Shown: one piece after another, positions 1 to 64,000 of the stretch
Layout of the letters: each line of letters starts with the position of its first letter
How positions within the stretch are numbered: position 1 is the stretch's first letter
From: Butyrivibrio sp.
GTDB taxonomy: Bacteria > Bacillota > Clostridia > Lachnospirales > Lachnospiraceae
DNA: 64,000 nt
Direction: 5' to 3'
NCBI GenBank assembly: GCA_017535785.1
Contig: JAFXTN010000008.1
Span: 62,001-126,000, forward strand
Program-made: the position numbers and the translations under genes
Notes under the pieces: generated by a model
The model's database searches: none
Told to the model about the DNA's origin: nothing
The model's input: only the letters and a program-made list of their open reading frames with translations

Positions 1-99
1 GTTGCCCGCAACTATCCTGATCTCGCCGCCTTCCTTCTTCTCGACGGAAAGAACACATGCCATTGTTTTGAAACCATCAACAAAATTTTGTAAATCCAT
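1..99 (-). CDS. N-terminus of a protein cut by the window edge; possibly a diguanylate-cyclase-type sensor
   Basis: Only the first 33 codons are present, read leftward from an ATG at 97-99. A G-rich stretch about 8 nt upstream can serve as ribosome binding site. The visible residues begin MDLQNFVDGFKTMACVLSVE and continue with a Glu/Lys-rich turn and an IRIVAGN strand. From memory this resembles the start of PAS-like N-terminal domains on GGDEF proteins in Lachnospiraceae, but the catalytic part lies outside the window. The function is therefore a guess; the reading frame itself is well supported by its start context. Confidence 0.5.
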   Translation of the reverse strand, partial: MDLQNFVDGFKTMACVLSVEKKEGGEIRIVAGN

Positions 100-258
100 C
101 TCAAGCCCCCATTGGCAAATGCATGGTGAATAAACTTCCGGATAATAAATATTATATACCACGATATACAATATTGCGTATGTATTAACTCGATTTTATG
201 ATTTTTGCATGAAAATTTAGAATATGTTTATAGCATTGAGGTTTTCTTTTTCCTTGGA

Positions 259-1326
259 TTATTCTCCAAACTTATAGACTTCATCACTTAAACCGATCTC
301 TTTTCTCTTGGCTGCGAGCATATCGTCAATTTCTTTTCCGGAAACGACGTTAAGACCTTTTTCTTTGACAAGGATGTCCCTTGCGGCATTAAATGGGTTG
401 CTTGAGTTATTCGGGGCGTCTTCGATATCATTGTAATCCGAATCCATCATATAAATCTGATAGTAAGTATTTTCTTCTTTTCGATTCTCATCAAGATCAT
501 ATCTTACGACAGTCATAAGGTCTGCACCGTCAATAGTATATTCGTTGCCGTCTCCGTTAAATTCAAATGAAAGCTTGTTGTTATTGTCACGCTCTCCGTA
601 GAGTTCTTCCCAATATGCATGCCAGAAGTGATATTCACCCGAAGCATCTATGTAGCCTTCTTCGCCTCCGTGTGAACTTGCTCCGCCTGAGCCTGTAGAA
701 GATGTCATGCCGTTAAATCCCACAAAAACTGAATTTCTATCCCATGAATCGGCTATGTAACACACTTTTAATGAGCCGCCGACGTTTTTGATGACGATAG
801 AAGGATGAAACTCGCTTTCTATATCCGGATGTACGATCATTTCGATCTTCCCGTCCAAGCCGCAATCTATGTAATCAGCACTAACTCCTTTTAAAGTGAC
901 TTCAGAGTCGGACGAAACGCCTGTTGTGAGATCCGATACCATTTCCTCCAATGTATAGCTTTTTCCGTCTTCCAAAGCTGTTGAAAATTCCAGATATTCG
1001 CATTTGTCATTTTTGCTTATGTAGGTTGCTTTTGCAGTGCCCTCCAAAAATGAATCGTAAAGAGCTGCGGAATCATCATCGATCTTAACTTCGTTTCGTT
1101 CTTTTGGATTGTTTTGGTATCCGCTTCCGCTTGAGGCCTCGGAAACAGAGGCACTATCGGAAACGGCCTCGGTAGAAGCATCCGCTGCTGTATTTTCACT
1201 CTCGGCGGCAGATGCTACGGAAGCTATGCTTGAATCTTGTGAAGGCGCAACCGATGAGACCTCTTGTTTGCACCCTGAAAGAACCAGCATAAGAGCCGGT
1301 ATGGTCAAAAGATATTTTGTTTTCAT
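259..1326 (-). CDS. Predicted lipoprotein of unknown function (355 aa)
   Basis: The start is taken at the ATG at 1326, because a GGAGG lies 8 nt upstream; an upstream in-frame ATG would add 13 residues before the signal peptide. The N-terminus is a lipoprotein signal peptide (MKTKYLLTIPALMLVLSGC), so the mature protein would be lipid-anchored outside the membrane. A Ser/Ala/Glu-rich linker of about 60 residues follows, then a mixed polar domain with a Gly/Ser/His-rich loop and an aromatic YHFWHAYWEELYG segment. I do not recognise the domain. It resembles the paralogous array downstream only in its general build (lipobox, acidic linker, beta-rich domain). No partner gene on this strand is adjacent. 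Confidence 0.75.
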   Translation of the reverse strand: MKTKYLLTIPALMLVLSGCKQEVSSVAPSQDSSIASVASAAESENTAADASTEAVSDSASVSEASSGSGYQNNPKERNEVKIDDDSAALYDSFLEGTAKATYISKNDKCEYLEFSTALEDGKSYTLEEMVSDLTTGVSSDSEVTLKGVSADYIDCGLDGKIEMIVHPDIESEFHPSIVIKNVGGSLKVCYIADSWDRNSVFVGFNGMTSSTGSGGASSHGGEEGYIDASGEYHFWHAYWEELYGERDNNNKLSFEFNGDGNEYTIDGADLMTVVRYDLDENRKEENTYYQIYMMDSDYNDIEDAPNNSSNPFNAARDILVKEKGLNVVSGKEIDDMLAAKRKEIGLSDEVYKFGE

Positions 1327-1404
1327 TATCATTTCCTCCAATAAGCGTTTTGTATATGATAACATATTATTATGTTCAAAAAAGACTTCAGGGAGAGCGC
1401 ATAA

Positions 1405-2010
1405 ATGACAACAGTGGAAAAAGCATTACAGGGAAAAGAATTTATCAAAGAGGAACTATACAAGGCATTCACGCAAGAGGATGCAGATGAGATATGGAAA
1501 AGAGCGGAAGAAAAGCTGGCCAAGATCTATGCTGACCATCAAGGTCTCCCCAAGGGAGTTGCCGCTCACACCGACGGAAATATCTTCCCGTCAGCAGCTA
1601 TTTATCTTTCAATGAAGGAAAAAGATCCGGAGAAAGCATTTGAAGTAATGCGAGTATCCATGAAAGCCAATAGTGAGAAAGCGGGAGCATCTCTTGCAAG
1701 ATCGGCAAGATTTCCCGGTTTTACAAGATTCTTCCTGGCTATGTGGAAGCCTGTTGCTAAGAAATCATTCGGAGAGGCTGCCGGATTTAAGAACGTTTTT
1801 TACCCTAAGAAGAAAGGCGAGTTTGCCATGGACATAACTCAGTGCCCATACCACACTTACCTCACAGAGCTTGGATGCCCGGAGATAAACAGATTATTCT
1901 GTGACAACGACATCTACTGTTACGGAAATATCCCCGGACTTGAGTTCATCCGTACCAAAACGATCGGAAACGGCGATGAACTGTGCGATTTTAGGCTGAG
2001 GCTTAAATAA
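1405..2010 (+). CDS. L-2-amino-thiazoline-4-carboxylic acid hydrolase-like protein
   Basis: This 201-residue protein has the hallmark C-terminal half of the ATC hydrolase-like family (PF14196). The Cys-rich segment CPYHTYLTELGCPEINRLF is followed by a DNDIYCYGNI strand and a TKTIGNGDELCDFRL end. The founding enzyme opens the thiazoline ring during conversion of ATC to L-cysteine, but most family members have unknown substrates. It is probably cytoplasmic, since no signal peptide is seen. The start ATG has a GGGAG about 9 nt upstream. It precedes the NUDIX gene by 45 bp on the same strand and may share its transcript. Confidence 0.8.
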   Translation: MTTVEKALQGKEFIKEELYKAFTQEDADEIWKRAEEKLAKIYADHQGLPKGVAAHTDGNIFPSAAIYLSMKEKDPEKAFEVMRVSMKANSEKAGASLARSARFPGFTRFFLAMWKPVAKKSFGEAAGFKNVFYPKKKGEFAMDITQCPYHTYLTELGCPEINRLFCDNDIYCYGNIPGLEFIRTKTIGNGDELCDFRLRLK

Positions 2011-2055
2011 CAGTTACCCACTACATGATCCCGGCGTGGGGAGGAAGAAACTGCA

Positions 2056-2463
2056 TTGAATAAAAAGACGATACGTGTTGTTGCGGCAGTTATATGCGAT
2101 AATAGCAACGAAGAGAAAAGAATATTTGCTACTGCGCGAGGATATGGTGAATATAAAGGTTGGTGGGAATTTCCCGGTGGAAAGATAGAAGCCGGGGAAA
2201 CACCTCAGGAAGCCTTGATCCGCGAAATACGAGAAGAACTGACTGCAAAGATTGCGGTAGGTGATCTGATCAAGACAATTGAATATGACTATCCCGAGTT
2301 TCATCTTTCCATGGATTGCTTCTGGGCAGAAGTGGAATCGGGACAGTTGGAATTAAAAGAGGCAGAGGATGCCAGATGGCTCACGGCGAGTACGCTTAAT
2401 GATGTTAAGTGGCTACCGGCAGATCAAGAGCTGATTGAGATCATTGAGAAAGGAAAGATATAG
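2056..2463 (+). CDS. NUDIX hydrolase, MutT/8-oxo-dGTP diphosphatase type
   Basis: The 135-residue protein carries a NUDIX box at about residues 38-60: GGKIEAGETPQEALIREIRE, then ELT. The usual late Gly is replaced by Thr. Such enzymes cleave nucleoside diphosphate-linked substrates with Mg2+, and MutT-like members sanitise oxidised dGTP. The start is a TTG at 2056 with GGAGG about 11 nt upstream; no in-frame ATG gives a full N-terminal strand. The segment GGWWEFPGGK is typical of the MutT/CTP pyrophosphohydrolase group. The stop is 3 nt before the next gene, so the two are likely co-transcribed. Substrate is not determined. Confidence 0.85.
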   Translation: MNKKTIRVVAAVICDNSNEEKRIFATARGYGEYKGWWEFPGGKIEAGETPQEALIREIREELTAKIAVGDLIKTIEYDYPEFHLSMDCFWAEVESGQLELKEAEDARWLTASTLNDVKWLPADQELIEIIEKGKI

Positions 2464-2466
2464 AGT

Positions 2467-2835
2467 ATGCGTTTTTTAGGAAATTTGATATGGATAATAT
2501 GCGGCGGACTTTTGAGTGCGATCGGCTGGTGGCTTGCAGGTGTATTATGGTGCATCACCGTGGTTGGTATACCTGTTGGACTGCAGTGCTTTAAGCTGTC
2601 GTCGATATCGCTTGATCCGTTCGGAAAAGAGATCGTGGATGAAGGCGGCGCTGTGTCATGCATTTTGAATGTGATATGGTTTTTTGTCTCGGGACTTGAG
2701 CTTGCGATAGGAAATCTGATGATAGGTTGTATTTTGTGCATTACGATCGTGGGAATCCCCTTCGGAAAGCAGTTTTTTAAGATCGCCAGACTTGCACTGT
2801 TCCCGTTTGGAGCAAGGGTTGTGAAGGTGAGATGA
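2467..2835 (+). CDS. YccF-family inner-membrane protein
   Basis: This 122-residue protein is made of two similar halves. Each contains a long hydrophobic stretch followed by a CITVVGIPVG or CITIVGIPFG turn and a Phe/Lys/Leu segment, which is the signature of YccF domains (PF03733). It would sit in the cytoplasmic membrane with about four membrane spans. Its role is not established in any family member I know. It follows the NUDIX gene with only 3 nt between them, and its transcript ends at the hairpin 30 bp downstream. Confidence 0.85.
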   Translation: MRFLGNLIWIICGGLLSAIGWWLAGVLWCITVVGIPVGLQCFKLSSISLDPFGKEIVDEGGAVSCILNVIWFFVSGLELAIGNLMIGCILCITIVGIPFGKQFFKIARLALFPFGARVVKVR

Positions 2836-2864
2836 GCGGGCCTTCCCGGTAAGTGCAGAAAAAT

Positions 2865-2902
2865 AAAAGCGAAGGAGTGCATTGCACATCCTTCGCTTTT
2901 TC
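2865..2902. terminator. Bidirectional intrinsic terminator
   Basis: AGCGAAGGA and TCCTTCGCT form a perfect stem. It is flanked by an A-run on the left and a T-run on the right, so it can end both the plus-strand YccF transcript and the minus-strand ABC transporter transcript that converge here. Confidence 0.85.
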
Positions 2903-2918
2903 TATGTTATATTTTTTC

Positions 2919-3710
2919 TCAATCAAGATTGAGCTGCTTGTTTGACGTAAATATCGCTGCTCCGTAGAAGATCGCGATCGTCACGACAGAGTAAACTATT
3001 GTCTTTACCAGCGTTGTTGCCAGGTATTCAAAGCTGTCGAGACCGGTAAATGCGTCGGGTGAAAAGAACATCCTATAATTAAAGCCAAATGAAAAGATCA
3101 TCAAAACAAAGCTTGTTGCGAAGTAGCATAGTACTGCGCCGAGGATCTTGTGTTTACCCCAGAGCTGACCGATACTTATGCAGAAGAAGTACGTCATAAG
3201 TGTGGCGAAGCTTCTGAATATGATAGCAAAAACACACAGGATCATTACTTTGTAGACCTGAGAAACTTCTACAGTAGATATAAGCTCATCATAGAATTCT
3301 TTTACGTATGCAAGGCCTCCGGGGATGCCAACAGCTGCAAAAAGGGCAAGCCCCATTGATAAAGAAACCAGTAACGACCATGTGAAGCCGATTATCACCC
3401 TTGAAGAAACAACCTCGGTGATACTTACAGGAAGAGTAAATGAAAGGTATCCCTGTGAGGAGTAAAGGCTTCTGTAGTAATGTACAACGAGGTATATCGT
3501 CGTTGCCATGCTTAGTGCAGAGAGTATCATAGCAAATCCGATTATTCCGAAGGCGAGGATAAACTCATTTGCTTCGGATGAAAAATCCGGATCGATTGTC
3601 AATTTGAAAAATATTCCGCCCAGAATACCTAGAACGATAGTAACTGCGCATATAAGCGTCATTATGATCCATGTCTTTTTAAATTCGTGTTTGATAAGTG
3701 TTCCTAGCAT
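2919..3710 (-). CDS. ABC transporter permease (ABC-2 type)
   Basis: This 263-residue protein has about six membrane spans, with a first span at about residues 15-38 (IIMTLICAVTIVLGILGG). Its N-terminus (LIKHEFKKTW) is typical of ABC-2-like permeases of the YtrC/bacitracin-transport style in Firmicutes. Its start overlaps the end of the upstream ATPase gene by 7 nt, so the pair is translationally coupled and should form one transporter. The substrate is unknown; related systems export lipids or peptides, or sense cell-wall antibiotics. No substrate-binding protein or regulator is adjacent. Confidence 0.8.
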   Translation of the reverse strand: MLGTLIKHEFKKTWIIMTLICAVTIVLGILGGIFFKLTIDPDFSSEANEFILAFGIIGFAMILSALSMATTIYLVVHYYRSLYSSQGYLSFTLPVSITEVVSSRVIIGFTWSLLVSLSMGLALFAAVGIPGGLAYVKEFYDELISTVEVSQVYKVMILCVFAIIFRSFATLMTYFFCISIGQLWGKHKILGAVLCYFATSFVLMIFSFGFNYRMFFSPDAFTGLDSFEYLATTLVKTIVYSVVTIAIFYGAAIFTSNKQLNLD

Positions 3711-4402
3711 CTGTACACCTCCCTGAATAATTCATCGACTGACTTGCCACTCTGCATTCTTAAGGCCTCAACCGGCTGATAGAGCCTGACGTTGCCGTAC
3801 TGTAAAAAGATGGCTTCATCCAGCACCTGCTCTACGTCGGTTATAAGGTGTGTAGAGATGAGGATAGTTGCGGAAGGGTCATAGTTGTTTATGATAGTGT
3901 GCAAGATATAATCTCTTGCTGCCGGATCTACACCGGCTATAGGCTCATCAAGGATATAGAGCTTGGCTCTGCGGCTCATTACAAGGATGAGCTGTACTTT
4001 TTCCTTGGTTCCTTTTGATAGAGTCTTCATCTTGAGCTTGGGATTGATGTTAAGATTCGAAAGCATCGTGTAGGCTCTGTTTGCATCGAAATCTTTATAA
4101 AAATCCATAAACATGGCGATAGCAGCTTCAACCGTCATGTTGTTATCAAGATAAGTCGTATCGGGAAGATAAGACACTATAGCTTTGCTCTGCGGACTGA
4201 CGGGGTTACCGTCTATAAGTACAGTGCCGGAAGTTGGCTGCAAAAGTCCGCAGATGATCTTGATGAGCGTTGTCTTTCCGCTTCCGTTTGGCCCAAGAAG
4301 TCCTGTTATATGTCCCGAGCCGATGGACAGATTGATGTTTGAAAGAGCTTGGACATTACCGTAGCTCTTGGATAATCCTTGTATCTCCAACAGATTATAC
4401 AT
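3704..4402 (-). CDS. ABC transporter ATP-binding protein
   Basis: The 232-residue ATPase has Walker A GPNGSGKTT at about residues 36-44, a variant signature LSKGTKEKV in place of LSGGQ, and Walker B KLYILDEPIAGVD. The LSKG variant is common in the YtrB/CcmA-like group of exporters and antibiotic-response transporters. The ATG has AAGGAG 7 nt upstream. It lies directly upstream of its permease. Related operons often begin with a GntR regulator; none is present here, and the divergent neighbour is the paralog array. Confidence 0.9.
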   Translation of the reverse strand: MYNLLEIQGLSKSYGNVQALSNINLSIGSGHITGLLGPNGSGKTTLIKIICGLLQPTSGTVLIDGNPVSPQSKAIVSYLPDTTYLDNNMTVEAAIAMFMDFYKDFDANRAYTMLSNLNINPKLKMKTLSKGTKEKVQLILVMSRRAKLYILDEPIAGVDPAARDYILHTIINNYDPSATILISTHLITDVEQVLDEAIFLQYGNVRLYQPVEALRMQSGKSVDELFREVYRC

Positions 4403-4507
4403 GCTCTTCTCCTTATTATTTTTAAAAATTTGAAGTCAAATTGTTTCAATAAAAAACACTATTATTAATACAATAATCGCAAGGGGCAAGTTGGTCAATA
4501 TCTTTTA

Positions 4508-4608
4508 TGGATAGGCTAAATACAATGATGTTATACTTGTCACCGGAGACTTTTGGTTTTGGACTTCCTTTCTTTTTGTTATATGAAGGTTATAAAAAAG
4601 GAAAGGAG
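4508..4608 (+). promoter_or_regulatory. Array promoter copy 1 with leader hairpin
   Basis: TGGATA at 4508-4513 and TATACT at 4532-4537 (18 bp spacing) form a likely sigma-A promoter. The leader then holds TCCTTTC (4566-4572), which can pair with GAAAGGA (4601-4607). The latter contains the ribosome binding site of the next ORF. The same arrangement recurs at 4788-4885 and 6370-6460, which makes this more than a chance hairpin. Confidence 0.6.
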
Positions 4609-4616
4609 TAAGAAAT

Positions 4617-4700
4617 ATGAAGAGAAGAGGTGTAAAGTTACTTGCAGGAGTACTTGCAACCGGAATGATCGCTGCGGCCGGCGTTACAAGGGTAAAATGA
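4617..4700 (+). pseudogene. 27-codon remnant of an array paralog with the middle deleted
   Basis: The ORF has the array's normal promoter, leader hairpin and AAGGAG site. It encodes a typical array signal-peptide start (MKRRGVKLLAGVLATGMIAA) that runs straight into a VTRVK end. Intact paralogs end FTVK, FKVK or FTIK. The N- and C-terminal edges are therefore kept and about 200 codons between them are gone, as expected from an internal in-frame deletion. A terminator of the array type follows. It could still make a short hydrophobic peptide, but I read it as a decayed gene. Confidence 0.65.
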
Positions 4701-4744
4701 TCGATCTCAGTGTAAAAAACTAACAAAATCAAGAGATGTCACAA

Positions 4745-4784
4745 GGCGGAAACTCAGCAATCATGCGGAGTTTCCGCCTTTTTT
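4745..4784 (+). terminator. Array terminator, GGCGGAAACTC type
   Basis: GGCGGAAACTC and GAGTTTCCGCC form an 11-bp perfect stem followed by six T. An almost identical stem follows the gene ending at 6286, so the terminator was duplicated with the array unit. Confidence 0.9.
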
Positions 4785-4787
4785 GTC

Positions 4788-4885
4788 TGGACAGGTCAAA
4801 CGAGAAAGTGTTATACTTGCTTCGGGAAAGAGACTTTGATCATAGACTTCCTTTCTTTTTTATGACGGTTATAAAACGGAAAGGA
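4788..4885 (+). promoter_or_regulatory. Array promoter copy 2 with leader hairpin
   Basis: TGGACA (4788-4793) and TATACT (4812-4817) are separated by 18 bp. Downstream, TCCTTTC (4849-4855) can pair with GAAAGGA (4879-4885), hiding the ribosome binding site of the gene starting at 4895. An ATG at 4861 reads in frame into that gene (MTVIKRKGESN...), but the equivalent ATG in copy 3 is out of frame, so it is probably not a real start. Confidence 0.6.
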
Positions 4886-4894
4886 GAAAGTAAC

Positions 4895-5608
4895 ATGAAA
4901 AGAAAAGAGTTAAAACCAATCGCAGGTCTTTTGACAGCGGGAATGCTTGCTGTGACAGGATTTGTAGGACTTCCGGCGGTATTAAGCATTCCGTCGCTCG
5001 AGAGTGTCGATGTAGTGATGGAGGAGAATGAAGGCCGTCCATCCGCATTGTCAGATAGCGGAAACAAAGGCGAGGTCGGAGCAGTCACAAAATTTAAGAG
5101 TCTTGATGAAGTAGTAAATTCTCTTGAAAAGGGCGCAGGATATAAATACATGAAAATCGCCGGATACAACAAAGATGTTCTTGCGGTAACACCTACTGAT
5201 GAAGATGATCAGGATGATGTTGCGGGAATTTTCTTCAGAGATGGTAAGGCATACGCTCGTTACGTGATAATTTATTCTGAGGTAAAGCCCGGTAAGGTTG
5301 TGTGCGCAGGAGCGTTAAAGACCGGTGGCACAGGTCAGGTCTTCCGTATTGATCCTAAGACCGGTGTTATCTATACTACCAGTCATCACACTTTCGAAAC
5401 ATATTTCCTTTCACCTGATGGAAGCGAATTGTGGCATAAAGATTTCTATGAAGATGATGACCTTGAAAAATATGGTACATGCTGGGGATATGAGAGAGCT
5501 ACAAACAAAGAGGAACCCGTTGAGCGTGATATCACATTAGAAGAGTATCGTAGCCTTATTGATAAGGATAACGCTGTAACTCAGGGCGTTGTATTTACAG
5601 TTAAATAA
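4895..5608 (+). CDS. Array paralog 1: secreted protein of unknown function (237 aa)
   Basis: The N-terminal 35 residues form a signal peptide (KPIAGLLTAGMLAVTGFVGL) with no lipobox Cys, so the product is either secreted or held by an uncleaved anchor. A short Val/Glu-rich stretch with an MEENE motif leads to the domain shared by all paralogs. That domain has a GAGYKYMKIAGYNKDVLAVT strand pair, a CAGALKTGGTGQ turn, TTSHHTFETYFLSPDG, a LWHKDF segment and an FTVK end. I know no named family for it. The start is set at the ATG with AAGGAG about 9 nt upstream. It is likely co-transcribed with the next gene, 18 bp away. Confidence 0.75.
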   Translation: MKRKELKPIAGLLTAGMLAVTGFVGLPAVLSIPSLESVDVVMEENEGRPSALSDSGNKGEVGAVTKFKSLDEVVNSLEKGAGYKYMKIAGYNKDVLAVTPTDEDDQDDVAGIFFRDGKAYARYVIIYSEVKPGKVVCAGALKTGGTGQVFRIDPKTGVIYTTSHHTFETYFLSPDGSELWHKDFYEDDDLEKYGTCWGYERATNKEEPVERDITLEEYRSLIDKDNAVTQGVVFTVK

Positions 5609-5626
5609 AAGGAAGAGGTGAAAGAA

Positions 5627-6286
5627 ATGAATAAAAAAGGTATTAAGCTGATCGCTGCTTTAACAGCAGGAGTATTTGCGGTAACAGGTTTTGTGGGATT
5701 ACAGGCAGCAAGAGGGATTGCTTCTGTTGAGACAGTTGAATATGCAATCGAAGAAAATGCTGCTTATGATTCCGGCAATGCAGGAACAATAGTGAGTGGC
5801 GCTGATGATCTCGGTGACATTTCCATAAAAAGCGGACAGGGATACAAATATGTATATCTTAAAGGCTTAAAGGGAGAAGCTCTTTTGGTAACAGATCATC
5901 CCATGAGTGATTTAGGTAATACATCGATAATAACAAAGGTATATGTCCAAAAGGACGGAGGTCCGGTTGTTTACGTTGGAGAATTAACTACAGGTACTTC
6001 TAAGTATGAGGTTAGTATATCTGATAACGGAGTGCTGGTGGTTCGTAGTACTCGCCAGTTTGAAACATATATTCTATCCGCTGACGGAAAGAGACTTGAA
6101 GTTAAGGACAGTGTTGGCTTTGTAAATAAAGGTCCCATTGAAGATCCCGCAATATATTCAGGATATACTAGGGCTTCGGATCTAAACAGTCCTAAAGTTA
6201 ATTTCACAGGTGGAGAAAATGAATTTTATAACCTTGAAAAAACTTTGTTCCATAGTGTAGAGCCTATTAAATTTAAGGTGAAATAA
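5627..6286 (+). CDS. Array paralog 2: secreted protein of unknown function (219 aa)
   Basis: The layout matches the preceding gene: a signal peptide (LIAALTAGVFAVTGFVGLQA), a Glu-rich IEENA linker, then the shared domain with GQGYKYVYLKGLKGEALLVT, a VGELTTGTSKYE turn, RQFETYILSADG and an FKVK C-terminus. A GTG three codons earlier is in frame, but the ATG at 5627 sits better behind GGAAGAGG. No lipobox Cys is present. It shares a transcript with paralog 1 and is followed by the second GGCGGAAACTC-type terminator. Its function is unknown; its position and similarity point to recent tandem duplication. Confidence 0.75.
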   Translation: MNKKGIKLIAALTAGVFAVTGFVGLQAARGIASVETVEYAIEENAAYDSGNAGTIVSGADDLGDISIKSGQGYKYVYLKGLKGEALLVTDHPMSDLGNTSIITKVYVQKDGGPVVYVGELTTGTSKYEVSISDNGVLVVRSTRQFETYILSADGKRLEVKDSVGFVNKGPIEDPAIYSGYTRASDLNSPKVNFTGGENEFYNLEKTLFHSVEPIKFKVK

Positions 6287-6326
6287 TAAATAAAGTAAAG
6301 GTTAACATTTAAAAAGCCTATCTTGG

Positions 6327-6366
6327 GGCGGAAACTCGATTACAACTCGGAGTTTCCGCCTTTTTT
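6327..6366 (+). terminator. Array terminator, second GGCGGAAACTC copy
   Basis: The stem GGCGGAAACTC/GAGTTTCCGCC is followed by six T. It is almost identical to the one at 4745-4784 apart from its loop. Confidence 0.9.
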
Positions 6367-6369
6367 AAC

Positions 6370-6460
6370 TGGACGGATGTTTTGGCAGATGCTATAATGT
6401 TACACATAAAGAGACTATTTGACTTCCTTTCTTATTTATGACGGTTATAAAAGGAAAGGA
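6370..6460 (+). promoter_or_regulatory. Array promoter copy 3 with leader hairpin
   Basis: TGGACG (6370-6375) and TATAAT (6393-6398) are 17 bp apart. TCCTTTC (6425-6431) can pair with GAAAGGA (6454-6460), which overlaps the ribosome binding site of the gene at 6470. Between them lies a conserved ATGACGGTTATAAAA stretch shared with copy 2. Confidence 0.65.
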
Positions 6461-6469
6461 GCAACATTT

Positions 6470-7120
6470 ATGAAAAGAAAATCAATGCAGCTTATCACGG
6501 GTATTCTGCTTGCCGGTATGATCGTAATGGCCGGATGCGGAAGCGCGGAGATGTCTGAGGGCGCCCAGACTACAGATGTTGAGAGTGTTGAAGTGCCCAT
6601 CGAAGAAAATGAGGCTACAGCCAGGATTCCCGATATTAGTTTGATCACTGAGGTGACAAAGTACACCAATATCAATGATTTTATTTCATCATGCCCCAAG
6701 GGTACTGCTTATGCCAAGATCAAGCTTAACGGTAAGGATGTTGCTATTGTTGCGGATTCTACTTTCAAATCCGATGGCAAAAATGTGGCATATAGAGGAC
6801 GCGTTTATGGAGTAGTAGGCGGAAGTGTATGCTGTATAGGAAGTTTAAGTACAGCCGGAACCAGGTATACACTTCGTTATGCAGATGGCGTTCTTCACGC
6901 CAGCTCAAATCGCTCCTATGAAACTTACACAGTATCTTCTGATGGATCATTGATACACAAAGATTATTTGGTCGAGCAATATAACGGAAATGGCACCCCT
7001 TCATATTACAGAGTTGAGCGTGATGGCACCTGGACAGCGTATAGCGGCGGAGGACAGGCATACTATAATATGTACGATAACTACCGCAATGCACCGGAAC
7101 TTAATTTTACAATTAAGTGA
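6470..7120 (+). CDS. Array paralog 3: lipoprotein of unknown function (216 aa)
   Basis: The N-terminus is a lipoprotein signal peptide ending MIVMAGCGS, so this copy should be lipid-anchored, unlike paralogs 1, 2 and 5. The linker carries VEVPIEENE, the same motif as paralog 4. The shared domain follows: GTAYAKIKLNGKDVAIV, a CIGSLSTAGTRYTLRYADG turn, HASSNRSYETYTVSSDG, LIHKDY and an FTIK end. It has its own promoter and leader hairpin. The start ATG is 6470; the out-of-frame ATG at 6439 in the leader is not used for this protein. Role unknown. Confidence 0.75.
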   Translation: MKRKSMQLITGILLAGMIVMAGCGSAEMSEGAQTTDVESVEVPIEENEATARIPDISLITEVTKYTNINDFISSCPKGTAYAKIKLNGKDVAIVADSTFKSDGKNVAYRGRVYGVVGGSVCCIGSLSTAGTRYTLRYADGVLHASSNRSYETYTVSSDGSLIHKDYLVEQYNGNGTPSYYRVERDGTWTAYSGGGQAYYNMYDNYRNAPELNFTIK

Positions 7121-7146
7121 TATGCCAAAATATGTATGATAAAAAT

Positions 7147-7179
7147 GCATTGAGTATGTATGCATACTCTGTGCTTTTT
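7147..7179 (+). terminator. Intrinsic terminator after paralog 3
   Basis: GAGTATG and CATACTC form the core of a hairpin extended by GCA/TGC, followed by five T. The gene downstream has no clear promoter of its own, so read-through may feed it. Confidence 0.6.
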
Positions 7180-7217
7180 ATAAAAAAGGTCTTATAAAGG
7201 AAAGGAGAAAATTGAAT

Positions 7218-7970
7218 ATGAATAAGAGAGGCGTACAGCTTGCTACAGGACTTATCTTTGCGGGAATGGTCGCAATGACAGGTTGTGGAAGCGCACAGAC
7301 AACAGGTGCAGAGGCTCCTGAGACAACAGGTGTGGAGACAGAGGCTCCCGCTACAGATTTTGCAGAGCCCGAAGCAGAGGCTCCTGCAGCAGATGTATCT
7401 GCTGATACAGAGGCAGTTGAGGAAGTAGAAGTTCCTATCGAGGAGAATGAGTCTACATTATCGGATAGCGGAAACCGCGGTGAGATCGGAAAGCTTACAA
7501 ACTTCAGAAGTCTTAAGGAAGTAGAGAATTCTGTTACCAGCAAGCAGGGTTTTGCTTATCTTAACCTTCAGGGTGCAAAGGTTTCAGCTATTGCGGTAGC
7601 AAATGAATTATCAGCCGCTAATACCACACACTCAGTGTCAATATATACTAAGAAGGACGGAGAAGATAAAGTATATCTTGCCGGAACACTTGATGTAAGA
7701 GAGTTTAAGATCAGCGGAAGCGGTGTGTTATACTCCAGCTACAATGGTACTTATGAAACATATTTCTTATCAACAGACGGAAGATCACTTGAGCACAAGG
7801 ACTACATTGAATACGGCGGAGTAGGTGAAGATTGTAAAACAGCTTATTTCAGAGCTAATAATACTTCATCAAAGGAATATCGCCAGATGAAGGCTACAGA
7901 ATTTTATGCAATGAAGCAGGATGTCCTTCAGAAGTGGAACGATGTCACATTTACAAGAGGCACAAAGTAA
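7218..7970 (+). CDS. Array paralog 4: lipoprotein of unknown function (250 aa)
   Basis: A lipobox (MVAMTGCGS) is followed by a long Ala/Glu/Thr-rich linker of about 45 residues (ETTGVETEAPATDFAEPEAE), then VEVPIEENE and the shared domain with GFAYLNLQGAKVSAIAVAN, LAGTLDVREFKISGSG, NGTYETYFLSTDG, LEHKDYIEY and an FTRGTK end. Linker length is the main difference between paralogs, which suggests the domain must stand off from the membrane by different distances. The ATG at 7218 has AAAGGAG about 10 nt upstream; a TTG two codons earlier is possible. Only the 3' half of the leader hairpin is kept here. Confidence 0.75.
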   Translation: MNKRGVQLATGLIFAGMVAMTGCGSAQTTGAEAPETTGVETEAPATDFAEPEAEAPAADVSADTEAVEEVEVPIEENESTLSDSGNRGEIGKLTNFRSLKEVENSVTSKQGFAYLNLQGAKVSAIAVANELSAANTTHSVSIYTKKDGEDKVYLAGTLDVREFKISGSGVLYSSYNGTYETYFLSTDGRSLEHKDYIEYGGVGEDCKTAYFRANNTSSKEYRQMKATEFYAMKQDVLQKWNDVTFTRGTK

Positions 7971-8020
7971 ATAGGATCAGAGTAATTCCCCTGGAACAGG
8001 GTTAAAAGTTCACCTTGAGG

Positions 8021-8063
8021 CAATGCATGGAGTACTACTATTTGTGCTCCATGTATTGTTTTA
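8021..8063 (+). terminator. Intrinsic terminator after paralog 4
   Basis: CAATGCATGGAG and CTCCATGTATTG pair over 12 bp with one G-T pair and are followed by TTTT. Confidence 0.75.
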
Positions 8064-8095
8064 CAAACACTTATAAGAGAAAGGGGTTATAGGAT

Positions 8096-8782
8096 ATGAA
8101 GAAAAGAGTATTAAGATCTGTGACAGGTCTTTTGGCCGTTGGAGTACTTGGAGTAACAGTTTTTATAGGAGTAAAGAATACCTATGGAATATGCGAGGTA
8201 GAGACTGCCGAGTATGTAATGAGCGAGAATCTGGTCAATGGAATAAGGGATCCTTCAAGTTTGACAGGCTCAGAGGCGTATAAAGAGGTAACAAATTATA
8301 CTAAGCTTGCAGATTTTGAAAGATCACTCAGTAATGACAAGTGGGTTGCACATGTATACCTAAAGGGCTATAAGGGCGATATCCTTTTGGTGGCAGATAC
8401 AGCATACGGACATTTTGACGATGATCTGAAAAGGGAAATTAATTACGCAGGTAAAGTAAGCGTTTATACAGATGCGGGCAATCGAGTAAGATGTATCGGT
8501 TTCTTAAGTGCAGGTGGATCCGGTGGCGAAGTAAAAAGAACGGATGACGGTGTTCTTTTTGCCAATAATCATCACTCAACCGAATCATATCTTGTGACTG
8601 CTGACGGATTGGATATCGTACATAAGGATTATGTTAATGATCGTGATAATTGGGGATATGTAAATGCCACAAATGATCCAAGTAAAAAAGTTGAGTTTGC
8701 GAACGATAAGGAAAAGATAAATCAGATTTACGCGCTTAATGACAAAGCAAAAACTATTCCGTTCACACATCCTCAGAAGTAA
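8096..8782 (+). CDS. Array paralog 5: secreted protein of unknown function (228 aa)
   Basis: The signal peptide (SVTGLLAVGVLGVTVFIGV) has no lipobox Cys. The linker is short and contains a VMSEN variant of the EEN motif. The shared domain is complete: WVAHVYLKGYKGDILLVADT, CIGFLSAGGSGGEVKRTDDG, NNHHSTESYLVTADG, IVHKDYVND, then a PFTH end. The gene has GAAAGGGG about 9 nt before its ATG and is bounded by terminators on both sides, so it is a separate unit, though no clear promoter was found between 8063 and 8090. Confidence 0.75.
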   Translation: MKKRVLRSVTGLLAVGVLGVTVFIGVKNTYGICEVETAEYVMSENLVNGIRDPSSLTGSEAYKEVTNYTKLADFERSLSNDKWVAHVYLKGYKGDILLVADTAYGHFDDDLKREINYAGKVSVYTDAGNRVRCIGFLSAGGSGGEVKRTDDGVLFANNHHSTESYLVTADGLDIVHKDYVNDRDNWGYVNATNDPSKKVEFANDKEKINQIYALNDKAKTIPFTHPQK

Positions 8783-8807
8783 TTATCAGACTTAAAATAC
8801 ATAAGAT

Positions 8808-8847
8808 GCCCGAGTGCTAAATTGTGCGGTACTCGGGTGTTTTTTTG
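8808..8847 (+). terminator. Intrinsic terminator after paralog 5
   Basis: GCCCGAGT and ACTCGGGT pair and are followed by seven T. Confidence 0.85.
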
Positions 8848-8927
8848 CCTTGAAATCCCTACCGCGGAGGGCTATTATATTGGTTAATACAAGTTATTTC
8901 CATTATGTATAGGAGGGTTGTAGTAGT

Positions 8928-9887
8928 ATGAAAAAAGTAAGTGATTTTGTTGGAAAGTACATGGCGATCATTGTACTTGTTGTTGCGGCGCTGGCGCTTT
9001 TTGTGCCTAAGAGCTGTCTCTGGATCCAGACGAGCTGGATCAATTATCTCTTGATGCTCGTTATGTTCGGAATGGGACTTACTCTTAAGCCTGTTGACTT
9101 TGCGCTTGTGTTCAAAAGACCTAAGGAGATCCTGATAGGTGCTATTGCGCAGTTCACGATAATGCCTCTTTTGGCGTTTGCGCTTGGTAAGATCTTCGGC
9201 CTTGAGGTTGGTCTTCTTGCAGGTGTTATCCTTGTAGGAACATGCCCCGGCGGAACAGCAAGTAATGTTATCACATATCTTAGTAAGGGCGATGTGGCTC
9301 TTTCTGTGGGAATGACGAGTGTTAACACGCTTCTTGCTCCTTTCCTCACACCGGCTATCACATATATGCTTCTTAGAACATCTGTAAACGTTGATGTTAA
9401 GAGCATGTTTGTTTCGATCATCAAGGTTGTTATCATCCCGATCGCACTTGGTCTTATCATCAATAAATTCTTCGGAAAGGTAACTGAGAAGGTTGTTACG
9501 ATATTACCTGTTGTATCGGTTGCGGCGATCACACTTATCGTTGCGGCTGTTGTATCCCACAACGCTGAGAGGATCCTCACAACAGGAGCTATTGTATTCG
9601 TTGTTGTAATCCTTCACAACTTGCTCGGATATCTTCTTGGATATTGCCTCGGAATCCTTCTTAAGCTTCCTGTTGCTAAGAAGAAGGCTCTTTCTGTTGA
9701 GATCGGTATGCAGAATTCCGGACTTGCAACATCTTTGGCAACTACAGCATTTGCTGATCTTGCGATGGCAACAGTTCCCGGTGCTATCTTCTCAGTATGG
9801 CACAATATTTCGGGAGCAGTTCTCGCAAACGTATTAAGAAAAATTGAGGATTCACAGGATGAAAATGATCTGAAGGAATCAGCTTGA
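8928..9887 (+). CDS. Bile acid:sodium symporter (BASS) family transporter
   Basis: This 319-residue membrane protein has about nine to ten hydrophobic spans and the family's most conserved segment, GTCPGGTASNVITYLSKGD, at about residues 104-122. BASS proteins use sodium to import organic anions; bacterial members carry bile acids, pyruvate, pantoate or other acids, so the substrate cannot be named. A second conserved stretch near residues 257-275 (EIGMQNSGLATSLATTAF) matches the crossover region that binds sodium. AGGAGG lies 12 nt before the ATG. It has its own terminator and interrupts the paralog array without an obvious functional link. Confidence 0.9.
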   Translation: MKKVSDFVGKYMAIIVLVVAALALFVPKSCLWIQTSWINYLLMLVMFGMGLTLKPVDFALVFKRPKEILIGAIAQFTIMPLLAFALGKIFGLEVGLLAGVILVGTCPGGTASNVITYLSKGDVALSVGMTSVNTLLAPFLTPAITYMLLRTSVNVDVKSMFVSIIKVVIIPIALGLIINKFFGKVTEKVVTILPVVSVAAITLIVAAVVSHNAERILTTGAIVFVVVILHNLLGYLLGYCLGILLKLPVAKKKALSVEIGMQNSGLATSLATTAFADLAMATVPGAIFSVWHNISGAVLANVLRKIEDSQDENDLKESA

Positions 9888-9911
9888 TAAAAGTTTAATA
9901 TGATATAATAC

Positions 9912-9947
9912 AGTGCATGGAGGTTGCGACTTCCATGCACTTTTTTT
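9912..9947 (+). terminator. Intrinsic terminator after the BASS gene
   Basis: AGTGCATGGA and TCCATGCACT form the stem, followed by seven T. It lies 26 bp before the next start codon. Confidence 0.85.
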
Positions 9948-9973
9948 AATGTCAAAAAAGGAAGGGGAAAGTT

Positions 9974-11113
9974 ATGAAGAAAAAATATTTTGCAGGGGTG
10001 ATAGCTCTTTTGACAATGACAGCTATGATCGCTGCGGGGTGCGGAAAGACTTCGGAAGGAGCAGGGGAAGCGCCTGTAGCTTCCGATAACGGCGGCGCTT
10101 CGGAGAGTGCAAGTATGGCTTCGGAAAATGCGGGAACGCAGCTTGCAAATCCATGGAGAGCTGCTACCGATGAAGAGATCGATCAGATTACGAATGGCTT
10201 CTTTAATATTCCGGAAGGTGCTACAAATTTAAAATACAGTGCGATGGATATCGAGGGTAGCGAATATACTCTTTTGCAAGCGACTTTTGATCTGGATGGG
10301 CTTGATTATACAGCCAGAGTTGAGTATGGAGCCGAGGAGTACGCTGATATTTCGGGAATGAACTATGAGTGGACTTCGACTGATGAGGGCAAGCTTGCCG
10401 GTTGGGGCTACGGAAACATGGATGCGAAGTTCTACAGATATGTGGGTGATGAGTGTGTGGATCTTTGCACTTGGTACGATATCGAGATAGGTATTGCGTA
10501 CAGTCTTTCTACTGTCGCTAAGGATCTCGAAGGCTTCGATATTCAGGCTGTTGTAGAGTCAATGTATCCGGGCGACGAAGTTATGCTTGATGATTTTATC
10601 AAGCAAGCTGCGCAGAAGGAGACATTTGAAAGCTACGATGAAGTGATCTCATATCTTACCAAGGGTCAGGGTTATGCGTATATCAAGGTCAAGGGTTATG
10701 ACGGAGATGTGCTTGCGGTAACGGACTATGTGTACAAGAATGATGATAAGACCAATGCTACGATCCAGGCATGCCTATACGGCAAGGTTGGTGATAAAGT
10801 CAAGAATCTGGGGTATGTTTCAACGGCCGGAACTGCTTATCCTTTGGCGCTTGGTGCCGGCGGCGAGCTTTACGCCTGCAATCCTCATTCATATGAAGTA
10901 CTGGTTCTAAATCCGGAAGGGACGGGGCTGATGTACAAGGACGATATCTCCGAAAGCTATGATCCTGCGGGCAATGCAACTTATTCCGGATTTACCAGAG
11001 AAACTAATAATGCTGACAATACTGTAGAATTCACCGGCGGTGAAGAGGAATATAATAAATATTGGGAGAATTATTTTAATGCTGAGGTGATCAACTTTAC
11101 GGTTGTGGAGTGA
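9974..11113 (+). CDS. Array paralog 6: two-domain lipoprotein of unknown function (379 aa)
   Basis: A lipobox (MIAAGCGKT) and a Gly/Ser/Ala linker lead to an extra N-terminal domain at about residues 50-215, absent from the other paralogs (NPWRAATDEEIDQITNGFF...). The shared array domain fills about residues 220-379: GQGYAYIKVKGYDGDVLAVT, LGYVSTAGTAYPLALGAGG, NPHSYEVLVLNPEG, LMYKDDI and a FTVVE end. The N-terminal domain resembles short lipoprotein domains common in Lachnospiraceae, but I cannot name it. The gene is flanked by terminators on both sides. Codon choice looks less A/T-biased than in paralogs 1-5. Confidence 0.75.
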   Translation: MKKKYFAGVIALLTMTAMIAAGCGKTSEGAGEAPVASDNGGASESASMASENAGTQLANPWRAATDEEIDQITNGFFNIPEGATNLKYSAMDIEGSEYTLLQATFDLDGLDYTARVEYGAEEYADISGMNYEWTSTDEGKLAGWGYGNMDAKFYRYVGDECVDLCTWYDIEIGIAYSLSTVAKDLEGFDIQAVVESMYPGDEVMLDDFIKQAAQKETFESYDEVISYLTKGQGYAYIKVKGYDGDVLAVTDYVYKNDDKTNATIQACLYGKVGDKVKNLGYVSTAGTAYPLALGAGGELYACNPHSYEVLVLNPEGTGLMYKDDISESYDPAGNATYSGFTRETNNADNTVEFTGGEEEYNKYWENYFNAEVINFTVVE

Positions 11114-11118
11114 TGAAC

Positions 11119-11148
11119 GGCGCCTTCCCTATATGGGAAGGCGCTTTT
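11119..11148 (+). terminator. Intrinsic terminator after paralog 6
   Basis: GGCGCCTTCCC and GGGAAGGCGC pair around a five-base loop and are followed by TTTT. It separates the paralog array from the lanthipeptide locus. Confidence 0.85.
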
Positions 11149-11175
11149 CAATAGTTGGGATTATGACAGTAGTAA

Positions 11176-11204
11176 TTGATAAATAGAGCAAAATTTGGCA
11201 TAAT
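11176..11204 (+). promoter_or_regulatory. Promoter of the two-component regulator operon
   Basis: TTGATA (11176-11181) and CATAAT (11199-11204) are 17 bp apart, about 70 bp upstream of the response regulator start. No LytTR repeat pair is seen here, so the regulator genes look constitutive rather than autoregulated. Confidence 0.5.
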
Positions 11205-11273
11205 AATAGCAAGGTCGTGGGGCGCGACATCAGGTTTTATTCAATAATGAATTAAATGATGTTGGAGGGGACA

Positions 11274-11990
11274 ATGGTAAAGATTGCTATTTGCGATGAC
11301 TCTAAATTCATGCGAGGCGAGATCAAGAAGAGGATCCTTGACTACTCCATGAAAAAAGACTTTGACTATACGCTTAAAGAGTATGACGCAGGAGAGAAGC
11401 TTATCGGATCGGGAGAGAAATACGATCTGATATTTATGGATTACGAATTTGAGAACAACGGTGAGAATGGGCTTGAGATCGCTAAGAAGATCAGAAGCTA
11501 TGACAAGAATTCCACTATTGTTTTTGCGACGAGCTATCCGTCTATCGTTTTTGATGCGTTCGAAGTCGGCACGTTTCGTTTTTTGACTAAGCCGATTGAT
11601 GATAAAAAGTTCTTTGATGTTCTAGATGCTTTCTTAAAGACTATGGAAGAGGACAATGTCCTTAAGATCCGATTGGATGGAGAGAACCATTTCTTTAAAG
11701 AGAGTATAATATCTTATGTTGAAGGTATGGGTAAAAACTGTATCTTACATTTCTGTGACGGCCGTGAAGAGATGGAGTGCCACGAGACACTTGGCGCCAT
11801 CGAGGGACGTCTATCCCCCCAGAAATTTTACAGATGCTATAAGTCGTTCTTGATCAACTTGGCTCAGGTTGACTCTTACAATCATGAAGAGGTTACCATG
11901 AGCACTGGTGAGAAACTGCTTATCAGCAGACTAAAGTACAAGGAGTTTAACAATATCTATTCAGATTATCTTGTAAAAGTAGGGGTATAA
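11274..11990 (+). CDS. LytTR-family response regulator (AgrA/LytR-like)
   Basis: The N-terminal receiver domain has the acidic pair CDD (residues 8-9), the phosphoacceptor Asp56 in LIFMDYEFE and Lys in the LTKPID turn. Residues about 135-238 form a LytTR DNA-binding domain (ISYVEGMGKNCILHF, then FYRCYKSFLINLAQVDSY). The start is set at the ATG at 11274, behind GGAGGGG; an in-frame ATG 6 codons earlier has no ribosome site. LytTR proteins of the AgrA group bind pairs of 9-bp direct repeats 12 bp apart. Two such pairs lie at 13324 and 21767, so this protein most likely drives the small ORF at 13458 and the lanthipeptide precursors. Confidence 0.9.
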   Translation: MVKIAICDDSKFMRGEIKKRILDYSMKKDFDYTLKEYDAGEKLIGSGEKYDLIFMDYEFENNGENGLEIAKKIRSYDKNSTIVFATSYPSIVFDAFEVGTFRFLTKPIDDKKFFDVLDAFLKTMEEDNVLKIRLDGENHFFKESIISYVEGMGKNCILHFCDGREEMECHETLGAIEGRLSPQKFYRCYKSFLINLAQVDSYNHEEVTMSTGEKLLISRLKYKEFNNIYSDYLVKVGV

Positions 11991-11993
11991 GAA

Positions 11994-13319
11994 ATGGGAG
12001 AATTATGTCAACAGCTGGCAGTTATCTTTGTGATATACACTGCCCGCGCTATATTGTGCTTTGCAAATTACCGGATCGCATTCGACAAATACTTTGATTT
12101 CCCGGCACTTAAGTGGAAAAAGACAAATTGGATATGGATAGGACTTTACGTATTCATCATGTATATGTACAGGCCTATGATAAATTACGGACCAAGGTCA
12201 TTAAGAAATGTCGTTTTGATCATTTATCTTGTGCGTATTGTTCCGTTTTTGTGGGCAAGATACGGATTCAGACCCATATATCCGGTGATCGTTTTATTTT
12301 ACGGAAGTACCGTGGATAGCATAGCTCAGAATATAGGATTTTTATTTTTCGGCAATCTCAGAAACGGAATATATGCTAATTTCATGGCGGATATATCTAC
12401 GCTTATTACAGAGCTTTTAGTGTTTGCGTTCATTATGGTAATGTTGTTCCTTGAACGCGCGAAGGCGATTAGATTATGTTTTACCAGGCTCACCATTGGT
12501 GAATATGTGATTCTTTTTCTGGCAAATATGTCTTATGCAATATTGGAAGGAAATATATTCAGACTCAATTCATCCAATAAATATATGATAGCCTTCAGCA
12601 TAGCAACATTTATATTTTTGATGGCTGTTATCATGCACGTTATTTTAGTAAGAGATCAGAATACATCTATGAACAATATGATAGGTAATCTGAAGGAGCC
12701 TATGAAGGAGATTACCGCTTCATATATAGAGATGAATGAGAAAAATACCGAATTAAGAAGATTCAGGCATGATACCAAAAATCTGTTATTGGTACTACAT
12801 TCGCTTCTGGAAGAGGGTAAGACTAAGCAGGCTGCCGAGTTTATCAATAAGATGCAGGAAACAATGCAGAGCAGTCAGCATAAAGCTTATGATACGGGTA
12901 ATTTCATTGCAGATGCATTGCTTGAATATAAAGGCAAGGTTGCAGCTCAAAAGGGGATAACCATGACATTTGAAGGGTGTATTCCCAGTAGCAGAGTAGA
13001 AGATGTAAATCTTGTCATACTGATATCAAATCTTCTTGATAATGCAATAGATGCAGCCAAGAAGGTGGATGGAGAGAAAAAAATCGAGATAGAATCCATA
13101 CTTAAAAAGAATATCTGGATCTTATCGGTTAAAAATTCATGTATAGATGACGTGGTCATCCGAAACAACAGGATAGAGACAACAAAAGAAAACAAAGAAG
13201 CGCATGGATTCGGGCTATTGAATATAGAGCGCGTTACCCAGAAATATTCGGGAAATCTGCAGCTTAGCTGCGAGAACTATGTGTTTGTTGCAAGAGCTAC
13301 ATTAATGCTCACGGCATAA
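11994..13319 (+). CDS. AgrC-like sensor histidine kinase (HPK10 group)
   Basis: The first about 225 residues hold six or seven membrane spans and no large external loop, as in peptide-sensing AgrC kinases. The kinase part has the phosphoacceptor His259 in RRFRHDTKNLL, the N-box NLLDNAIDAAKKV and a GFGLLNIERV G-box of the GHKL fold. It starts 3 nt after the response regulator stop, so the two form a matched pair. Kinases of this type normally sense a peptide encoded nearby. The nearest candidates are the seven-codon ORF just downstream and the lanthipeptides themselves. The 441-residue length is normal. Confidence 0.9.
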   Translation: MGELCQQLAVIFVIYTARAILCFANYRIAFDKYFDFPALKWKKTNWIWIGLYVFIMYMYRPMINYGPRSLRNVVLIIYLVRIVPFLWARYGFRPIYPVIVLFYGSTVDSIAQNIGFLFFGNLRNGIYANFMADISTLITELLVFAFIMVMLFLERAKAIRLCFTRLTIGEYVILFLANMSYAILEGNIFRLNSSNKYMIAFSIATFIFLMAVIMHVILVRDQNTSMNNMIGNLKEPMKEITASYIEMNEKNTELRRFRHDTKNLLLVLHSLLEEGKTKQAAEFINKMQETMQSSQHKAYDTGNFIADALLEYKGKVAAQKGITMTFEGCIPSSRVEDVNLVILISNLLDNAIDAAKKVDGEKKIEIESILKKNIWILSVKNSCIDDVVIRNNRIETTKENKEAHGFGLLNIERVTQKYSGNLQLSCENYVFVARATLMLTA

Positions 13320-13323
13320 AAAA

Positions 13324-13390
13324 ACAGTTTGTTCCCAAAATAATACTGTTTATTCCAATAATCGTAATTACGTCCCAAATTTTGTAATAT
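13324..13390 (+). promoter_or_regulatory. LytTR-regulated promoter upstream of the seven-codon ORF
   Basis: ACAGTTTGT (13324-13332) and ACTGTTTAT (13345-13353) form a 9-12-9 direct repeat, the layout bound by AgrA-type LytTR regulators. After 31 bp comes TAATAT (13385-13390), a likely -10 box, with no good -35 box, as expected for an activator-dependent promoter. The precursor promoter at 21767-21833 has the same repeat spacing and the same 31-bp gap to its TAATAT. Confidence 0.75.
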
Positions 13391-13457
13391 AGAATCAGGT
13401 AGTGAACAGAGACAACTTGAAAGCTTATATCAAAATGATGAAAGGGAGGTAACATTT

Positions 13458-13481
13458 ATGCCGTGGGATTGGGGTTTCTAA
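13458..13481 (+). CDS. Seven-codon ORF encoding MPWDWGF; candidate signal or leader peptide
   Basis: ATG at 13458 is followed by Pro-Trp-Asp-Trp-Gly-Phe and TAA. An excellent ribosome binding site (GGGAGG) sits 8 nt upstream. The ORF has its own LytTR-type promoter about 70 bp upstream and an intrinsic terminator 33 bp downstream, so it looks like the only coding content of a short inducible transcript. It has no signal sequence and no double-Gly leader. It could be an unusually short signalling peptide for the adjacent kinase, a translated leader that influences the hairpin, or part of a small RNA. The signals around it are visible; its function is inference. Confidence 0.5.
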   Translation: MPWDWGF

Positions 13482-13514
13482 TTTAAAAAGTATTCGAAAA
13501 AACGTTAATGAGTG

Positions 13515-13548
13515 AGAGGGCAGCCTTTTGGGGCAGGCCCTCTTTTAT
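13515..13548 (+). terminator. Intrinsic terminator after the seven-codon ORF
   Basis: AGAGGGC (13515-13521) pairs with GCCCTCT (13537-13543) and is followed by a T-run. With the promoter at 13385 it would define a transcript of about 150 nt. Confidence 0.75.
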
Positions 13549-13591
13549 TGCACAAAGTTCCATTAAAAAATGCCGTATTATTCTGACTAAG

Positions 13592-13630
13592 GGAATCAAC
13601 TGTATCAAAAATGCAGTTGGTTCCTTTTTT
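13592..13630 (+). terminator. Second intrinsic terminator upstream of lanM
   Basis: GGAATCAACTG and CAGTTGGTTCC pair over 11 bp with one G-T pair and are followed by six T. It stands between the small-ORF transcript and lanM, so lanM probably has a promoter in 13631-13780. I could not identify that promoter with confidence. Confidence 0.8.
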
Positions 13631-13702
13631 GTCCTCGTTAACTCCCCAAGCCGTTATTTATAGGTATTAATTGCTAAGATATGCATGTCAGGTGATAACA
13701 AA

Positions 13703-13740
13703 CGGGAATCGGGCCGAGGCTGAGCGTTTCCCGATTTTCA
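13703..13740 (+). promoter_or_regulatory. Hairpin in the lanM leader, possible attenuator
   Basis: CGGGAA (13703-13708) can pair with TTCCCG (13728-13733), followed by ATTTT. It lies about 70 bp before the lanM start and could be a weak terminator or attenuator. The stem is short, so this is tentative. Confidence 0.35.
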
Positions 13741-13807
13741 CCTTTGAAGATAAACAGATGCAAGAAACGTATAGATAAGAAGTAGAAGAAGGGCTGGTTA
13801 GAAGACT

Positions 13808-16804
13808 ATGAATGAGATGATCAAGAGGGCAAGAACAATCGAAGAAAAACGCCGGGCTTATACCGGACAAACAGACGTGGACTACAGCTACTTAAAGGAG
13901 TGGCGTGATGTCAGGACGTTGCTTAAGGACAAAACTTACAAAGAGATGCTTAAAGAGAACAATATGACAGAAGATGAATTTGCATATACGCTTCAGCCTG
14001 ATGTTGATCTTGATAAGCAGGAAAGCGACAACTGGTATGACACCTACGAAGAGATCATTAACACATTCAACGAAGAACTGATCAATACAAAGGCAGGTGT
14101 CGGACTTGCTTCATTACCTTTTTCCGCATATCTGGAAAATAGGCTCAGCAAAGTAATAGATAATCTTAAGAATATAAAAGTTGAAGAAAAAATCATGAAC
14201 GCCTTTATTGAAGGCCACATAGCAGAGATGTTTAACGTTTTTGGAAAGCTCACTGCATTAAGGCTTGCAATATATAAAGAGCATCATAAGTTCAAAGCCA
14301 GAAACGAAAAGAAGCAGTTCACAGAGTTCCTTGAGAATTCTTTCGGAAAGAAAGAAGATTTTATTTCGTTTTATGAGAGCTATCCGGTAGCCGCAAGAGT
14401 GGCTACCGTAAGGACTCTTTTTATGATAAAGAATTATTCCGATATTCTTGAGCGTCTTGAAAAGGACCACGAAGAGATAGAGAAGTTTATTGGAACAAAA
14501 AAGCTTGTGCTTACGGATATTTCATTATCCACAGGTGACTCACATGCACAGGGAAATTCGGTATCAATCCTTAAATTTGGGAAGAAAAAGCTTGTTTATA
14601 AGCCAAAGGATCTTGAAATAAGTCAAGCCTTTGAACAATTCACAGATTGGTTTACAAATGCTTCGGGCATGCTTGATATCAAGATTCCCAAAGGGATTTA
14701 TAAAGATAATTATGCATACAACGAATTTGTGGGAAAGATCTATTGTAAGTCTGAAGAAGAAGTAGAGCACTTCTATATAAGATACGGCTATCTTGTCGCT
14801 ATCTGCTATCTGCTCAATATAAATGATTTACATTTGGAGAACATCATTGCTCACGGCGAGTATCCGGTGATCATTGATCTGGAAACTCTTTTCCAAATGC
14901 CTTCACCGATTGAGGGAGAATCAGCGTTCATGGATATGCTGAAACGTTTGGAGACTGAGTCTGTTGTCGCTTCTATGCTGCTTCCTAAGCAGATGAGTCT
15001 TGGAGGAAAAGAAGCGATCAATCTCAGTGCGCTTGATGGAAAAGGCGGAGAGCTTTCAGGAGATTATCTTGTTCCAAAGAATGTAGATTCCGCAGATTTT
15101 CATTTTGAAAATATAAAGGGACGTTTCCCTGAAGGGGATAATATTCCTCAGTATGGAAAGAATAAAGATGTAGACGTTTCAAAATATAATCTTGTGATAG
15201 TTGAGGCTTTCGAACAGTTCATGAACTTTATTCTTGAACATAAATCAGAGGCTCTTAAGGCACTGGAAGTATTCAAGGGAAAAAAGGTCAGAGCTCTCCT
15301 TAAGTCAACCGAGAGATATGCATCAATGATCCGTTATGCAAATCATCCCAGCTATAACGGAGATATGAAGTATAGGGAACGCCTGATGATGAATATCTGG
15401 GCCTATCCTTACAAAGATAAAAGAGTCGTAAAGAGCGAAATAAAAGATCTGCTGTTTAACGATATTCCTATCTTTTTTACACATACAGATTCTCGTGATG
15501 TTATTGACAGTCGAGGATATGAATATCCGGATTATTTTAAAATTTCGGGTTATGAATTATCCAGAAAAAAGCTTTTGATGCTGACAGAAAAAGAGATAAA
15601 GCTTCAGAAAACCATAATGACACTTTCTCTTGGGATTATGGATCCATTCCTTAACAAGAGACCGGGTAAGACCGGAATTGTTTCTGGGTCAAAAGAGCTT
15701 CACTACATAGCACAGGCCAAGATCATTGCGGATAAGCTTATGAAAGAAGCTTATGTTAAAGGTGATGAATGCACTTTCATAAATCTTGACTGCGATAAGG
15801 ATGAAAAATGGGGACTTAGAGCATGTGAACCTGATCTCTATGGTGGATTAAGCGGAATCGCAGTTGCTTATCTTGAGCTTTACAGAGCTACCGGTGAGGA
15901 TAGATATCTGGATTTCTATCACATGTTGATGAAGTCGGCGATAAATCAGGCTAAGATGGCAAGCGTGTCCTGCGCATTTACGGGACGTTTGACACCAATG
16001 TATCCGATGATCCTTGAAAAGAAATATCTTAATACAGTACATGATATTGATTACCTTAAAGATACGATGAAGGCAATACATAAGATGACAGATGAGGTCA
16101 TGGAGAAATATGAGCACAATGACTATGTGGCAGGTCTTGCAGGGATAGTTAGGTTACTGAGACTTGTTAAAGAAAACTTCCCTGAAGTTGAGTTTGCCAA
16201 AGAAAATCTGGATAGGTACATAGAATTTACGAAGAAAAGAGTAAACAAAGAATTTGAGGAAGGGAAAGCTAAAGCCGGTATGGCACATGGCATCAGCGGA
16301 ATGGTATACGGTCTCGTATCCGGAGGAAATTATGATGCCAGAAGAGTTAAAGAGCTTCTTTCTCATGAATATCGCTTAGGAATTGATCCCGTGAAAGACT
16401 ATAAGTGGTGCTGGGGTTATCCGGGCATGATCCAGGCAAGGATTGCAATGACTCGAATTGACGATGCCCTTGTTAACAAGAGACAGCTTAACAGTCTGAT
16501 AAACAAGTTTGAGGCAATGCTGAATGAATCCGTAGGATCGGATACGCTATGCCACGGAACGGGAAGTATCGTGACAACACTAAAGATGTTGCATGAGTAT
16601 ACCGGGGACAAGAAGTGGATGGAATATCTTAAGAGATATATGTCTGATATGTACATGCATTCACTTTATGAAGGTTACAAAGTTAGCAAGGTTGGAGATA
16701 TCGAAAGCAAAGGTGTATTTGACGGAATCTGCGGAGTTGCCTGGATGTATCTGTACGCTGAGCTTGATATAAACAACATATTGCTTCTTGAAATGGATAA
16801 GTAA
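13808..16804 (+). CDS. lanM: Class II lanthionine synthetase LanM
   Basis: The 998-residue enzyme has the usual two parts. The N-terminal dehydratase (DUF4135) carries GDSHAQGN near residue 244 and INDLHLENIIAHGEYPVIID near residues 337-356; it would phosphorylate and eliminate Ser and Thr in the precursor cores. The C-terminal LanC-like cyclase, from about residue 665, has the zinc ligands Cys868 (in WCWGYPG), Cys915 and His916 (in LCHGTG), so ring formation should be intact. Length is normal for LanM. It heads a tight run lanM-reductase-lanT-lanP. The ATG chosen has only a poor ribosome site (AAGG about 15 nt upstream), so the exact start is uncertain by a few codons. Confidence 0.95.
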   Translation: MNEMIKRARTIEEKRRAYTGQTDVDYSYLKEWRDVRTLLKDKTYKEMLKENNMTEDEFAYTLQPDVDLDKQESDNWYDTYEEIINTFNEELINTKAGVGLASLPFSAYLENRLSKVIDNLKNIKVEEKIMNAFIEGHIAEMFNVFGKLTALRLAIYKEHHKFKARNEKKQFTEFLENSFGKKEDFISFYESYPVAARVATVRTLFMIKNYSDILERLEKDHEEIEKFIGTKKLVLTDISLSTGDSHAQGNSVSILKFGKKKLVYKPKDLEISQAFEQFTDWFTNASGMLDIKIPKGIYKDNYAYNEFVGKIYCKSEEEVEHFYIRYGYLVAICYLLNINDLHLENIIAHGEYPVIIDLETLFQMPSPIEGESAFMDMLKRLETESVVASMLLPKQMSLGGKEAINLSALDGKGGELSGDYLVPKNVDSADFHFENIKGRFPEGDNIPQYGKNKDVDVSKYNLVIVEAFEQFMNFILEHKSEALKALEVFKGKKVRALLKSTERYASMIRYANHPSYNGDMKYRERLMMNIWAYPYKDKRVVKSEIKDLLFNDIPIFFTHTDSRDVIDSRGYEYPDYFKISGYELSRKKLLMLTEKEIKLQKTIMTLSLGIMDPFLNKRPGKTGIVSGSKELHYIAQAKIIADKLMKEAYVKGDECTFINLDCDKDEKWGLRACEPDLYGGLSGIAVAYLELYRATGEDRYLDFYHMLMKSAINQAKMASVSCAFTGRLTPMYPMILEKKYLNTVHDIDYLKDTMKAIHKMTDEVMEKYEHNDYVAGLAGIVRLLRLVKENFPEVEFAKENLDRYIEFTKKRVNKEFEEGKAKAGMAHGISGMVYGLVSGGNYDARRVKELLSHEYRLGIDPVKDYKWCWGYPGMIQARIAMTRIDDALVNKRQLNSLINKFEAMLNESVGSDTLCHGTGSIVTTLKMLHEYTGDKKWMEYLKRYMSDMYMHSLYEGYKVSKVGDIESKGVFDGICGVAWMYLYAELDINNILLLEMDK

Positions 16805-16823
16805 ATAGGAATGAGGAAAGGAT

Positions 16824-17570
16824 ATGAAAAAGATATTTGTTTTGATCGGCAGTAGACAAAAAAACGGCAATACAACCGATTTTGCAAAACGGATAACGGA
16901 TAGATTAGACAAAGAGAAGTTTGAAGTGGAATATGCTTATCCGCAGGATTTTAATATTGCACCGTGTGTCGGGTGCTCAAGATGTTTTTTGCAGGCGAAG
17001 TGTGTTAGCAGAGATGATCTTCCTTTACTGCATAAGAAAATATTGGAATCCGATCTGTTTATCATAGCATCGCCGGTGTATATGCATTATTTTACAGCTG
17101 ATCTAAAACTGATAATTGATAAGTCTTCGTGGTGGGCACATACACTAAGACTTCAGGGAAAGCCTGTGGTGATACTGAGTACCTGCGGAACGAATGGACA
17201 TGACACGGTAATAAAGGCGCTTAGTAAGATCATGACATATATGGGAGGCAATGTAATTGCATGTTCAAATGCAGCGCAGCTTCCCAAGCAGCTTGATAAT
17301 GAGAAGTGGATGCAAGAGGTTTCAGGGGAGATCGCAAAACGTATTAACAAGTATGCACATATCCCGCATCAGTCTAACCAACATATAGAAGAGGTATTTC
17401 CGTATATGAAGGCAGCAGCGATCATTCAAAAGGAACAGGGTCAGAATATCGGCATGGAGATAGAAGAGTTTAAAGAATATGTCTTCTGGCGTGATACGGG
17501 AATGGAAAATTACGACTCTTTTGAAGATTACTTAAAAGAAAAATATATTTGCAAGGAGGTAGTGGTTTGA
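16824..17570 (+). CDS. Flavodoxin-fold NAD(P)H-dependent FMN reductase-like protein
   Basis: The 248-residue protein starts with the FMN phosphate-binding loop of the NADPH-dependent FMN reductase/iron-sulfur flavoprotein group (GSRQKNGNTTDFAKRI). It then has a Cys cluster CVGCSRCFLQAKC at about residues 49-61, and SPVYMHYFTADLKLIIDKSS, the typical flavin-contacting segment. It overlaps lanT by 4 nt and follows lanM by 19 bp, so it belongs to the biosynthetic operon. Possible jobs are reducing dehydroalanine or dehydrobutyrine to D-amino acids (a LanJ-type step) or keeping precursor Cys reduced. Known LanJ enzymes belong to other families, so the first job would be new. The role is inference. 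Confidence 0.8.
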   Translation: MKKIFVLIGSRQKNGNTTDFAKRITDRLDKEKFEVEYAYPQDFNIAPCVGCSRCFLQAKCVSRDDLPLLHKKILESDLFIIASPVYMHYFTADLKLIIDKSSWWAHTLRLQGKPVVILSTCGTNGHDTVIKALSKIMTYMGGNVIACSNAAQLPKQLDNEKWMQEVSGEIAKRINKYAHIPHQSNQHIEEVFPYMKAAAIIQKEQGQNIGMEIEEFKEYVFWRDTGMENYDSFEDYLKEKYICKEVVV

Positions 17571-19732
17571 GAGTTAGATTTCAACAGCAATGTGAACATT
17601 CTGAATGTGGCCTTGCCTGCGCCTCTATGATGCTGGACTATTTTGTTGATAAAACGAAACTATCAGGGCTTAGAGAACGATATGGTGTCCCAAACGGTGG
17701 ATATAATCTGTTGCAGATCCAAGAGGTGCTCAAAGAAAACGGAGTACTTTCCAAGGCGATAAAGATTGGAAGAGAATCACTCAAGGCAGTTCCAAAGCCG
17801 TTTATAGCATTTTGGGATCGTAAGCATTTTGTGGTGGTTGAGAAGGTGTCATCGGGATCGGTGTCGCTTGTAGACCCTGCACTTGGCAAAAAGAAAGTGA
17901 GCAATGATGAATTTGAAGAGCATTTTTCAAAGATCATCTTATATCCCACAAGTGATTCTAAAAGAAAATTCCAGTTACCAAAGCTTCACCCGGTACTGGT
18001 TGAAAACGGAAAAAAGAACGGCAAACTGCTTTTGTTTACACTGGCATTTTCAATGGTCCTGCAGTTTATGAGTCTTTTGGTTCCGTATGCAATACAGAAC
18101 ATAGTAGACGGATTCGAAAATAATACAGTTTTTAGCTTTAAAGTATTGCTTGCGATAGTTATAGGTCTGTCGACGAATTATTTTGTCTTCAATCTGATAC
18201 GAACGCGGCTCATTACCAAGCTGCAAACGACGTTTGACAAAGGATTCTTGGGCGATACGATCCAGCAGCTTTTGGACCTTCCGTATTCCTATTTTGTTAA
18301 CAGGAGTAAGGGAGAACTGATATACAGGATCAATTCAAATACATATATAAGGCAGATCATTGTAGACAGAATGATAGAGCTTATGATAGATATCTGCTTC
18401 TTCTTCCTGTATCTGGGAGCTATGATGCGTTACAGTCCGGCACTTGCGACATTTACGATATTTGTTGCGGGAGCACTGTGTCTGATCATGGATGCGAACA
18501 CTAAGATAAATCGAAAGATTGCTCAGAACGAGATGGTAGTTACGACAAAATCTCAGGACATGATAAATGAGATGGTAAATAACATTTTTACCATCAAATC
18601 AACCAACTCGCAAAAGAATCTTTTTAATAAGTGGCAGGACAATTTTGATAAACAGATCGGACTTGAGAAGAAGCGCGCCAGATATGCATCTTATCTGTAT
18701 AACGCAACGCAGACTATTCAGATCTTTTATCCGTTATGTATCTTCCTTGGAGGATATTTCCTGGTTATGCATAACAAGATGACCTTAGGTGGAATTGTAG
18801 CGTTTAGTTCACTCGGAACATCATTCCTTGGACCTATCGTTGCGATCATGAGTTCATATGGACAGCTTGTTGCTGTAAAGATCTATCTTGAGAGACTGCT
18901 AGACATAATGGATACGCCTAATGAGACAGAGACAGAAGGAAAAGAACTTCCGGCAGAGTCTTGCAGAGAGATAGATATGGATCATGTCTTTTACAGATAT
19001 AGTCAGTTTTCAAAATATGCAATATCTGATGTTTCGGTCAGCATAAAGCCGTTTGAAAAGGTTGCGATCGTCGGAAGCAGTGGATCCGGTAAATCGACAA
19101 TGATGAAAGTTATGGCGAGTCTTTATCCCGTGACGAACGGAAGTGTGTCATATGGAAAGAAAGATGTAAGAGACTTAAATGTACATAGATTAAGAGAAAA
19201 AGTGGGAATTGTTCTTCAGGAGAACATGTTGTTTAGCGGAAGCTTCAGAGAGAATATCACGATGGGGCGTGATTTCTCGGATGAAGAGATAAACAGAGTT
19301 CTTGCAGCAACTAATCTTACAGGACTTGTGGCGAGCTTCCCGCTGGGACTTGAAACCAGGATTTCAGAAAGCGGACAGAACCTGTCAGGAGGACAGAGGC
19401 AAAAGATAGCGATAGCAAGAACTATCATTTCAAATCCTCAGATAGTCTTTATGGATGAACCTACCAGTGCATTGGATAATGCTTCGGAGAAGATTGTCAT
19501 GGATTATCTGTTCAATATGAAAGCAACTTTGGTGGTTGTAGCTCATAGACTAGCAACTATTCAAGATTTTGACAGGATCATTGTTATGGATAACGGAAGA
19601 ATCGTGGAACAGGGCAATCATGAAGAGTTGCTTGCGAAAAACGGCTTCTATGCAAATCTTTACAGAATGCAACCACAGCATGACCACAGCAGTATAAAAG
19701 GGGTTGAAAATGAAGAAAGGTATATTTCTTAA
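17567..19732 (+). CDS. lanT: C39-peptidase ABC exporter LanT
   Basis: The start is set at the TTG at 17567, overlapping the upstream stop (TTGA), with AAGGAGG 7 nt before it. The N-terminal C39 peptidase has Cys14 (HSECGLAC), His87 (RKHFVVVEK) and Asp103 (VDPALG), so it should cut leaders after double-Gly-type sites. About five or six membrane spans follow, then an ATPase domain with GSSGSGKST, LSGGQRQK and IVFMDEPTSALD. It would export the modified peptides and cut after the GA or GS of the leader. At 721 residues it has the normal length. The next gene starts inside its last 23 nt. Confidence 0.95.
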   Translation: MRVRFQQQCEHSECGLACASMMLDYFVDKTKLSGLRERYGVPNGGYNLLQIQEVLKENGVLSKAIKIGRESLKAVPKPFIAFWDRKHFVVVEKVSSGSVSLVDPALGKKKVSNDEFEEHFSKIILYPTSDSKRKFQLPKLHPVLVENGKKNGKLLLFTLAFSMVLQFMSLLVPYAIQNIVDGFENNTVFSFKVLLAIVIGLSTNYFVFNLIRTRLITKLQTTFDKGFLGDTIQQLLDLPYSYFVNRSKGELIYRINSNTYIRQIIVDRMIELMIDICFFFLYLGAMMRYSPALATFTIFVAGALCLIMDANTKINRKIAQNEMVVTTKSQDMINEMVNNIFTIKSTNSQKNLFNKWQDNFDKQIGLEKKRARYASYLYNATQTIQIFYPLCIFLGGYFLVMHNKMTLGGIVAFSSLGTSFLGPIVAIMSSYGQLVAVKIYLERLLDIMDTPNETETEGKELPAESCREIDMDHVFYRYSQFSKYAISDVSVSIKPFEKVAIVGSSGSGKSTMMKVMASLYPVTNGSVSYGKKDVRDLNVHRLREKVGIVLQENMLFSGSFRENITMGRDFSDEEINRVLAATNLTGLVASFPLGLETRISESGQNLSGGQRQKIAIARTIISNPQIVFMDEPTSALDNASEKIVMDYLFNMKATLVVVAHRLATIQDFDRIIVMDNGRIVEQGNHEELLAKNGFYANLYRMQPQHDHSSIKGVENEERYIS

Positions 19733-21761
19733 AATAGCGTTTAACATGCTTCTTATAGCCCTTCTAACCATATTCATCGGCAGCTTCTCCATAACGGCGG
19801 AAGCTGCTGAGGATAAGGAAGAAACCATGGATATCCTGCTAAAAGAAAATGCGGATATCGATAAGGTTAGTGAGGAGATAAAAGAGCAAGATGAAAAAAT
19901 CCAAATTGAAATATGCGAAGACATTAATTTGCTTCATCTTGTCTATCCGGAGTCAGTTGATATGGAGGAGATTGTACAAGATGAGAGTATCAAGAGCCAG
20001 ATAGAGGTAACGGGAGAACTGCCAAAGATTGTAGATCCTAAGGATGATATAAGAGATGTTGATGTTTCTGATATCACACCGGAGAGCGAAGAGATGGCTG
20101 ATGAAAGCATCGACGATTACGATCTGTTTGATCTTCTTGCATGGCATCTGGATGAAGTCACCGAAGATAGAAAATCCTTGGAATATGCGACCGGAAAAGG
20201 CATAAGGATTGCTCTTATAGATAGTGGAGTTGATACTACGCACCCTGTTTTATCCGGAAGACTTGATCTGGAAAGAGGAAAGTCATACGTGGATGATGAT
20301 GACAGTCTTACGGATTATCACTGTCACGGAACGGAAACAGCGGGGCTCATAGCACAGATCGCACCTGATGCGACGATCGTACCATATAAGGTAATGAATG
20401 CCACGGATGGTGAATCACGCTGGACTCTTGCGGCGATAGTTGATGCGGTAAATGATGGCAATGATGTAATAAATTTAAGCCTCGGTACATATAAGTGCGT
20501 GGATGACTGTGATGAACGTATTTTGATAGCTGCATATAAAAGAGCTATCAGATACGCCCAGAACAATGATGTAGCTGTTTTTGCATCGTCAGGCAACAAG
20601 GGCATTGATCTGGACGAAAACTATGAGTCAAACAGAGTGCTCCATTTGCCCGGTGAGATAAAAGGAGTCAATACTATTGCCTCCGTATGGAACGGCTCAG
20701 AAGCCTCATACAGCAACTACGGTTCATGCGTAGAATTCTGTGCTCCGGGAGGAGATCTGGTATATACAGACGGATTAATAGACTTAACGGCCTTTATCTA
20801 TGTTACGTATCCAACTTATTTAGATAATGGGCTTACGGCAATCGGAATACCGCAAGGATACAATATCTCTTACGGAACAAGCTTGTCATCGGCTGTAGCG
20901 GCTGCCTGTTTTGCGGACATTTATTCATACGGAAAAGAAAAACATCCGTATTTTCACATAGAGGATGCTTTGGATCTTATGACAGCCGGAAGTAAAGATC
21001 TCGGAGATGAAGGAAAAGATGTACATTACGGAAACGGCGAGATCAATATTCTGAAGGCTATCGGGGAGACCGGATCAAGATACAGTGGTGAAGTTACAGA
21101 GGAAGGCGAGAAATCGCGAACATATCGTAATCACAGGATCACAACCGAGTATGAGATCACGGAGGAATATGGTGATACCTACCATGTTGATGTAACTATT
21201 ACCAATGATACACAAGGAACTATACATAAATGGGAAGTAGCGATGGATCTTGATGATGAGATCGATCAGATCTGGAATGCGAAATCCCGTAGGGAAAATG
21301 ATCGAACCATAATATCCGGTGAATCATATGATCAGGATATCAGCGCAGGAGAATCTGTAAGCTTTGGGTTTATTGCTAAGAAGTCATCAAGTGAAGATGA
21401 TATAAGACTTCCGGATGAGATCATTTTGGTGAATGAGAAATATATGATAAAGCCCGAGGATTACAGTGTTGATCTGGAAATTTCGTCGAGTTGGGATGCT
21501 GGATTTGTTGCTAATGTGACGATCACAAACCTTTCAGATCATGATATATCCGACTGGAAATTGGAATTCACCTATGAAGCCGACATTGAGAATATATGGA
21601 ATGCGTCGATAGTGGAAAAAGATGATGATTATTATTCGATCTTAAATGACGGAAGTAATCAAAATATACCGGCAGGCTCTTCTGTGACCTTTGGCTTTAT
21701 CGCAGAAGGAAATGAAGAGAAAGAGATCGGGAACGTATCACTAATAAGCATTACCAAATAA
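19710..21761 (+). CDS. lanP: Subtilisin-like lanthipeptide protease LanP with two CBM2-like modules
   Basis: After a signal peptide (IAFNMLLIALLTIFIGSFS) and an acidic propeptide-like region to about residue 145, the S8 domain has Asp171 (LIDSGVD), His206 (HCHGTETAG), an Asn in SSGN and Ser391 (YGTSLSS). Residues about 470-570 and 585-683 are two related beta-sandwich repeats with VDVTITN...WEVAM...IWNA...SAGESVSFGF and VANVTITN...WKLEF...IWNA...PAGSSVTFGF, the pattern of family 2 carbohydrate-binding modules. The enzyme would act outside the cell and trim the GDVxxE tag left by LanT, as CylA does in cytolysin. The ATG at 19710 is behind AAGGGG; the gene overlaps lanT. The binding modules are unexpected for a LanP. 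Confidence 0.9.
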   Translation: MKKGIFLKIAFNMLLIALLTIFIGSFSITAEAAEDKEETMDILLKENADIDKVSEEIKEQDEKIQIEICEDINLLHLVYPESVDMEEIVQDESIKSQIEVTGELPKIVDPKDDIRDVDVSDITPESEEMADESIDDYDLFDLLAWHLDEVTEDRKSLEYATGKGIRIALIDSGVDTTHPVLSGRLDLERGKSYVDDDDSLTDYHCHGTETAGLIAQIAPDATIVPYKVMNATDGESRWTLAAIVDAVNDGNDVINLSLGTYKCVDDCDERILIAAYKRAIRYAQNNDVAVFASSGNKGIDLDENYESNRVLHLPGEIKGVNTIASVWNGSEASYSNYGSCVEFCAPGGDLVYTDGLIDLTAFIYVTYPTYLDNGLTAIGIPQGYNISYGTSLSSAVAAACFADIYSYGKEKHPYFHIEDALDLMTAGSKDLGDEGKDVHYGNGEINILKAIGETGSRYSGEVTEEGEKSRTYRNHRITTEYEITEEYGDTYHVDVTITNDTQGTIHKWEVAMDLDDEIDQIWNAKSRRENDRTIISGESYDQDISAGESVSFGFIAKKSSSEDDIRLPDEIILVNEKYMIKPEDYSVDLEISSSWDAGFVANVTITNLSDHDISDWKLEFTYEADIENIWNASIVEKDDDYYSILNDGSNQNIPAGSSVTFGFIAEGNEEKEIGNVSLISITK

Positions 21762-21766
21762 AAAAT

Positions 21767-21833
21767 GCAGTTTGTTCCAACTTTAATACAGTTAATCCTA
21801 AAAAGGAAAGTAATTAAAGATATGTTGATAATA
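21767..21833 (+). promoter_or_regulatory. LytTR-regulated promoter of the lanthipeptide precursor operon
   Basis: GCAGTTTGT (21767-21775) and ACAGTTAAT (21788-21796) form a 9-12-9 direct repeat starting 5 nt after the lanP stop. TAATAT at 21828-21833 is the likely -10 box, 31 bp after the repeats, exactly as at 13324-13390. Precursor expression should therefore respond to the regulator encoded at 11274. Confidence 0.75.
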
Positions 21834-21881
21834 TAAACTTGTCAGAAGTAAAAACACTGATTTGAAGAAGGAGAGAACAGA

Positions 21882-22064
21882 ATGAGAATAAAAAAATTTG
21901 TAGGAGAAGCATTCGAGGAATTGACCGTTGATGAAATGAAAATGGTCCAGGGATCCGGAGATGTTGAGGCGGATTTCAATTACATGTCGCTCTTGAGCCA
22001 GGCTAATGCGGCCATGGCAGTAACGGCATCACCTGTTTTGATAACACTTGATGGAAGGTGTTGA
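21882..22064 (+). CDS. lanA1: Lanthipeptide precursor A1
   Basis: The 60-residue peptide has a cytolysin-type leader (FEELTVDEMKMVQGSGDVEA). LanT should cut in QGS|GDVEAD, and LanP would then release a 29-residue core beginning FNYM. The core has three Ser, two Thr and a single Cys at its very end, with Thr five positions before it (TLDGRC). It is the only member with GS rather than GA, and its tag ends in Asp instead of Glu. It is first in the operon, directly behind the LytTR promoter, with GAAGGAG before the ATG. Confidence 0.85.
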   Translation: MRIKKFVGEAFEELTVDEMKMVQGSGDVEADFNYMSLLSQANAAMAVTASPVLITLDGRC

Positions 22065-22136
22065 ACAAAACGGTTGCACATAAAAACAGTTAGCTAACGA
22101 AAAAACAAAAAAACAGAAGAAAAGGAGAAAACGAAC

Positions 22137-22349
22137 ATGGCACAGGAAAAGATTAATGAAGTAGTAGGAGATTCTTTTGAGGATCTTAAGCTTGATGAGA
22201 TGACAGAAATCCAGGGCGCAGGAGATGTTGATCCTGAGACAACACCTGCAACACCCGCTATTGTAGTTGCAAGTGAGGCAATTATCAGCGCAGGTGCTAC
22301 AGCAGCTGCAAGCGTTCTTACTGCAAGAACAGTTAAGGGAAAATGCTAA
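22137..22349 (+). CDS. lanA2: Lanthipeptide precursor A2
   Basis: The 70-residue precursor has the leader FEDLKLDEMTEIQGAGDVDPE. The predicted 36-residue core starts TTPATPAIVV and ends TVKGKC. Cytolysin subunits start TTPVC or TTPAC; here the ring-forming Cys is replaced by Thr, so only the C-terminal Cys can form a ring, probably with Thr five residues before it. The core is rich in Ala, Ser and Thr (nine Ser/Thr). A strong AAAGGAG site precedes the ATG. This is the longest core of the set and closest in layout to CylLL. Confidence 0.85.
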   Translation: MAQEKINEVVGDSFEDLKLDEMTEIQGAGDVDPETTPATPAIVVASEAIISAGATAAASVLTARTVKGKC

Positions 22350-22409
22350 TAGTATCGGATTCATATTAAAACTAAAACCAAAACATCAATTGAAAAGGAG
22401 AATAATATC

Positions 22410-22613
22410 ATGGAAAACGAGAAGAAATTTGAGAAGATCGTAGGAGAAAATTTTGAGGCTTTGAATTTAGAAGATATGGCTAATATCCAGGGTGCAGGAG
22501 ACGTTGATCCTGAGATCACACCTGCAACACCTACAACACCTTTAGTATCAAAGGCTGTAACAGCTATTGCTTCAATCATTGCCAGCGGCGCACTTTCAGC
22601 TGCTAAGTGTTAA
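22410..22613 (+). CDS. lanA3: Lanthipeptide precursor A3
   Basis: The 67-residue precursor has leader FEALNLEDMANIQGAGDVDPE and a 32-residue core that starts ITPATPTTPL and ends SAAKC. The final S-x-x-x-C spacing is that of the C-terminal lanthionine in cytolysin subunits (SLKHC, SAKFC). As in A2, the N-terminal Cys is missing. A2 and A3 share the DVDPE tag and the TPATP start and look like a duplicated pair. Confidence 0.85.
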   Translation: MENEKKFEKIVGENFEALNLEDMANIQGAGDVDPEITPATPTTPLVSKAVTAIASIIASGALSAAKC

Positions 22614-22667
22614 TCAACTATAGTAGCTCTTATAGAAATAGATAATAGAGTGAATAAAGGAGATAAC

Positions 22668-22838
22668 ATGGGAAAAAAGAAACTTGATCAGATTGTTGGT
22701 GCAGCATACGAGGAGCTTAATACAGAGGATATGCAGCAGATTCAGGGAGCAGGAGATGTGGAAGCTGAGACTGCGGTACCTGTAATCGTAACTATTGCAA
22801 CTGTAGCAAGCGCAGTTTACTCCTCTCAGAAGTGCTAA
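22668..22838 (+). CDS. lanA4: Lanthipeptide precursor A4
   Basis: The start is set at the ATG at 22668 behind AAAGGAG; an upstream in-frame GTG lacks a site. The 56-residue product opens MGKKKLDQIVGAAYEELNTE, continues DMQQIQGAGDVEAE, and has a 22-residue core from TAVPVIVT to SSQKC. The S-x-x-x-C end matches A3 and cytolysin. From here on the leaders form a second subfamily (GAAYEDLNAEDMQQ) shared by A5, A6 and A8 and more loosely by A7. Confidence 0.85.
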   Translation: MGKKKLDQIVGAAYEELNTEDMQQIQGAGDVEAETAVPVIVTIATVASAVYSSQKC

Positions 22839-22861
22839 GTCACACGAGAAAAAGAGATAGT

Positions 22862-22899
22862 TCTGGGAGTGACTAAGGTTCACTCCCGGACATTTTCTT
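22862..22899 (+). terminator. Hairpin between precursors A4 and the membrane gene
   Basis: TCTGGGAGTG and CACTCCCGGA pair over 10 bp with one G-T pair and are followed by a T-rich stretch broken by C. It looks like a leaky terminator that would lower expression of A5-A8 relative to A1-A4. Confidence 0.6.
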
Positions 22900-22920
22900 T
22901 ATAAAAAAGGAGGATTAACA

Positions 22921-23247
22921 ATGCTTAATCAAAAAGTACTTTTAGTTTTATTGATCATTTCACTTGTAGCGGTATTGGGTATGGTTATCTGGAGAGCAAT
23001 TTATGTAACCAAGAATAAAGGTGATGAAAAAGCTCTAAACATACTTGCAAAGGCGAAGGCAGTATCATCATATACTTTGTGGTGGTGGCTGATCTGCTGG
23101 GGAGGTTTATCAACATTCCTATTCAAGGCCGATACAGTATTTACCATGAATAATATAGGAACTTTTATAGTGATCTTGATCGGTATGCAGTCCATAGTTG
23201 AACTTTGTGCAGCATACTATTACACCAAGTGTGTAAAGCAGGATTAG
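22921..23247 (+). CDS. Small membrane protein within the precursor operon; immunity candidate
   Basis: The 108-residue protein has three hydrophobic spans at about residues 5-24, 52-70 and 78-98, with a Trp-rich second span (YTLWWWLICWGG) and a charged loop between the first two. I know no family for it. It sits among the precursors, behind AAGGAGG, and no LanFEG transporter or CylI-like gene is seen in the locus. A self-protection role is the simplest guess from context, but helper or unrelated roles are equally open. Confidence 0.7.
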   Translation: MLNQKVLLVLLIISLVAVLGMVIWRAIYVTKNKGDEKALNILAKAKAVSSYTLWWWLICWGGLSTFLFKADTVFTMNNIGTFIVILIGMQSIVELCAAYYYTKCVKQD

Positions 23248-23282
23248 TTATAAAAGCTAATCGGATGAAGGGAGAAACAATT

Positions 23283-23465
23283 ATGGGAAAAAAAGAACTA
23301 GATAAGATTGTGGGTGCAGCATACGAAGATCTTGAGCAGGAGGATATGCAGCAGACACAGGGCGCAGGCGATGTAGAAGCTGAAATATATCCGACTATTG
23401 TAACTCCAATAGTTAATCCGGTATCACCTGCCGGATTGTCAGTATCGATGACTACTAAGATTTAA
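23283..23465 (+). CDS. lanA5: Lanthipeptide-type precursor A5, core without Cys
   Basis: The 60-residue product has the subfamily-2 leader (GAAYEDLEQEDMQQTQGAG, DVEAE) and a 26-residue core from IYPTIVTP to SMTTKI. The core has seven Ser/Thr but no Cys, so LanM cannot form lanthionine within it; only dehydrated or further reduced residues are possible. It is rich in Pro, Val and Ile. GAAGGGAG precedes the ATG. The frame was chosen by its leader match. Confidence 0.8.
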   Translation: MGKKELDKIVGAAYEDLEQEDMQQTQGAGDVEAEIYPTIVTPIVNPVSPAGLSVSMTTKI

Positions 23466-23494
23466 GACATTTATGAAGAGAAAGGAGAATACTT

Positions 23495-23674
23495 ATGAGC
23501 AAGAAGGAACTAGATAAGATTGTAGGCGCAGCATATGAGGATCTTAATGCAGAGGATATGCAGCAGACTCAGGGTGCGGGCGATGTAGAGGCTGAAACAG
23601 TATCTTTAGCTATTACAGGAGCAGTCGTTTCCACACTGGTGAGTGGAGCAGTTTCAATTAAAAAGTGTGGTTGA
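23495..23674 (+). CDS. lanA6: Lanthipeptide precursor A6 (59 aa)
   Basis: The ATG follows GAAAGGAG by 8 nt. The leader is almost identical to that of A5 and A8 (ELDKIVGAAYEDLNAEDMQQ, then TQGAGDVEAE). The predicted core has 25 residues, from TVSLAITG to SIKKCG, with seven Ser/Thr and one Cys, again in S-x-x-x-C spacing but followed by a final Gly. It is short enough to be missed by automatic gene calls with a 60-residue limit. Confidence 0.8.
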   Translation: MSKKELDKIVGAAYEDLNAEDMQQTQGAGDVEAETVSLAITGAVVSTLVSGAVSIKKCG

Positions 23675-23693
23675 TAAAAGGGAGAACTAAACT

Positions 23694-23870
23694 ATGAGCA
23701 AAAAGGATTTAAATAAGGTAGTGGGTGCATCGTATGAAGATCTCAATGAAGAAGATATGAAGCAGACTCAGGGAGCCGGAGATGTGGATCCCGAAGTGGC
23801 AACACCTGTACTATCGATGGTTGGCCCTATAGCATCTATAAGTGTGACAGTTATTATAAATAAAAAGTAA
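23694..23870 (+). CDS. lanA7: Lanthipeptide-type precursor A7, core without Cys (58 aa)
   Basis: An AAAGGGAG site lies about 10 nt before the ATG. The leader is MSKKDLNKVVGASYEDLNEE followed by DMKQTQGAGDVDPE. The predicted 24-residue core runs from VATPVLSM to IINKK and has five Ser/Thr and no Cys. With A5 it is one of two members that cannot carry a lanthionine ring. It starts 20 bp after A6. Confidence 0.8.
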   Translation: MSKKDLNKVVGASYEDLNEEDMKQTQGAGDVDPEVATPVLSMVGPIASISVTVIINKK

Positions 23871-23903
23871 TGTGATATCGATGAATAAAGAAAGGAAAAG
23901 GCC

Positions 23904-24089
23904 ATGAGCAAAAAGGATTTAGATAAGGTTGTAGGCGCAGCTTATGAGGATCTTAATGCAGAGGATATGCAGCAGTCTCAGGGTGCAGGAGATGTAAACG
24001 CAGAGGTAGTATCAAACTGCTTAACAATAACTCCTTCAGTGGTAGTCACAAATCCTCCTATACTGAGTGTCAGCATTGGGCGCTTATAA
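23904..24089 (+). CDS. lanA8: Lanthipeptide precursor A8
   Basis: The 61-residue product has the subfamily-2 leader (GAAYEDLNAEDMQQSQGAG, DVNAE). The core has 27 residues from VVSNCLTI to VSIGRL. Its only Cys is at core position 5, so a ring could form only with the Ser at position 3 or in the reverse direction with downstream Thr/Ser. The rest would be linear. This is the last precursor before the gene at 24129. Confidence 0.8.
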   Translation: MSKKDLDKVVGAAYEDLNAEDMQQSQGAGDVNAEVVSNCLTITPSVVVTNPPILSVSIGRL

Positions 24090-24128
24090 TTGATAAGACC
24101 AAAAAACAAAAGAAATTGAGGATGAATT

Positions 24129-24506
24129 ATGATTAAACCTGAACTATATACAGAGTTCAGAGAAGATCGTACAGATAAGGTTACTGTAGAAAAAGCTGAA
24201 CTCAGAAGAAAGCTTAAGAAGATTAAGAGTGGAGCGATATTAGAACGAGAGAATGAGAAGTATCAGCTTTATTATTCGCCAAAAGCTTTCGCCGGTGAGG
24301 AGGGGTTGCATGTAGCACCGTATCACCTGGTGATAGATCCGGCGGCAAGAATCCGCTTTGAAGGTAGCTTAGATGAATACGACAAGTTACTGGAAGAAAT
24401 TGATCTAAAGATCATGGACCGTGATGATGCTAAGATCTACAGCAAGCTAAAAGAAGGAAATGCTGACAGTGATTTCTTCATCATGGATGTGTATTATCAG
24501 ATGTAG
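24129..24506 (+). CDS. Unrecognised 125-residue protein at the end of the precursor operon
   Basis: I do not recognise this protein. It is highly charged (about a third Asp, Glu, Lys and Arg), has no signal peptide and no membrane span, so it should be cytoplasmic. Visible elements are an amphipathic helix (KVTVEKAELRRKLKKIKSG), a strand-rich middle (KYQLYYSPKAFAG, VAPYHLVIDP) and an acidic helical end. It lies 39 bp after precursor A8 and before the operon terminator. A chaperone, regulator or immunity role is possible but unsupported by sequence. TTGAGGA is its only ribosome site. Confidence 0.7.
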   Translation: MIKPELYTEFREDRTDKVTVEKAELRRKLKKIKSGAILERENEKYQLYYSPKAFAGEEGLHVAPYHLVIDPAARIRFEGSLDEYDKLLEEIDLKIMDRDDAKIYSKLKEGNADSDFFIMDVYYQM

Positions 24507-24568
24507 AGTTTTGAGAAAGCTATTAAAGAGAAAATCAGGTATAGACATTTATATAATAAAGCAAAGAA

Positions 24569-24604
24569 GGGGCGATTTTAGACACTAAGGTCGCCTCTTT
24601 TTTG
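24569..24604 (+). terminator. Terminator of the lanthipeptide operon
   Basis: GGGGCGA and TCGCCTC pair, followed by six T. It marks the downstream edge of the locus. Confidence 0.8.
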
Positions 24605-24655
24605 TTATAACCAACATCTATCAATAGCAATAAAGATTAGCTATCGTAAAACCTA

Positions 24656-24684
24656 TTGACCTACTAGGCAAATCGAAGTAATAT
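24656..24684 (+). promoter_or_regulatory. Promoter of the amino-acid importer operon
   Basis: TTGACC (24656-24661) and TAATAT (24679-24684) are 17 bp apart, about 33 bp before the start codon. No riboswitch or T-box fits in the short leader. Confidence 0.75.
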
Positions 24685-24716
24685 TTGTTCATCGATTACG
24701 AAGGAGAACAAATATT

Positions 24717-25739
24717 ATGAAAAAGAATCTTTTGACTAAATTATTAGCTACTACACTTACACTTGTACTTGGAGCCGGCGCACTTACAGGATGCGGACAG
24801 GCAGCAGCACAGGGTGGAGATCAGGCAGTGCAGAGTGAGAGTGCACTGGCTGATGCTACACAAGCCCAGGCAGATGCAGGTGATAAGGTTTACAGAACAC
24901 TTGATGAGATCAAGGAGAGCGGCAAGATCAATATCGGAGTCTTTTCTGACAAGAACCCTTTTGGTTATGTTGATGAGAATGGTGAGTATCAGGGCTACGA
25001 TGTATATCTTGCGGAGAGAATCGGTAAGGACCTTGGAGTTGAGATCAATTATGTATCAACTGAGGCAGCAAGCAGAGTTGAGTATCTTGAGACAGGTAAG
25101 GTTGACATTGTTCTTGCAAACTTCACAGTAACTGAGGAGAGAGCGCAGAAGGTTGATTTCGCACTTCCTTATATGAATGTTGCACTTGGTGTTGTTTCAC
25201 CTGAGGGCAAGGTTATTGAGGATCTTTCACAGATTGCTGCAGATGATCAGGTTATCGTTATCTCAGGAACAACAGCTGAGACATATCTTGAGAAGAACTA
25301 TCCCGATATCAAGCTTCAGAAGTTTGATACATATGCTACAGCCAAGACTTCTTTTGAGAACGGAACAGGTGTAGCTTGGGCTAATGACAACACAGAGGTT
25401 ATTGCTTACGCTATCGAGAATCCCGGATATGTTGTAGGTATTCCTTCACTTGGAAGCCAGGATACAATTGCTCCTGCAGTATCCAAGGGCAACAGCTCAC
25501 TTCTTGACTGGCTCAACAATGAGATCGTATCTCTTGGTGAGGAGAAGTTCTTCCACGCAGACTATGAGGCAACTCTTATTGATACTTACGGCGCAGACTA
25601 TGAGGAGACACTTGTAGTTGAGGGCGGCAAGGTAGCCGATGAGGCAGCAGAGGCGGCAAGCGCAGATGATTCTGCTGATGCCGCAAGCTCTGAGGATTCT
25701 GCAGAGGCTGCTACAGAGGCAACATCAGACGCTGAGTAA
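24717..25739 (+). CDS. Polar amino-acid ABC transporter substrate-binding lipoprotein
   Basis: This 340-residue protein has a lipoprotein signal (VLGAGALTGCGQ) and a family 3 solute-binding domain: IGVFSDKNPFGYVDENGEYQ, then GYDVYLAERIGKDLG, and ANFTVTEERAQKVDFALPYM. It would capture an amino acid outside the cell and pass it to the two permeases that follow. The C-terminal 40 residues are a low-complexity Ala/Asp/Ser/Glu tail, unusual for the family. Substrate is not clear; cystine and other polar amino acids are typical. AAGGAG lies 10 nt before the ATG. Confidence 0.9.
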   Translation: MKKNLLTKLLATTLTLVLGAGALTGCGQAAAQGGDQAVQSESALADATQAQADAGDKVYRTLDEIKESGKINIGVFSDKNPFGYVDENGEYQGYDVYLAERIGKDLGVEINYVSTEAASRVEYLETGKVDIVLANFTVTEERAQKVDFALPYMNVALGVVSPEGKVIEDLSQIAADDQVIVISGTTAETYLEKNYPDIKLQKFDTYATAKTSFENGTGVAWANDNTEVIAYAIENPGYVVGIPSLGSQDTIAPAVSKGNSSLLDWLNNEIVSLGEEKFFHADYEATLIDTYGADYEETLVVEGGKVADEAAEAASADDSADAASSEDSAEAATEATSDAE

Positions 25740-25810
25740 CATATCATCCTATTATATATAGAGCGAGGGAGAGTCTGTGGACTCTCCCAAACTCGGTTTA
25801 AGGAAAAATT

Positions 25811-26470
25811 ATGAACCCTGAAGTTATTACATCTTACATTCCTTTATATATAGAAGCATTTTTGCTGACGATAAAGATTGGCTGGTTTGGCATATTGCTG
25901 GCATTTGTTATAGGTCTTTTTGTAGCATTTGTTATTCACTTTAATGTGCCGCTTTTGGCGCAGTTGTCGAGAGTGTATGTTGAGCTTTTTAGAAATACCC
26001 CGCTTCTTGTACAGCTGTTTTTCATTTACTTTGGTCTTCCCAAAGTGGGAGTGTCTATATCTGCGGAGACTTGCGGATTTGTAGGCTTAGGGCTTTTAGG
26101 TGGAAGCTACATGGCGGAGGTTTTTAGGAGCGGTCTTGAGAGTATCCCTAAGTCTCAAACGGAGAGTGCTCTTGCACTGGGGCTCTCAAAGAGACAGCTC
26201 TTTTTATCAGTAATATTGCCGCAGGCGATCTCGCAGAGCATCCCGGGAATCCTTGCAAATGTGATATTTCTTTTGAAAGAGACAAGCGTCTTTTCTGCGA
26301 TAAGTCTTATGGATCTTATGTTTACAGCCAAGGATCTGATAGGTCTTTACTATGATACGACAGAAGCGCTGTTCCTTCTGGTTATCTTTTACATTATCAT
26401 GCTGCTTCCGGTTTCTGTTATTGGAAGTGTGATCGAGAAAAAGGCGAGATTTAGGACGTTGGGAGTGTGA
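25811..26470 (+). CDS. Amino-acid ABC transporter permease (His/Glu/Gln/Arg/opine type)
   Basis: The 219-residue permease has about five spans, the conserved start of the family (YVELFRNTPLLVQLFFIYFG) and the EAA loop near residues 100-125 (ESALALGLSKRQLFLSVILP) that contacts the ATPase. It follows the binding protein by 71 bp and precedes a second permease by 4 bp, so the membrane part of the importer is a heterodimer. Confidence 0.9.
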   Translation: MNPEVITSYIPLYIEAFLLTIKIGWFGILLAFVIGLFVAFVIHFNVPLLAQLSRVYVELFRNTPLLVQLFFIYFGLPKVGVSISAETCGFVGLGLLGGSYMAEVFRSGLESIPKSQTESALALGLSKRQLFLSVILPQAISQSIPGILANVIFLLKETSVFSAISLMDLMFTAKDLIGLYYDTTEALFLLVIFYIIMLLPVSVIGSVIEKKARFRTLGV

Positions 26471-26474
26471 GCAT

Positions 26475-27143
26475 ATGGGATTTGAAGTTTTATTAAAGGG
26501 TAATAATATGATCCGTCTCCTTACGGGACTTGCGGTTTCGCTTAGGATCAGTCTTGTGTCTGTGGTGATAAGTATTGCTCTTGGAGTTGTGCTTGGTATA
26601 CTGATGGCATTTAAGAATCCTGTGATCACGGCGGTTTCCAGAGTGTATCTTGAGATTGTCAGGATCATGCCGCAGATGGTGCTTTTGTTCATTGTGTATT
26701 TTGGTACCACCAAGGCGCTTGGGATCAATTTATCAGCGGAGACTGCTGCGATCATTGTTTTTTCCTTCTGGGGGACTGCGGAGATGGCGGACCTTGTGAG
26801 GGGAGCACTTTTGAGTATTCCGGTTATTCAGTATGAGAGCAGCTTATCTCTTGGACTTAGCAGATCGCAGACTTATGCGTATGTAATTGTGCCGCAGATA
26901 ATAAGGCGCATGATCCCGCTTTCGATAAATCTTATTACAAGGATGATAAAGACTACGAGCCTTGTGATGATGATCGGAATCGTGGAGGTTTTGAAAGTTG
27001 GGCAGCAGATAATCGAGGCGAACAGGAAGGCTTCGCCGGGAGCAGCATTTGGGGTGTTCCTTATTATCTTTTTACTGTACTTTATAGCGTGCTGGCCGAT
27101 CAGCATGCTTTCGAGATATCTTGAGAAGAAATGGGAGAACTGA
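26475..27143 (+). CDS. Second amino-acid ABC transporter permease
   Basis: The 222-residue protein has the same plan as its neighbour: [20 protein letters not shown] near residues 55-74 and an EAA loop ([20 protein letters not shown]). Its stop codon is directly followed by the ATPase start. The two permeases differ enough to suggest an old duplication, as usual for heterodimeric polar amino-acid importers. Confidence 0.9.
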
Positions 27144-27144
27144 T

Positions 27145-27885
27145 ATGGACGAGATACTAAGAGTAGAGAATATAAGTAAGAGGTACGAGGACATAACGGT
27201 TTTCGAGAACCTGAATCTTTCGGTCAAAAAGGGCGAGGTTGTTGTGATCGTGGGACCATCCGGCTGCGGAAAGAGTACTTTCCTGCGCTGCCTCAACGGC
27301 CTTGAGGATATACAGGATGGGCAGATCACTCTTGATGGCCAGGTTGTTGATGCTTCTTCAGGGAATATCGGTAAGATAAGAGAAAAAGCAGGAATGGTCT
27401 TCCAGAGCTATGATCTTTTCCCGCATCTGACAGTGCTTCAGAATCTGATGCTGGCGCCTTTGAAGGTCAAAAAGAGCAATAAGAAGGAAGTGGAAAAGGA
27501 GGCACTGGCGCTCCTTGATAAGGTAGGCCTTTTGCTTAAAAAAGATAGTTTTCCAAGGCAGCTTTCCGGCGGTCAGAAGCAGAGAGTTGCAATTGTGCGA
27601 GCACTTATCATGCATCCTGAGGTTCTGCTTCTTGATGAGATCACGGCGGCGCTTGATCCTGAGATGGTGCGCGAGGTTCTGGATGTTGTACTGTCCCTTG
27701 CAAAAGAGGGCAGGACGATGGTCATTGTCACTCATGAGATGCAGTTTGCCAGAGCAGTTGCCGACAGGATGGTATTTATTGATAACGGAAGAATTGTTGA
27801 GGAGGGTGAGCCTTCGGAGTTTTTTGGTAATCCCAAGACAGACAGGCTTAAGGCGTTTCTTCAGACCTTCTCATACGAGGCATAA
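27145..27885 (+). CDS. Amino-acid ABC transporter ATP-binding protein (GlnQ-like)
   Basis: The 246-residue ATPase has Walker [10 protein letters not shown], the signature [11 protein letters not shown] and Walker [14 protein letters not shown], with Ile replacing the usual Pro after Glu. The start is taken at the ATG at 27145 behind GGGAG; an in-frame start 8 codons earlier lies inside the permease gene. It powers import of the amino acid bound by the lipoprotein at 24717. Length is normal for GlnQ/HisP proteins. Confidence 0.9.
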
Positions 27886-27899
27886 AGCCTATTACACAG

Positions 27900-27924
27900 G
27901 GCCGCTTGATTAAGCGGCCTTTTC
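27900..27924 (+). terminator. Terminator of the amino-acid importer operon
   Basis: GGCCGCTT and AAGCGGCC pair around a short GATT loop and are followed by TTTT. Confidence 0.85.
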
Positions 27925-27964
27925 TGTTAAAATGCTTATAGGGAGATGGAAATACGCAACGAGG

Positions 27965-27997
27965 GGTTCAATCTTTAGTGTTAAGATTGAACCTTTT
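27965..27997 (+). promoter_or_regulatory. Terminator-like hairpin directly before a ribosome binding site
   Basis: GGTTCAATCTT and AAGATTGAACC form an 11-bp perfect stem followed by five T, ending 2 nt before the GGAGG of the gene at 28011. It has the form of an intrinsic terminator, but the importer operon already has one at 27900. It may therefore be a transcription attenuator in the leader of the next operon. Confidence 0.6.
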
Positions 27998-28010
27998 TGG
28001 AGGAAAGACT

Positions 28011-28298
28011 ATGAATACTGCGGATAAACTTGAAGTTTTATTAAATAAGGCAAAAGAGGATGCGGCTCTTAAGAAGAGTCTTTTGAATACAAGAGGCGAA
28101 GCTGATCCGCTTGCGGCTTTTTGTAAGATTGCGTGCAGTGCCGGAGTTGAGCTCTCAGTCATGGACATTGTAAATCAGGGTGAGGAGTTCTATGCTGAGA
28201 TCAAGCGCAGCACCAACGGCGGCGGAGAGAATTCGCCGGATCTTGATTTCCAAAATGACGAGTATTCAATCTTTATGATGAGATTAGAAGATTTGTGA
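28011..28298 (+). CDS. Nif11-like small protein (95 aa)
   Basis: The first 60 residues resemble the Nif11 domain: KLEVLLNKAKEDAALKKSLL, then DPLAAFCKIA and GVELSVMDIV. The rest is an acidic tail. Nif11 domains occur as free small proteins near nitrogenase or sulfur genes and as leaders of RiPP precursors. Here the neighbour is a sulfur-transfer/PP-loop enzyme, and the tail has no Cys-rich core, so a RiPP precursor is unlikely. GGAGG lies 7 nt before the ATG. The family call is moderate. Confidence 0.65.
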   Translation: MNTADKLEVLLNKAKEDAALKKSLLNTRGEADPLAAFCKIACSAGVELSVMDIVNQGEEFYAEIKRSTNGGGENSPDLDFQNDEYSIFMMRLEDL

Positions 28299-28319
28299 AA
28301 GAAGTGAGTTAATGAAGTA

Positions 28320-29465
28320 ATGAAAGAAATATCTTTAAAAGAAATGCGACAGTTGCCTGAGGGTAGCTACAAGTTAATAGATGTGCGAGATGAAGCGCTT
28401 GCGCTGTATGGCATGCTTCCCGGTGCGGTTCGATTGGATGTGGATGAGCTTGAAAAAGAGGAAAGTGCATTTATAAGTGAGATTCCCAAGGATATGAAGC
28501 TTATTTTTTACTGTCAGATAGGGCAGAGGACCAGAGAGCTTGAGGATTGCCCTTGTTTGGAGGGTCGTGAGTACTACAGCCTTGCTGATGGATATATGGG
28601 ATATCTTAAGGATGAGCTTTCCAAATTTGAAAAGGGCGGCGAGAAGCAGCAGAAGGCTGAAGACAGTATTAGGAAGAAATACCACAAGCAGCTCTTTACC
28701 CCTTTTGCCAAGGCGTGCAAGACTTATAAGCTCATAAATGAAGGAGATCATATCGCGGTATGTATCTCCGGCGGAAAAGACTCTATGCTGATGGCGAAGC
28801 TTTTTCAGGAAATACAGAAGCACAGACAGGTGGAGTTCAAGCTTACCTTTCTTGTCATGGATCCCGGTTACAATAAGGAGAATAGGGAGCTCATCGAGAG
28901 TAATGCCAAGGCTCTTGGTATTCCGGTGACGATTTTTGAGAGCAATATATTTGATACTGTGGACAATATAGATAAGAGCCCTTGCTATCTGTGCGCCAGA
29001 ATGCGCCGCGGATATCTTTACAGCAAGGCAAAAGAGCTTGGATGTAACAAGATAGCTCTTGGTCATCACTACGATGATGTTATTGAGACCATTCTCATGG
29101 GAATGCTGCAGGGAGCTCAGATCCAGACTATGATGCCCAAGCTCCACAGCACCAATTTTGAAGGTATGGAGCTGATAAGGCCAATGTATCTCATTCGTGA
29201 GAGCGATATCTGTGCCTGGAGAGACTACAACGAGCTTCATTTCCTGCAGTGCGCATGTCACTTTACAGAGACCTGTACAACTTGCCACACGGACGGAACA
29301 ACATCTTCCAAGAGGCTTGAGACCAAGAAGCTTATTGCAGAGCTCAAGAAGAACAATCCTTTTGTGGAATCCAATATTTTCAGAAGCGTTGAGAATGTAC
29401 AGCTCAATACCATTATTGAATATAAAAAGGACGGCGTAAGACATAACTTCCTGGATGAATATTGA
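28320..29465 (+). CDS. Rhodanese domain fused to a TtcA-like PP-loop ATPase
   Basis: Residues about 1-100 form a rhodanese domain with the active-site Cys65 (FYCQIGQR). Residues about 135-340 form a PP-loop enzyme with SGGKDS at 150-155, a CYLCARMRRGYLY motif and ALGHHYDDVIET, as in TtcA and other tRNA thiolases. A CHFTETCTTC cluster near residues 313-322 may bind metal or an Fe-S cluster. The fusion suggests that the rhodanese hands sulfur to the PP-loop domain for tRNA thiolation or a similar thiolation. It follows the Nif11-like gene by 21 bp. Stand-alone TtcA lacks the rhodanese. Confidence 0.85.
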   Translation: MKEISLKEMRQLPEGSYKLIDVRDEALALYGMLPGAVRLDVDELEKEESAFISEIPKDMKLIFYCQIGQRTRELEDCPCLEGREYYSLADGYMGYLKDELSKFEKGGEKQQKAEDSIRKKYHKQLFTPFAKACKTYKLINEGDHIAVCISGGKDSMLMAKLFQEIQKHRQVEFKLTFLVMDPGYNKENRELIESNAKALGIPVTIFESNIFDTVDNIDKSPCYLCARMRRGYLYSKAKELGCNKIALGHHYDDVIETILMGMLQGAQIQTMMPKLHSTNFEGMELIRPMYLIRESDICAWRDYNELHFLQCACHFTETCTTCHTDGTTSSKRLETKKLIAELKKNNPFVESNIFRSVENVQLNTIIEYKKDGVRHNFLDEY

Positions 29466-29534
29466 TCCGTTGAAATAAACGCTTTTAATGAAGACAAAAG
29501 AGCTATTTGAAATAAATAAACAGGAGAGAGAAAA

Positions 29535-29939
29535 ATGGATTACATGCACACCGTGCAATACTACGAGACAGACAGAATGGGGATAACTCATCATTCCAAT
29601 TACATAAGATGGATGGAAGAAGCAAGAGTTGACTTCCTTTCTCAGATTGGATGGGACTACGCAAGGCTCGAAGAGATGGGGATAATATCGCCTGTTATCA
29701 ATGTGAATTGCGATTACAAAAAGACTACAACTTTTGCTGACAAGGTTTATATAAAGGTTTCGGTAAAAGAGTTTAAGGGTGTAAAGCTATTTCTTTCGTA
29801 CGAGATGAAAAATGAAGATGGAGTAGTAGTTTGTACCGCCACATCTTCACACGCTTTTTTGACCAAGGAAGGAAAACCCATAAGGGTGCAGAAGGAGTAT
29901 CCGGACTTTTATAAGACCCTTAGCGAGCTGGCAGGCTGA
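29535..29939 (+). CDS. Acyl-CoA thioesterase, YbgC/4HBT hot-dog family
   Basis: The 134-residue protein has the hot-dog family pattern MHTVQYYETDRMGITHHSNY, with the catalytic Asp in ETDRMG, then an IRWMEEARVDFL helix and a strand region ending in VVCTATSSHAFL. It would hydrolyse acyl-CoA thioesters in the cytoplasm. The Met after Arg in DRMG and the His pair match the YbgC group. GGAGAG lies 7 nt before the ATG. No partner is obvious. Confidence 0.9.
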   Translation: MDYMHTVQYYETDRMGITHHSNYIRWMEEARVDFLSQIGWDYARLEEMGIISPVINVNCDYKKTTTFADKVYIKVSVKEFKGVKLFLSYEMKNEDGVVVCTATSSHAFLTKEGKPIRVQKEYPDFYKTLSELAG

Positions 29940-29992
29940 AGATGGCTCGGGGTTGATGCGTTAATCTATATAAATGGGATTGGGAGTATTTT

Positions 29993-30748
29993 ATGAAGAC
30001 AGCTTTTATCACAGGTGCGACCTCAGGGCTTGGCGCCGAGTTTGCAAAAAGATATGCGCAGCAGGGCTATAAGCTCATTCTAACGGGCAGAAGGACGCAG
30101 CGCCTCGTTGCCTTGAAGGAGGAGCTTTCAGTAGAGTGCAGGATAATAACTGCGGATGTTTCGGACGAGGAGCAGTGTAAGAAGCTCCTTACGGATGTAT
30201 CCGATGAGAAGATCGACGTGTTTATCAACAACGCGGGCTTTGGAACGGCGGGGAATTTTCTTGAGACCGATCTTGAAAAAGAGATCTCGATAATCAAGGT
30301 TAACGACGTTGCGATGCACATTCTTTTTAAGGGGATTCTTAAGAAGATGAATAAGCAGGGCTTCGGAACGATCCTCAATGTCGCATCAAGCGCGGGACTT
30401 CTTCCGGGAGGCCCTTATATGGCGACCTACTATGCCTCAAAAGCGTATGTTGTTTCGATAACCAGAGCTGTGGCGAGAGAGTTAAAAGAGCTTGGAAGCA
30501 AGGTGCATGTTTGCTGCCTTTGCCCGGGACCTGTGGATACGGAGTTTAACGAAAACGCAGATGTGACTTTTGCTCTAAACGGAATAAGCGCCCGTCGCTG
30601 CGTTGATGAGTGCCTTAAGGGCATGGATAAAAAGAAAACCGTTATTATCCCGACGCATAGGATGAAAGCAGCGATCTTTTTTGGCAAGCTTGTTCCGAAT
30701 GCGCTCATGGTGGCGATGACGGGTGGGCAGCAGAAAAAGAAGCTTTGA
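29993..30748 (+). CDS. Short-chain dehydrogenase/reductase
   Basis: The 251-residue protein has the Rossmann cofactor loop TGATSGLGAEFAKRY, the NNAG motif and the catalytic YYASK preceded by a Ser-rich ASSAG. It is a classical SDR oxidoreductase using NAD(P)H; the Arg-rich turn TGRRTQRL favours NADPH. Substrate is unknown. The CPGPVDTEF segment matches the DltE/YqjQ-like group. It stands 53 bp after the thioesterase. Confidence 0.9.
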   Translation: MKTAFITGATSGLGAEFAKRYAQQGYKLILTGRRTQRLVALKEELSVECRIITADVSDEEQCKKLLTDVSDEKIDVFINNAGFGTAGNFLETDLEKEISIIKVNDVAMHILFKGILKKMNKQGFGTILNVASSAGLLPGGPYMATYYASKAYVVSITRAVARELKELGSKVHVCCLCPGPVDTEFNENADVTFALNGISARRCVDECLKGMDKKKTVIIPTHRMKAAIFFGKLVPNALMVAMTGGQQKKKL

Positions 30749-30819
30749 TATAACGAAAGCTCTTTTGTAGTATAATAAAAATGACGCAGAAAACACTTAT
30801 AACCGGAGGAGGTTACACT

Positions 30820-31038
30820 ATGGGAAACATCACAGAAATCATCAAACAGATCAGCGGAAATAAGGAACTCATGGCACAGATTGCCAAGGTTGACCCTGCT
30901 CAGGCAAAAGAGATCTTGAAGAAAGCCAATATCGATATAAGCGAAGATGACATCAAGAAGGTTCAGGCAGCTGTATCTGACGGAAAGCTTGATCTTGGCG
31001 ATATCAAGAATCTTGCGGGCGGCCTTTTCAAAAAGTAA
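30820..31038 (+). CDS. Small helical protein of unknown function (72 aa)
   Basis: The start is the ATG at 30820 behind GGAGGAGG; an in-frame ATG 13 codons earlier has no site. The product (MGNITEIIKQISGNKELMAQ...) is helical and charged, with no signal or membrane span. A TATAAT at 30771-30776 may be its -10 box. I know no family with confidence. It has its own terminator. Confidence 0.7.
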   Translation: MGNITEIIKQISGNKELMAQIAKVDPAQAKEILKKANIDISEDDIKKVQAAVSDGKLDLGDIKNLAGGLFKK

Positions 31039-31061
31039 AAAAATAAAAAATGAAAGTATTT

Positions 31062-31097
31062 AAGCGCGAAAGTCGGCTACGGCTCTCGCGCTTTTTT
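31062..31097 (+). terminator. Intrinsic terminator
   Basis: AGCGCGA and TCGCGCT pair around an imperfect loop and are followed by six T. Confidence 0.85.
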
Positions 31098-31161
31098 GTG
31101 AAATGGGGTATTATTACTTCTATAGCTTTTTAATGAACGTATTGGATGGAGGAGAGGTAAG

Positions 31162-32148
31162 ATGAAAAACGAAGTGATGAAAAAATGTGATCTGTTAGGG
31201 GAGAACGTAATCTCTTATCGCAAGGGATTTTGGGCCGAGCACCCGCTTATTAAGACGATCACAGCACTTTCTTATACAGAGAGCGGAAAGAGTGTTGATG
31301 TTCAGCTTGTAAAAGAGTGCAAAAAGAAATTAAAAAAGAGACAGAATATAATGTCATATTTCCGCGGAAACAATGAGCTGATCGTCGCTACGGGCATGGC
31401 TCTTTCTGATAATCCGGATCAGTATCTTGAGGATATAATTGCTGTTTACGGTAAGCTTCAGTCAGGTAAGTTCTTCGGATCAAGCTACAGAGCACTTTCA
31501 GCAATGGTCATCGCAGATGCAAAGAGAGTTGCCGATGCCGACGCGATAATCGAAAAGACTAATGTACTCATGAAGGGAATGAAGAGTAAGCATCCTTTCT
31601 TAACAACCGATGAAGATACATGCCTTGCGGTTATTTTGGCAATGGCTGATAAGAGCGCAGAGGTTATTCTCGAAGAGCTCGAAAATACCTATGCTTCTAT
31701 CAAGGGTAAATTCTTATTCCATGAGAATGCCGTGTATTCACTTGCACAGGTGCTTACTGCTTTTGAAGGTGACAGCGATAAGAAGTGCGAGAAGACTTTG
31801 GAGCTATTAAATGCATTCAAGGCAGCACGTGCTACATACGGAAAAGAGTATGAGCTTGCTTCACTGGGTCTTTTGACCAATATTTCCATGAATACTGATG
31901 ACATTGTATCCGAAGTTGTTGAGGCGGCTGAGTATCTTAAGAAGAAAAAAGGCTTTGGATTCTGGTCTGTGACAAAGCAGACAAGACTTATGATCGCTGC
32001 TACTTTGGTTTATGAAAGCTACGCCGGAGACGATGCTGCCGTAAACGCAGCGGTTGTCGGAGGCACTCTCGCCAAAGTCATCGCCGAAGAGATCATGCTT
32101 ATGGTCATCGTGGCATCAAGCGCAGCAGCAAGCGCTTCAAGCCACTGA
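31162..32148 (+). CDS. DUF4003-type protein (328 aa)
   Basis: The protein is helical throughout and follows the DUF4003 (PF13170) pattern, with an early SYRKGFWAEHPLIKTITAL, a central FFGSSYRALSAMVIAD and a late GFGFWSVTKQTRLMIAATLV. The end is hydrophobic and Ala/Ser-rich, perhaps a membrane tail. The function of the family is unknown. GGAGGAGAGG precedes the ATG. It lies upstream of the ABC exporter but is separated from it by a hairpin. Confidence 0.75.
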   Translation: MKNEVMKKCDLLGENVISYRKGFWAEHPLIKTITALSYTESGKSVDVQLVKECKKKLKKRQNIMSYFRGNNELIVATGMALSDNPDQYLEDIIAVYGKLQSGKFFGSSYRALSAMVIADAKRVADADAIIEKTNVLMKGMKSKHPFLTTDEDTCLAVILAMADKSAEVILEELENTYASIKGKFLFHENAVYSLAQVLTAFEGDSDKKCEKTLELLNAFKAARATYGKEYELASLGLLTNISMNTDDIVSEVVEAAEYLKKKKGFGFWSVTKQTRLMIAATLVYESYAGDDAAVNAAVVGGTLAKVIAEEIMLMVIVASSAAASASSH

Positions 32149-32185
32149 TCTTTTGAGGTTTTTTTTAACATTGTTAGTATTTATG

Positions 32186-32213
32186 TGGCGCGTCGGGGGG
32201 GGCGCGCCATTTT
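32186..32213 (+). terminator. GC-rich hairpin before the ABC exporter
   Basis: TGGCGCG and CGCGCCA pair around a G-rich loop and are followed by TTTT. It is only 17 bp before the next start codon, so it may act as a leaky terminator or affect translation. Confidence 0.55.
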
Positions 32214-32229
32214 GGGAGTATGAGGAGTT

Positions 32230-34062
32230 ATGGCTAAAAAGGAGAAGGATAAGCTTTCCTTTAAGGCTACCGTTGGGAATGCATGGTATGCCATGACGCT
32301 CACACATATGATATGTCCGAGTTTGATATTTCATGCTTTCTTTTTGTGGCTTATGAACTTTGGCGAGTGGGTGTTTTTTGACGGTGTGTTTATGAGGGTT
32401 ATAGTTGAAGCCCTCGATAAAGGAAGGGGATTTGAACCGGTCTTTCGGTTCATTCTTATAAGCAGTGCCATTTTCGGCACATGTTCTATTTATTCCAATT
32501 ATATTGAAAATGTAGTTTTTCCGCTAAGAGGCAACAGGCTTTATGGCGGACTTTATAAGATGCTCTACGAAAAAGCAAGAAACGTAGAGCTTAAGTGTTA
32601 TGAAGACTCTGATTTCTACAACAGGTATACCATGGCGATGGATGGTGCCGAGGAAAAGGTGATGGCTATCGTAAAGGGTATTCTTGGTGCGGGATTGGGC
32701 GTTATCGCGGCGCTTGTAGATTTTTACCTGATGTATGACATTGATCATTATGCCATTTTATTTATCCTTTCGCCGTTCGTGGGTAATTTTGTGTTCGGTA
32801 ATATTATGAATAAGCTGAACTTCAGGAAATATCAGGATCAGGCGCCTAATGAAAAGGTGCTCAATTATGTCAGCAGGATGATGTATCTTCCCGACGGTGC
32901 AAAAGAGATCAGGCTGTCGGAAGTCTTTTCTCTGATGAAAAAGCAATATCGCGAGGCGACAAATAAAAACGTCCTTATTGCCATAAAATATGCATTTAAG
33001 TGTGCAAGTATGAATTTCCTCAGGATCACATTTACGTTCACGGTGATCTTTGAAGGTGTGCTTATCTATGCGATTTACAGGAATCGCGTTACGGGAACGA
33101 TATCGCTTGCAGAGCTTACGATCATGACGAGTCTCATGGTCGCTATGACGTGGGTTCTTATAAGATTGTTTGACAATATCATGGAGATACTTAAGAATGC
33201 CATGTTTATAAATAACATCAAAGGCTTTCTTGAGTATGAGGAGACTCTGCCCGAGGACTACGACGGAGATATGCCTGATTCTGAATTTAAGAGCCTTGAA
33301 TTTAGGAATGTTTCTTTTGCTTATAAGGATAAAGAGATCATACACGATCTTTCTTTTGTTATAGAGAAAGGACAGACTGCGGCGCTTGTAGGACATAACG
33401 GCGCGGGTAAAACCACGATAATAAAGCTGATGCTTAGGCTCTATGATCCGACAAAAGGCGAGATCTTCTACAATGGCAGAGATATTCGCGAATATAATCT
33501 GAAGGCTTACAGGGATATTTTTGCGACGACTTTCCAGGATTATGAGCTTTTCGGAATGAGTGTAAAAGAGAATGTGCTCATGGGAAGGCACTATGAAAAC
33601 GAGGACGAAAAGATCATTGAGGCGCTTAAAAAGGCGGGCGTATATGACAGGATCTGCAGCCTTAAGAGTGGCATCGACAATGTGATGACCAGAGAATTTG
33701 ATGATGAGGGAGCGGTGCTTTCCGGCGGAGAGAGCCAGAAGGTGGCGGTCGCAAGGACGTTTATAAAAGACGCGCCGATGAAGATCTTTGATGAACCTTC
33801 AAGTGCGCTTGATCCGATCGCGGAATACGAGCTCTTTTCCAATATTATGAAAGAGGGCGAAGATCACACAATGCTCTTTATCTCGCACAGGCTTTCGTCG
33901 GTAAAGAACTGCGATAAGGTATTTATGCTTGAGATGGGAATGCTCATCGAAGAGGGAACGCATAAAGAGCTTATGGCAGCAAACGGAAGCTATGCACATA
34001 TGTACAGGAAGCAGGCGATGAACTACCTCGCTATCGAGAACGAAGAGGAGGTGGTTGTATGA
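32230..34062 (+). CDS. ABC exporter subunit 1 (fused membrane and ATPase domains)
   Basis: The 610-residue protein has an N-terminal membrane domain to about residue 335 and an ATPase domain with Walker A GHNGAGKTT, signature LSGGESQKVAVAR and KIFDEPSSALD, which lacks the usual hydrophobic residue just before the Asp. It is a half-transporter; the next gene encodes a matching half and overlaps it by 4 nt, so a heterodimer is likely. The substrate is unknown. No peptidase domain is present, so it is not a RiPP leader-cutting exporter. Confidence 0.9.
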   Translation: MAKKEKDKLSFKATVGNAWYAMTLTHMICPSLIFHAFFLWLMNFGEWVFFDGVFMRVIVEALDKGRGFEPVFRFILISSAIFGTCSIYSNYIENVVFPLRGNRLYGGLYKMLYEKARNVELKCYEDSDFYNRYTMAMDGAEEKVMAIVKGILGAGLGVIAALVDFYLMYDIDHYAILFILSPFVGNFVFGNIMNKLNFRKYQDQAPNEKVLNYVSRMMYLPDGAKEIRLSEVFSLMKKQYREATNKNVLIAIKYAFKCASMNFLRITFTFTVIFEGVLIYAIYRNRVTGTISLAELTIMTSLMVAMTWVLIRLFDNIMEILKNAMFINNIKGFLEYEETLPEDYDGDMPDSEFKSLEFRNVSFAYKDKEIIHDLSFVIEKGQTAALVGHNGAGKTTIIKLMLRLYDPTKGEIFYNGRDIREYNLKAYRDIFATTFQDYELFGMSVKENVLMGRHYENEDEKIIEALKKAGVYDRICSLKSGIDNVMTREFDDEGAVLSGGESQKVAVARTFIKDAPMKIFDEPSSALDPIAEYELFSNIMKEGEDHTMLFISHRLSSVKNCDKVFMLEMGMLIEEGTHKELMAANGSYAHMYRKQAMNYLAIENEEEVVV

Positions 34063-35894
34063 GCGCAAATACAGGTTTTACCGAGAAGACAAAGACTAAT
34101 CAGAGCGTAAAACAGGTTCTTTCGAACAATGCTTTTCTATTAAAGCTCATGTTTAAGGCCTCTCCGGCGTTTATTATTTTTGCCGCACTCGACGCGATAA
34201 GGAATCAGGTCTCGATCTTTTTTGAACATACGGTAGGAATAGGATACGTCCTTGAAGCAGCGGAATTTGGCTATCCTTTTGCAAAGGTTGCGAAGTTTAT
34301 ACTGATACTTGCAGGTTTAATAACACTTGGTATGGTGTTTGCCGTGTTCGCTGGCGACTTTATAGGGGAGAAGGAACGGCCAAAAGTTAAGGAGAAGATC
34401 AAGATGCTTCTCTATAAAAAGGCCGGTGTCATGGACCTTGAATGCTATGACAATCCTGAATTTTACAACGATCAGGTCATGGCGATATCGGAAGTTGATA
34501 AGCAGATTGACAGAGAGATGCAGTTTATCCGTGACTCGCTTGCCGGAGTTACCGTATTTATCACAACGACAATCTTTTTCCTTATGAAGGATAAGGTTTC
34601 CATACTGTTTGCGGTTGCTTCGTTTGTGCTTTCGTTTGTGTTTAATCAGCTTTATAACAAGCTTAGCTACCTTGCTAAGGTTGAGAGTATACCTTTTACC
34701 AGAAAAAGAGATTATGTTAAAAGAGTCTTTTATCTGGGCGATTATGCGAAGGAAATAAGGCTTAATCCCGAGGTTTCGGATATTTTGATCAAGAGGTTTG
34801 AAGAAGCCAATGATGAAGTGTACAGAGTTGAGAAGAAATACGCCTTAAGGAAATGGATACTTGGATTTATGAAGAAGTATCCATGCAACGATATGATAAG
34901 TGATCTGGTGTTTATGTCATATCTTGTATATCAGACCGCGGTTCTTCATACGATGTCGCTCAGTACCATGGCAATCCTTGCGCATTCGTTCGGAAGGCTT
35001 AAGAACGGTCTTAGGATATTCACCGAGGTTTATCCTTTTGCGACGGAGACGAGTCTCTATGTCGGAAGGATCAGGGCTTTTCTTGGCTATGAGCCTAAGA
35101 TCGTGTCCGCGGAGAATCTTGTTCCTTCGGGTGAGGCAAAAGAGATTGAGCTTAAAGATGTTTCTTTTGCATATGGAGAGAATAAGGAGATGCTCCTTAA
35201 GAATCTTGACCTTCACATAAAACCCGGTGAAAAGATAGCGCTTGTAGGTTATAACGGCGCGGGAAAAACAACGCTGGTTAAGCTTCTTATGCGTTTATAC
35301 GATGTGAAGAGCGGAGAGATTGATGCGGATGGAACTGATATCAGAAAATATGATGTCAAAAAATATCGCGATACGATAGGAACGGTATTCCAGGATTTTC
35401 AGATCTTTGCGGGAACGGTTAAGGAGAATGTTGTGCTTGATGTTGCGGACAACGCGGATGATATTGCGGTAAGAGCGGCGCTTGCGGACAGCGGACTTCT
35501 TGAAAGAATTGATCGATTCAATAAGAAGCTTGATACGAATCTTACAACGGAGTTTGTAAAGAGCGGAGTTAATCTCTCGGGCGGAGAAAGCCAGAAGCTT
35601 GCGATTGCGAGGGTGTTCTATAAGAACGCGGGACTTATGATCCTTGATGAGCCTTCAAGCGCTCTTGATCCTATTGCGGAGTATCAGCTTAACCATGCGA
35701 TGCTGAGCGCTACCAAGGATAAAACGGTTATCTTTATATCACACAGATTGTCAACTACGCGTCTTGCGGACAGGATAATCATGCTCGAGAACGGCCGGAT
35801 CGTGGAGCAAGGAAGCCACGAAGAGCTTCTTGAACTCGGCGGTAAGTATGCGCAGATGTGGAAGGTTCAGGCTGGAGCGTATATTGCGGTGTAA
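34059..35894 (+). CDS. ABC exporter subunit 2
   Basis: The 611-residue partner of the preceding gene has a membrane domain and an ATPase domain with GYNGAGKTT, LSGGESQKLAIAR and LMILDEPSSALD. The two halves are similar along their whole length. The ATG lies inside the upstream stop region (GTATGAG), giving translational coupling. Both halves carry Asn-Gly-Ala-Gly Walker A loops, unlike the Ser-Gly-Ser-Gly loop of LanT, which indicates a different exporter subfamily. Confidence 0.9.
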   Translation: MSANTGFTEKTKTNQSVKQVLSNNAFLLKLMFKASPAFIIFAALDAIRNQVSIFFEHTVGIGYVLEAAEFGYPFAKVAKFILILAGLITLGMVFAVFAGDFIGEKERPKVKEKIKMLLYKKAGVMDLECYDNPEFYNDQVMAISEVDKQIDREMQFIRDSLAGVTVFITTTIFFLMKDKVSILFAVASFVLSFVFNQLYNKLSYLAKVESIPFTRKRDYVKRVFYLGDYAKEIRLNPEVSDILIKRFEEANDEVYRVEKKYALRKWILGFMKKYPCNDMISDLVFMSYLVYQTAVLHTMSLSTMAILAHSFGRLKNGLRIFTEVYPFATETSLYVGRIRAFLGYEPKIVSAENLVPSGEAKEIELKDVSFAYGENKEMLLKNLDLHIKPGEKIALVGYNGAGKTTLVKLLMRLYDVKSGEIDADGTDIRKYDVKKYRDTIGTVFQDFQIFAGTVKENVVLDVADNADDIAVRAALADSGLLERIDRFNKKLDTNLTTEFVKSGVNLSGGESQKLAIARVFYKNAGLMILDEPSSALDPIAEYQLNHAMLSATKDKTVIFISHRLSTTRLADRIIMLENGRIVEQGSHEELLELGGKYAQMWKVQAGAYIAV

Positions 35895-35938
35895 GTTGGG
35901 TGTTAAGAAAGAATAAATAATATAGGGAGAAATAAGAA

Positions 35939-35968
35939 GAGGAAGCTCAACTGAGCTTCCTCGTTTTT
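35939..35968. terminator. Bidirectional terminator between the exporter and the minus-strand paralog
   Basis: GAGGAAGCTC and GAGCTTCCTC form a perfect 10-bp stem with an AACT loop, followed by GTTTTT on the plus side and a T-rich tail on the minus side. Confidence 0.85.
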
Positions 35969-35971
35969 GGG

Positions 35972-36639
35972 TTATTTTATGTCAAAGTTGATGACCGGTA
36001 TGCTGTTATTCTTTTTCTGGTAATGCTCTTTCGAAGTTTTGTTAAATGCTGTACCGATTTCATGCCATGTGTAGTTTTTGTTTTCATCATGAGTAAAACC
36101 TTGAGCTGATCCGTAATTAAGTCTGTCTTTTTCGAACATCTTTGTTCCGTCCGACTCTACATAAAATGTATTATAGTCAAATTTATTTGAAGCATAGATA
36201 ATACCGTCATCTTTTCTTAGAGGATAATTTTGATCACCGGTAACTAATTTGCCGAGGTAATATATATGGCCATTTTGCGCTGTGTATATATATGCGATAC
36301 TCGAGGTGTTCTTTCCGTCTCTCTTCACAATACTTTGGGTTAAAAGAAGGGCTTCGCCATTGAAACCTTTTAGATACATGCGTTTATATGCCATTCCTTT
36401 TGGGAGTGCTCGAACTATTTCGTCAATACTACCGAATTGAGTTATGTTTTTAATCCCGCTTCCTGTTTGTAATGATATGGATGGTTCCTGTACAAAAAGT
36501 GTTTCATTTTTCTCCATAGTATAGTTTACAGTTTCAGTGGTTGCCATGCTTTTGATTGTTGCTAAGCTTGTAATACCTGATGTGGCTAGGATTCCGGCGG
36601 TCAGTGCACCTATGAATAACTGTGCGCCTCTTTTTTCAT
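35972..36639 (-). pseudogene. Array paralog 7, signal peptide frameshifted by one base
   Basis: Read leftward from the ATG at 36639 behind AAGGAG, the gene begins ATG followed by six A and then GAGG, which gives MKKEAHSYS and a stop. With a seventh A the frame would read MKKRGAQLFIGALTAG and run on without stop into the long ORF from 36547. That ORF is clearly the array domain: TETVNYTMEKNE linker, GMAYKRMYLKGFNGEALLLT, YLGKLVTGDQNYPLRKDDG, NKFDYNTFYVESDG and a FDIK end. The ATG at 36547 has no ribosome site. It is either a pseudogene, a phase-variable gene or a sequencing error in the A-run. Confidence 0.75.
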
Positions 36640-36962
36640 TATTTTTCTCCTTTTCCTTTGATAAACGTTAATTGAAACCTGATTTGACATTTGAAGTCTT
36701 TGTTCTAATTGTTATATCATTGTTAAAATTTTTTGTCAATACAAGAAAATAATTGCGTGCATATGCTTGCAGATGCTCGCAGAGGAATTTGGTATATGAA
36801 TTGAGACTTTAGTGTAAAACGAATATATAAAACATATTTAGAGCTGATAGATGTGGTGACTTATGTTGCGGCAAAATCGGCTCTTTTGTATTGGTAAATA
36901 ATTTTAGAATAAAGTATAATCATTCTTATGTTGTTATTTCAGCTTTTATGTGAGGTATAGGT
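36640..36962. promoter_or_regulatory. Intergenic region with the promoter of the SGNH gene
   Basis: TTGGTA (36891-36896) and TATAAT (36915-36920), 18 bp apart, form a likely promoter for the gene at 36963. To the left is an AT-rich stretch that should hold the minus-strand promoter of paralog 7. A weak inverted repeat (GAGCTGAT at 36841 with ATCGGCTC near 36877) has a long loop. No other gene is visible. Confidence 0.55.
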
Positions 36963-37916
36963 ATGGTTTTATCAAATGAAGAATTAAAAGAGATTTATTT
37001 TGGGGCGTATGAATTTGAGGAGGTTGAAGACGGATATCTTCAGGCTTTTCAGTACAATAAGGATCAGATCGAGTACTTCAAGGGGGCTCTGGATTTTTGG
37101 TATGAGAGATGCACGGCTACAACTGCCAAGACTTTTGAATTTACTACCGAGGCGAGCGAGATCTCTTTTGACTACAAGATAATCTGGAAGGGTTCCGAAG
37201 ACTCTTTTGAGCTTATGATAGACGGTCAGATCACAGAGATCATCTATGTAAAAGATATTGCGGATGAGGGCAGGATCTCATGGAAACTTCCTGCGGGCAA
37301 AAAATCTGTTGTGGTTTATCTACCTGCCGATGAAACGGTGCTTGTAAGGAAGTTTGAGATCGATGCTGCGTATACCAAGGCGGTTAAGAATGAGAAGGTT
37401 TTATGGCTCGGAGATTCGATCACACAGGGCTACGGACCTCTTCGTTCGGGCTGTACGTATGTAAGCGTTGCGAACAGGATCCTTGATTATGATATTATCA
37501 ATCAGGGAATCGGCGGATATATTTACGATAAGAATTGCCTCATGAAGATGGAGGGCTATAACCCGGATAAGATCATCGTTGCGCTCGGAACCAATCAGTA
37601 CGGCGATGACGACGCTGTGCAGGCTGTTGAGGAGTATTATGAGAGGCTCATCGGAATTTACGGAAATGAGATCCCGATCCTTTGCATTTCTCCTTTGTGG
37701 CGTGGCGACAGCGAAGAGGGAATTCCGGTTCTGATGGCATTCTGCGAGAAGGTAAAAGAGATCGCGGGTAGCTATAAGAACGTGACCGTGATCGACGGAA
37801 TGGAGATGGTTCCTCATCTTCCTGAGTACTTCCTTGATCTGCTTCATCCGAATCCGCTTGGATGTGAGATCTATGGAAGGAATCTTGTTGAGAAGATACG
37901 CAAGATCGGATTTTAA
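36963..37916 (+). CDS. SGNH/GDSL-type hydrolase with N-terminal beta domain
   Basis: The first about 140 residues are a beta-rich domain with no signal peptide. The SGNH domain follows with the nucleophile Ser152 (WLGDSITQGYG), a GGYIYD turn, VALGTNQYG and the Asp292-x-x-His295 pair (DLLHPNP). Such enzymes are esterases; two-domain forms like this often deacetylate sugars. The absence of a signal peptide suggests cytoplasmic action, for example on imported oligosaccharides. The gene has its own promoter and is 38 bp ahead of the cysteine-synthase-like gene. Confidence 0.85.
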   Translation: MVLSNEELKEIYFGAYEFEEVEDGYLQAFQYNKDQIEYFKGALDFWYERCTATTAKTFEFTTEASEISFDYKIIWKGSEDSFELMIDGQITEIIYVKDIADEGRISWKLPAGKKSVVVYLPADETVLVRKFEIDAAYTKAVKNEKVLWLGDSITQGYGPLRSGCTYVSVANRILDYDIINQGIGGYIYDKNCLMKMEGYNPDKIIVALGTNQYGDDDAVQAVEEYYERLIGIYGNEIPILCISPLWRGDSEEGIPVLMAFCEKVKEIAGSYKNVTVIDGMEMVPHLPEYFLDLLHPNPLGCEIYGRNLVEKIRKIGF

Positions 37917-37954
37917 GCTTTTAGAATAAAACTGTTTTAAGGAGATACTTGGCA

Positions 37955-38884
37955 ATGATACACGACAACGTGCTCGCTGCGGTAGGGCATACACCAATGA
38001 TAAGACTTAACAGGATCGCGGATCCAAGCGGTGCGGAGATCCTGGTTAAATACGAGGGATTGAATGTGGGCGGTTCGATCAAGACAAGAACCGCTCTTAA
38101 CATGATAAAGGCAGCCGAAAAGCAGGGACTTATAAATGAGAGGACCATAATTGTCGAGCCGACAAGTGGTAATCAGGGAATAGGACTTGCGCTTGTGGGC
38201 GCGGTAAGAGGCTACAAGACAGTGATAATCATGCCTGATTCCGTAAGTGAGGAGCGCAGAAAGATAGTTAAGCACTACGGTGCGGAGGTGATCCTTGTTC
38301 ATGACGACGGAGATATCGGGGCTTGCATTGAGGAGTGTCTTAACACGGCGCTTCGAATGAAGGATGAGAATCCCGATGTCTTTGTTCCTCAGCAGTTTGA
38401 AAATCCGAATAACACAATGGCGCACAAGAACCACACTGCGCTTGAGATAATGGAACAGGTCGAGGGACCGATCCACGGATTCTGTTCGGGAATCGGAACG
38501 GGCGGAACTATCACCGGAATCGGAGAAGTCCTTAAGGCACAGTATCCCGACATTGAGATCTGGGCAGCGGAGCCTGAGAATGCAGCAATCCTTGCAGGGG
38601 GAAACATCGGAACGCACATTCAGATGGGTATCGGAGACGGAATAATTCCGGATATCCTTAACAGGACTATATATGATAATATCCATATCGTATCTGACGA
38701 TGAAGCACTTACGATGGCTAAGAGGCTTGCAAGAGAAGAGGGGATCATGTGCGGAATATCAAGCGGAACCAATGTTGCCGCCGCAGTGAAGCTTGCCAAG
38801 AAGCTTGGCCCGGGAAAGACGGTCGTTACCGTATTGCCCGATACCGCGGAGAGATATTTTTCAACACCGCTGTTTGAAGAATAA
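37955..38884 (+). CDS. Cysteine synthase-like PLP enzyme
   Basis: The 309-residue fold type II enzyme has PLP lysine Lys43 in GGSIKTR, the substrate loop PTSGNQGIGLA and the phosphate-binding GTGGTITG. Typical O-acetylserine sulfhydrylases have NPxGSxKDR and TSGNTG; here Asp is Thr and Thr is Gln, and the EERR segment differs (DSVSEERRKIVKHYGAEVIL). It may therefore use a different substrate. The ATG at 37955 is 10 nt after AAGGAG; a TTG two codons earlier is possible. Confidence 0.8.
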   Translation: MIHDNVLAAVGHTPMIRLNRIADPSGAEILVKYEGLNVGGSIKTRTALNMIKAAEKQGLINERTIIVEPTSGNQGIGLALVGAVRGYKTVIIMPDSVSEERRKIVKHYGAEVILVHDDGDIGACIEECLNTALRMKDENPDVFVPQQFENPNNTMAHKNHTALEIMEQVEGPIHGFCSGIGTGGTITGIGEVLKAQYPDIEIWAAEPENAAILAGGNIGTHIQMGIGDGIIPDILNRTIYDNIHIVSDDEALTMAKRLAREEGIMCGISSGTNVAAAVKLAKKLGPGKTVVTVLPDTAERYFSTPLFEE

Positions 38885-38898
38885 CGGAGGAAGAGCTT

Positions 38899-39744
38899 TT
38901 GGGAGAGAGAATTAAGAAGAATACTGTTTTATCTTGCCTTATCATATTTGGTATTTTGATCCTTGTGCACGGCTTGGAAGCTATAGTTGTTCGTACGGAT
39001 GAGACTATACTCGGAGAGAATTTTATCAATAAGATCTTCGGCATTATCATTATATTTATTGTTTTGGATCTGCTTAAATGGCGCCCGGGAGATATAGGCT
39101 TTAAGGGTGAAAAGATCAGAAGAAGCCTTGGATTTGGCGTTTTTCTGGGACTTGCTACCTATATCGTTGCTTACTGTATTGAGATCATAATCCTAAGAAG
39201 CAGAGGCAGTGATGTATCTTTTGGCTTATTTACAACAGGCTTTTCGCTTACGGGTGAAACCACGATGCACGCAGGGATAGGTTTTGTTTTATTGTGCATT
39301 GTTTTTAACGTGATCAATGTGATCATGGAAGAAGGCGCGTTCAGAGGTCTTTTTAACAGGCTCATAAGACTGGATCATTCGCCTAAGTATGCATTGTTGT
39401 TTCAGGCGCTTCTTTTCGGCATGTGGCATATAGTGACCCCGCTCCATAATCTGGTCGACAAAGATATAGATTTCGGAGCTTTTGTGGGGCTGAGTGTCGG
39501 GTATTTCATTCTTGCCGGATTGATGGCTATTAAGTGGGGGCTTTTGTATCGTATGACGGGAAATCTGTATACGGGAATGGCAGACCACTTTTTTAACAAC
39601 TGCGTAGGTACCAATCTGCTTCATGTGATAACTGACGGCGGAGTAGATGAACTTATGATAGTCAGAGTCGTGATAGCACAGCTTTTGTCATTTGCTCTGG
39701 TGCTGGCGATAAGCAGGAAAACAAAGGGAAATCCTGATTTTTGA
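38899..39744 (+). CDS. CPBP-family intramembrane metalloprotease
   Basis: The 281-residue membrane protein has the CPBP (Abi) motifs EEGAFRGLFNRL (EExxxR) at about residues 144-155 and a second motif FGMWHI with its His, plus later spans. Family members cleave or modify prenylated or membrane peptides; some protect bacteriocin producers. The start is a TTG with GGAGG 8 nt upstream. It lies 15 nt after the cysteine-synthase-like gene and far from the lanthipeptide locus, so a link to it is not supported. Confidence 0.85.
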   Translation: MGERIKKNTVLSCLIIFGILILVHGLEAIVVRTDETILGENFINKIFGIIIIFIVLDLLKWRPGDIGFKGEKIRRSLGFGVFLGLATYIVAYCIEIIILRSRGSDVSFGLFTTGFSLTGETTMHAGIGFVLLCIVFNVINVIMEEGAFRGLFNRLIRLDHSPKYALLFQALLFGMWHIVTPLHNLVDKDIDFGAFVGLSVGYFILAGLMAIKWGLLYRMTGNLYTGMADHFFNNCVGTNLLHVITDGGVDELMIVRVVIAQLLSFALVLAISRKTKGNPDF

Positions 39745-39836
39745 CTGCTATGATGATAATTATAATGTGATGTGGTATAGTAATCTATGTTAAAATTTTA
39801 GTAGAGATATTTTTATAGGAAGAACTAGGAGCAAAT

Positions 39837-40928
39837 ATGAGTAAAGTTGCACTTATAACAGGTATTACAGGCCAGGACGGATCGTACCTTGCAGAGTTTC
39901 TTTTGGAGAAGGGATATGACGTTCACGGCATTATCAGAAGATCATCGGTAGATTTCAGAGAGAGGATCGCACATCTTGAGGGTAAGCCTCATTTCCATCT
40001 TCATTACGGAGATCTCGGCGATTCAATGAGCATCCTCGGAGTGGTTTCCAAAGTCAGACCCGATGAGATATACAACCTTGCTGCACAGTCACACGTTCAG
40101 GTATCATTTGATTCACCTGAGTTTACAGCCGATGTTGATGCTACAGGCGTTCTCAGAGTCCTTGAGGCGGTTCGCCAGTGCGGACTTGCAGAGACATGCC
40201 GTATCTATCAGGCTTCAACTTCAGAATTATACGGAAAGGTTGAGGAGGTTCCTCAGAACGAGAAGACTCCTTTCCATCCATACAGCCCATATGCGGTTGC
40301 AAAGCTCTATGGTTACTGGATCGTAAAAGAGTACAGAGAAGCGTACAACATGTTCTGCTGCTCAGGTATCCTTTTCAATCACGAGTCAGAGCGACGCGGT
40401 GAGACCTTCGTTACACGTAAGATCACACTTGCAGCATCACGTATTGCGCAGGGCAAGCAGGATAAATTGTATCTTGGTAATCTCTCAAGTCTTCGTGACT
40501 GGGGTTATGCCAAGGATTATGTTGAGTGTATGTGGCTCATTCTTCAGAATGATAAGCCTGAGGATTTCGTTATCGCTACAGGTGTTCAGCACTCAGTTCG
40601 TGAGTTTGCACAGCTTGCATTCCATTATGCCGGAATCGAGCTTGAATTTAAGGGCGAGGGCGCTGATGAGAAGGGTTACGACAAGGCTACAGGAAAGGTG
40701 CTCATCGAGGTATCACCTGATTTCTACAGACCTACAGACGTTGTAAACCTTTGGGGAGATCCCACTAAGGCTAAAGAGAAGCTTCACTGGAATCCTCAGA
40801 CCACTTCTTTTGAAGATCTCGTAAGGATCATGGTGGAACACGACATGGCTAAGGTTGCCGTTGAGAGAGCAAACGAGCACGTTGAATTCAATCTTGCGGA
40901 GTTCCTTGAAAAAGGTATAGATAAATAA
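39837..40928 (+). CDS. gmd: GDP-mannose 4,6-dehydratase
   Basis: The 363-residue protein has the NADP loop [26 protein letters not shown], the STSELYGK catalytic Ser/Thr region, [13 protein letters not shown] (YxxxK) and [16 protein letters not shown], all hallmarks of Gmd. It turns GDP-mannose into GDP-4-keto-6-deoxymannose. The next gene completes GDP-L-fucose synthesis, so the pair supplies fucose to the glycan cluster downstream. Confidence 0.95.
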
Positions 40929-40945
40929 AAAAAGAGGCGCATATC

Positions 40946-41890
40946 ATGATGGAAAAAAATGACAAGATCTACGTCGCAGGCCACAGAGGAATGGTTGGTT
41001 CGGCGATCGTCAGAGAACTTAAAGAGCAGGGATATTTCAATATAATCACAAGAACCCACAGCGAGCTTGATCTCACAAGACAGGATCAGGTTGAGAAGTT
41101 TTTTGCACAGGAGCAGCCTGACTATGTTTTCCTTGCAGCTGCCAAGGTTGGTGGTATCATGGGTAATTCGGAAGCACTTGCGGATTTCATGTATGAGAAC
41201 ATGATCCTTGAGATGAACGTTATCCACGCGGCATGGAAGAATGGCTGTAAGAAGCTTGAGTTCCTCGGTTCATCCTGTATTTATCCCAGAATGGCTCCAC
41301 AGCCTATGAAAGAGGATTGCCTTCTTACATCAGAGCTTGAGAAGACCAACGAAGCTTACGCGCTTGCGAAGATATCAGGACTTAAGTATTGTGAATACCT
41401 CAATACTCAGTACGGAACGGATTATATTTCGGTAATGCCGACCAATCTGTACGGACCAAACGACAATTATCATCCCACACATTCTCATGTTCTTCCTGCA
41501 CTTATCAGAAGATTCCATGAGGCCAAGGAGCAGAATCTTCCTTACGTAACATGTTGGGGAGACGGAAGTCCTTTGAGAGAGTTCCTTTATGTTGATGATC
41601 TTGCTAATCTGTGCGTATTTCTTATGAATAACTACAGTGGAAGCGAGACAGTCAATGCCGGAACCGGTAAAGAGCTTACGATAAAACAGCTTACTGAGAA
41701 GGTCGCAGCCATTGTCGGCTACACAGGTGAGATCAGATGGGATCCCACAAAGCCCAACGGAACGCCCAGAAAGCTTCTTGACGTATCAAAAGCCAAAGCG
41801 CTCGGATGGACATATAAGACAGAGCTTGATGACGGTATCAAGCTTGCGTACAAGGATTTCCTTGAGAATCCCATGCGTGCAGAGAGATAA
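40946..41890 (+). CDS. fcl: GDP-L-fucose synthase
   Basis: The 314-residue epimerase/reductase has GHRGMVGSAIV, a FLGSSCIYPR motif with catalytic Ser and Cys, and YALAKISGLKYCEYLN (YxxxK). It converts the Gmd product to GDP-L-fucose with NADPH. It starts 17 nt after gmd; two adjacent ATG codons are possible starts. A strong terminator follows. Confidence 0.95.
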   Translation: MMEKNDKIYVAGHRGMVGSAIVRELKEQGYFNIITRTHSELDLTRQDQVEKFFAQEQPDYVFLAAAKVGGIMGNSEALADFMYENMILEMNVIHAAWKNGCKKLEFLGSSCIYPRMAPQPMKEDCLLTSELEKTNEAYALAKISGLKYCEYLNTQYGTDYISVMPTNLYGPNDNYHPTHSHVLPALIRRFHEAKEQNLPYVTCWGDGSPLREFLYVDDLANLCVFLMNNYSGSETVNAGTGKELTIKQLTEKVAAIVGYTGEIRWDPTKPNGTPRKLLDVSKAKALGWTYKTELDDGIKLAYKDFLENPMRAER

Positions 41891-41903
41891 AGATTGGAAA
41901 ATG

Positions 41904-41941
41904 AAAACCCTCTACACAGTTGAGTTGTGTAGAGGGTTTTA
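41904..41941. terminator. Bidirectional terminator after fcl
   Basis: AAAACCCTCTACACA and TGTGTAGAGGGTTTT form a long perfect stem. It ends the gmd-fcl transcript and the converging minus-strand lipoprotein gene. Confidence 0.9.
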
Positions 41942-41957
41942 TTATTTGATTCAAAAT

Positions 41958-42785
41958 TTATTTTGGCAGATAAAGATTTACAAATATTACCTGATCGGCG
42001 TTTTCGCCGTTAAATGTTTCTGCGGGGATAGATAAATTGGACCATGAATCCCAGCTTGATTCGTATAAGCTGTTTCCGCTTAGTATTTTGCCGTCTTTAT
42101 CAAGTATAAGTCCGCAACCTGTTTTGGTGCTGTAGGAATACATATGCTCCGGATCGGAAACTACCTCGGATTTAATACTGTAATTTCCGGAATCACCTTT
42201 GTCTAGTTTTGCGGAGATTTCGTATGGAGTATATTCTAAGTCAAGAGGCTGGATTTCAACCTTGTTCCACTTGATGTTTCCGGAAGGAACCTTTTCTAAC
42301 AATTCCAAAGTAATTGCTACAGTGTTACCTGCCCAGATTTCAATATCATCAGTGAAGATGTCCTGTATATAGGTACCGTCTACGCCTTCAACATTACCGT
42401 CCAATGATAACTTGATATTCTGATCGGTTGTATTGGTAAATGCTACGACCAAATGGTGGTATTCTACGCTTACCATATTCTGAGTGTCAATATAAGTTCC
42501 TTCAGAAACTACGATGCCGTCTGTCGGCATGTATTCAGCTTCCCAATTTACTTTTGAATAATTTGTTGTTAAAGCATCAAGCTTTTTCCGGACCTCATCT
42601 GAAATAGGATATTCCTCTTCGGATTTCTTACCGAATTCTATTTCGGCTGTATTTTCGGTAGCTGCAGCTTCAGTGCCCTGTTCGGGTGATGACTCAGCGC
42701 TTTCTTTCTTTGAACCGCATGCGGCAAGCATTGTCACAGTTCCCAATAATGCAAGTGTAAGTCCAAGTAATCTAGTCTTTTTCAT
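41958..42785 (-). CDS. Predicted lipoprotein of unknown function (275 aa)
   Basis: A lipobox (GTVTMLAACGSKK) is followed by a Glu/Ala-rich linker and a domain with alternating hydrophobic strands (VEYHHLVVAFTNTTDQNIKL, AGNTVAITLELLEK). This looks like an immunoglobulin-like or FxLYD-type fold, but I cannot name it. It differs from the paralog array: it lacks the YETYxLSxDG and FTxK motifs. AGGAGG lies 8 nt before the ATG. The gene stands alone on the minus strand. Confidence 0.75.
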   Translation of the reverse strand: MKKTRLLGLTLALLGTVTMLAACGSKKESAESSPEQGTEAAATENTAEIEFGKKSEEEYPISDEVRKKLDALTTNYSKVNWEAEYMPTDGIVVSEGTYIDTQNMVSVEYHHLVVAFTNTTDQNIKLSLDGNVEGVDGTYIQDIFTDDIEIWAGNTVAITLELLEKVPSGNIKWNKVEIQPLDLEYTPYEISAKLDKGDSGNYSIKSEVVSDPEHMYSYSTKTGCGLILDKDGKILSGNSLYESSWDSWSNLSIPAETFNGENADQVIFVNLYLPK

Positions 42786-42891
42786 ATTATGTCCTCCTAT
42801 ATTATGTTGATTAGATTTTAAGGCTTCTGCAAAATAAAGTAAAGATTCTATTGTGAAAATATGAATTATTTTTTAATTATAGGCAAAATAA

Positions 42892-42932
42892 AACCTTTAC
42901 ACATCATAAACAATCATAAATGTGTAAAGGTT
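42892..42932. repeat. 13-bp perfect inverted repeat in the intergenic region
   Basis: AACCTTTACACAT (42892-42904) and ATGTGTAAAGGTT (42920-42932) are separated by 15 bp. On the minus strand it is followed by a T-rich run, but no minus-strand gene lies to its right. It may instead be an operator or RNA structure near the divergent starts. Confidence 0.6.
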
Positions 42933-42974
42933 GCAGGTAGTATATGCTTTTTTCCAAGAATATCCCGCAGAAAT

Positions 42975-43003
42975 TTGAAAGACAGGCCCTTTAAGTGTAA
43001 AAT
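42975..43003 (+). promoter_or_regulatory. Promoter of the polysaccharide operon
   Basis: TTGAAA (42975-42980) and TAAAAT (42998-43003) are 17 bp apart, 90 bp before the first glycosyltransferase. The rest of the 42786-43092 gap holds the inverted repeat at 42892 and no gene. Confidence 0.6.
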
Positions 43004-43092
43004 ACTGAATAGAGTGGGATTTTATAACTTGTGGCAGAAGAGGGCACAGGCTTTTGAATGTCCGAGAATATGAATCAGGAGTAAAAACAATA

Positions 43093-44031
43093 ATGAAGCT
43101 ACTTAGTGTTGTTGTTCCCTGTTACAACGAGCAGGAGAATATCGCGGATTTCTACAACGAGCTTTTAAAGAACGAGCCTTTTTTAAAGGAAAAAGATATT
43201 GAGCTCGAGATCATATATATCGATGACGGTTCTTCCGATAACACGCAGGAAGAAATTGTACGTCTGCATGAGAAGGACGCAAGAGTTCATCTTGTCGGTT
43301 TTTCCAAGAATTTCGGAAAAGAGTCTGCTATGTATGCGGGACTTCAGAAGTCCAAGGGCGACTATGTGGTGATCATGGACTGTGACCTTCAGGATCCGCC
43401 TTCTCTTTTACCTGAGATGATAAAAGCGGTGATGGATGAAGGATACGACAGCGTAGCCACGAGAAGAGTCAGCAGAAAGGGAGAGCCTCCCATCAGATCC
43501 TTCTTTGCAAGGATGTTCTACAAGCTTATCAATAAGATCTCAAACGCGGAGATCGTCGACGGAGCAAGGGATTACAGACTAATGACCCGCAAATTTGTTG
43601 ACGCTGTCCTCTCTATGGAGGAGTACAACAGATTTTCCAAGGGAATATTCGGCTGGGTCGGATTTAAGAATAAATGGATAGAGTTTGAGAATATTGAGAG
43701 GAGAAAGGGCGAGACCAAGTGGTCTTTCTGGAAGCTCTTTGTCTATGCGATCGACGGTATCACTGCCTTTTCAACGACGCCTCTTGCGATGGCATCTGTT
43801 TTTGGCATGTTGTGCTGTCTGGTAGCATTTTGCTTCATCATCTTTATCATAGTAAGACAGCTTACTGTGGGCGATCCTCACGGCGAGGTGGGCTGGGCAT
43901 CAATGGCCAGCATTATCCTGTTTGTGGGAGGACTTCAGCTCTTTTTCGTGGGAGTTGTGGGCCAGTACCTGTCCAAGACGTATCTTGAAGTTAAGAAGCG
44001 TCCTTTATACATAGTAAAAGAGGAGCTGTGA
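43093..44031 (+). CDS. GT2 glycosyltransferase with C-terminal membrane spans (polyprenyl-phosphate glycosyltransferase type)
   Basis: The 312-residue enzyme has LSVVVPCYNEQENI, the DDGSSDNT and MDCDLQDPP nucleotide-sugar motifs and two C-terminal spans, the plan of DPM1/GtrB-type enzymes that load a sugar onto polyprenyl phosphate. Such carriers donate sugars to GT-C transferases outside the membrane, and two GT-C-like proteins are encoded further along. The ATG at 43093 is behind CAGGAG; the upstream in-frame ATG overlaps the leader. Confidence 0.9.
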   Translation: MKLLSVVVPCYNEQENIADFYNELLKNEPFLKEKDIELEIIYIDDGSSDNTQEEIVRLHEKDARVHLVGFSKNFGKESAMYAGLQKSKGDYVVIMDCDLQDPPSLLPEMIKAVMDEGYDSVATRRVSRKGEPPIRSFFARMFYKLINKISNAEIVDGARDYRLMTRKFVDAVLSMEEYNRFSKGIFGWVGFKNKWIEFENIERRKGETKWSFWKLFVYAIDGITAFSTTPLAMASVFGMLCCLVAFCFIIFIIVRQLTVGDPHGEVGWASMASIILFVGGLQLFFVGVVGQYLSKTYLEVKKRPLYIVKEEL

Positions 44032-44777
44032 TGGTAAGTATTATCGTGCCGGTCTACAATGCGGCAAAATATATAGAAGATACCATAGCTATGGTGTGCA
44101 ATCAGACATATAAGGATTGGGAACTGATCCTGGTGGATGATGCTTCAAGAGACGGAAGCGCAGACATTATCGAGGAATATATCAAGGATCAGGGCAAGCG
44201 CATCAAGCTTATCAGAAAAGAAAAAAATGAGGGAGCGGCGGCTGCGAGAAACACAGGAATTGACGCTTCTGTCGGAAGATACATAGCTTTCCTTGATGCC
44301 GATGATGTTTGGGAGATGGACAAGTTAGAAAAGCAGATTGCTTTCATGGAAGAGACGGGAGCAGCTTTTTCTTTTCACTCTTATGAATTTGGAGATGAGA
44401 AGGCACGGCCTACCGGAAAGATTGTTCATGCGCCCGCGACGCTTAATTTCAGGCAGGCGCTTTCGAGAACCGTGATATTTACGACTACGGTCATGTTTGA
44501 CACGGAAAAGATAGATATGGAAATAATCCACATGCCGATGGTCCCGAGCGAGGATACGGCTACGTGGTGGAGGATACTCAAGAGCGGCATCATAGCTTAC
44601 GGACTTGATGAGAACCTTGCGATCTACAGAAGGCCGCCAAAGTCTCTTTCGTCCAATAAGCTTATCGCTATGGAAAGAATTTGGTTTTTATACAGAAATA
44701 TAGCCAACCTGTCGGTGTTGGAATCTTTATTTTACTTTGGAGGATGGGCTGTCAGAGCGACTCTTCGCAGACTGTAA
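44031..44777 (+). CDS. GT2 glycosyltransferase
   Basis: The 248-residue cytoplasmic enzyme has VSIIVPVYNAAKYIED, LVDDASRDGS, AAARNTGIDAS and FLDADDVWEM motifs of the GT-A fold. Its ATG shares one base with the preceding stop (TGATG), so expression is coupled. It adds a sugar to the growing repeat unit; donor and acceptor are unknown. Confidence 0.9.
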   Translation: MVSIIVPVYNAAKYIEDTIAMVCNQTYKDWELILVDDASRDGSADIIEEYIKDQGKRIKLIRKEKNEGAAAARNTGIDASVGRYIAFLDADDVWEMDKLEKQIAFMEETGAAFSFHSYEFGDEKARPTGKIVHAPATLNFRQALSRTVIFTTTVMFDTEKIDMEIIHMPMVPSEDTATWWRILKSGIIAYGLDENLAIYRRPPKSLSSNKLIAMERIWFLYRNIANLSVLESLFYFGGWAVRATLRRL

Positions 44778-44846
44778 AAGAGGACAATGATATAATCGGT
44801 GCCGAATGAATAATTTGCGAGAAAGATGACGGTCATAGGGAATAAT

Positions 44847-46292
44847 ATGAAACGTTCTGAATCATCAAGAAGAATAACAGTTTTGCTGTTGGGATTTGTG
44901 GGGCTTGCTATGCAGACTGCGGTTTACGCATGGCTTTGGTTTAGTGTTTATTATCCGATCTTACATGATTGGAGAAGAAAAACTCTTCAGCTGGATCAGG
45001 AGACGGGGGAATATGTTCTTGTAGGCGATTGGTACATGGGTCGAGGACTTACGTATACAATATGGGGCCACATATTCACACTACTTCTTTATTTTGTATT
45101 GCTGATAGTTATTTCTAATGCTTATGGCGGACTTAAAATAGGCTACCTTAAGCCATTGGATGTTTTTTTGTCACAGATCTTTATATTGTTTTTGGTAAAT
45201 TTCTTTACTTACGCCCAGTTTTTGATCATTAGAATTCAGTATGTTGATGTCCTTCCGATGCTGGGAATGTTCCTGATTCAGTTATTGATATCTTTTGCGT
45301 GGGCATACATAACAAACGCTATTTATATGCGGATATTCCCGCCCAGAAGGCTTCTCCTTGTAAACGGCGAGTATGCTGCGGATGATATTATCAGTAAATT
45401 TGATACAAGAAAAGATAAGTACACTATTGTAAAAAAGATCAATATTTCCGAGGGTATTGATAAGGTATACGAAGAATGCCTTGGAGATTACGACGGAGTT
45501 ATCATCTGGGATGTTCCGAGCCAATACAGGAACGGGCTTGTTAAATACTGCTATGGCAGAAATATAAGAATATATGTGATGCCCAAGATAACGGATGTGC
45601 TGCTAAAAGGATCATCGCAGCTTCATGTTTTTGATACACCGGTTCTTTTGCTTAGAGAATATTCCATCAAGATTGAGCAGAGATTTATAAAAAGATTCCT
45701 TGATATCTTGATATCTCTTTTGCTTATTATCATTACTTCGCCGCTTATGCTGATCGCAGCGATCGTGACCAAGCTATACGACGGAGGCCCGATCCTTTAC
45801 AAACAGGTAAGGTGCACCAAGGATAGGCGCGAGTTTAAGATAATGAAATTCAGAAGTATGAGTGTGGATGCGGAAAAGGACGGAGTTGCAAGACTTGCGG
45901 CCAAGAACGATTCGAGGATCACTCCTTTTGGTAAGTTTATCAGGGCGTGCAGGATTGATGAGCTTCCTCAGCTCTTTAACATTCTCATCGGAGATATGTC
46001 TTTTATCGGACCTAGACCGGAGAGACCTGAGATCATAGATCAGTACATGGAAGAGATGCCTGAATTTGCGTTCAGGACCAAGGTTAAAGCAGGACTTACG
46101 GGATATGCGCAGGTTTACGGCAAGTACAACACAACGCCGTATGACAAGCTTAAGCTTGATCTTACTTATATAGAGAACTATTCGCTTTGGCTCGATCTTA
46201 AGATTGCGCTGCTTACACCCAAGATCCTTATTACTCCCGATGCAACGGAGGGAATTGAGGATGACCAGATTACTGCCAAGAAGAACTCATAA
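44847..46292 (+). CDS. Polyprenyl-phosphate sugar-phosphate transferase (initiating enzyme)
   Basis: The 481-residue protein has about four N-terminal spans, a nucleotide-fold middle domain, and the C-terminal bacterial sugar transferase domain with KRFLDILISLL, ILYKQVR, IMKFRSM, RIDELPQLFNIL and SFIGPRPERPE. It would start each repeat unit by moving a sugar phosphate from a UDP-sugar to undecaprenyl phosphate. The start is set at the ATG at 44847; an ATG 7 codons earlier is also in frame. This anchors the cluster as a Wzx/Wzy- or Eps-type polysaccharide pathway. Confidence 0.9.
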   Translation: MKRSESSRRITVLLLGFVGLAMQTAVYAWLWFSVYYPILHDWRRKTLQLDQETGEYVLVGDWYMGRGLTYTIWGHIFTLLLYFVLLIVISNAYGGLKIGYLKPLDVFLSQIFILFLVNFFTYAQFLIIRIQYVDVLPMLGMFLIQLLISFAWAYITNAIYMRIFPPRRLLLVNGEYAADDIISKFDTRKDKYTIVKKINISEGIDKVYEECLGDYDGVIIWDVPSQYRNGLVKYCYGRNIRIYVMPKITDVLLKGSSQLHVFDTPVLLLREYSIKIEQRFIKRFLDILISLLLIIITSPLMLIAAIVTKLYDGGPILYKQVRCTKDRREFKIMKFRSMSVDAEKDGVARLAAKNDSRITPFGKFIRACRIDELPQLFNILIGDMSFIGPRPERPEIIDQYMEEMPEFAFRTKVKAGLTGYAQVYGKYNTTPYDKLKLDLTYIENYSLWLDLKIALLTPKILITPDATEGIEDDQITAKKNS

Positions 46293-46313
46293 TGCGATAC
46301 GGAGACTTGATAT

Positions 46314-47429
46314 ATGGACAGAAGCAAGAATAAGTACATGGATGAAACATTGGATCTTAAGAGTTTCTACCTCAGATCATTGAAAAAGATATGGATAATA
46401 CCCGTTGTGGCGCTTATCGGCGCTCTTATCGCGGCGTGCATCTATCATTTAGTCACGGTGACTTTGGGACCCGGAAAGCAGTATGAAGCTAAGGCCGGTT
46501 TCTATATCACATATGCGCCCGAAGCGTATCTTACCACTGATACAGGCGGAACTATGATAGATTATTACAATTCATATACGTGGGCCAATGATATCCTGCC
46601 CTCGGATGATGTTCTTCCCGTGACAATGGAAAAGCTGAAAGCGGCCGGTGTTGATATCTCCAAGGAAGAGGTCCTTTCTTCGACACTTGCGGAGTCTCCC
46701 GCCGATTATCGCTTTGTCACTGTCACTGTCAAAAACAGCGACAAAGAGATCATAGATAAGATCTTGGATGCGACGGTTGAAAGCCTTCAGGAATTTCCGC
46801 CCAAAAGCTTAATGAATGCCGTGGAGTCCGTATCTGTTATTTCAAGAAGCGAAGTAAAACCTGCCAAGGTTGATAACAGGATCGGTATTGCTGCAGCATT
46901 TGGCGCTGTTGTCGGAGCTCTTTTGGCTATTCTGGGAATTCTTTTGCTTGATGCGTTGGATGATGCGGTATATGTACCCGAGGAATGCGAGAGAAGGTAC
47001 AAGATTCCGGTTCTCGGCGTTATTTCCGATAAAGGCGATATATGTGACATGCTCAAGAATGAGCTCACAGCTGCGTTTGAGAAATATGCTTCCAAAGTGG
47101 AGGATGCATATTTTATCTCTACGGACAGCTTGGATGATTATGAGAGATCGGGAAAAGATCTTGATGCGCTCAAGAATGTTCTCGGAAACGGAAGATGCGA
47201 GAGTGTTTCCAAGCTCACACCTATGGAAGTGCCGGGCAAGGTGCTTGAGAATTACAGGAAAATAGGCGGCTCCGACGGAGTTATCCTTGGTATTCCCATG
47301 GGCAAAAAGAACGGTTGCATGACAGAGCATGTTATCTCACAGCTTAAAAAGCATGACTGTCCAGTACTGGGAACGATCATCGTTCGCGCCGACGAGAAAT
47401 TTATAAAAAAATACTACGGAGTGAGATAA
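46314..47429 (+). CDS. Chain-length determinant (Wzz-like) membrane protein
   Basis: The 371-residue protein has one span at about residues 28-50 and another near 191-211, with the external domain between them, as in Wzz/CapA proteins that set polysaccharide length. The cytoplasmic tail of about 150 residues is Rossmann-like in feel but lacks a Walker A, so it is not a tyrosine kinase. The stop is directly followed by the next start. Confidence 0.8.
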   Translation: MDRSKNKYMDETLDLKSFYLRSLKKIWIIPVVALIGALIAACIYHLVTVTLGPGKQYEAKAGFYITYAPEAYLTTDTGGTMIDYYNSYTWANDILPSDDVLPVTMEKLKAAGVDISKEEVLSSTLAESPADYRFVTVTVKNSDKEIIDKILDATVESLQEFPPKSLMNAVESVSVISRSEVKPAKVDNRIGIAAAFGAVVGALLAILGILLLDALDDAVYVPEECERRYKIPVLGVISDKGDICDMLKNELTAAFEKYASKVEDAYFISTDSLDDYERSGKDLDALKNVLGNGRCESVSKLTPMEVPGKVLENYRKIGGSDGVILGIPMGKKNGCMTEHVISQLKKHDCPVLGTIIVRADEKFIKKYYGVR

Positions 47430-48245
47430 ATGTCCGACAGACTTGAAATACTCATATCTGCCGTAAACAAAGCGGTGGATGAATTACCGGGAAAAATGAA
47501 AATAGAAACGGATGCCGTTATTGTCAATCAGGTTCCTGATGTGGACGGAAGCGGCGCCGATAAGGACGAGATGATAGTAGCACAGAGCGGTATATGCAAG
47601 GTGCTCACAAGACATGCAAAGGGTGTCGGATTATCAAGAAACATGGCACTTGATACTGCGAGCCATGAGATCATCCATTTCGGAGATGACGACATAGTTT
47701 ATGATGAGGGATATTCCCAGAAGATCGTAGATGAATTCGATAAGCATCCGGAAGCGGATATCCTTCTTTTTAACGTGAAGGCTCAGCCGGGCAGGGAAAC
47801 CTATTGGAATGAGGATTTTGCCAAGATCACGTGGAAGAATTACGGAAGATATCCGGCTTATGCGATCGCGGCAAGGAGAGAAAAGCTTCTCCGGGCCGGA
47901 GTCAGATATTCGCTTTTATTTGGCGGCGGTGCAGAATTTATGAACGGAGAGGATTCGCTCTTTTTGCATGACTGTTTAAAGGCGGGACTTTCAATGTACA
48001 GAACACCTGTGGCGCTTGGACATGAGCTGTCCGGAGAATCCACATGGTTTAAGGGATATACCGAGAAATTCTTTTTTGACCGCGGAGTTTTGTATCATTT
48101 CCTCTACGGAAATCTGGCCAAGATATTTGGATTTAGATATTTGCTTAAGAACAGTACAAAGATGTGCAAGGAAATGGGGCTGTTTAAGTGCTACGGACTT
48201 CTTGCAAAAGGTGTAAATCACGGAAAAAAGATAAAAGCGAGATGA
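47430..48245 (+). CDS. Divergent GT2-like glycosyltransferase
   Basis: The 271-residue protein lacks the usual VPVYN start, but it has GVGLSRNMALDTA and HFGDDDIVYDEGY, which match the GT2 core from the second motif on. It is shorter at the front than standard GT2 enzymes yet has a good start directly after the previous stop. Donor unknown. Confidence 0.75.
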   Translation: MSDRLEILISAVNKAVDELPGKMKIETDAVIVNQVPDVDGSGADKDEMIVAQSGICKVLTRHAKGVGLSRNMALDTASHEIIHFGDDDIVYDEGYSQKIVDEFDKHPEADILLFNVKAQPGRETYWNEDFAKITWKNYGRYPAYAIAARREKLLRAGVRYSLLFGGGAEFMNGEDSLFLHDCLKAGLSMYRTPVALGHELSGESTWFKGYTEKFFFDRGVLYHFLYGNLAKIFGFRYLLKNSTKMCKEMGLFKCYGLLAKGVNHGKKIKAR

Positions 48246-48280
48246 TCTTTGTTAAGACGATATATGTCGAGAGGATATAG

Positions 48281-49414
48281 ATGGCTGTTTATTTGAGTTT
48301 GACGGCAGTTGTAATACTTACAGCAATGCTGATCAAAAAGACGGAATTTAATACCGGATATGCGCATAATATGTGTATTCATAGAGGCATGAAGAGACAG
48401 GACATGGTAAATATCATTGCCATGCTCATAATCTTCACGGGTCTTTTTTTGGTGTCCGCTTTGAGAGTAAATGTCGGAAACGACTACGCTACGTACGTTG
48501 AGAAAATGCATCTTGTTTATTCCGGCGCGTATGTGATAACTGAGCCCGGATTCAACATTCTGACTTATATTATCTATTATCTGTGCGGATCTGAGCAGTT
48601 TATTATTTTATTTGCTTTCTTTGCGTTTTTTACGGTGCTTTTTTTCATGAAAGCTATCTGGGATCAGAGTGAATGGTTCCTTTTAAGCTTTGCAATGTTT
48701 ATGCTTCTTGGATATTATTTCCAGTCAATAAGTACCGTGCGTTATTATTTAGCGCTGGGAATGGCGCTGTATTCAATGAAGTTTGTGATCAAAAAAGATT
48801 GGCCGAGATTTGTGATCGTCGCTCTTGCGGGAGCTCTTTTTCACTACTCGATCTTACTGATATTGGTGTTCTATCCGCTTGCAAGAATGAAGTGGAAGAG
48901 GTGGATGTACGGGGCAGGTGCTGTCCTTTGCTTGTCTTGCCTGTTCCTAAACGACCTTTATTTAAAGCTTGCGCTGTGGATCTATTACACATACAGGAAC
49001 ACGGAGCTCAATACGGGAACGAGCCTTACCGCTATCGCAAGGTGCGTAGCTGTGCTGGCTTTTGCCATCTGGGTTCTGAGAGACAAGCTTAAGGAAAACA
49101 GGACTTATCTTTTTTATTTTCAGTGTAATGTGATGGGGCTTGCGATTTATATATTTGGAAAATTTCTTCCGGAAATATCAAGGATCGCTTATTACCTCAC
49201 GGTGACGCAGATTCTTTTCATACCGGCGCTGATCAAAAATATAAAGGATGATAAAAAGAGAAAGATTTTCACTGTGGTCGTATGCGGCGCGTGTCTGTTG
49301 TATTTTGCGATGTACATGAAATATGATGCGCCGAGAAACGGGGTCAGGATACTTCCGTATCAGACGATCCTTTTCCACGACATGCCTCCGATCCTGTCGG
49401 ATAAAGGTTATTAA
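48281..49414 (+). CDS. EpsG-family polysaccharide polymerase
   Basis: The 377-residue protein has about ten spans and the EpsG signature SALRVNVGNDYATYVEKM near residues 63-80. EpsG/Wzy-like proteins join repeat units outside the membrane. It is the only polymerase candidate in the window. No flippase (Wzx) is visible, so that gene is probably outside the window. Confidence 0.8.
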   Translation: MAVYLSLTAVVILTAMLIKKTEFNTGYAHNMCIHRGMKRQDMVNIIAMLIIFTGLFLVSALRVNVGNDYATYVEKMHLVYSGAYVITEPGFNILTYIIYYLCGSEQFIILFAFFAFFTVLFFMKAIWDQSEWFLLSFAMFMLLGYYFQSISTVRYYLALGMALYSMKFVIKKDWPRFVIVALAGALFHYSILLILVFYPLARMKWKRWMYGAGAVLCLSCLFLNDLYLKLALWIYYTYRNTELNTGTSLTAIARCVAVLAFAIWVLRDKLKENRTYLFYFQCNVMGLAIYIFGKFLPEISRIAYYLTVTQILFIPALIKNIKDDKKRKIFTVVVCGACLLYFAMYMKYDAPRNGVRILPYQTILFHDMPPILSDKGY

Positions 49415-49425
49415 AGGAGTTTTTT

Positions 49426-50310
49426 ATGAAGAAGCCTTTTTTTACTATAATCATAGTTTCATATAATCCCGGAGATAAGCTGATCGAGACCGTCGAGAGC
49501 GTTAAGAAGCAGACTTATTGCAATTATAAGATCCTGATAAAAGACGGAATGTCGACGGACGGTTCACTTGAGAAGCTTAAGGCAAAGTATGGAATAACGG
49601 GTGATACTGATAAAAGCGGCGAGATCACTATAGTTGAGAGCTGTGACAACGGTATTTATCACGCTATGAACATAGCGTCTTCATACTTAAATGATAATAC
49701 CGAGAGTCCGCGTGCGGGTGAGTTGCCTTCATACATTTTCTTTTTGAACTGCGGAGATACTTTCAGAGATGAGAATGTGCTCAGAAAGGTGCGCGACTGC
49801 ATAATCACCAAGATCGAGAAGAGTGGGACTACTGTTCCTTGTATCTTTTACGGAGATACTTTTGATTGTCAGACAGGTCACAGAGTGGCATCCAATCCGA
49901 GGATCGATGACTTTGCATGCTACAGAAATGTTCCGTCTCATCAGGCATGCTTTTATGATGAGAGGCTCATATACAAAAATCCTTTTGATCTGAAATATAA
50001 AGTAAGAGCGGATTATGAACAATTTTTGAGATGCTTTTACAGAGACAGGGCTCAAGCTGTTTATGTGCCCGTTATAATCGCCAATTATGAGGGCGGCGGA
50101 TTCTCTGACGTAAACAAGAAATTGTCTGAAGAAGAGAGGCGCGAAATCATAAAAATGTATCTTCCGAAGAAACAAATTCGAAAATATGATATAATCAGGA
50201 TATTTACATTTTCAGCGTTGAGAACAGCGCTGTCATCAAACAAGCTTACATCAGGAGTTTACAACACGCTTAAAAGCTTAATCTACAAGCTAAAGGAGAA
50301 GAGAAATTGA
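49426..50310 (+). CDS. GT2 glycosyltransferase
   Basis: The 294-residue enzyme has FTIIIVSYNPGDKLIETVES, LIKDGMSTDGS and a FLNCGDTFRDENVL acceptor-side motif, as in WcaA/AmsE-type transferases. The next gene's TTG start overlaps its stop. AAAGGAG lies 8 nt upstream of the ATG. Confidence 0.9.
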   Translation: MKKPFFTIIIVSYNPGDKLIETVESVKKQTYCNYKILIKDGMSTDGSLEKLKAKYGITGDTDKSGEITIVESCDNGIYHAMNIASSYLNDNTESPRAGELPSYIFFLNCGDTFRDENVLRKVRDCIITKIEKSGTTVPCIFYGDTFDCQTGHRVASNPRIDDFACYRNVPSHQACFYDERLIYKNPFDLKYKVRADYEQFLRCFYRDRAQAVYVPVIIANYEGGGFSDVNKKLSEEERREIIKMYLPKKQIRKYDIIRIFTFSALRTALSSNKLTSGVYNTLKSLIYKLKEKRN

Positions 50311-51593
50311 GAGTTTTATGGTTATGTAACATTATGCTTCCGGCGTATGCCGAAGCGCATGGAGTTGAATACTCTGTTAGAGAAGGCTGGCTTACGGGCT
50401 GTCTTGATAGGATCATTGGGGAAAATGATCCCGAGAAGAACAAGCTCACTCTGGGAATATGCTTCCCAAAAGAAGATGCCGGCAATTACAAAGAGGTTAT
50501 CGATGGTATAACCTATTACGATTTTACCGAGGATCTTGAGCATCCCGAAACCTACGATCGTTCTATCGAAGAGAGATTCCGTACGGTCTTGGATGATTTC
50601 AATCCCGATATCGTGCACATTTTCGGAACCGAGTTCCCGCATACTCTTGCTATGCTGAGAGCTTTCAATAATCCGGACAAGACGCTTCTTGGAATTCAGG
50701 GACTTTGCGGCGCGATCGCCTTTGATTACATGGCGGGACTTCCTGCCAATGTACAGGAGTCTGCTACTTTCAGAGACAGGATAAAAGACGATTCGCTGGT
50801 TCAGCAGAGAAATAAGTTTTTGATCCGTGCAGAGCATGAAAAAGAAGCTATCCTTTCCGTGAGCAATATTACGGGAAGAACTGACTTTGACAAGGCAGAG
50901 ACTGCCAAGATCAATCCTGAAGCCAAGTATTTTTCAATGAATGAGACTATGAGGCCTCTCTTCTATGACGGAAAGTGGGAAGAGAAAAAGGCCGATCCTC
51001 ACACTATTTTTATGGCACAGGGTGACTACCCGCTTAAGGGATTCCACTTTATGCTGCAGGCTATGCCTAAGATTTTGGAGAAATATCCCGATGCGCATCT
51101 GTTCGTTGCGGGTAATAACATAATCGGAAAGGGCAACAGCAAGTACCCGTTTTTCCTTAGAGCGAGCGCATATGCTAAGTATTTGAAAAAGCTGATAGCT
51201 TCCAACAAGCTTAAAAAGAAGGTTTCAATGCTCGGTACTCTTAATCAGGAGCAGATGAAGGACAGATTCTTGCACAGCAGCGTATTTGTATGTGCTTCCG
51301 TGCTTGAGAATTCACCTAATTCTGTAGGAGAAGCCATGCTTCTCGGAGTTCCGATCGTTGCTTCAAGAACGGGCGGAATCCCTAATCTTCTTACTGATAA
51401 GAAGGATGGTATTTTGTTTGAAAACAAAAATCCGGAGAAGCTTGCCGAGGCTATAATCGAGATATGGGATGAGCCTGTTATCTCTGCCGTATACGGTGAC
51501 AATGCGTCTAAGCATGCGCGTGAAACTCACGATGCTGACGCTAACTATAAGAGACTTATTGAGATCTATGAGGAGATCGGTGGTAAGGAGTAA
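50307..51593 (+). CDS. GT4-type glycosyltransferase
   Basis: The 428-residue GT-B enzyme has a late donor-binding segment PNSVGEAMLLGVPIVASRTG followed by GIPNLL, with the EX7E-like acidic pair. The start is a TTG overlapping the upstream stop, with AAGGAG 11 nt before it. It retains both Rossmann domains. Confidence 0.9.
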   Translation: MRVLWLCNIMLPAYAEAHGVEYSVREGWLTGCLDRIIGENDPEKNKLTLGICFPKEDAGNYKEVIDGITYYDFTEDLEHPETYDRSIEERFRTVLDDFNPDIVHIFGTEFPHTLAMLRAFNNPDKTLLGIQGLCGAIAFDYMAGLPANVQESATFRDRIKDDSLVQQRNKFLIRAEHEKEAILSVSNITGRTDFDKAETAKINPEAKYFSMNETMRPLFYDGKWEEKKADPHTIFMAQGDYPLKGFHFMLQAMPKILEKYPDAHLFVAGNNIIGKGNSKYPFFLRASAYAKYLKKLIASNKLKKKVSMLGTLNQEQMKDRFLHSSVFVCASVLENSPNSVGEAMLLGVPIVASRTGGIPNLLTDKKDGILFENKNPEKLAEAIIEIWDEPVISAVYGDNASKHARETHDADANYKRLIEIYEEIGGKE

Positions 51594-51596
51594 ATA

Positions 51597-52805
51597 GTGG
51601 TCATTACTTTTGTCTCTAACTACATAAATCACCATCAGATTCCTTTTTGCGAGGAGATGGCAAAGTGTGCTCCGGACGTGGAGTTTCACTTTATACAGAC
51701 CATGCCTATGGAGCAAAAGAGGATAGATATGGGCTGGGCAGTAGATCCTAAGGACTACTCTTTTGTCTCTTTATATTATGAGGACAAAAGAGCTTGTGAA
51801 GAGCTCATATTAAACAGTGATGTTACTGTTTTCGGATGGTCCGAAGGCCTTATTGAGGAGTTGGAGGCAAAAAGACTCTCTTCAGGTAAACTCTCTCTGC
51901 GTGTCAGCGAGAGGATCTACAGAGAAGGGCAATGGAAGATGATAAGTCCCAAGGGGCTTATAAAGAAATACAAAGAGCATACAAGATACAGGAATAAGCC
52001 TGTTTATCTTTTGTGTGCCGGGGCATATGTCGCTTCGGATTTTGATCTGATAAGGAGTTATCCCAATAAGAAGCTAAAATGGGGGTATTTTCCGGTAGGA
52101 GCAGCAGATAATACTGATCCTTCCGGCGAAAAGTCTGAGCGAAAGGTGGGATTTCCCATCAGGATATGCTGGGCAGGAAGACTTATCGATCTTAAACATC
52201 CGGAATTTGCCGTTAATCTGGCCGAGGGGCTTAAGGGACACGGCTATGATTTTGAGATGAAGATCGTAGGCGACGGAGATCTGAAAAAAGATCTTGAACG
52301 AAGCATCAGAGAAAAAGGGCTTGAGAATAAAGTTGAACTTACAGGCGGCAAAAAGCCTGCAGAAGTGCTGGAATATATGAAAACATCTGATATTTTTATA
52401 TTCACCAGCAATTATCTCGAAGGCTGGGGTGCTGTCGTTAATGAGGCCATGTCATGCGGTTGTGCGGTTGTCGCATCTGCCGAAGCCGGGGCTGTTCCTT
52501 TTCTTATTGAAAACGGAGTGAACGGCTATACGTATTCAAATGGCGATTATTTTGATTTTTACAACAAGGTATTGCTCTTATTTGAAGATAGAGATAAAAT
52601 CTTGGAGTTTGGGGAAAAAGCCGAAGAGACAATTCACGGGCTTTGGAATCCCAAACATGCGGCAGCTGAGCTTATCCGCTTTTGCAGTGAGCATTTGAGC
52701 GGAAAAGAGCCGAGTCCTTCAAAAGAGGGACCTATGAGCGTCGCAGAAAGTATTAAGCCTGCGGGATTTTATAGAACCATGCAGGAAAAGAACCGATTGG
52801 AATGA
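51597..52805 (+). CDS. GT4-type glycosyltransferase
   Basis: The 402-residue GT-B enzyme has a clear donor-binding end (GWGAVVNEAMSCGCAVVASA, then EAGAVPFLI) and an N-terminal acceptor domain (FVSNYINHHQIPFCEEM). It starts with GTG 3 nt after the previous stop behind AAGGAG. Its product is unknown. Confidence 0.9.
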   Translation: MVITFVSNYINHHQIPFCEEMAKCAPDVEFHFIQTMPMEQKRIDMGWAVDPKDYSFVSLYYEDKRACEELILNSDVTVFGWSEGLIEELEAKRLSSGKLSLRVSERIYREGQWKMISPKGLIKKYKEHTRYRNKPVYLLCAGAYVASDFDLIRSYPNKKLKWGYFPVGAADNTDPSGEKSERKVGFPIRICWAGRLIDLKHPEFAVNLAEGLKGHGYDFEMKIVGDGDLKKDLERSIREKGLENKVELTGGKKPAEVLEYMKTSDIFIFTSNYLEGWGAVVNEAMSCGCAVVASAEAGAVPFLIENGVNGYTYSNGDYFDFYNKVLLLFEDRDKILEFGEKAEETIHGLWNPKHAAAELIRFCSEHLSGKEPSPSKEGPMSVAESIKPAGFYRTMQEKNRLE

Positions 52806-52812
52806 GGAATTT

Positions 52813-54093
52813 ATGAGAAACATCGACGATCTTTTTGAAACAGAATTTAAGATATTTGGTCTGACTATCACAATATTCGACCTTTTCTTTTTCACGGTAC
52901 TTACTTGCCTTGGAATCATAATGAGAATGTCTCTTTATGATATAGTTTCAGGCGATTATAAGCTTGCTTTTGCCGATTGGATGAGAGAGTGTCACGAGGC
53001 GGGCGGTTTTGCTTATCTCGGTATTAAACCCGGAGTGTCGGATGCCAGTACTTTTGATTACAACTGCATGTTCCAGTATATTATAGTGATCCTTCACTAT
53101 ATCGGCGGCGGTATAAGTGATATGTATCTGGTCAAGACCGTTTCTGTGATATTTGACTTTATCTGTGCGATCACTATATTCAGGATCACATATGCGGTTA
53201 CAGGTAACGACATTAAGAAGTCAATGATCGCATACGCGGCTACAATGTTTCTTCCTACTATGGTACTTAACAGCGGAGCGTGGGCTCAGAACGATTCTAT
53301 ATACACTGCGTTTGTTCTTTTATCCCTTCTTAGTATCATCAAGGAAAAGGACAACAAGGCTTTTATCTATCTGGCGCTTGCCTACAGCTTCAAGCAGCAG
53401 ACTATTTTCTTTATTCCTTTTGTGATACTTATGTGGCTCAAGAATAAAGTAAAGATAAGATATATCTTCTGGATACCTGTTATCCACGTTCTTGCGATGG
53501 TTCCTGCGGCGATCGCCGGAAGAAGCTGGGGAGATCTCCTCGGAATCTACGGTAAGCAGGTTACAATGTTCTCAAGACTTACAATGAACTATCCAAGCAT
53601 TTATTCGATCATTGCAAATGACCTTAACTCAAACATCAGGAAGATACTTATTCCTGTCGGATCTGTTGCTACGGTCATGATCTTTGGAATCATTGCTTAT
53701 TATATTTATAAAAAGAAATTTGAAATTACAGGCAGATACATGATAACGCTCGTTATCTTTACATCCCTGCTCTGCTGCTTCTGCCTGCCTGCAATGCATG
53801 AAAGATACGCATATATCCCCGAGATACTTGCAGTAGTTTATGCGGTATTTTCTTATAAGAGGATCTCCGTATGCACGGCACTTCAGGTTATCGCTATGAT
53901 CACATATTCGAGATATCTTTTCGGTTCTACCGTGCTTACGATATGGCCTCTTGCTATAGCTATGCTTATAACCATCATGGTAGTGGGATATGATCTTTAC
54001 CTGCAGATGAAAGAGAATGAAATAGTGGCAGAAGTATGCCCCGAGACTGATATTAAGGAAACCGAGACTGAGACGGAGGCTGTAAGTGGCTGA
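52813..54093 (+). CDS. GT-C membrane glycosyltransferase
   Basis: The 426-residue protein has about ten spans. The first loop contains DASTFDYNCMFQYI, the middle has NSGAWAQNDSIYTAFVLLSL, and a later loop has CLPAMHERYAYIPEI; these patterns are typical of GT-C mannosyl/glucosyl transferases that use polyprenyl-phosphate sugars. The C-terminal 30 residues are acidic. It probably uses the carrier sugar made by the enzyme at 43093. The next gene's GTG start lies inside its end. Confidence 0.75.
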   Translation: MRNIDDLFETEFKIFGLTITIFDLFFFTVLTCLGIIMRMSLYDIVSGDYKLAFADWMRECHEAGGFAYLGIKPGVSDASTFDYNCMFQYIIVILHYIGGGISDMYLVKTVSVIFDFICAITIFRITYAVTGNDIKKSMIAYAATMFLPTMVLNSGAWAQNDSIYTAFVLLSLLSIIKEKDNKAFIYLALAYSFKQQTIFFIPFVILMWLKNKVKIRYIFWIPVIHVLAMVPAAIAGRSWGDLLGIYGKQVTMFSRLTMNYPSIYSIIANDLNSNIRKILIPVGSVATVMIFGIIAYYIYKKKFEITGRYMITLVIFTSLLCCFCLPAMHERYAYIPEILAVVYAVFSYKRISVCTALQVIAMITYSRYLFGSTVLTIWPLAIAMLITIMVVGYDLYLQMKENEIVAEVCPETDIKETETETEAVSG

Positions 54094-55093
54094 GAATATC
54101 GGTAGATTAACGGTTATCATACCTGCATACAACATAGAAGAGCTTCTTGGAAGATGTATTGAGTCTGTAATAGATCAGAACTATCCCAAGGAGCTTCTTG
54201 AGATTATTGTAGTTGATGACGGTTCGTCTGATTCCACCGGTAAGATTGCTGATGGATACGCAGCAAAATATGATAATGTAACTGCTCTTCACAAGGAAAA
54301 CGGTGGATCGAGCAGTGCAAGAAACCTTGGCATCAGCCATGCCACGGGAGATTATATCGGTTTTGTCGACAGCGATGACTTTGTCGATCCGAGGATGTTC
54401 AGTACTCTCATGGATGCTGCTAAGCGTCACGATGCCGATATGGTGCAGGTTTCAAGAGATGAGATCGCAGAAGACGGCTCAATGCTGCCTGATGTGATAA
54501 CTCCTCCCGACGGAGAGATTGAATTGACACCCAAGGAGCATATGAGAACTCTTCTCATGCATACGGGAGATGCTTCTTTTTGCACCAAGATAACAAAGAG
54601 GTCCGTTTTATCAGATGACCTCAGGTTCCCGGAAGGTGAACTTAACGAGGACTTTTATCTTATGATCAAGGTCCTTTCAAGGATAAATAAGCTTGTTATA
54701 CTTCCCGATAAGTACTATCACGTATTTTACAGAACGGGCAGTAATTCAAGGAAAAAGGCCGAGGATAAGGATTATTTTCCGAGCGTTTTCACTGATATCG
54801 TAAGGAACGCGGATGTCGCTCTTGATATCGTAAGAGAGAAGTATCCGGAGCTTGTCCCGGTTGCAGAGAGATTTGGGTTTTATCAGAGACTCGATTATCT
54901 TTTGCATATTCCCACAAGTAAGATGAGAAGAGATAACGGATTTTACATGGGAGTCGTGAAAAATATCAGGAAAAATCTCGGAAAGATCATCGGCAATAAA
55001 TATCTTTCCAAGAGGGATAAGATATATCTTTTTATCCTTGCACCTGCGCCGAGATTAATAAGAAAACTCCACGCTTATGTTAGGGGACTGTAA
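54086..55093 (+). CDS. GT2 glycosyltransferase
   Basis: The 335-residue enzyme has LTVIIPAYNIEELLGRCIES, VVDDGSSDST, SSSARNLGISHATG and FVDSDDFVDPRMF. It starts at a GTG with GGAGG 6 nt upstream, overlapping the previous stop by 8 nt. The C-terminal third is basic and likely contacts the acceptor or membrane. Confidence 0.9.
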   Translation: MAENIGRLTVIIPAYNIEELLGRCIESVIDQNYPKELLEIIVVDDGSSDSTGKIADGYAAKYDNVTALHKENGGSSSARNLGISHATGDYIGFVDSDDFVDPRMFSTLMDAAKRHDADMVQVSRDEIAEDGSMLPDVITPPDGEIELTPKEHMRTLLMHTGDASFCTKITKRSVLSDDLRFPEGELNEDFYLMIKVLSRINKLVILPDKYYHVFYRTGSNSRKKAEDKDYFPSVFTDIVRNADVALDIVREKYPELVPVAERFGFYQRLDYLLHIPTSKMRRDNGFYMGVVKNIRKNLGKIIGNKYLSKRDKIYLFILAPAPRLIRKLHAYVRGL

Positions 55094-55096
55094 AGC

Positions 55097-56653
55097 ATGA
55101 AAAAATATGCGATTTACATAATCTTACTCATATCGATCTTAGTCAGTGTATTTTACGGATTCCAAAAGAAAGGCTTTCATGAGGATGAGTATTATACATA
55201 TTTTTCTTCAAACAGAAGCCTTGGCCTCTATCAGCCTGACAGAGAATGGCAGGATAGGCAGACTGTCTATGACGAGTTCTCCGTAAAAAAAGGAGAAGGA
55301 TTTAACTACGGGCTTGTAAAGCTTGTTCAGTCTTGGGATGTTCATCCGCCCGTTTACTATTATTTTTTCCACACACTTTGTTCGTTGACGCCGGGAAACT
55401 TCACAAAATGGAGCGGCATAATAACAAATTTAATAGCGTTCGTTATCTCATTCATGTCGATGTATGCGCTGATGAAGGCGCTTGACGTTCCGTTTTGGGT
55501 GCAGGTTTTGACGCTGACCTTTTGGGGATTAAACACGCAGACAGTTTCTTGTAACATGCTTATCCGTATGTATGCATGGTTATGTACGGCGATAGTTTTG
55601 TGTGCTTATGCTCATGTCAGATTCATGAAGGATTACGATGAGTATTCGACTGATCTTAAGAAACTGTGGATCCGTAGAATCCTCCCGATAATGGCGATAT
55701 CTTACGTAGGATTTTTGATCCAGTATTTTTACATCTTTTTCTTTGTCAGCATCGGAGCAGCGCTTACGTTTTGGCTCTTGTTTAAAAAGAAAGCTATAAA
55801 GAACGCAGCGATTTATGTTGCAAGCTGCGCTTTTTCGCTTGGGTTGGCGGTAATTACTTATCCTGCCAGTGTCCATCATCTCTTTGGCGGATACAGAGGA
55901 TCGGATGCAGCCGGAAGCTTTTTTGACATGAAAAATACGGGAATGAGAGTATCGTTCTTTGTGGGGCTCCTCAATGATTTTGTATTTGCGGGAGGCCTTA
56001 TAATCGTTGTGATCATGTTGATCCTAGGCATTATGGCGCTTCTTGTTGCCAATAAGAAGCACAAAAAGATTGGAGCAGAGATAGTTGTTCTGACAGTCGG
56101 AACTATAGGATATTTCCTTCTTACGACCAAGACGGCGCTTCTTGTGGGAAGTGCTTCAGGAAGATATGAGATGCCGATCTACGGACTTATCATACTTCTT
56201 TTGTTCTGGGATCTTTATCACATCATCGATGCGATCGGAAATAAGGCGTATATGATCGCTATGACGGCAGCTCTTTTGTTCTTCCTTGCAAAGGGACATT
56301 TCGTAAACAGGAGCGTATTATTCTTGTATCCCGAGGATGTAGAGAAAATGGCCTATGCAAGCGATAATAAGGATTCAGTAGCGGTTGTTATGTTTAATCC
56401 TGCGACTGCTCATAATGTCTGGAGACTTACGGACGAGCTTCTTTGCTATGATAAGGTTTTTTACATGGACGAGGAGAATACGGAGAAGTTAACTGACAGC
56501 GAAGTCACAAAGGCAGATAAGATCATTTTGTATGCGGCAGATGATGATCTGCAAAAGGAGGCTTTCGACAATCTGACAGAGTCTTGTGCGGTGTCGGGAG
56601 ACTTCAAGCAGTTGTTTACCGAAGATATGTGGACAACTTATGAGGTGAGATGA
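55097..56653 (+). CDS. Large membrane protein, GT39/GT-C-like
   Basis: The 518-residue protein has about eleven spans. The first external loop carries FHEDEYYTY with acidic residues where GT-C enzymes keep their catalytic Asp/Glu, and then DVHPPVYYYFFHTLCSL, a common ArnT/PMT-like feature. It would transfer a sugar from a lipid carrier to the glycan. It is the last gene before the nonulosonate promoter. Confidence 0.7.
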   Translation: MKKYAIYIILLISILVSVFYGFQKKGFHEDEYYTYFSSNRSLGLYQPDREWQDRQTVYDEFSVKKGEGFNYGLVKLVQSWDVHPPVYYYFFHTLCSLTPGNFTKWSGIITNLIAFVISFMSMYALMKALDVPFWVQVLTLTFWGLNTQTVSCNMLIRMYAWLCTAIVLCAYAHVRFMKDYDEYSTDLKKLWIRRILPIMAISYVGFLIQYFYIFFFVSIGAALTFWLLFKKKAIKNAAIYVASCAFSLGLAVITYPASVHHLFGGYRGSDAAGSFFDMKNTGMRVSFFVGLLNDFVFAGGLIIVVIMLILGIMALLVANKKHKKIGAEIVVLTVGTIGYFLLTTKTALLVGSASGRYEMPIYGLIILLLFWDLYHIIDAIGNKAYMIAMTAALLFFLAKGHFVNRSVLFLYPEDVEKMAYASDNKDSVAVVMFNPATAHNVWRLTDELLCYDKVFYMDEENTEKLTDSEVTKADKIILYAADDDLQKEAFDNLTESCAVSGDFKQLFTEDMWTTYEVR

Positions 56654-56667
56654 CAAGGGTTCGGATT

Positions 56668-56696
56668 TTGACCTTGTACGCGCGATATATTATAAT
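56668..56696 (+). promoter_or_regulatory. Near-consensus promoter of the nonulosonate operon
   Basis: TTGACC (56668-56673) and TATAAT (56691-56696) are 17 bp apart, about 50 bp before the ATP-grasp gene. It gives the nonulosonate genes their own transcript. Confidence 0.85.
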
Positions 56697-56748
56697 CAAT
56701 TAGTTAGAGAATGCGAGAATTTCGGTATTCTTCGGAGGTTTTTATCAG

Positions 56749-57957
56749 ATGAGAGCGGCAGTGATCGGAGCAAGCTCCGAGTCAATATACACGATAAATA
56801 AGGCTAAAGAGTTGGGACTTGAAGTGCTGGCGCTTGACGGTAATCCCGATGCGCCCGGACTTAAAGCCGCCGATAGTTCTTTTGTTGTGGATATCAGAGA
56901 TCCTGAGAAGGTTTTTGAGATCCTGGATAAGGAAGAGAACAGACCTGACATCGTACTTCCGGTCCCGATCGGAAGATATCTTACGACTACAGGTGCGGTT
57001 AACGATAAATACGGACTTACGGGAGTTACAGCTTATGCTGCGGGCATTTGCACCGACAAATATGAGTTTCATAAGGTCCTGAATGAGAAGGGACTTAGGG
57101 ATGCTGAGCTGTATCTTTTGCCTGCAGGATCCGATTTTATGGACGCTTCAGAGCTAAATGAGGTGTATCCTGTTGTGGTAAAGCCCAGATTCGGCTCTGG
57201 TAGCAGGGGCGTTGAAATTTATAATACCCGCGAAGAGCTTGAAGAGAAATTTCTTAAGGCTCAGCCCTATGATGAGGATTATTGCATAGAGAGCTGCGTT
57301 CCGGGACCCGAATACGGCGTGGACGGAGTGTTTATAGACGGAAAGTTCAAGCTTATCCTTCTTAGAGGCAAGAAGAATACGCCGCCTCCGTACAGAGAGT
57401 GCGTCGGTTATTATTCTGTTCTTAGAACTGATGAGAACAAAGATTTTTACGACAGGGTTATCGAGCTTATGCAGAAGGTCGGCGAGACGATCGGTTTTAA
57501 GGATAACCTTATCCACGCAGATATAATAAAAGATGTAAATAACAGACCTTTCCTCATTGAGACGTCTGCAAGACCGTCGGGACACAATCTCCACAACCTT
57601 TTTACCCCGATGGCAAGTGGTGTTGATGAGGTTACTGAGTTTATAAAATATGCAATTCCCGGTCTTAAAAAGCCTTATTCTTTTGAGACCAGGACAAATG
57701 GGAACATGGTGATCAGGTACTTTGACTTTGAGAATGTAAGGGTCAATAAAGTTCCCGATGAAAAAGAGCTTTATAAGAAATATCCTCTTAAGGCATGGCA
57801 GTGCAATCTGACACCCGGAATGTTTCTTGGAAAAGTTACGAACGGCGCATCCGTTATGGGAAGAGGCTTCTATGTGCTTGAAGCGGCTACTCATTTTGAG
57901 CTTGACGGATATTGCGATGCGATAAAGAGCGAGTTTGAGCTGGAGGAGACGAAATGA
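56749..57957 (+). CDS. ATP-grasp ligase in the nonulosonate operon
   Basis: The 402-residue enzyme has an N-terminal Rossmann-like domain (AVIGASSESIYTINKAKELG), then an ATP-grasp fold with VVVKPRFGSGSRGVEIYN and a metal-binding stretch with IHADIIKDVNNRPFLIETSA. ATP-grasp enzymes join a carboxylate to an amine or thiol through an acyl phosphate. Its stop overlaps the ATG of the fusion gene by 4 nt. It could add an amino acid or acyl group to the sugar, but this is inference. Confidence 0.8.
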   Translation: MRAAVIGASSESIYTINKAKELGLEVLALDGNPDAPGLKAADSSFVVDIRDPEKVFEILDKEENRPDIVLPVPIGRYLTTTGAVNDKYGLTGVTAYAAGICTDKYEFHKVLNEKGLRDAELYLLPAGSDFMDASELNEVYPVVVKPRFGSGSRGVEIYNTREELEEKFLKAQPYDEDYCIESCVPGPEYGVDGVFIDGKFKLILLRGKKNTPPPYRECVGYYSVLRTDENKDFYDRVIELMQKVGETIGFKDNLIHADIIKDVNNRPFLIETSARPSGHNLHNLFTPMASGVDEVTEFIKYAIPGLKKPYSFETRTNGNMVIRYFDFENVRVNKVPDEKELYKKYPLKAWQCNLTPGMFLGKVTNGASVMGRGFYVLEAATHFELDGYCDAIKSEFELEETK

Positions 57958-59861
57958 CTTCCATAGCCATAATCACAGCCAGGGGCGGAAGTAAGAGAAT
58001 CCCCGGAAAAAACATAAAAGAATTCTGCGGGCAGCCTATAATTGCTTATTCGATCAAGGCGGCTCTTGAAAGTGGCGCCTTTGATGAAGTCATGGTCTCA
58101 ACAGATGATGATAAGATCGCTGAGGTAGCCAAAATATACGGCGCTAATGTTCCATTCTTTAGATCAGATGAGACAGCGGGTGACTATGCGACAACCGATG
58201 AAGTTATTGCAGAAGTACTTGAAAAATACAGAGAACTTGGGAAGGACTATGACCATTTTTGCTGCATATATCCTACGGCTCCATTCATAACAGCTGATAG
58301 GTTAAAAGAGGCGATGGACCTCCTTGATGTGCACGAATCCGTGACTCCGGTGTGCCAATTTTCATATCCTCCTCAGAGAGGTTTTGTGGTCGTAGACGGA
58401 AGACTTGTAAGAAAGTATCCCGAATTTGAAAATACCAGATCCCAGGATCTTGAAAAGCTATATCATGACAGTGGCCAGTTCTATGCATGTCGCACAGATG
58501 CCTTCTTCAGGGGAAGGACTACGGATGTAGAGGATATGGTTCCCGTTATACTCTCCGATGACGAGGTTCAGGACATTGATACCTTCGATGATTGGAAGAT
58601 CGCGGAGCAGAAGTATAAGAGACTTCAAAAGCAGGCAGTTACCGCTGATATTTTTGACGACAGTAAGCTTGCGACTCCGTATTACAGAATAGACGAGAAA
58701 CTTCTGGATGCAGATATCGATATGCTCAAAACCGCTCTGGATAAGGATTGGAATAATTACATCTGTTCTTATTCAGTTAAGACGAATTCACTTCCGTGGC
58801 TCCTTAAGCATTTTAAGGACAATGGATTTTATGCTGAGGTTGTATCCGCTGAGGAATACGATCTGGCAAAAAGAATTGGCTTTAAGCCAAACGAAATTAT
58901 CTTTAACGGCCCGATAAAGGAAAGAGCTGCGTTTGAGGAAGTTCTTTTGTCAGGCGGGATCATCAATCTGGATTCAAATTATGAGCCTGAATGGGTTCTT
59001 GAGATCGCTGGTAAGAATCCTGATAAAGAATTTAGTGTTGGCTTAAGAGTGAACTATGACATTTCCAAGCTCCTTCCCGAGGAGGTTCTTGCGGACGAAG
59101 AGGGAAGCAGATTCGGATATTGCTATGAGAATGACGAACTTAAAGCTGTGATCGATAAGCTGAACACAGCCAAGAATGTTAAGATCGCGGGACTTCATCT
59201 TCATTCATCAACAAAGTCTCGTTCGATAAATGCGTATAAGGTCCTTGCCAAGGTTGCCGGGATCGTAGCGGAAGAATATAAGCTTTCGCTCGATTATGTT
59301 GACATGGGCGGCGGTTACTACGGCGGAGTTAAGGATAAGCCTGACTTTAGAAGTTATGTGCCTGCAATAGCGGAGGCACTTTCAGAATTTTTTGATGTAT
59401 CAAAGACTAAGCTGATCATGGAGCCCGGAGTATCCATGGTTTCATCAAGCTTTGAATTTGTAACAAGCGTTATTGATGCAAAACAAGTGCGTGAGCACAG
59501 ATACGTTATCATAGACGGAAGCAGAGTTAATCTCAATCCACAGGTGACAAGGAGATGGTATCCTCACAGATTTGAGATCAAGGGAAACGGAACCGAAAGA
59601 GATATGCTTCCCGCTCAGATGATCTGCGGTTCGACATGTATGGAGTACGACAGACTCTTTATGGCGGAGCAGGAGCCTGAGCTTAAGGCAGGGGACAGAG
59701 TGGTGTTTACAAACGCCGGCGGTTATACGGTATGTCTTTCACCTCTTTTTATCAATTATTTCCCTGCGGTTTATGTCAAGAAGGCTGACGGAAAGCTGTT
59801 TACGGCAAGACATCCTTGGACCAATGATGAGTATCTTATGAAAAATAATTATGAGATCTGA
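57954..59861 (+). CDS. CMP-nonulosonate cytidylyltransferase fused to a PLP decarboxylase-like domain
   Basis: Residues about 1-225 match PseF/NeuA-type CMP-sugar synthetases: IAIITARGGSKRIPGKNIKE, MVSTDDDKIAEVAK, YPTAPFI and QDIDTFDDW. Residues about 235-635 form a group IV PLP enzyme of the Orn/Dap/Arg decarboxylase fold: Lys276 in SYSVKTN, HLHSSTKSR, the GGGYYGG loop, MEPGVSMV and CGSTCMEYD with the active-site Cys. Both halves look complete. The first would activate the nonulosonic acid with CTP. The second suggests an amine or modified amino acid is made for the same pathway. No terminator or start splits the two, so this is a true fusion. Confidence 0.85.
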   Translation: MTSIAIITARGGSKRIPGKNIKEFCGQPIIAYSIKAALESGAFDEVMVSTDDDKIAEVAKIYGANVPFFRSDETAGDYATTDEVIAEVLEKYRELGKDYDHFCCIYPTAPFITADRLKEAMDLLDVHESVTPVCQFSYPPQRGFVVVDGRLVRKYPEFENTRSQDLEKLYHDSGQFYACRTDAFFRGRTTDVEDMVPVILSDDEVQDIDTFDDWKIAEQKYKRLQKQAVTADIFDDSKLATPYYRIDEKLLDADIDMLKTALDKDWNNYICSYSVKTNSLPWLLKHFKDNGFYAEVVSAEEYDLAKRIGFKPNEIIFNGPIKERAAFEEVLLSGGIINLDSNYEPEWVLEIAGKNPDKEFSVGLRVNYDISKLLPEEVLADEEGSRFGYCYENDELKAVIDKLNTAKNVKIAGLHLHSSTKSRSINAYKVLAKVAGIVAEEYKLSLDYVDMGGGYYGGVKDKPDFRSYVPAIAEALSEFFDVSKTKLIMEPGVSMVSSSFEFVTSVIDAKQVREHRYVIIDGSRVNLNPQVTRRWYPHRFEIKGNGTERDMLPAQMICGSTCMEYDRLFMAEQEPELKAGDRVVFTNAGGYTVCLSPLFINYFPAVYVKKADGKLFTARHPWTNDEYLMKNNYEI

Positions 59862-59899
59862 TATTATCGGATCTCTTTGCAATGGAGGAAATGATATAC

Positions 59900-60967
59900 A
59901 TGCCAAGATATGAACTTAATCAAAATATCAAATTGGCTGATCATATTATCGGAAACGATCATCCCGTATATATTATTGCGGAGATGTCCGCCAATCACTT
60001 ACAGGATTACGACAGAGCTGTTGAGATAATCCATGCGGCAAAAGAGGCCGGAGTCGACGCCATAAAGCTGCAGACTTACACGGCTGATACAATAACAATT
60101 GATTCTGATAAGAGTTATTTTCAGATCACAGGCGGAACGATTTGGGACGGAACCACGCTTCACAAGCTGTATGAGGAAGCCTACACACCTTGGGACTGGC
60201 AGCCTAAGCTCTGTGAAGTTGCGAAGAGTCTGGGGCTCGATTGTTTCTCTTCTCCTTTTGATGACACTGCTGTCAGCTTCATGGAAGAGATGAACATGCC
60301 CGCATACAAGATCGCATCATATGAGATCACGGATATTCCTCTGATCAGGAATTGTGCATCCAAGAAAAAGCCTATGATCATTGCGACAGGTGTTGCAAGA
60401 GAGAGCGACATCAGGCTTGCGATCGAGGCGTGCCTTGAAGAAGGAAACAAGGATGTCATCTTGCTTAAGTGTACATCGGCTTATCCTACGCCTTATGAGG
60501 ATGTTAATCTCAATATGATACCTACTCTTGCTCAGGAATATGGCTGTATCATGGGACTTTCAGATCACACTTTCGGATCTGCCGTTGCTGTGGCATCAGT
60601 TGCACTTGGGGCAAGAATGATTGAGAAACATCTTACACTTAAGAGATCCGACGGAGGACCTGACGGAGCATTCTCCATGGAGCCCAAGGAATTCGAAGAG
60701 CTTGTTAAGAACGTAAGGATGGTTGAAAAAGCTCTCGGAAGTAAAGAGTACAAGCTTACTCCCGTTCAGGAAACGGAGAGGGAAGGAGCGAGATCTCTTT
60801 TCATCGTCGAAGATATCAAGGAGGGCGAAGCACTCACCCCGGCCAATATAAGGTCGATAAGGCCCGGAAACGGCCTTCCGCCCATTGAATATGATAAAGT
60901 TATAGGAAAGGTTGCTACGCGAGATCTTTTCAGAGGTGATCCGCTCAAATACGAAGATTTTCAGTAA
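59900..60967 (+). CDS. pseI: Pseudaminic acid synthase (NeuB family)
   Basis: The 355-residue enzyme has the NeuB fold with YIIAEMSANHLQDYDRAVEI, AIKLQTYTADTITID, CFSSPFDDTAV, KIASYEITD, GLSDHT and a C-terminal SAF domain. The SANH and TADT forms are typical of PseI, which condenses phosphoenolpyruvate with a 6-deoxy-diacetamido sugar. The ATG at 59900 has GGAGG 11 nt upstream; earlier in-frame ATGs overlap that site. It follows the fusion gene. Confidence 0.9.
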   Translation: MPRYELNQNIKLADHIIGNDHPVYIIAEMSANHLQDYDRAVEIIHAAKEAGVDAIKLQTYTADTITIDSDKSYFQITGGTIWDGTTLHKLYEEAYTPWDWQPKLCEVAKSLGLDCFSSPFDDTAVSFMEEMNMPAYKIASYEITDIPLIRNCASKKKPMIIATGVARESDIRLAIEACLEEGNKDVILLKCTSAYPTPYEDVNLNMIPTLAQEYGCIMGLSDHTFGSAVAVASVALGARMIEKHLTLKRSDGGPDGAFSMEPKEFEELVKNVRMVEKALGSKEYKLTPVQETEREGARSLFIVEDIKEGEALTPANIRSIRPGNGLPPIEYDKVIGKVATRDLFRGDPLKYEDFQ

Positions 60968-60983
60968 ATGAGGCAGATTCGAT

Positions 60984-62066
60984 ATGGGAAAAAAGATTTG
61001 GATAAAAGCAAACGGTAACGGGATCATTGCTACCGGCCACATCAGAAGATGTATGACCATTGCCAACGAACTTAAGCTTCTTGGGGCAGAGGTGGAGTTT
61101 GTGCTATCCGACGAGGACAGCGCAGATCTTTTGCGCACTCTTTCCGATGAAGAGGGACAGCAGTACGATGCCCGCATACTACATACGGTCTTTTCCGAAC
61201 CCATGCAGGACATACCCATGCTAGAGGAAATGTTTGCAGAAGAAAAGCCCGATTTTTATCTGATGGACTCATATTTCCTCAAAGAGGATTATTTTGAAGC
61301 GGTAAACGAGATCATCAAGAAAAACGGTCTTGCTACCAAGACAGGCTTTATTGACGATCTTTATAAATTTGATTATCCCGTTGATCTTGTGGTCAATTAC
61401 GATGTGGAGGTTCCGAAGGATTTCTACAGCGCACCTCATAGGCTTCTTGGGGCTGAGTATGCTCCTCTTCGCAAGCAGTTTGAGGGCATAGATTATGAGG
61501 TCATACCTTTGGCCAAAAGAGCCTTTCTTTCAGCCGGAGGAACGGATCCGTATCATATTATTGGGGACCTTTTGAAAGAAGTATATGAAAATGAAGGCCC
61601 ATGCAGGACTATCCCGGATTTCATGCTGTTTACCTGCGATGTTATCGTGGGAGCGCTCTTTGATGAGGACTACGTCAAGGAGTTAAAAGAGCTGGCGGCC
61701 AAATATCCTGCAATAACACTTCACGAATCAGCTCCTGATATGGCGGAGCTTATGAAAAACTGCGATTTCGCGGTCACGGCAGGCGGTACGACACTCTATG
61801 AGCTCTGTGCTGTCGGTGTCCCTACTGTTGTTTACAGCATGGCAGACAATCAGGTTGAGTTTGTAAAAGCCTTTGATAAGGCCGGAGCAGCCAAATACGT
61901 AGGAGACATAAGGGAAGAAGAGAAGATCGTTCAGAAGATCGTTTCCTGGGGGATCGCTGCTATAGAAGACCAAAACTTTAGAAAAAAAATGAGCGACAAA
62001 GCAAGGAAACTTGTAGGCGGAGGCGGTGCAAATAAAATTGCACATGCTATTTTAGAGATTATATAA
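60984..62066 (+). CDS. pseG: PseG-type UDP-sugar hydrolase
   Basis: The 360-residue GT28-like enzyme has NGIIATGHIRRCMTIANELK near its N-terminus, the PseG version of GTGHVMRC, and a late AGGTTLYELCAVGVPTVVYS donor site. It removes UDP to give the sugar used by PseI. It follows PseI by 16 bp. Genes for the earlier steps (PseB, PseC, PseH) are not in the window. Confidence 0.85.
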   Translation: MGKKIWIKANGNGIIATGHIRRCMTIANELKLLGAEVEFVLSDEDSADLLRTLSDEEGQQYDARILHTVFSEPMQDIPMLEEMFAEEKPDFYLMDSYFLKEDYFEAVNEIIKKNGLATKTGFIDDLYKFDYPVDLVVNYDVEVPKDFYSAPHRLLGAEYAPLRKQFEGIDYEVIPLAKRAFLSAGGTDPYHIIGDLLKEVYENEGPCRTIPDFMLFTCDVIVGALFDEDYVKELKELAAKYPAITLHESAPDMAELMKNCDFAVTAGGTTLYELCAVGVPTVVYSMADNQVEFVKAFDKAGAAKYVGDIREEEKIVQKIVSWGIAAIEDQNFRKKMSDKARKLVGGGGANKIAHAILEII

Positions 62067-62069
62067 AAC

Positions 62070-63140
62070 ATGAAAAAACTGAGTATTATCGTGCCTGTTT
62101 ACAACATGGCATCTGACGGAAAACTTGATTATTGTTTAAAGAGCCTTGTTGATCAGCAGCTTTCATTTGGTGAATATGAGATCATCGCAGTGGATGATTG
62201 CTCTACGGATGAATCCTATGAGATCCTCAAGGATTATCAGACAAGATATCCAGAGAAATTCATCGCGATAAGATCTGAAGTCAATCATCATCAGGGAGGC
62301 GCCAAGAACATAGGCCTTGCAAGAGCTGAGGGTGAGTGGCTCGGCTTTATAGATGCGGACGACTTTATTGTTCCTGACTACTATGAGAGGCTTCTTATGA
62401 AGGCCAAAGAGACAGGAGCAGACATGGTCGGCTGTGATTATACTATGGTCACAGATCATAGCTTTAACGTCGGAAAGGTAGTCCACAACAATAATTATTC
62501 ACAAACAGGTGTTATGAATAAAGAGCGCTACAAGAACCTTTTGATAGAGACAGGGTCGCTTGTTGTGAAGGTTTACAGACGAGAGCTTATTGTGGGTGAC
62601 TATGTTCCAGGAACAAAAGAAAAGCTTGATATTTTCCCGGAAGATATCTTCTACGAGGACAACGCCGTAAGTAATACCTGGATGCTTAGATCCAAGCATT
62701 TTGAATATATAGATGAGCCTTTATATTTCTATTATCAGCATGATGCTTCAACTGTTCATAGCATTTCCATGAAGAACCTTGAAGACAGGATGACCGCAGG
62801 AAGAGAGATAGTTGCTCAGGCCAAGGATAATGGATATTTTGAGGAATATAAGCCGGAGATAGAGTTCCAATACACGGTACTCTTTTATATAAATACTTTA
62901 TTTTCGGCAATGCCAAAGAAGTCCGGACTTAAAAATGTGTACGGATTTTGCAAGAAGCTCGCTACCGAAATGAAGGAAACCTTTCCGAATTTTCAAGATA
63001 ATGAATATTACAAAGAAAAGGTACACCCCGAGGAAAAGAAGCTTATATCTTACCAAATGAAATCACACCTGTTTTTTTATATTTATTACAGACTTTTGTG
63101 GTTCTACAGGGGATTAAGAAATGGAAAGAAAAATGCATAA
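62070..63140 (+). CDS. GT2 glycosyltransferase in the nonulosonate operon
   Basis: The 356-residue enzyme has LSIIVPVYNMASDGKLDYCL, AVDDCSTDES, GGAKNIGLARAEG and FIDADDFIVPDYY. The C-terminal 100 residues are basic and aromatic. It begins 3 nt after pseG and overlaps the next gene, so it belongs to the same transcript. Donor unknown. Confidence 0.9.
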   Translation: MKKLSIIVPVYNMASDGKLDYCLKSLVDQQLSFGEYEIIAVDDCSTDESYEILKDYQTRYPEKFIAIRSEVNHHQGGAKNIGLARAEGEWLGFIDADDFIVPDYYERLLMKAKETGADMVGCDYTMVTDHSFNVGKVVHNNNYSQTGVMNKERYKNLLIETGSLVVKVYRRELIVGDYVPGTKEKLDIFPEDIFYEDNAVSNTWMLRSKHFEYIDEPLYFYYQHDASTVHSISMKNLEDRMTAGREIVAQAKDNGYFEEYKPEIEFQYTVLFYINTLFSAMPKKSGLKNVYGFCKKLATEMKETFPNFQDNEYYKEKVHPEEKKLISYQMKSHLFFYIYYRLLWFYRGLRNGKKNA

Positions 63141-64000
63141 TAGGATCTATGTATGTCACACCTTCTATCATGTATATGTGGCATGCCTTAAAGAATTTTA
63201 TATTGCAGACGGCAAGAAAGCCTCACTTGTCCTTTCCAAAATGTCCAATAACTTTGGAAAGATGGTCGAGAGAGCCAAAAACAGCGACATTTTCGATGAA
63301 GTATTTGAGTACGACGAGAAGGAAGATACTTTTTTCCCTGAACTTAAAGAGCTCAAGACCGATTCCGGAAATATCGTTACCAATATGATAAAGCGAATTA
63401 AGTTTTGCAAGAGATTCGGTAAGCTTCAGGAGCAGTTTATTCCTGTGGATTTCAAGAAATATAAGGACATATATGTGTTCTGTGATTCCGATCCTATCGG
63501 TTATTATCTCAACTACAAGAAGATAAAGTATCACGCTGTGGAAGACGGACTTGACTGCATAAGATATTATGATACGGCAAGATACGATAACAGGGGTCAT
63601 TTTAAAATCAAAGCATTTATGGCAGCTTTGGGACTTATCCATATACAAAACGGATACGGAAGATATTGCATTGATATGGAGGTCAACAATATATCCGTGC
63701 TTCCTTATCCTTGCGAAAAATATGTAGAACTTCCGAGAAAGAAGCTTACAGACAGACTTACCTCGGAAGAAAAAGAGAAGATGCTTGAGCTCTTTGTGGA
63801 TGACCTTCAGGGTCTAAAGGACAAGCTCTTTGGGAACAAGGATTCCAAAACACTTCTTGTTCTGTCAGAGCCTTTGTGCGATCTGGAGACCAGAGAACGA
63901 ATCTTTAAGGATATTATTGACGGATATGGTACTATAGATGGTAAGCGTGCTGTGGTACTTATTAAGCAACATCCTAGAGACTATCTTGATTACAACAAGG
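63121..64000 (+). CDS. GT52-like sialyl/pseudaminyl-transferase, cut by the window end
   Basis: The reading frame is open from 63121 to the window end (293 codons). The start NRIYVCHTFYHVYVACLKEF resembles GT52 lipooligosaccharide and capsule sialyltransferases, and IYVFCDSDPIGYYL and VLIKQHPRDY fit the same fold. CMP-pseudaminic acid from the genes upstream would be the natural donor. The ATG at 63121 overlaps the preceding gene by 20 nt; the ATG at 63133 is an alternative. The C-terminus is missing. Confidence 0.7.
   Translation, partial: MERKMHNRIYVCHTFYHVYVACLKEFYIADGKKASLVLSKMSNNFGKMVERAKNSDIFDEVFEYDEKEDTFFPELKELKTDSGNIVTNMIKRIKFCKRFGKLQEQFIPVDFKKYKDIYVFCDSDPIGYYLNYKKIKYHAVEDGLDCIRYYDTARYDNRGHFKIKAFMAALGLIHIQNGYGRYCIDMEVNNISVLPYPCEKYVELPRKKLTDRLTSEEKEKMLELFVDDLQGLKDKLFGNKDSKTLLVLSEPLCDLETRERIFKDIIDGYGTIDGKRAVVLIKQHPRDYLDYNK

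Follow-up and report, generated by a model that had tools for sequence, protein, structure and literature searches.

A seven-codon mini-gene encoding MPWDWGF, located between a histidine kinase gene and lanM in a Butyrivibrio sp., is best read as the gene of an autoinduced leaderless pheromone that would be sensed by an AgrC-like membrane kinase, and we give this reading a probability of about two in three. The DNA analyzed is a stretch of 64,000 nt (the window) on contig C22 of the source genome, G000. The mini-gene under its regulator-type promoter is real and recurrent. The leaderless pheromone, though unproven, is by far the best reading of it, and the features of the sequence that suggest it are the regulator boxes, the ribosome-binding site, the ORF, the terminator, the recurrence of the arrangement, the likeness of the boxes at three promoters (P1 to P3), the hypervariability of the kinase sensor, and the covariation of peptide and sensor.

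Organization of the Locus

The gap between the kinase gene and lanM (13320-13807) contains, in order, the P1 box pair, an extended -10, GGGAGG, the ORF, a terminator, a second hairpin, and the P2 box pair, followed by lanM (Table 1). The initial annotation had described a LytTR-type direct repeat, a -10 box, a strong GGGAGG 8 nt 5' of the ATG, the ORF MPWDWGF with its TAA, and an intrinsic terminator, all placed between a peptide-sensing kinase and lanM, and each of these elements was located again: the -10 is of the extended type, the terminator has a stable fold, and the flanking genes encode a GHKL kinase and a LanM. By sequence, the nearest solved relative of this kinase is AgrC (entry 6e52, E 2.2e-11, profile A3), and a simple hydropathy scan gave five hydrophobic segments; the NCBIfam scan gave it no name. 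Its N-terminal half, about residues 1-215, is hypervariable, as judged from sensor versus catalytic identity.

The promoter scan list contains no sigma-70 consensus promoter at P1; therefore, a -10 is present, but a -35 is not recognizable. The region 13506-13550, which includes the terminator, folds with -21.2 kcal/mol, and none of 200 shuffles was equally stable; this terminator, the stem of which carries an internal bulge, is absent from the list of a simple terminator scan. The reading frame of MPWDWGF is open for 30 codons upstream, yet it holds no ATG, GTG, TTG, or CTG.

Table 1. Features of the locus (positions in the window)
Feature	Position	Strand	Remarks
LytTR response regulator	11256..11990	+	Pfam Response_reg and LytTR; directly 5' of the kinase gene
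GHKL (AgrC/ComD-type) membrane histidine kinase, proposed receptor	11994..13319	+	Pfam HATPase_c_5
P1 LytTR box pair	13325..13356	+	CAGTTTGTTCC (13325-13335) and CTGTTTATTCC (13346-13356), 21 nt apart
Extended -10 of P1, TGTAATATAG	13383..13392	+	aligned in nine loci
Ribosome-binding site GGGAGG	13444..13449	+	8 nt before the ATG
Seven-codon ORF MPWDWGF, proposed leaderless signal peptide	13458..13481	+	ATG CCG TGG GAT TGG GGT TTC TAA
Intrinsic terminator of the P1 transcript	13514..13549	+	hairpin and T-run
Second terminator-like hairpin	13589..13627	+	3' arm doubles as the first P2 box
P2 LytTR box pair before lanM	13614..13645	+	boxes 21 nt apart
lanM, class II lanthipeptide synthetase	13808..16804	+	TIGR03897, 696 bits
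C39 peptidase-ABC exporter of the lanthipeptide cluster	17549..19732	+	
P3 LytTR box pair before the lanA array	21768..21799	+	same in L068, L069, and G026:C84
Class II lanthipeptide precursor (lanA) array	21882..24089	+	two precursors were scanned (lichenicidin A2 family); the others were assigned by reading their leaders
108-aa membrane-protein ORF	22921-23247		inside the lanA array

Two further genes of the lanthipeptide cluster deserve mention. A subtilase with matches to the cellulose-binding modules CBM2 and CBM49 is encoded at 19704-21761, and it is possible that it is a leader peptidase tethered to plant fiber. The 108-aa membrane-protein ORF has no NCBIfam match; membrane-protein-like ORFs of 104-128 aa recur with lanA arrays or behind boxed promoters (the one in the window, L044, L046, and L084:2657-2971) and are candidate immunity proteins.

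Recurrence in Related Genomes

At E<=1e-60, the kinase family is present in 11 of 79 genomes of the genus and in at least two of 397 genomes sampled across the family (G000 and, more distant, G464), when at most four candidates per genome were scored. A species-genome collection provided 12 loci, from Butyrivibrio species and Lachnospiraceae MAGs. After the removal of duplicates, and with the window included and G464 left out, 14 kinase loci were compared. In G464, a regulator follows each of the two more distant kinases, and no mini-ORF was seen there.

The P1 box pair is followed by one strong ribosome site and an ATG mini-ORF in 10 of the 14 loci, including the window, at a distance of 87-117 nt from boxes to ORF. 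The mini-ORFs have 7-30 codons, that is, 7-15 in nine loci and 30 in the tenth (L045), the product of which is unlike the other members in character. Three peptides begin with MPWD: MPWDWGF in the window, MPWDFFG in L042, and MPWDFGY in L038. Two species share MIDDIGGWFWP (L040 and L041), and the remaining peptides are MLDDIIVYIGIHCIY (L037, a 15-mer), MLDYISGLLGGGH (L043), MWEELWGIINGGH (L047), and MLGWIEALVGIIRG (L056). Culturable carriers are B. hungatei XBD2006 for MPWDFGY and Butyrivibrio sp. INlla21 for MIDDIGGWFWP. Thus, the conservation of the gap that the initial annotation had proposed to look for holds for the ribosome site, the short ORF, and the promoter in 10 of 14 loci, but the seven codons are kept only as MPWD in three. 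Differing peptides at the other loci fit a signal only if the receptors change along with them.

The four loci without a mini-ORF at the equivalent place are G016/L039, which has four tandem kinases, L048, which is a partial kinase match only, L044, and L046. The last of these is the one instance of the pattern that the initial annotation had named as contrary to a functional ORF, namely, the same kinase and promoter without the short ORF. Its P1-type boxes lead to a 116-codon membrane-type ORF instead, and it has itself no lanM directly behind in the stretch read.

The shape of the regulator-kinase-peptide cassette is constant, whereas its neighbors vary and include lanM, an ABC transporter, RiPP-like small ORFs, and a transposase-like stretch. 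The stretch behind the ORF was folded in nine loci (all ten but L056), and in eight of them none of 200 shuffles was as stable as its hairpin; in L043, 8 of 200 shuffles fold as well, and in L042, the hairpin is of the P2 type. Downstream of the MPWDFGY gene, on the minus strand of L034:1-180, are tandem short RiPP-like precursors that start with MLKQVN.FSNVECN.

Chance Expectation and Controls

Eleven P1 gaps, the ten with a mini-ORF and that of L046, were scanned for a Shine-Dalgarno (SD) motif of at least 5 nt followed by ATG. Each contains exactly one, and in 10 of 11 gaps its ATG, 8-10 nt behind the SD, starts a closed ORF of 7-30 codons; such an ORF arose in 1.6-9.8% of the shuffles of each gap. 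The window as a whole (both strands) has 48 SD+ATG sites, 11 of which start ORFs of 5-40 codons; the combination of a box pair with an SD-ATG ORF of this length no more than 170 nt behind it is found a single time in the 64-kb window and in none of 40 dinucleotide shuffles. The pattern SD+MPWD has three matches in the 79 genus genomes, all just 3' of the kinase family, and its reversed control has none.

As a further control, 24 loci with distant GHKL kinases (L008-L031) were selected, and 22 were read after L027 and L029 had been dropped for their short contigs. No SD-preceded ATG ORF of up to 40 codons was found within 300 nt of any of these 22 kinases. About 310 nt behind one of them, that of L014, which belongs to another family, lies an SD-preceded ten-codon ORF, MPTAIIGVFW, which is possibly a further mini-peptide.

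LytTR Boxes and Their Specificity

Box pairs similar to P1 also precede lanM (P2) and the lanA array (P3), which the initial annotation did not mention. Because of this likeness, one regulator plausibly serves the three promoters, those of the mini-ORF, lanM, and lanA. The overlap of a hairpin 3' arm with the first box of the next promoter, present at 13589-13645 of the window, is repeated in L032, L035, L036, L040, L041, and L044.

The exact box pattern occurs at 29 places in 22 of the 79 genus genomes, and its reversed control matches three genomes. Fourteen of the places are in 8 of the 11 kinase genomes (none in G016, G072, or G087), and the other 15 are in 14 genomes that lack the kinase. 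The idea that the box pair is specific to the system genome-wide was therefore rejected. Two of the 15 kinase-free places were read: one is in G061, which has the regulator and a boxed lanM (L070, G061:C1:1549602) and no kinase of the family at E<=1e-60, and the other is inside a coding stretch of G080. The remaining 13 resemble coding repeats, as judged by their letters only.

Coding Potential of the Mini-ORF

Stop codons close to the ATG confine several of the ORFs: the open frame upstream is only 1 codon long in L041, 4 in L042, and 2 in L045. An in-frame ATG exists 3-22 codons further upstream in L040, L043, L047, and L056, without a ribosome site of at least 5 nt; the longer form is ruled out in L041, the sister of L040, by a stop codon in the same frame.

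Comparison of these two sisters shows that the ORF is the best-conserved part of the region. The MIDDIGGWFWP ORF with its stop codon is identical at 35 of 36 positions, with one synonymous change, and the surrounding promoter, 5'UTR, and 3' flank are 88%, 84%, and 72% identical. Within the MPWD trio, PWD is constant with a synonymous change at the Pro codon, and the tail remains aromatic/Gly.

Sensor Diversity and Proposed Peptide Pairing

Between kinases, identity is 24-56% in the sensor half (77% in the pair L040/L041) and 55-94% in the catalytic half. Across the 10 loci, peptide similarity rises with sensor similarity (r 0.59, permutation p 1e-4, kinship ignored), and it still does so when L041 is left out (r 0.39, p 0.014, kinship again ignored); the corresponding values for the catalytic domain are r 0.24, p 0.09, and, without L041, r 0.05, p 0.36. 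In this small sample of 9-10 loci, with statistics that ignore shared descent, peptide similarity thus appears to track the sensor domain and not clearly the catalytic domain.

The correspondence has its exceptions. In the sensor tree, the three MPWD kinases fall in a six-row group (85/76) with L037, which has a different peptide, and with two G016 kinases, which have none; a single receptor clade marked by MPWD peptides was rejected as an overreach, and the match between peptide and sensor is therefore not one-to-one.

A particular case is provided by G016, where four tandem kinases (L032:7949-14203, on G016:C2) have catalytic halves that are 87-94% identical and sensors that are only 37-52% identical, a pattern as would be expected of receptors diversifying for ligands. 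Between these kinases lies an ORF for a CPBP-like protease, named by eye, once whole and once shortened. A boxed ABC transporter follows the four kinases, and no mini-ORF was seen at the locus.

A Ruminococcus albus Plasmid and Distant Relatives

A related pair is encoded in another order, on the plasmid pRUMAL03 of Ruminococcus albus 7, the regulator of which is 38% identical to that of the window and the kinase 32% identical over 278 columns. Among 391 genomes of the class, the plasmid regulator matches only G000 at E<=1e-45 (best candidates, up to seven per genome). The plasmid locus (L099) contains two boxed mini-ORFs. One of them, MWLWPWLP, lies with its box pair and SD at 7795-7929 and precedes RiPP precursors that carry a huazacin-family annotation; the other, MQDWFDWWGW, has its box pair and SD on the opposite strand (4754-4604) and is oriented divergently to the regulator. 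None of 150 shuffles of the locus yielded even one boxed mini-ORF. Neither peptide is in the annotation table of the record, which is incomplete. The stretch behind MWLWPWLP folds no better than shuffles, with no terminator seen, and the name pRUMAL03 had no occurrence in the full-text literature matched.

Searches beyond these genomes were as follows. Class-wide, the kinase was found in 5 of 391 genomes at E<=1e-35, G000 included, and in the family of G795 in 28 of 115 genomes at 1e-30; among the loci fetched from both sets, with flanks of about 1500 nt, only that of G000 has boxes and a mini-ORF. Kinase relatives on plasmids besides pRUMAL03 are all below 60% identity, and three that were opened (H1, H17, and H24) gave no result. 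Boxes with a mini-ORF were not seen in Subdoligranulum and Paraclostridium plasmid stretches, and the Paraclostridium plasmid has an annotated AgrD-family peptide between the kinase and lanM. In viral contigs, 0 of 10 candidate relatives of the kinase were confirmed.

Proposed Mechanism and Alternative Readings

The leaderless signal that the initial annotation had offered as one option is favored because 10 of 14 loci retain the ORF with its ribosome site and LytTR promoter and because the peptide follows the sensor; signaling is the inferred part of this reading, and the codons vary. MPWDWGF would be the whole product of a quorum-sensing pheromone gene, presumably translated ready-made from its own short transcript of roughly 150 nt, and would leave the cell. 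The AgrC-like kinase encoded just upstream would bind and sense the peptide, and the phosphorylated LytTR regulator would bind the box pairs at P1, P2, and P3. If it acts as an activator rather than a repressor, control of its own peptide through P1 would be a positive feedback, and the switching on of P2 (lanM) and P3 (the lanA array) would lead to lantibiotic production at high density. In other lineages, the output would be an ABC transporter or other RiPP genes, with each lineage having its own peptide-receptor pairing.

Export is the weakest link of this scheme, as there is no leader, no AgrB nearby, and no EcsB match. In 10 of 11 genomes, AgrB (PF04647) and the kinase are encoded on different contigs; in G099, which retains the kinase and the ORF, AgrB was not found. 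EcsB (PF05975), which we take to be the PptAB-type exporter family, has no match in the source genome, and the C39 transporter of the cluster expects a double-glycine leader. The peptide may also act on the kinase from inside the cell or within the membrane.

Three other readings were weighed. The peptide might be an effector, such as a leaderless bacteriocin or an immunity or membrane-active peptide, coregulated with the cluster, with the kinase sensing something else, e.g., the lantibiotic, just as nisin itself is sensed in nisin autoinduction. The mini-gene does share the boxes of the regulator with cargo genes, and several peptide variants are hydrophobic, but the mini-ORF is tied to the 3' end of the kinase gene and not to any one cargo, it tracks the sensor domain, and 7-8 residues would be very short for a pore former. 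We consider this unlikely.

The other two readings, both raised by the initial annotation, fit less well than the leaderless pheromone. Ribosomes on a short translated leader with two Trp codons could control the hairpin and hence read-through into lanM, and the ORF indeed ends 32 nt before the terminator, with lanM following on the same strand. However, equivalent ORFs have from 0 to 2 Trp codons, with number and position not conserved (three of the nine distinct peptides contain no Trp), a separate boxed promoter lies before lanM, behind the second hairpin, and the arrangement is kept where no lanM directly follows in the stretch read (L037, L038, and L043), so that this reading is weak and very improbable. 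A regulated small RNA in which the ORF is incidental would agree with a predicted transcript that is short and has its own terminator. Yet the fold of the whole predicted transcript is hardly more stable than that of shuffles (z -1.1, 26 of 200 as good), and the Rfam scan of the region gave no family at gathering score and three sub-threshold matches, none on the ORF. What makes this noncoding reading weak is that 10 of 11 P1 gaps retain a ribosome site at 8-10 nt and a closed mini-ORF while the flanks drift, the ORF being what L040 and L041 conserve best; it is the least probable of those considered here.

Comparison with Known Systems

The leaderless pheromone reading has partial parallels in several known systems. 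Like the agr system (AgrBDCA), the locus combines an AgrC-type GHKL kinase, having a hypervariable sensor, with a LytTR regulator, and in agr the autoinduced promoters have paired direct boxes. Unlike agr, it lacks an AgrB protease encoded with the kinase, its ORFs of 7-15 codons leave no room for an AgrD leader and tail (only the L045 30-mer is long enough), and in place of the ring-forming Cys/Ser segment of AgrD, Cys occurs in only two of the nine distinct peptides, the L037 15-mer and the L045 30-mer. In ComCDE, Blp, and class II bacteriocin induction, an HPK10-type kinase and a LytTR regulator drive bacteriocin genes, and pheromones of the ComC/BlpC type are double-glycine precursors cut by a C39 exporter. 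Kinase and regulator are alike here, but the mini-ORFs have no leader: a leader ending in GG was not found, the ORFs being too short, with only 1-4 open codons upstream in L041, L042, and L045. Signals of agr- and Com-type two-component quorum sensing carry leaders, and, to our knowledge, every peptide signal that a membrane kinase reads is excised from a longer precursor, which has a leader or a dedicated protease.

The streptococcal leaderless communication peptides (LCP/SIP), as described in two reports, have about 8-10 residues and no leader and are encoded beside the gene of their Rgg/RopB receptor (PMC13361665, PMC6565748). The likeness to these is a leaderless ORF of mature length beside a proposed receptor gene, the receptor role being inferred in our case. 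The LCP system uses a cytosolic regulator and re-import of the peptide, whereas the window has a membrane kinase and a LytTR regulator next door, and no cytosolic Rgg/RopB receptor was found there.

A survey of bacteriocins in the Hungate1000 genomes, in its accessible portion, describes a Butyrivibrio class II lanthipeptide cluster with eight core peptides (PMC13289728), perhaps of the same kind as that of the window; lanM and many precursors are common to both. That portion does not mention a short regulatory ORF, and the word "leaderless" has no occurrence in the main text of the survey (PMC13289728). In the full-text literature searched, with subscription papers mostly outside it, we found no leaderless or short-ORF signal paired with a kinase or two-component system, no description of quorum sensing by a leaderless mini-pheromone and a membrane kinase, and no occurrence of the string MPWDWGF.

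There are, in our estimate, about even odds that these loci represent a new class of quorum sensing in rumen Clostridia, with leaderless and often aromatic mini-pheromones of 7-15 residues and polymorphic kinases, in Butyrivibrio and, with two peptides, on the R. albus plasmid, and that strains of the G016 type are eavesdroppers. G016, in which the locus has four divergent receptors in tandem and no mini-ORF was seen, would hear the signals of several rivals and raise its ABC-transporter defense. If the pheromone reading is true, a ready-made heptapeptide breaks the precursor rule for kinase-read signals and poses a clean export question. It would also suggest a reason why some such kinases seem to have no ligand, as the ligand gene may be too short for gene callers, and it would offer a synthetic on-switch for lantibiotic clusters in rumen bacteria. 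The differing tiny genes at the same spot in relatives may be overlooked neighbor sensing by gut bacteria. Judged by its predicted parts, the system resembles a cross between the LCP and the agr/Com-type quorum-sensing systems and would be a member of neither.
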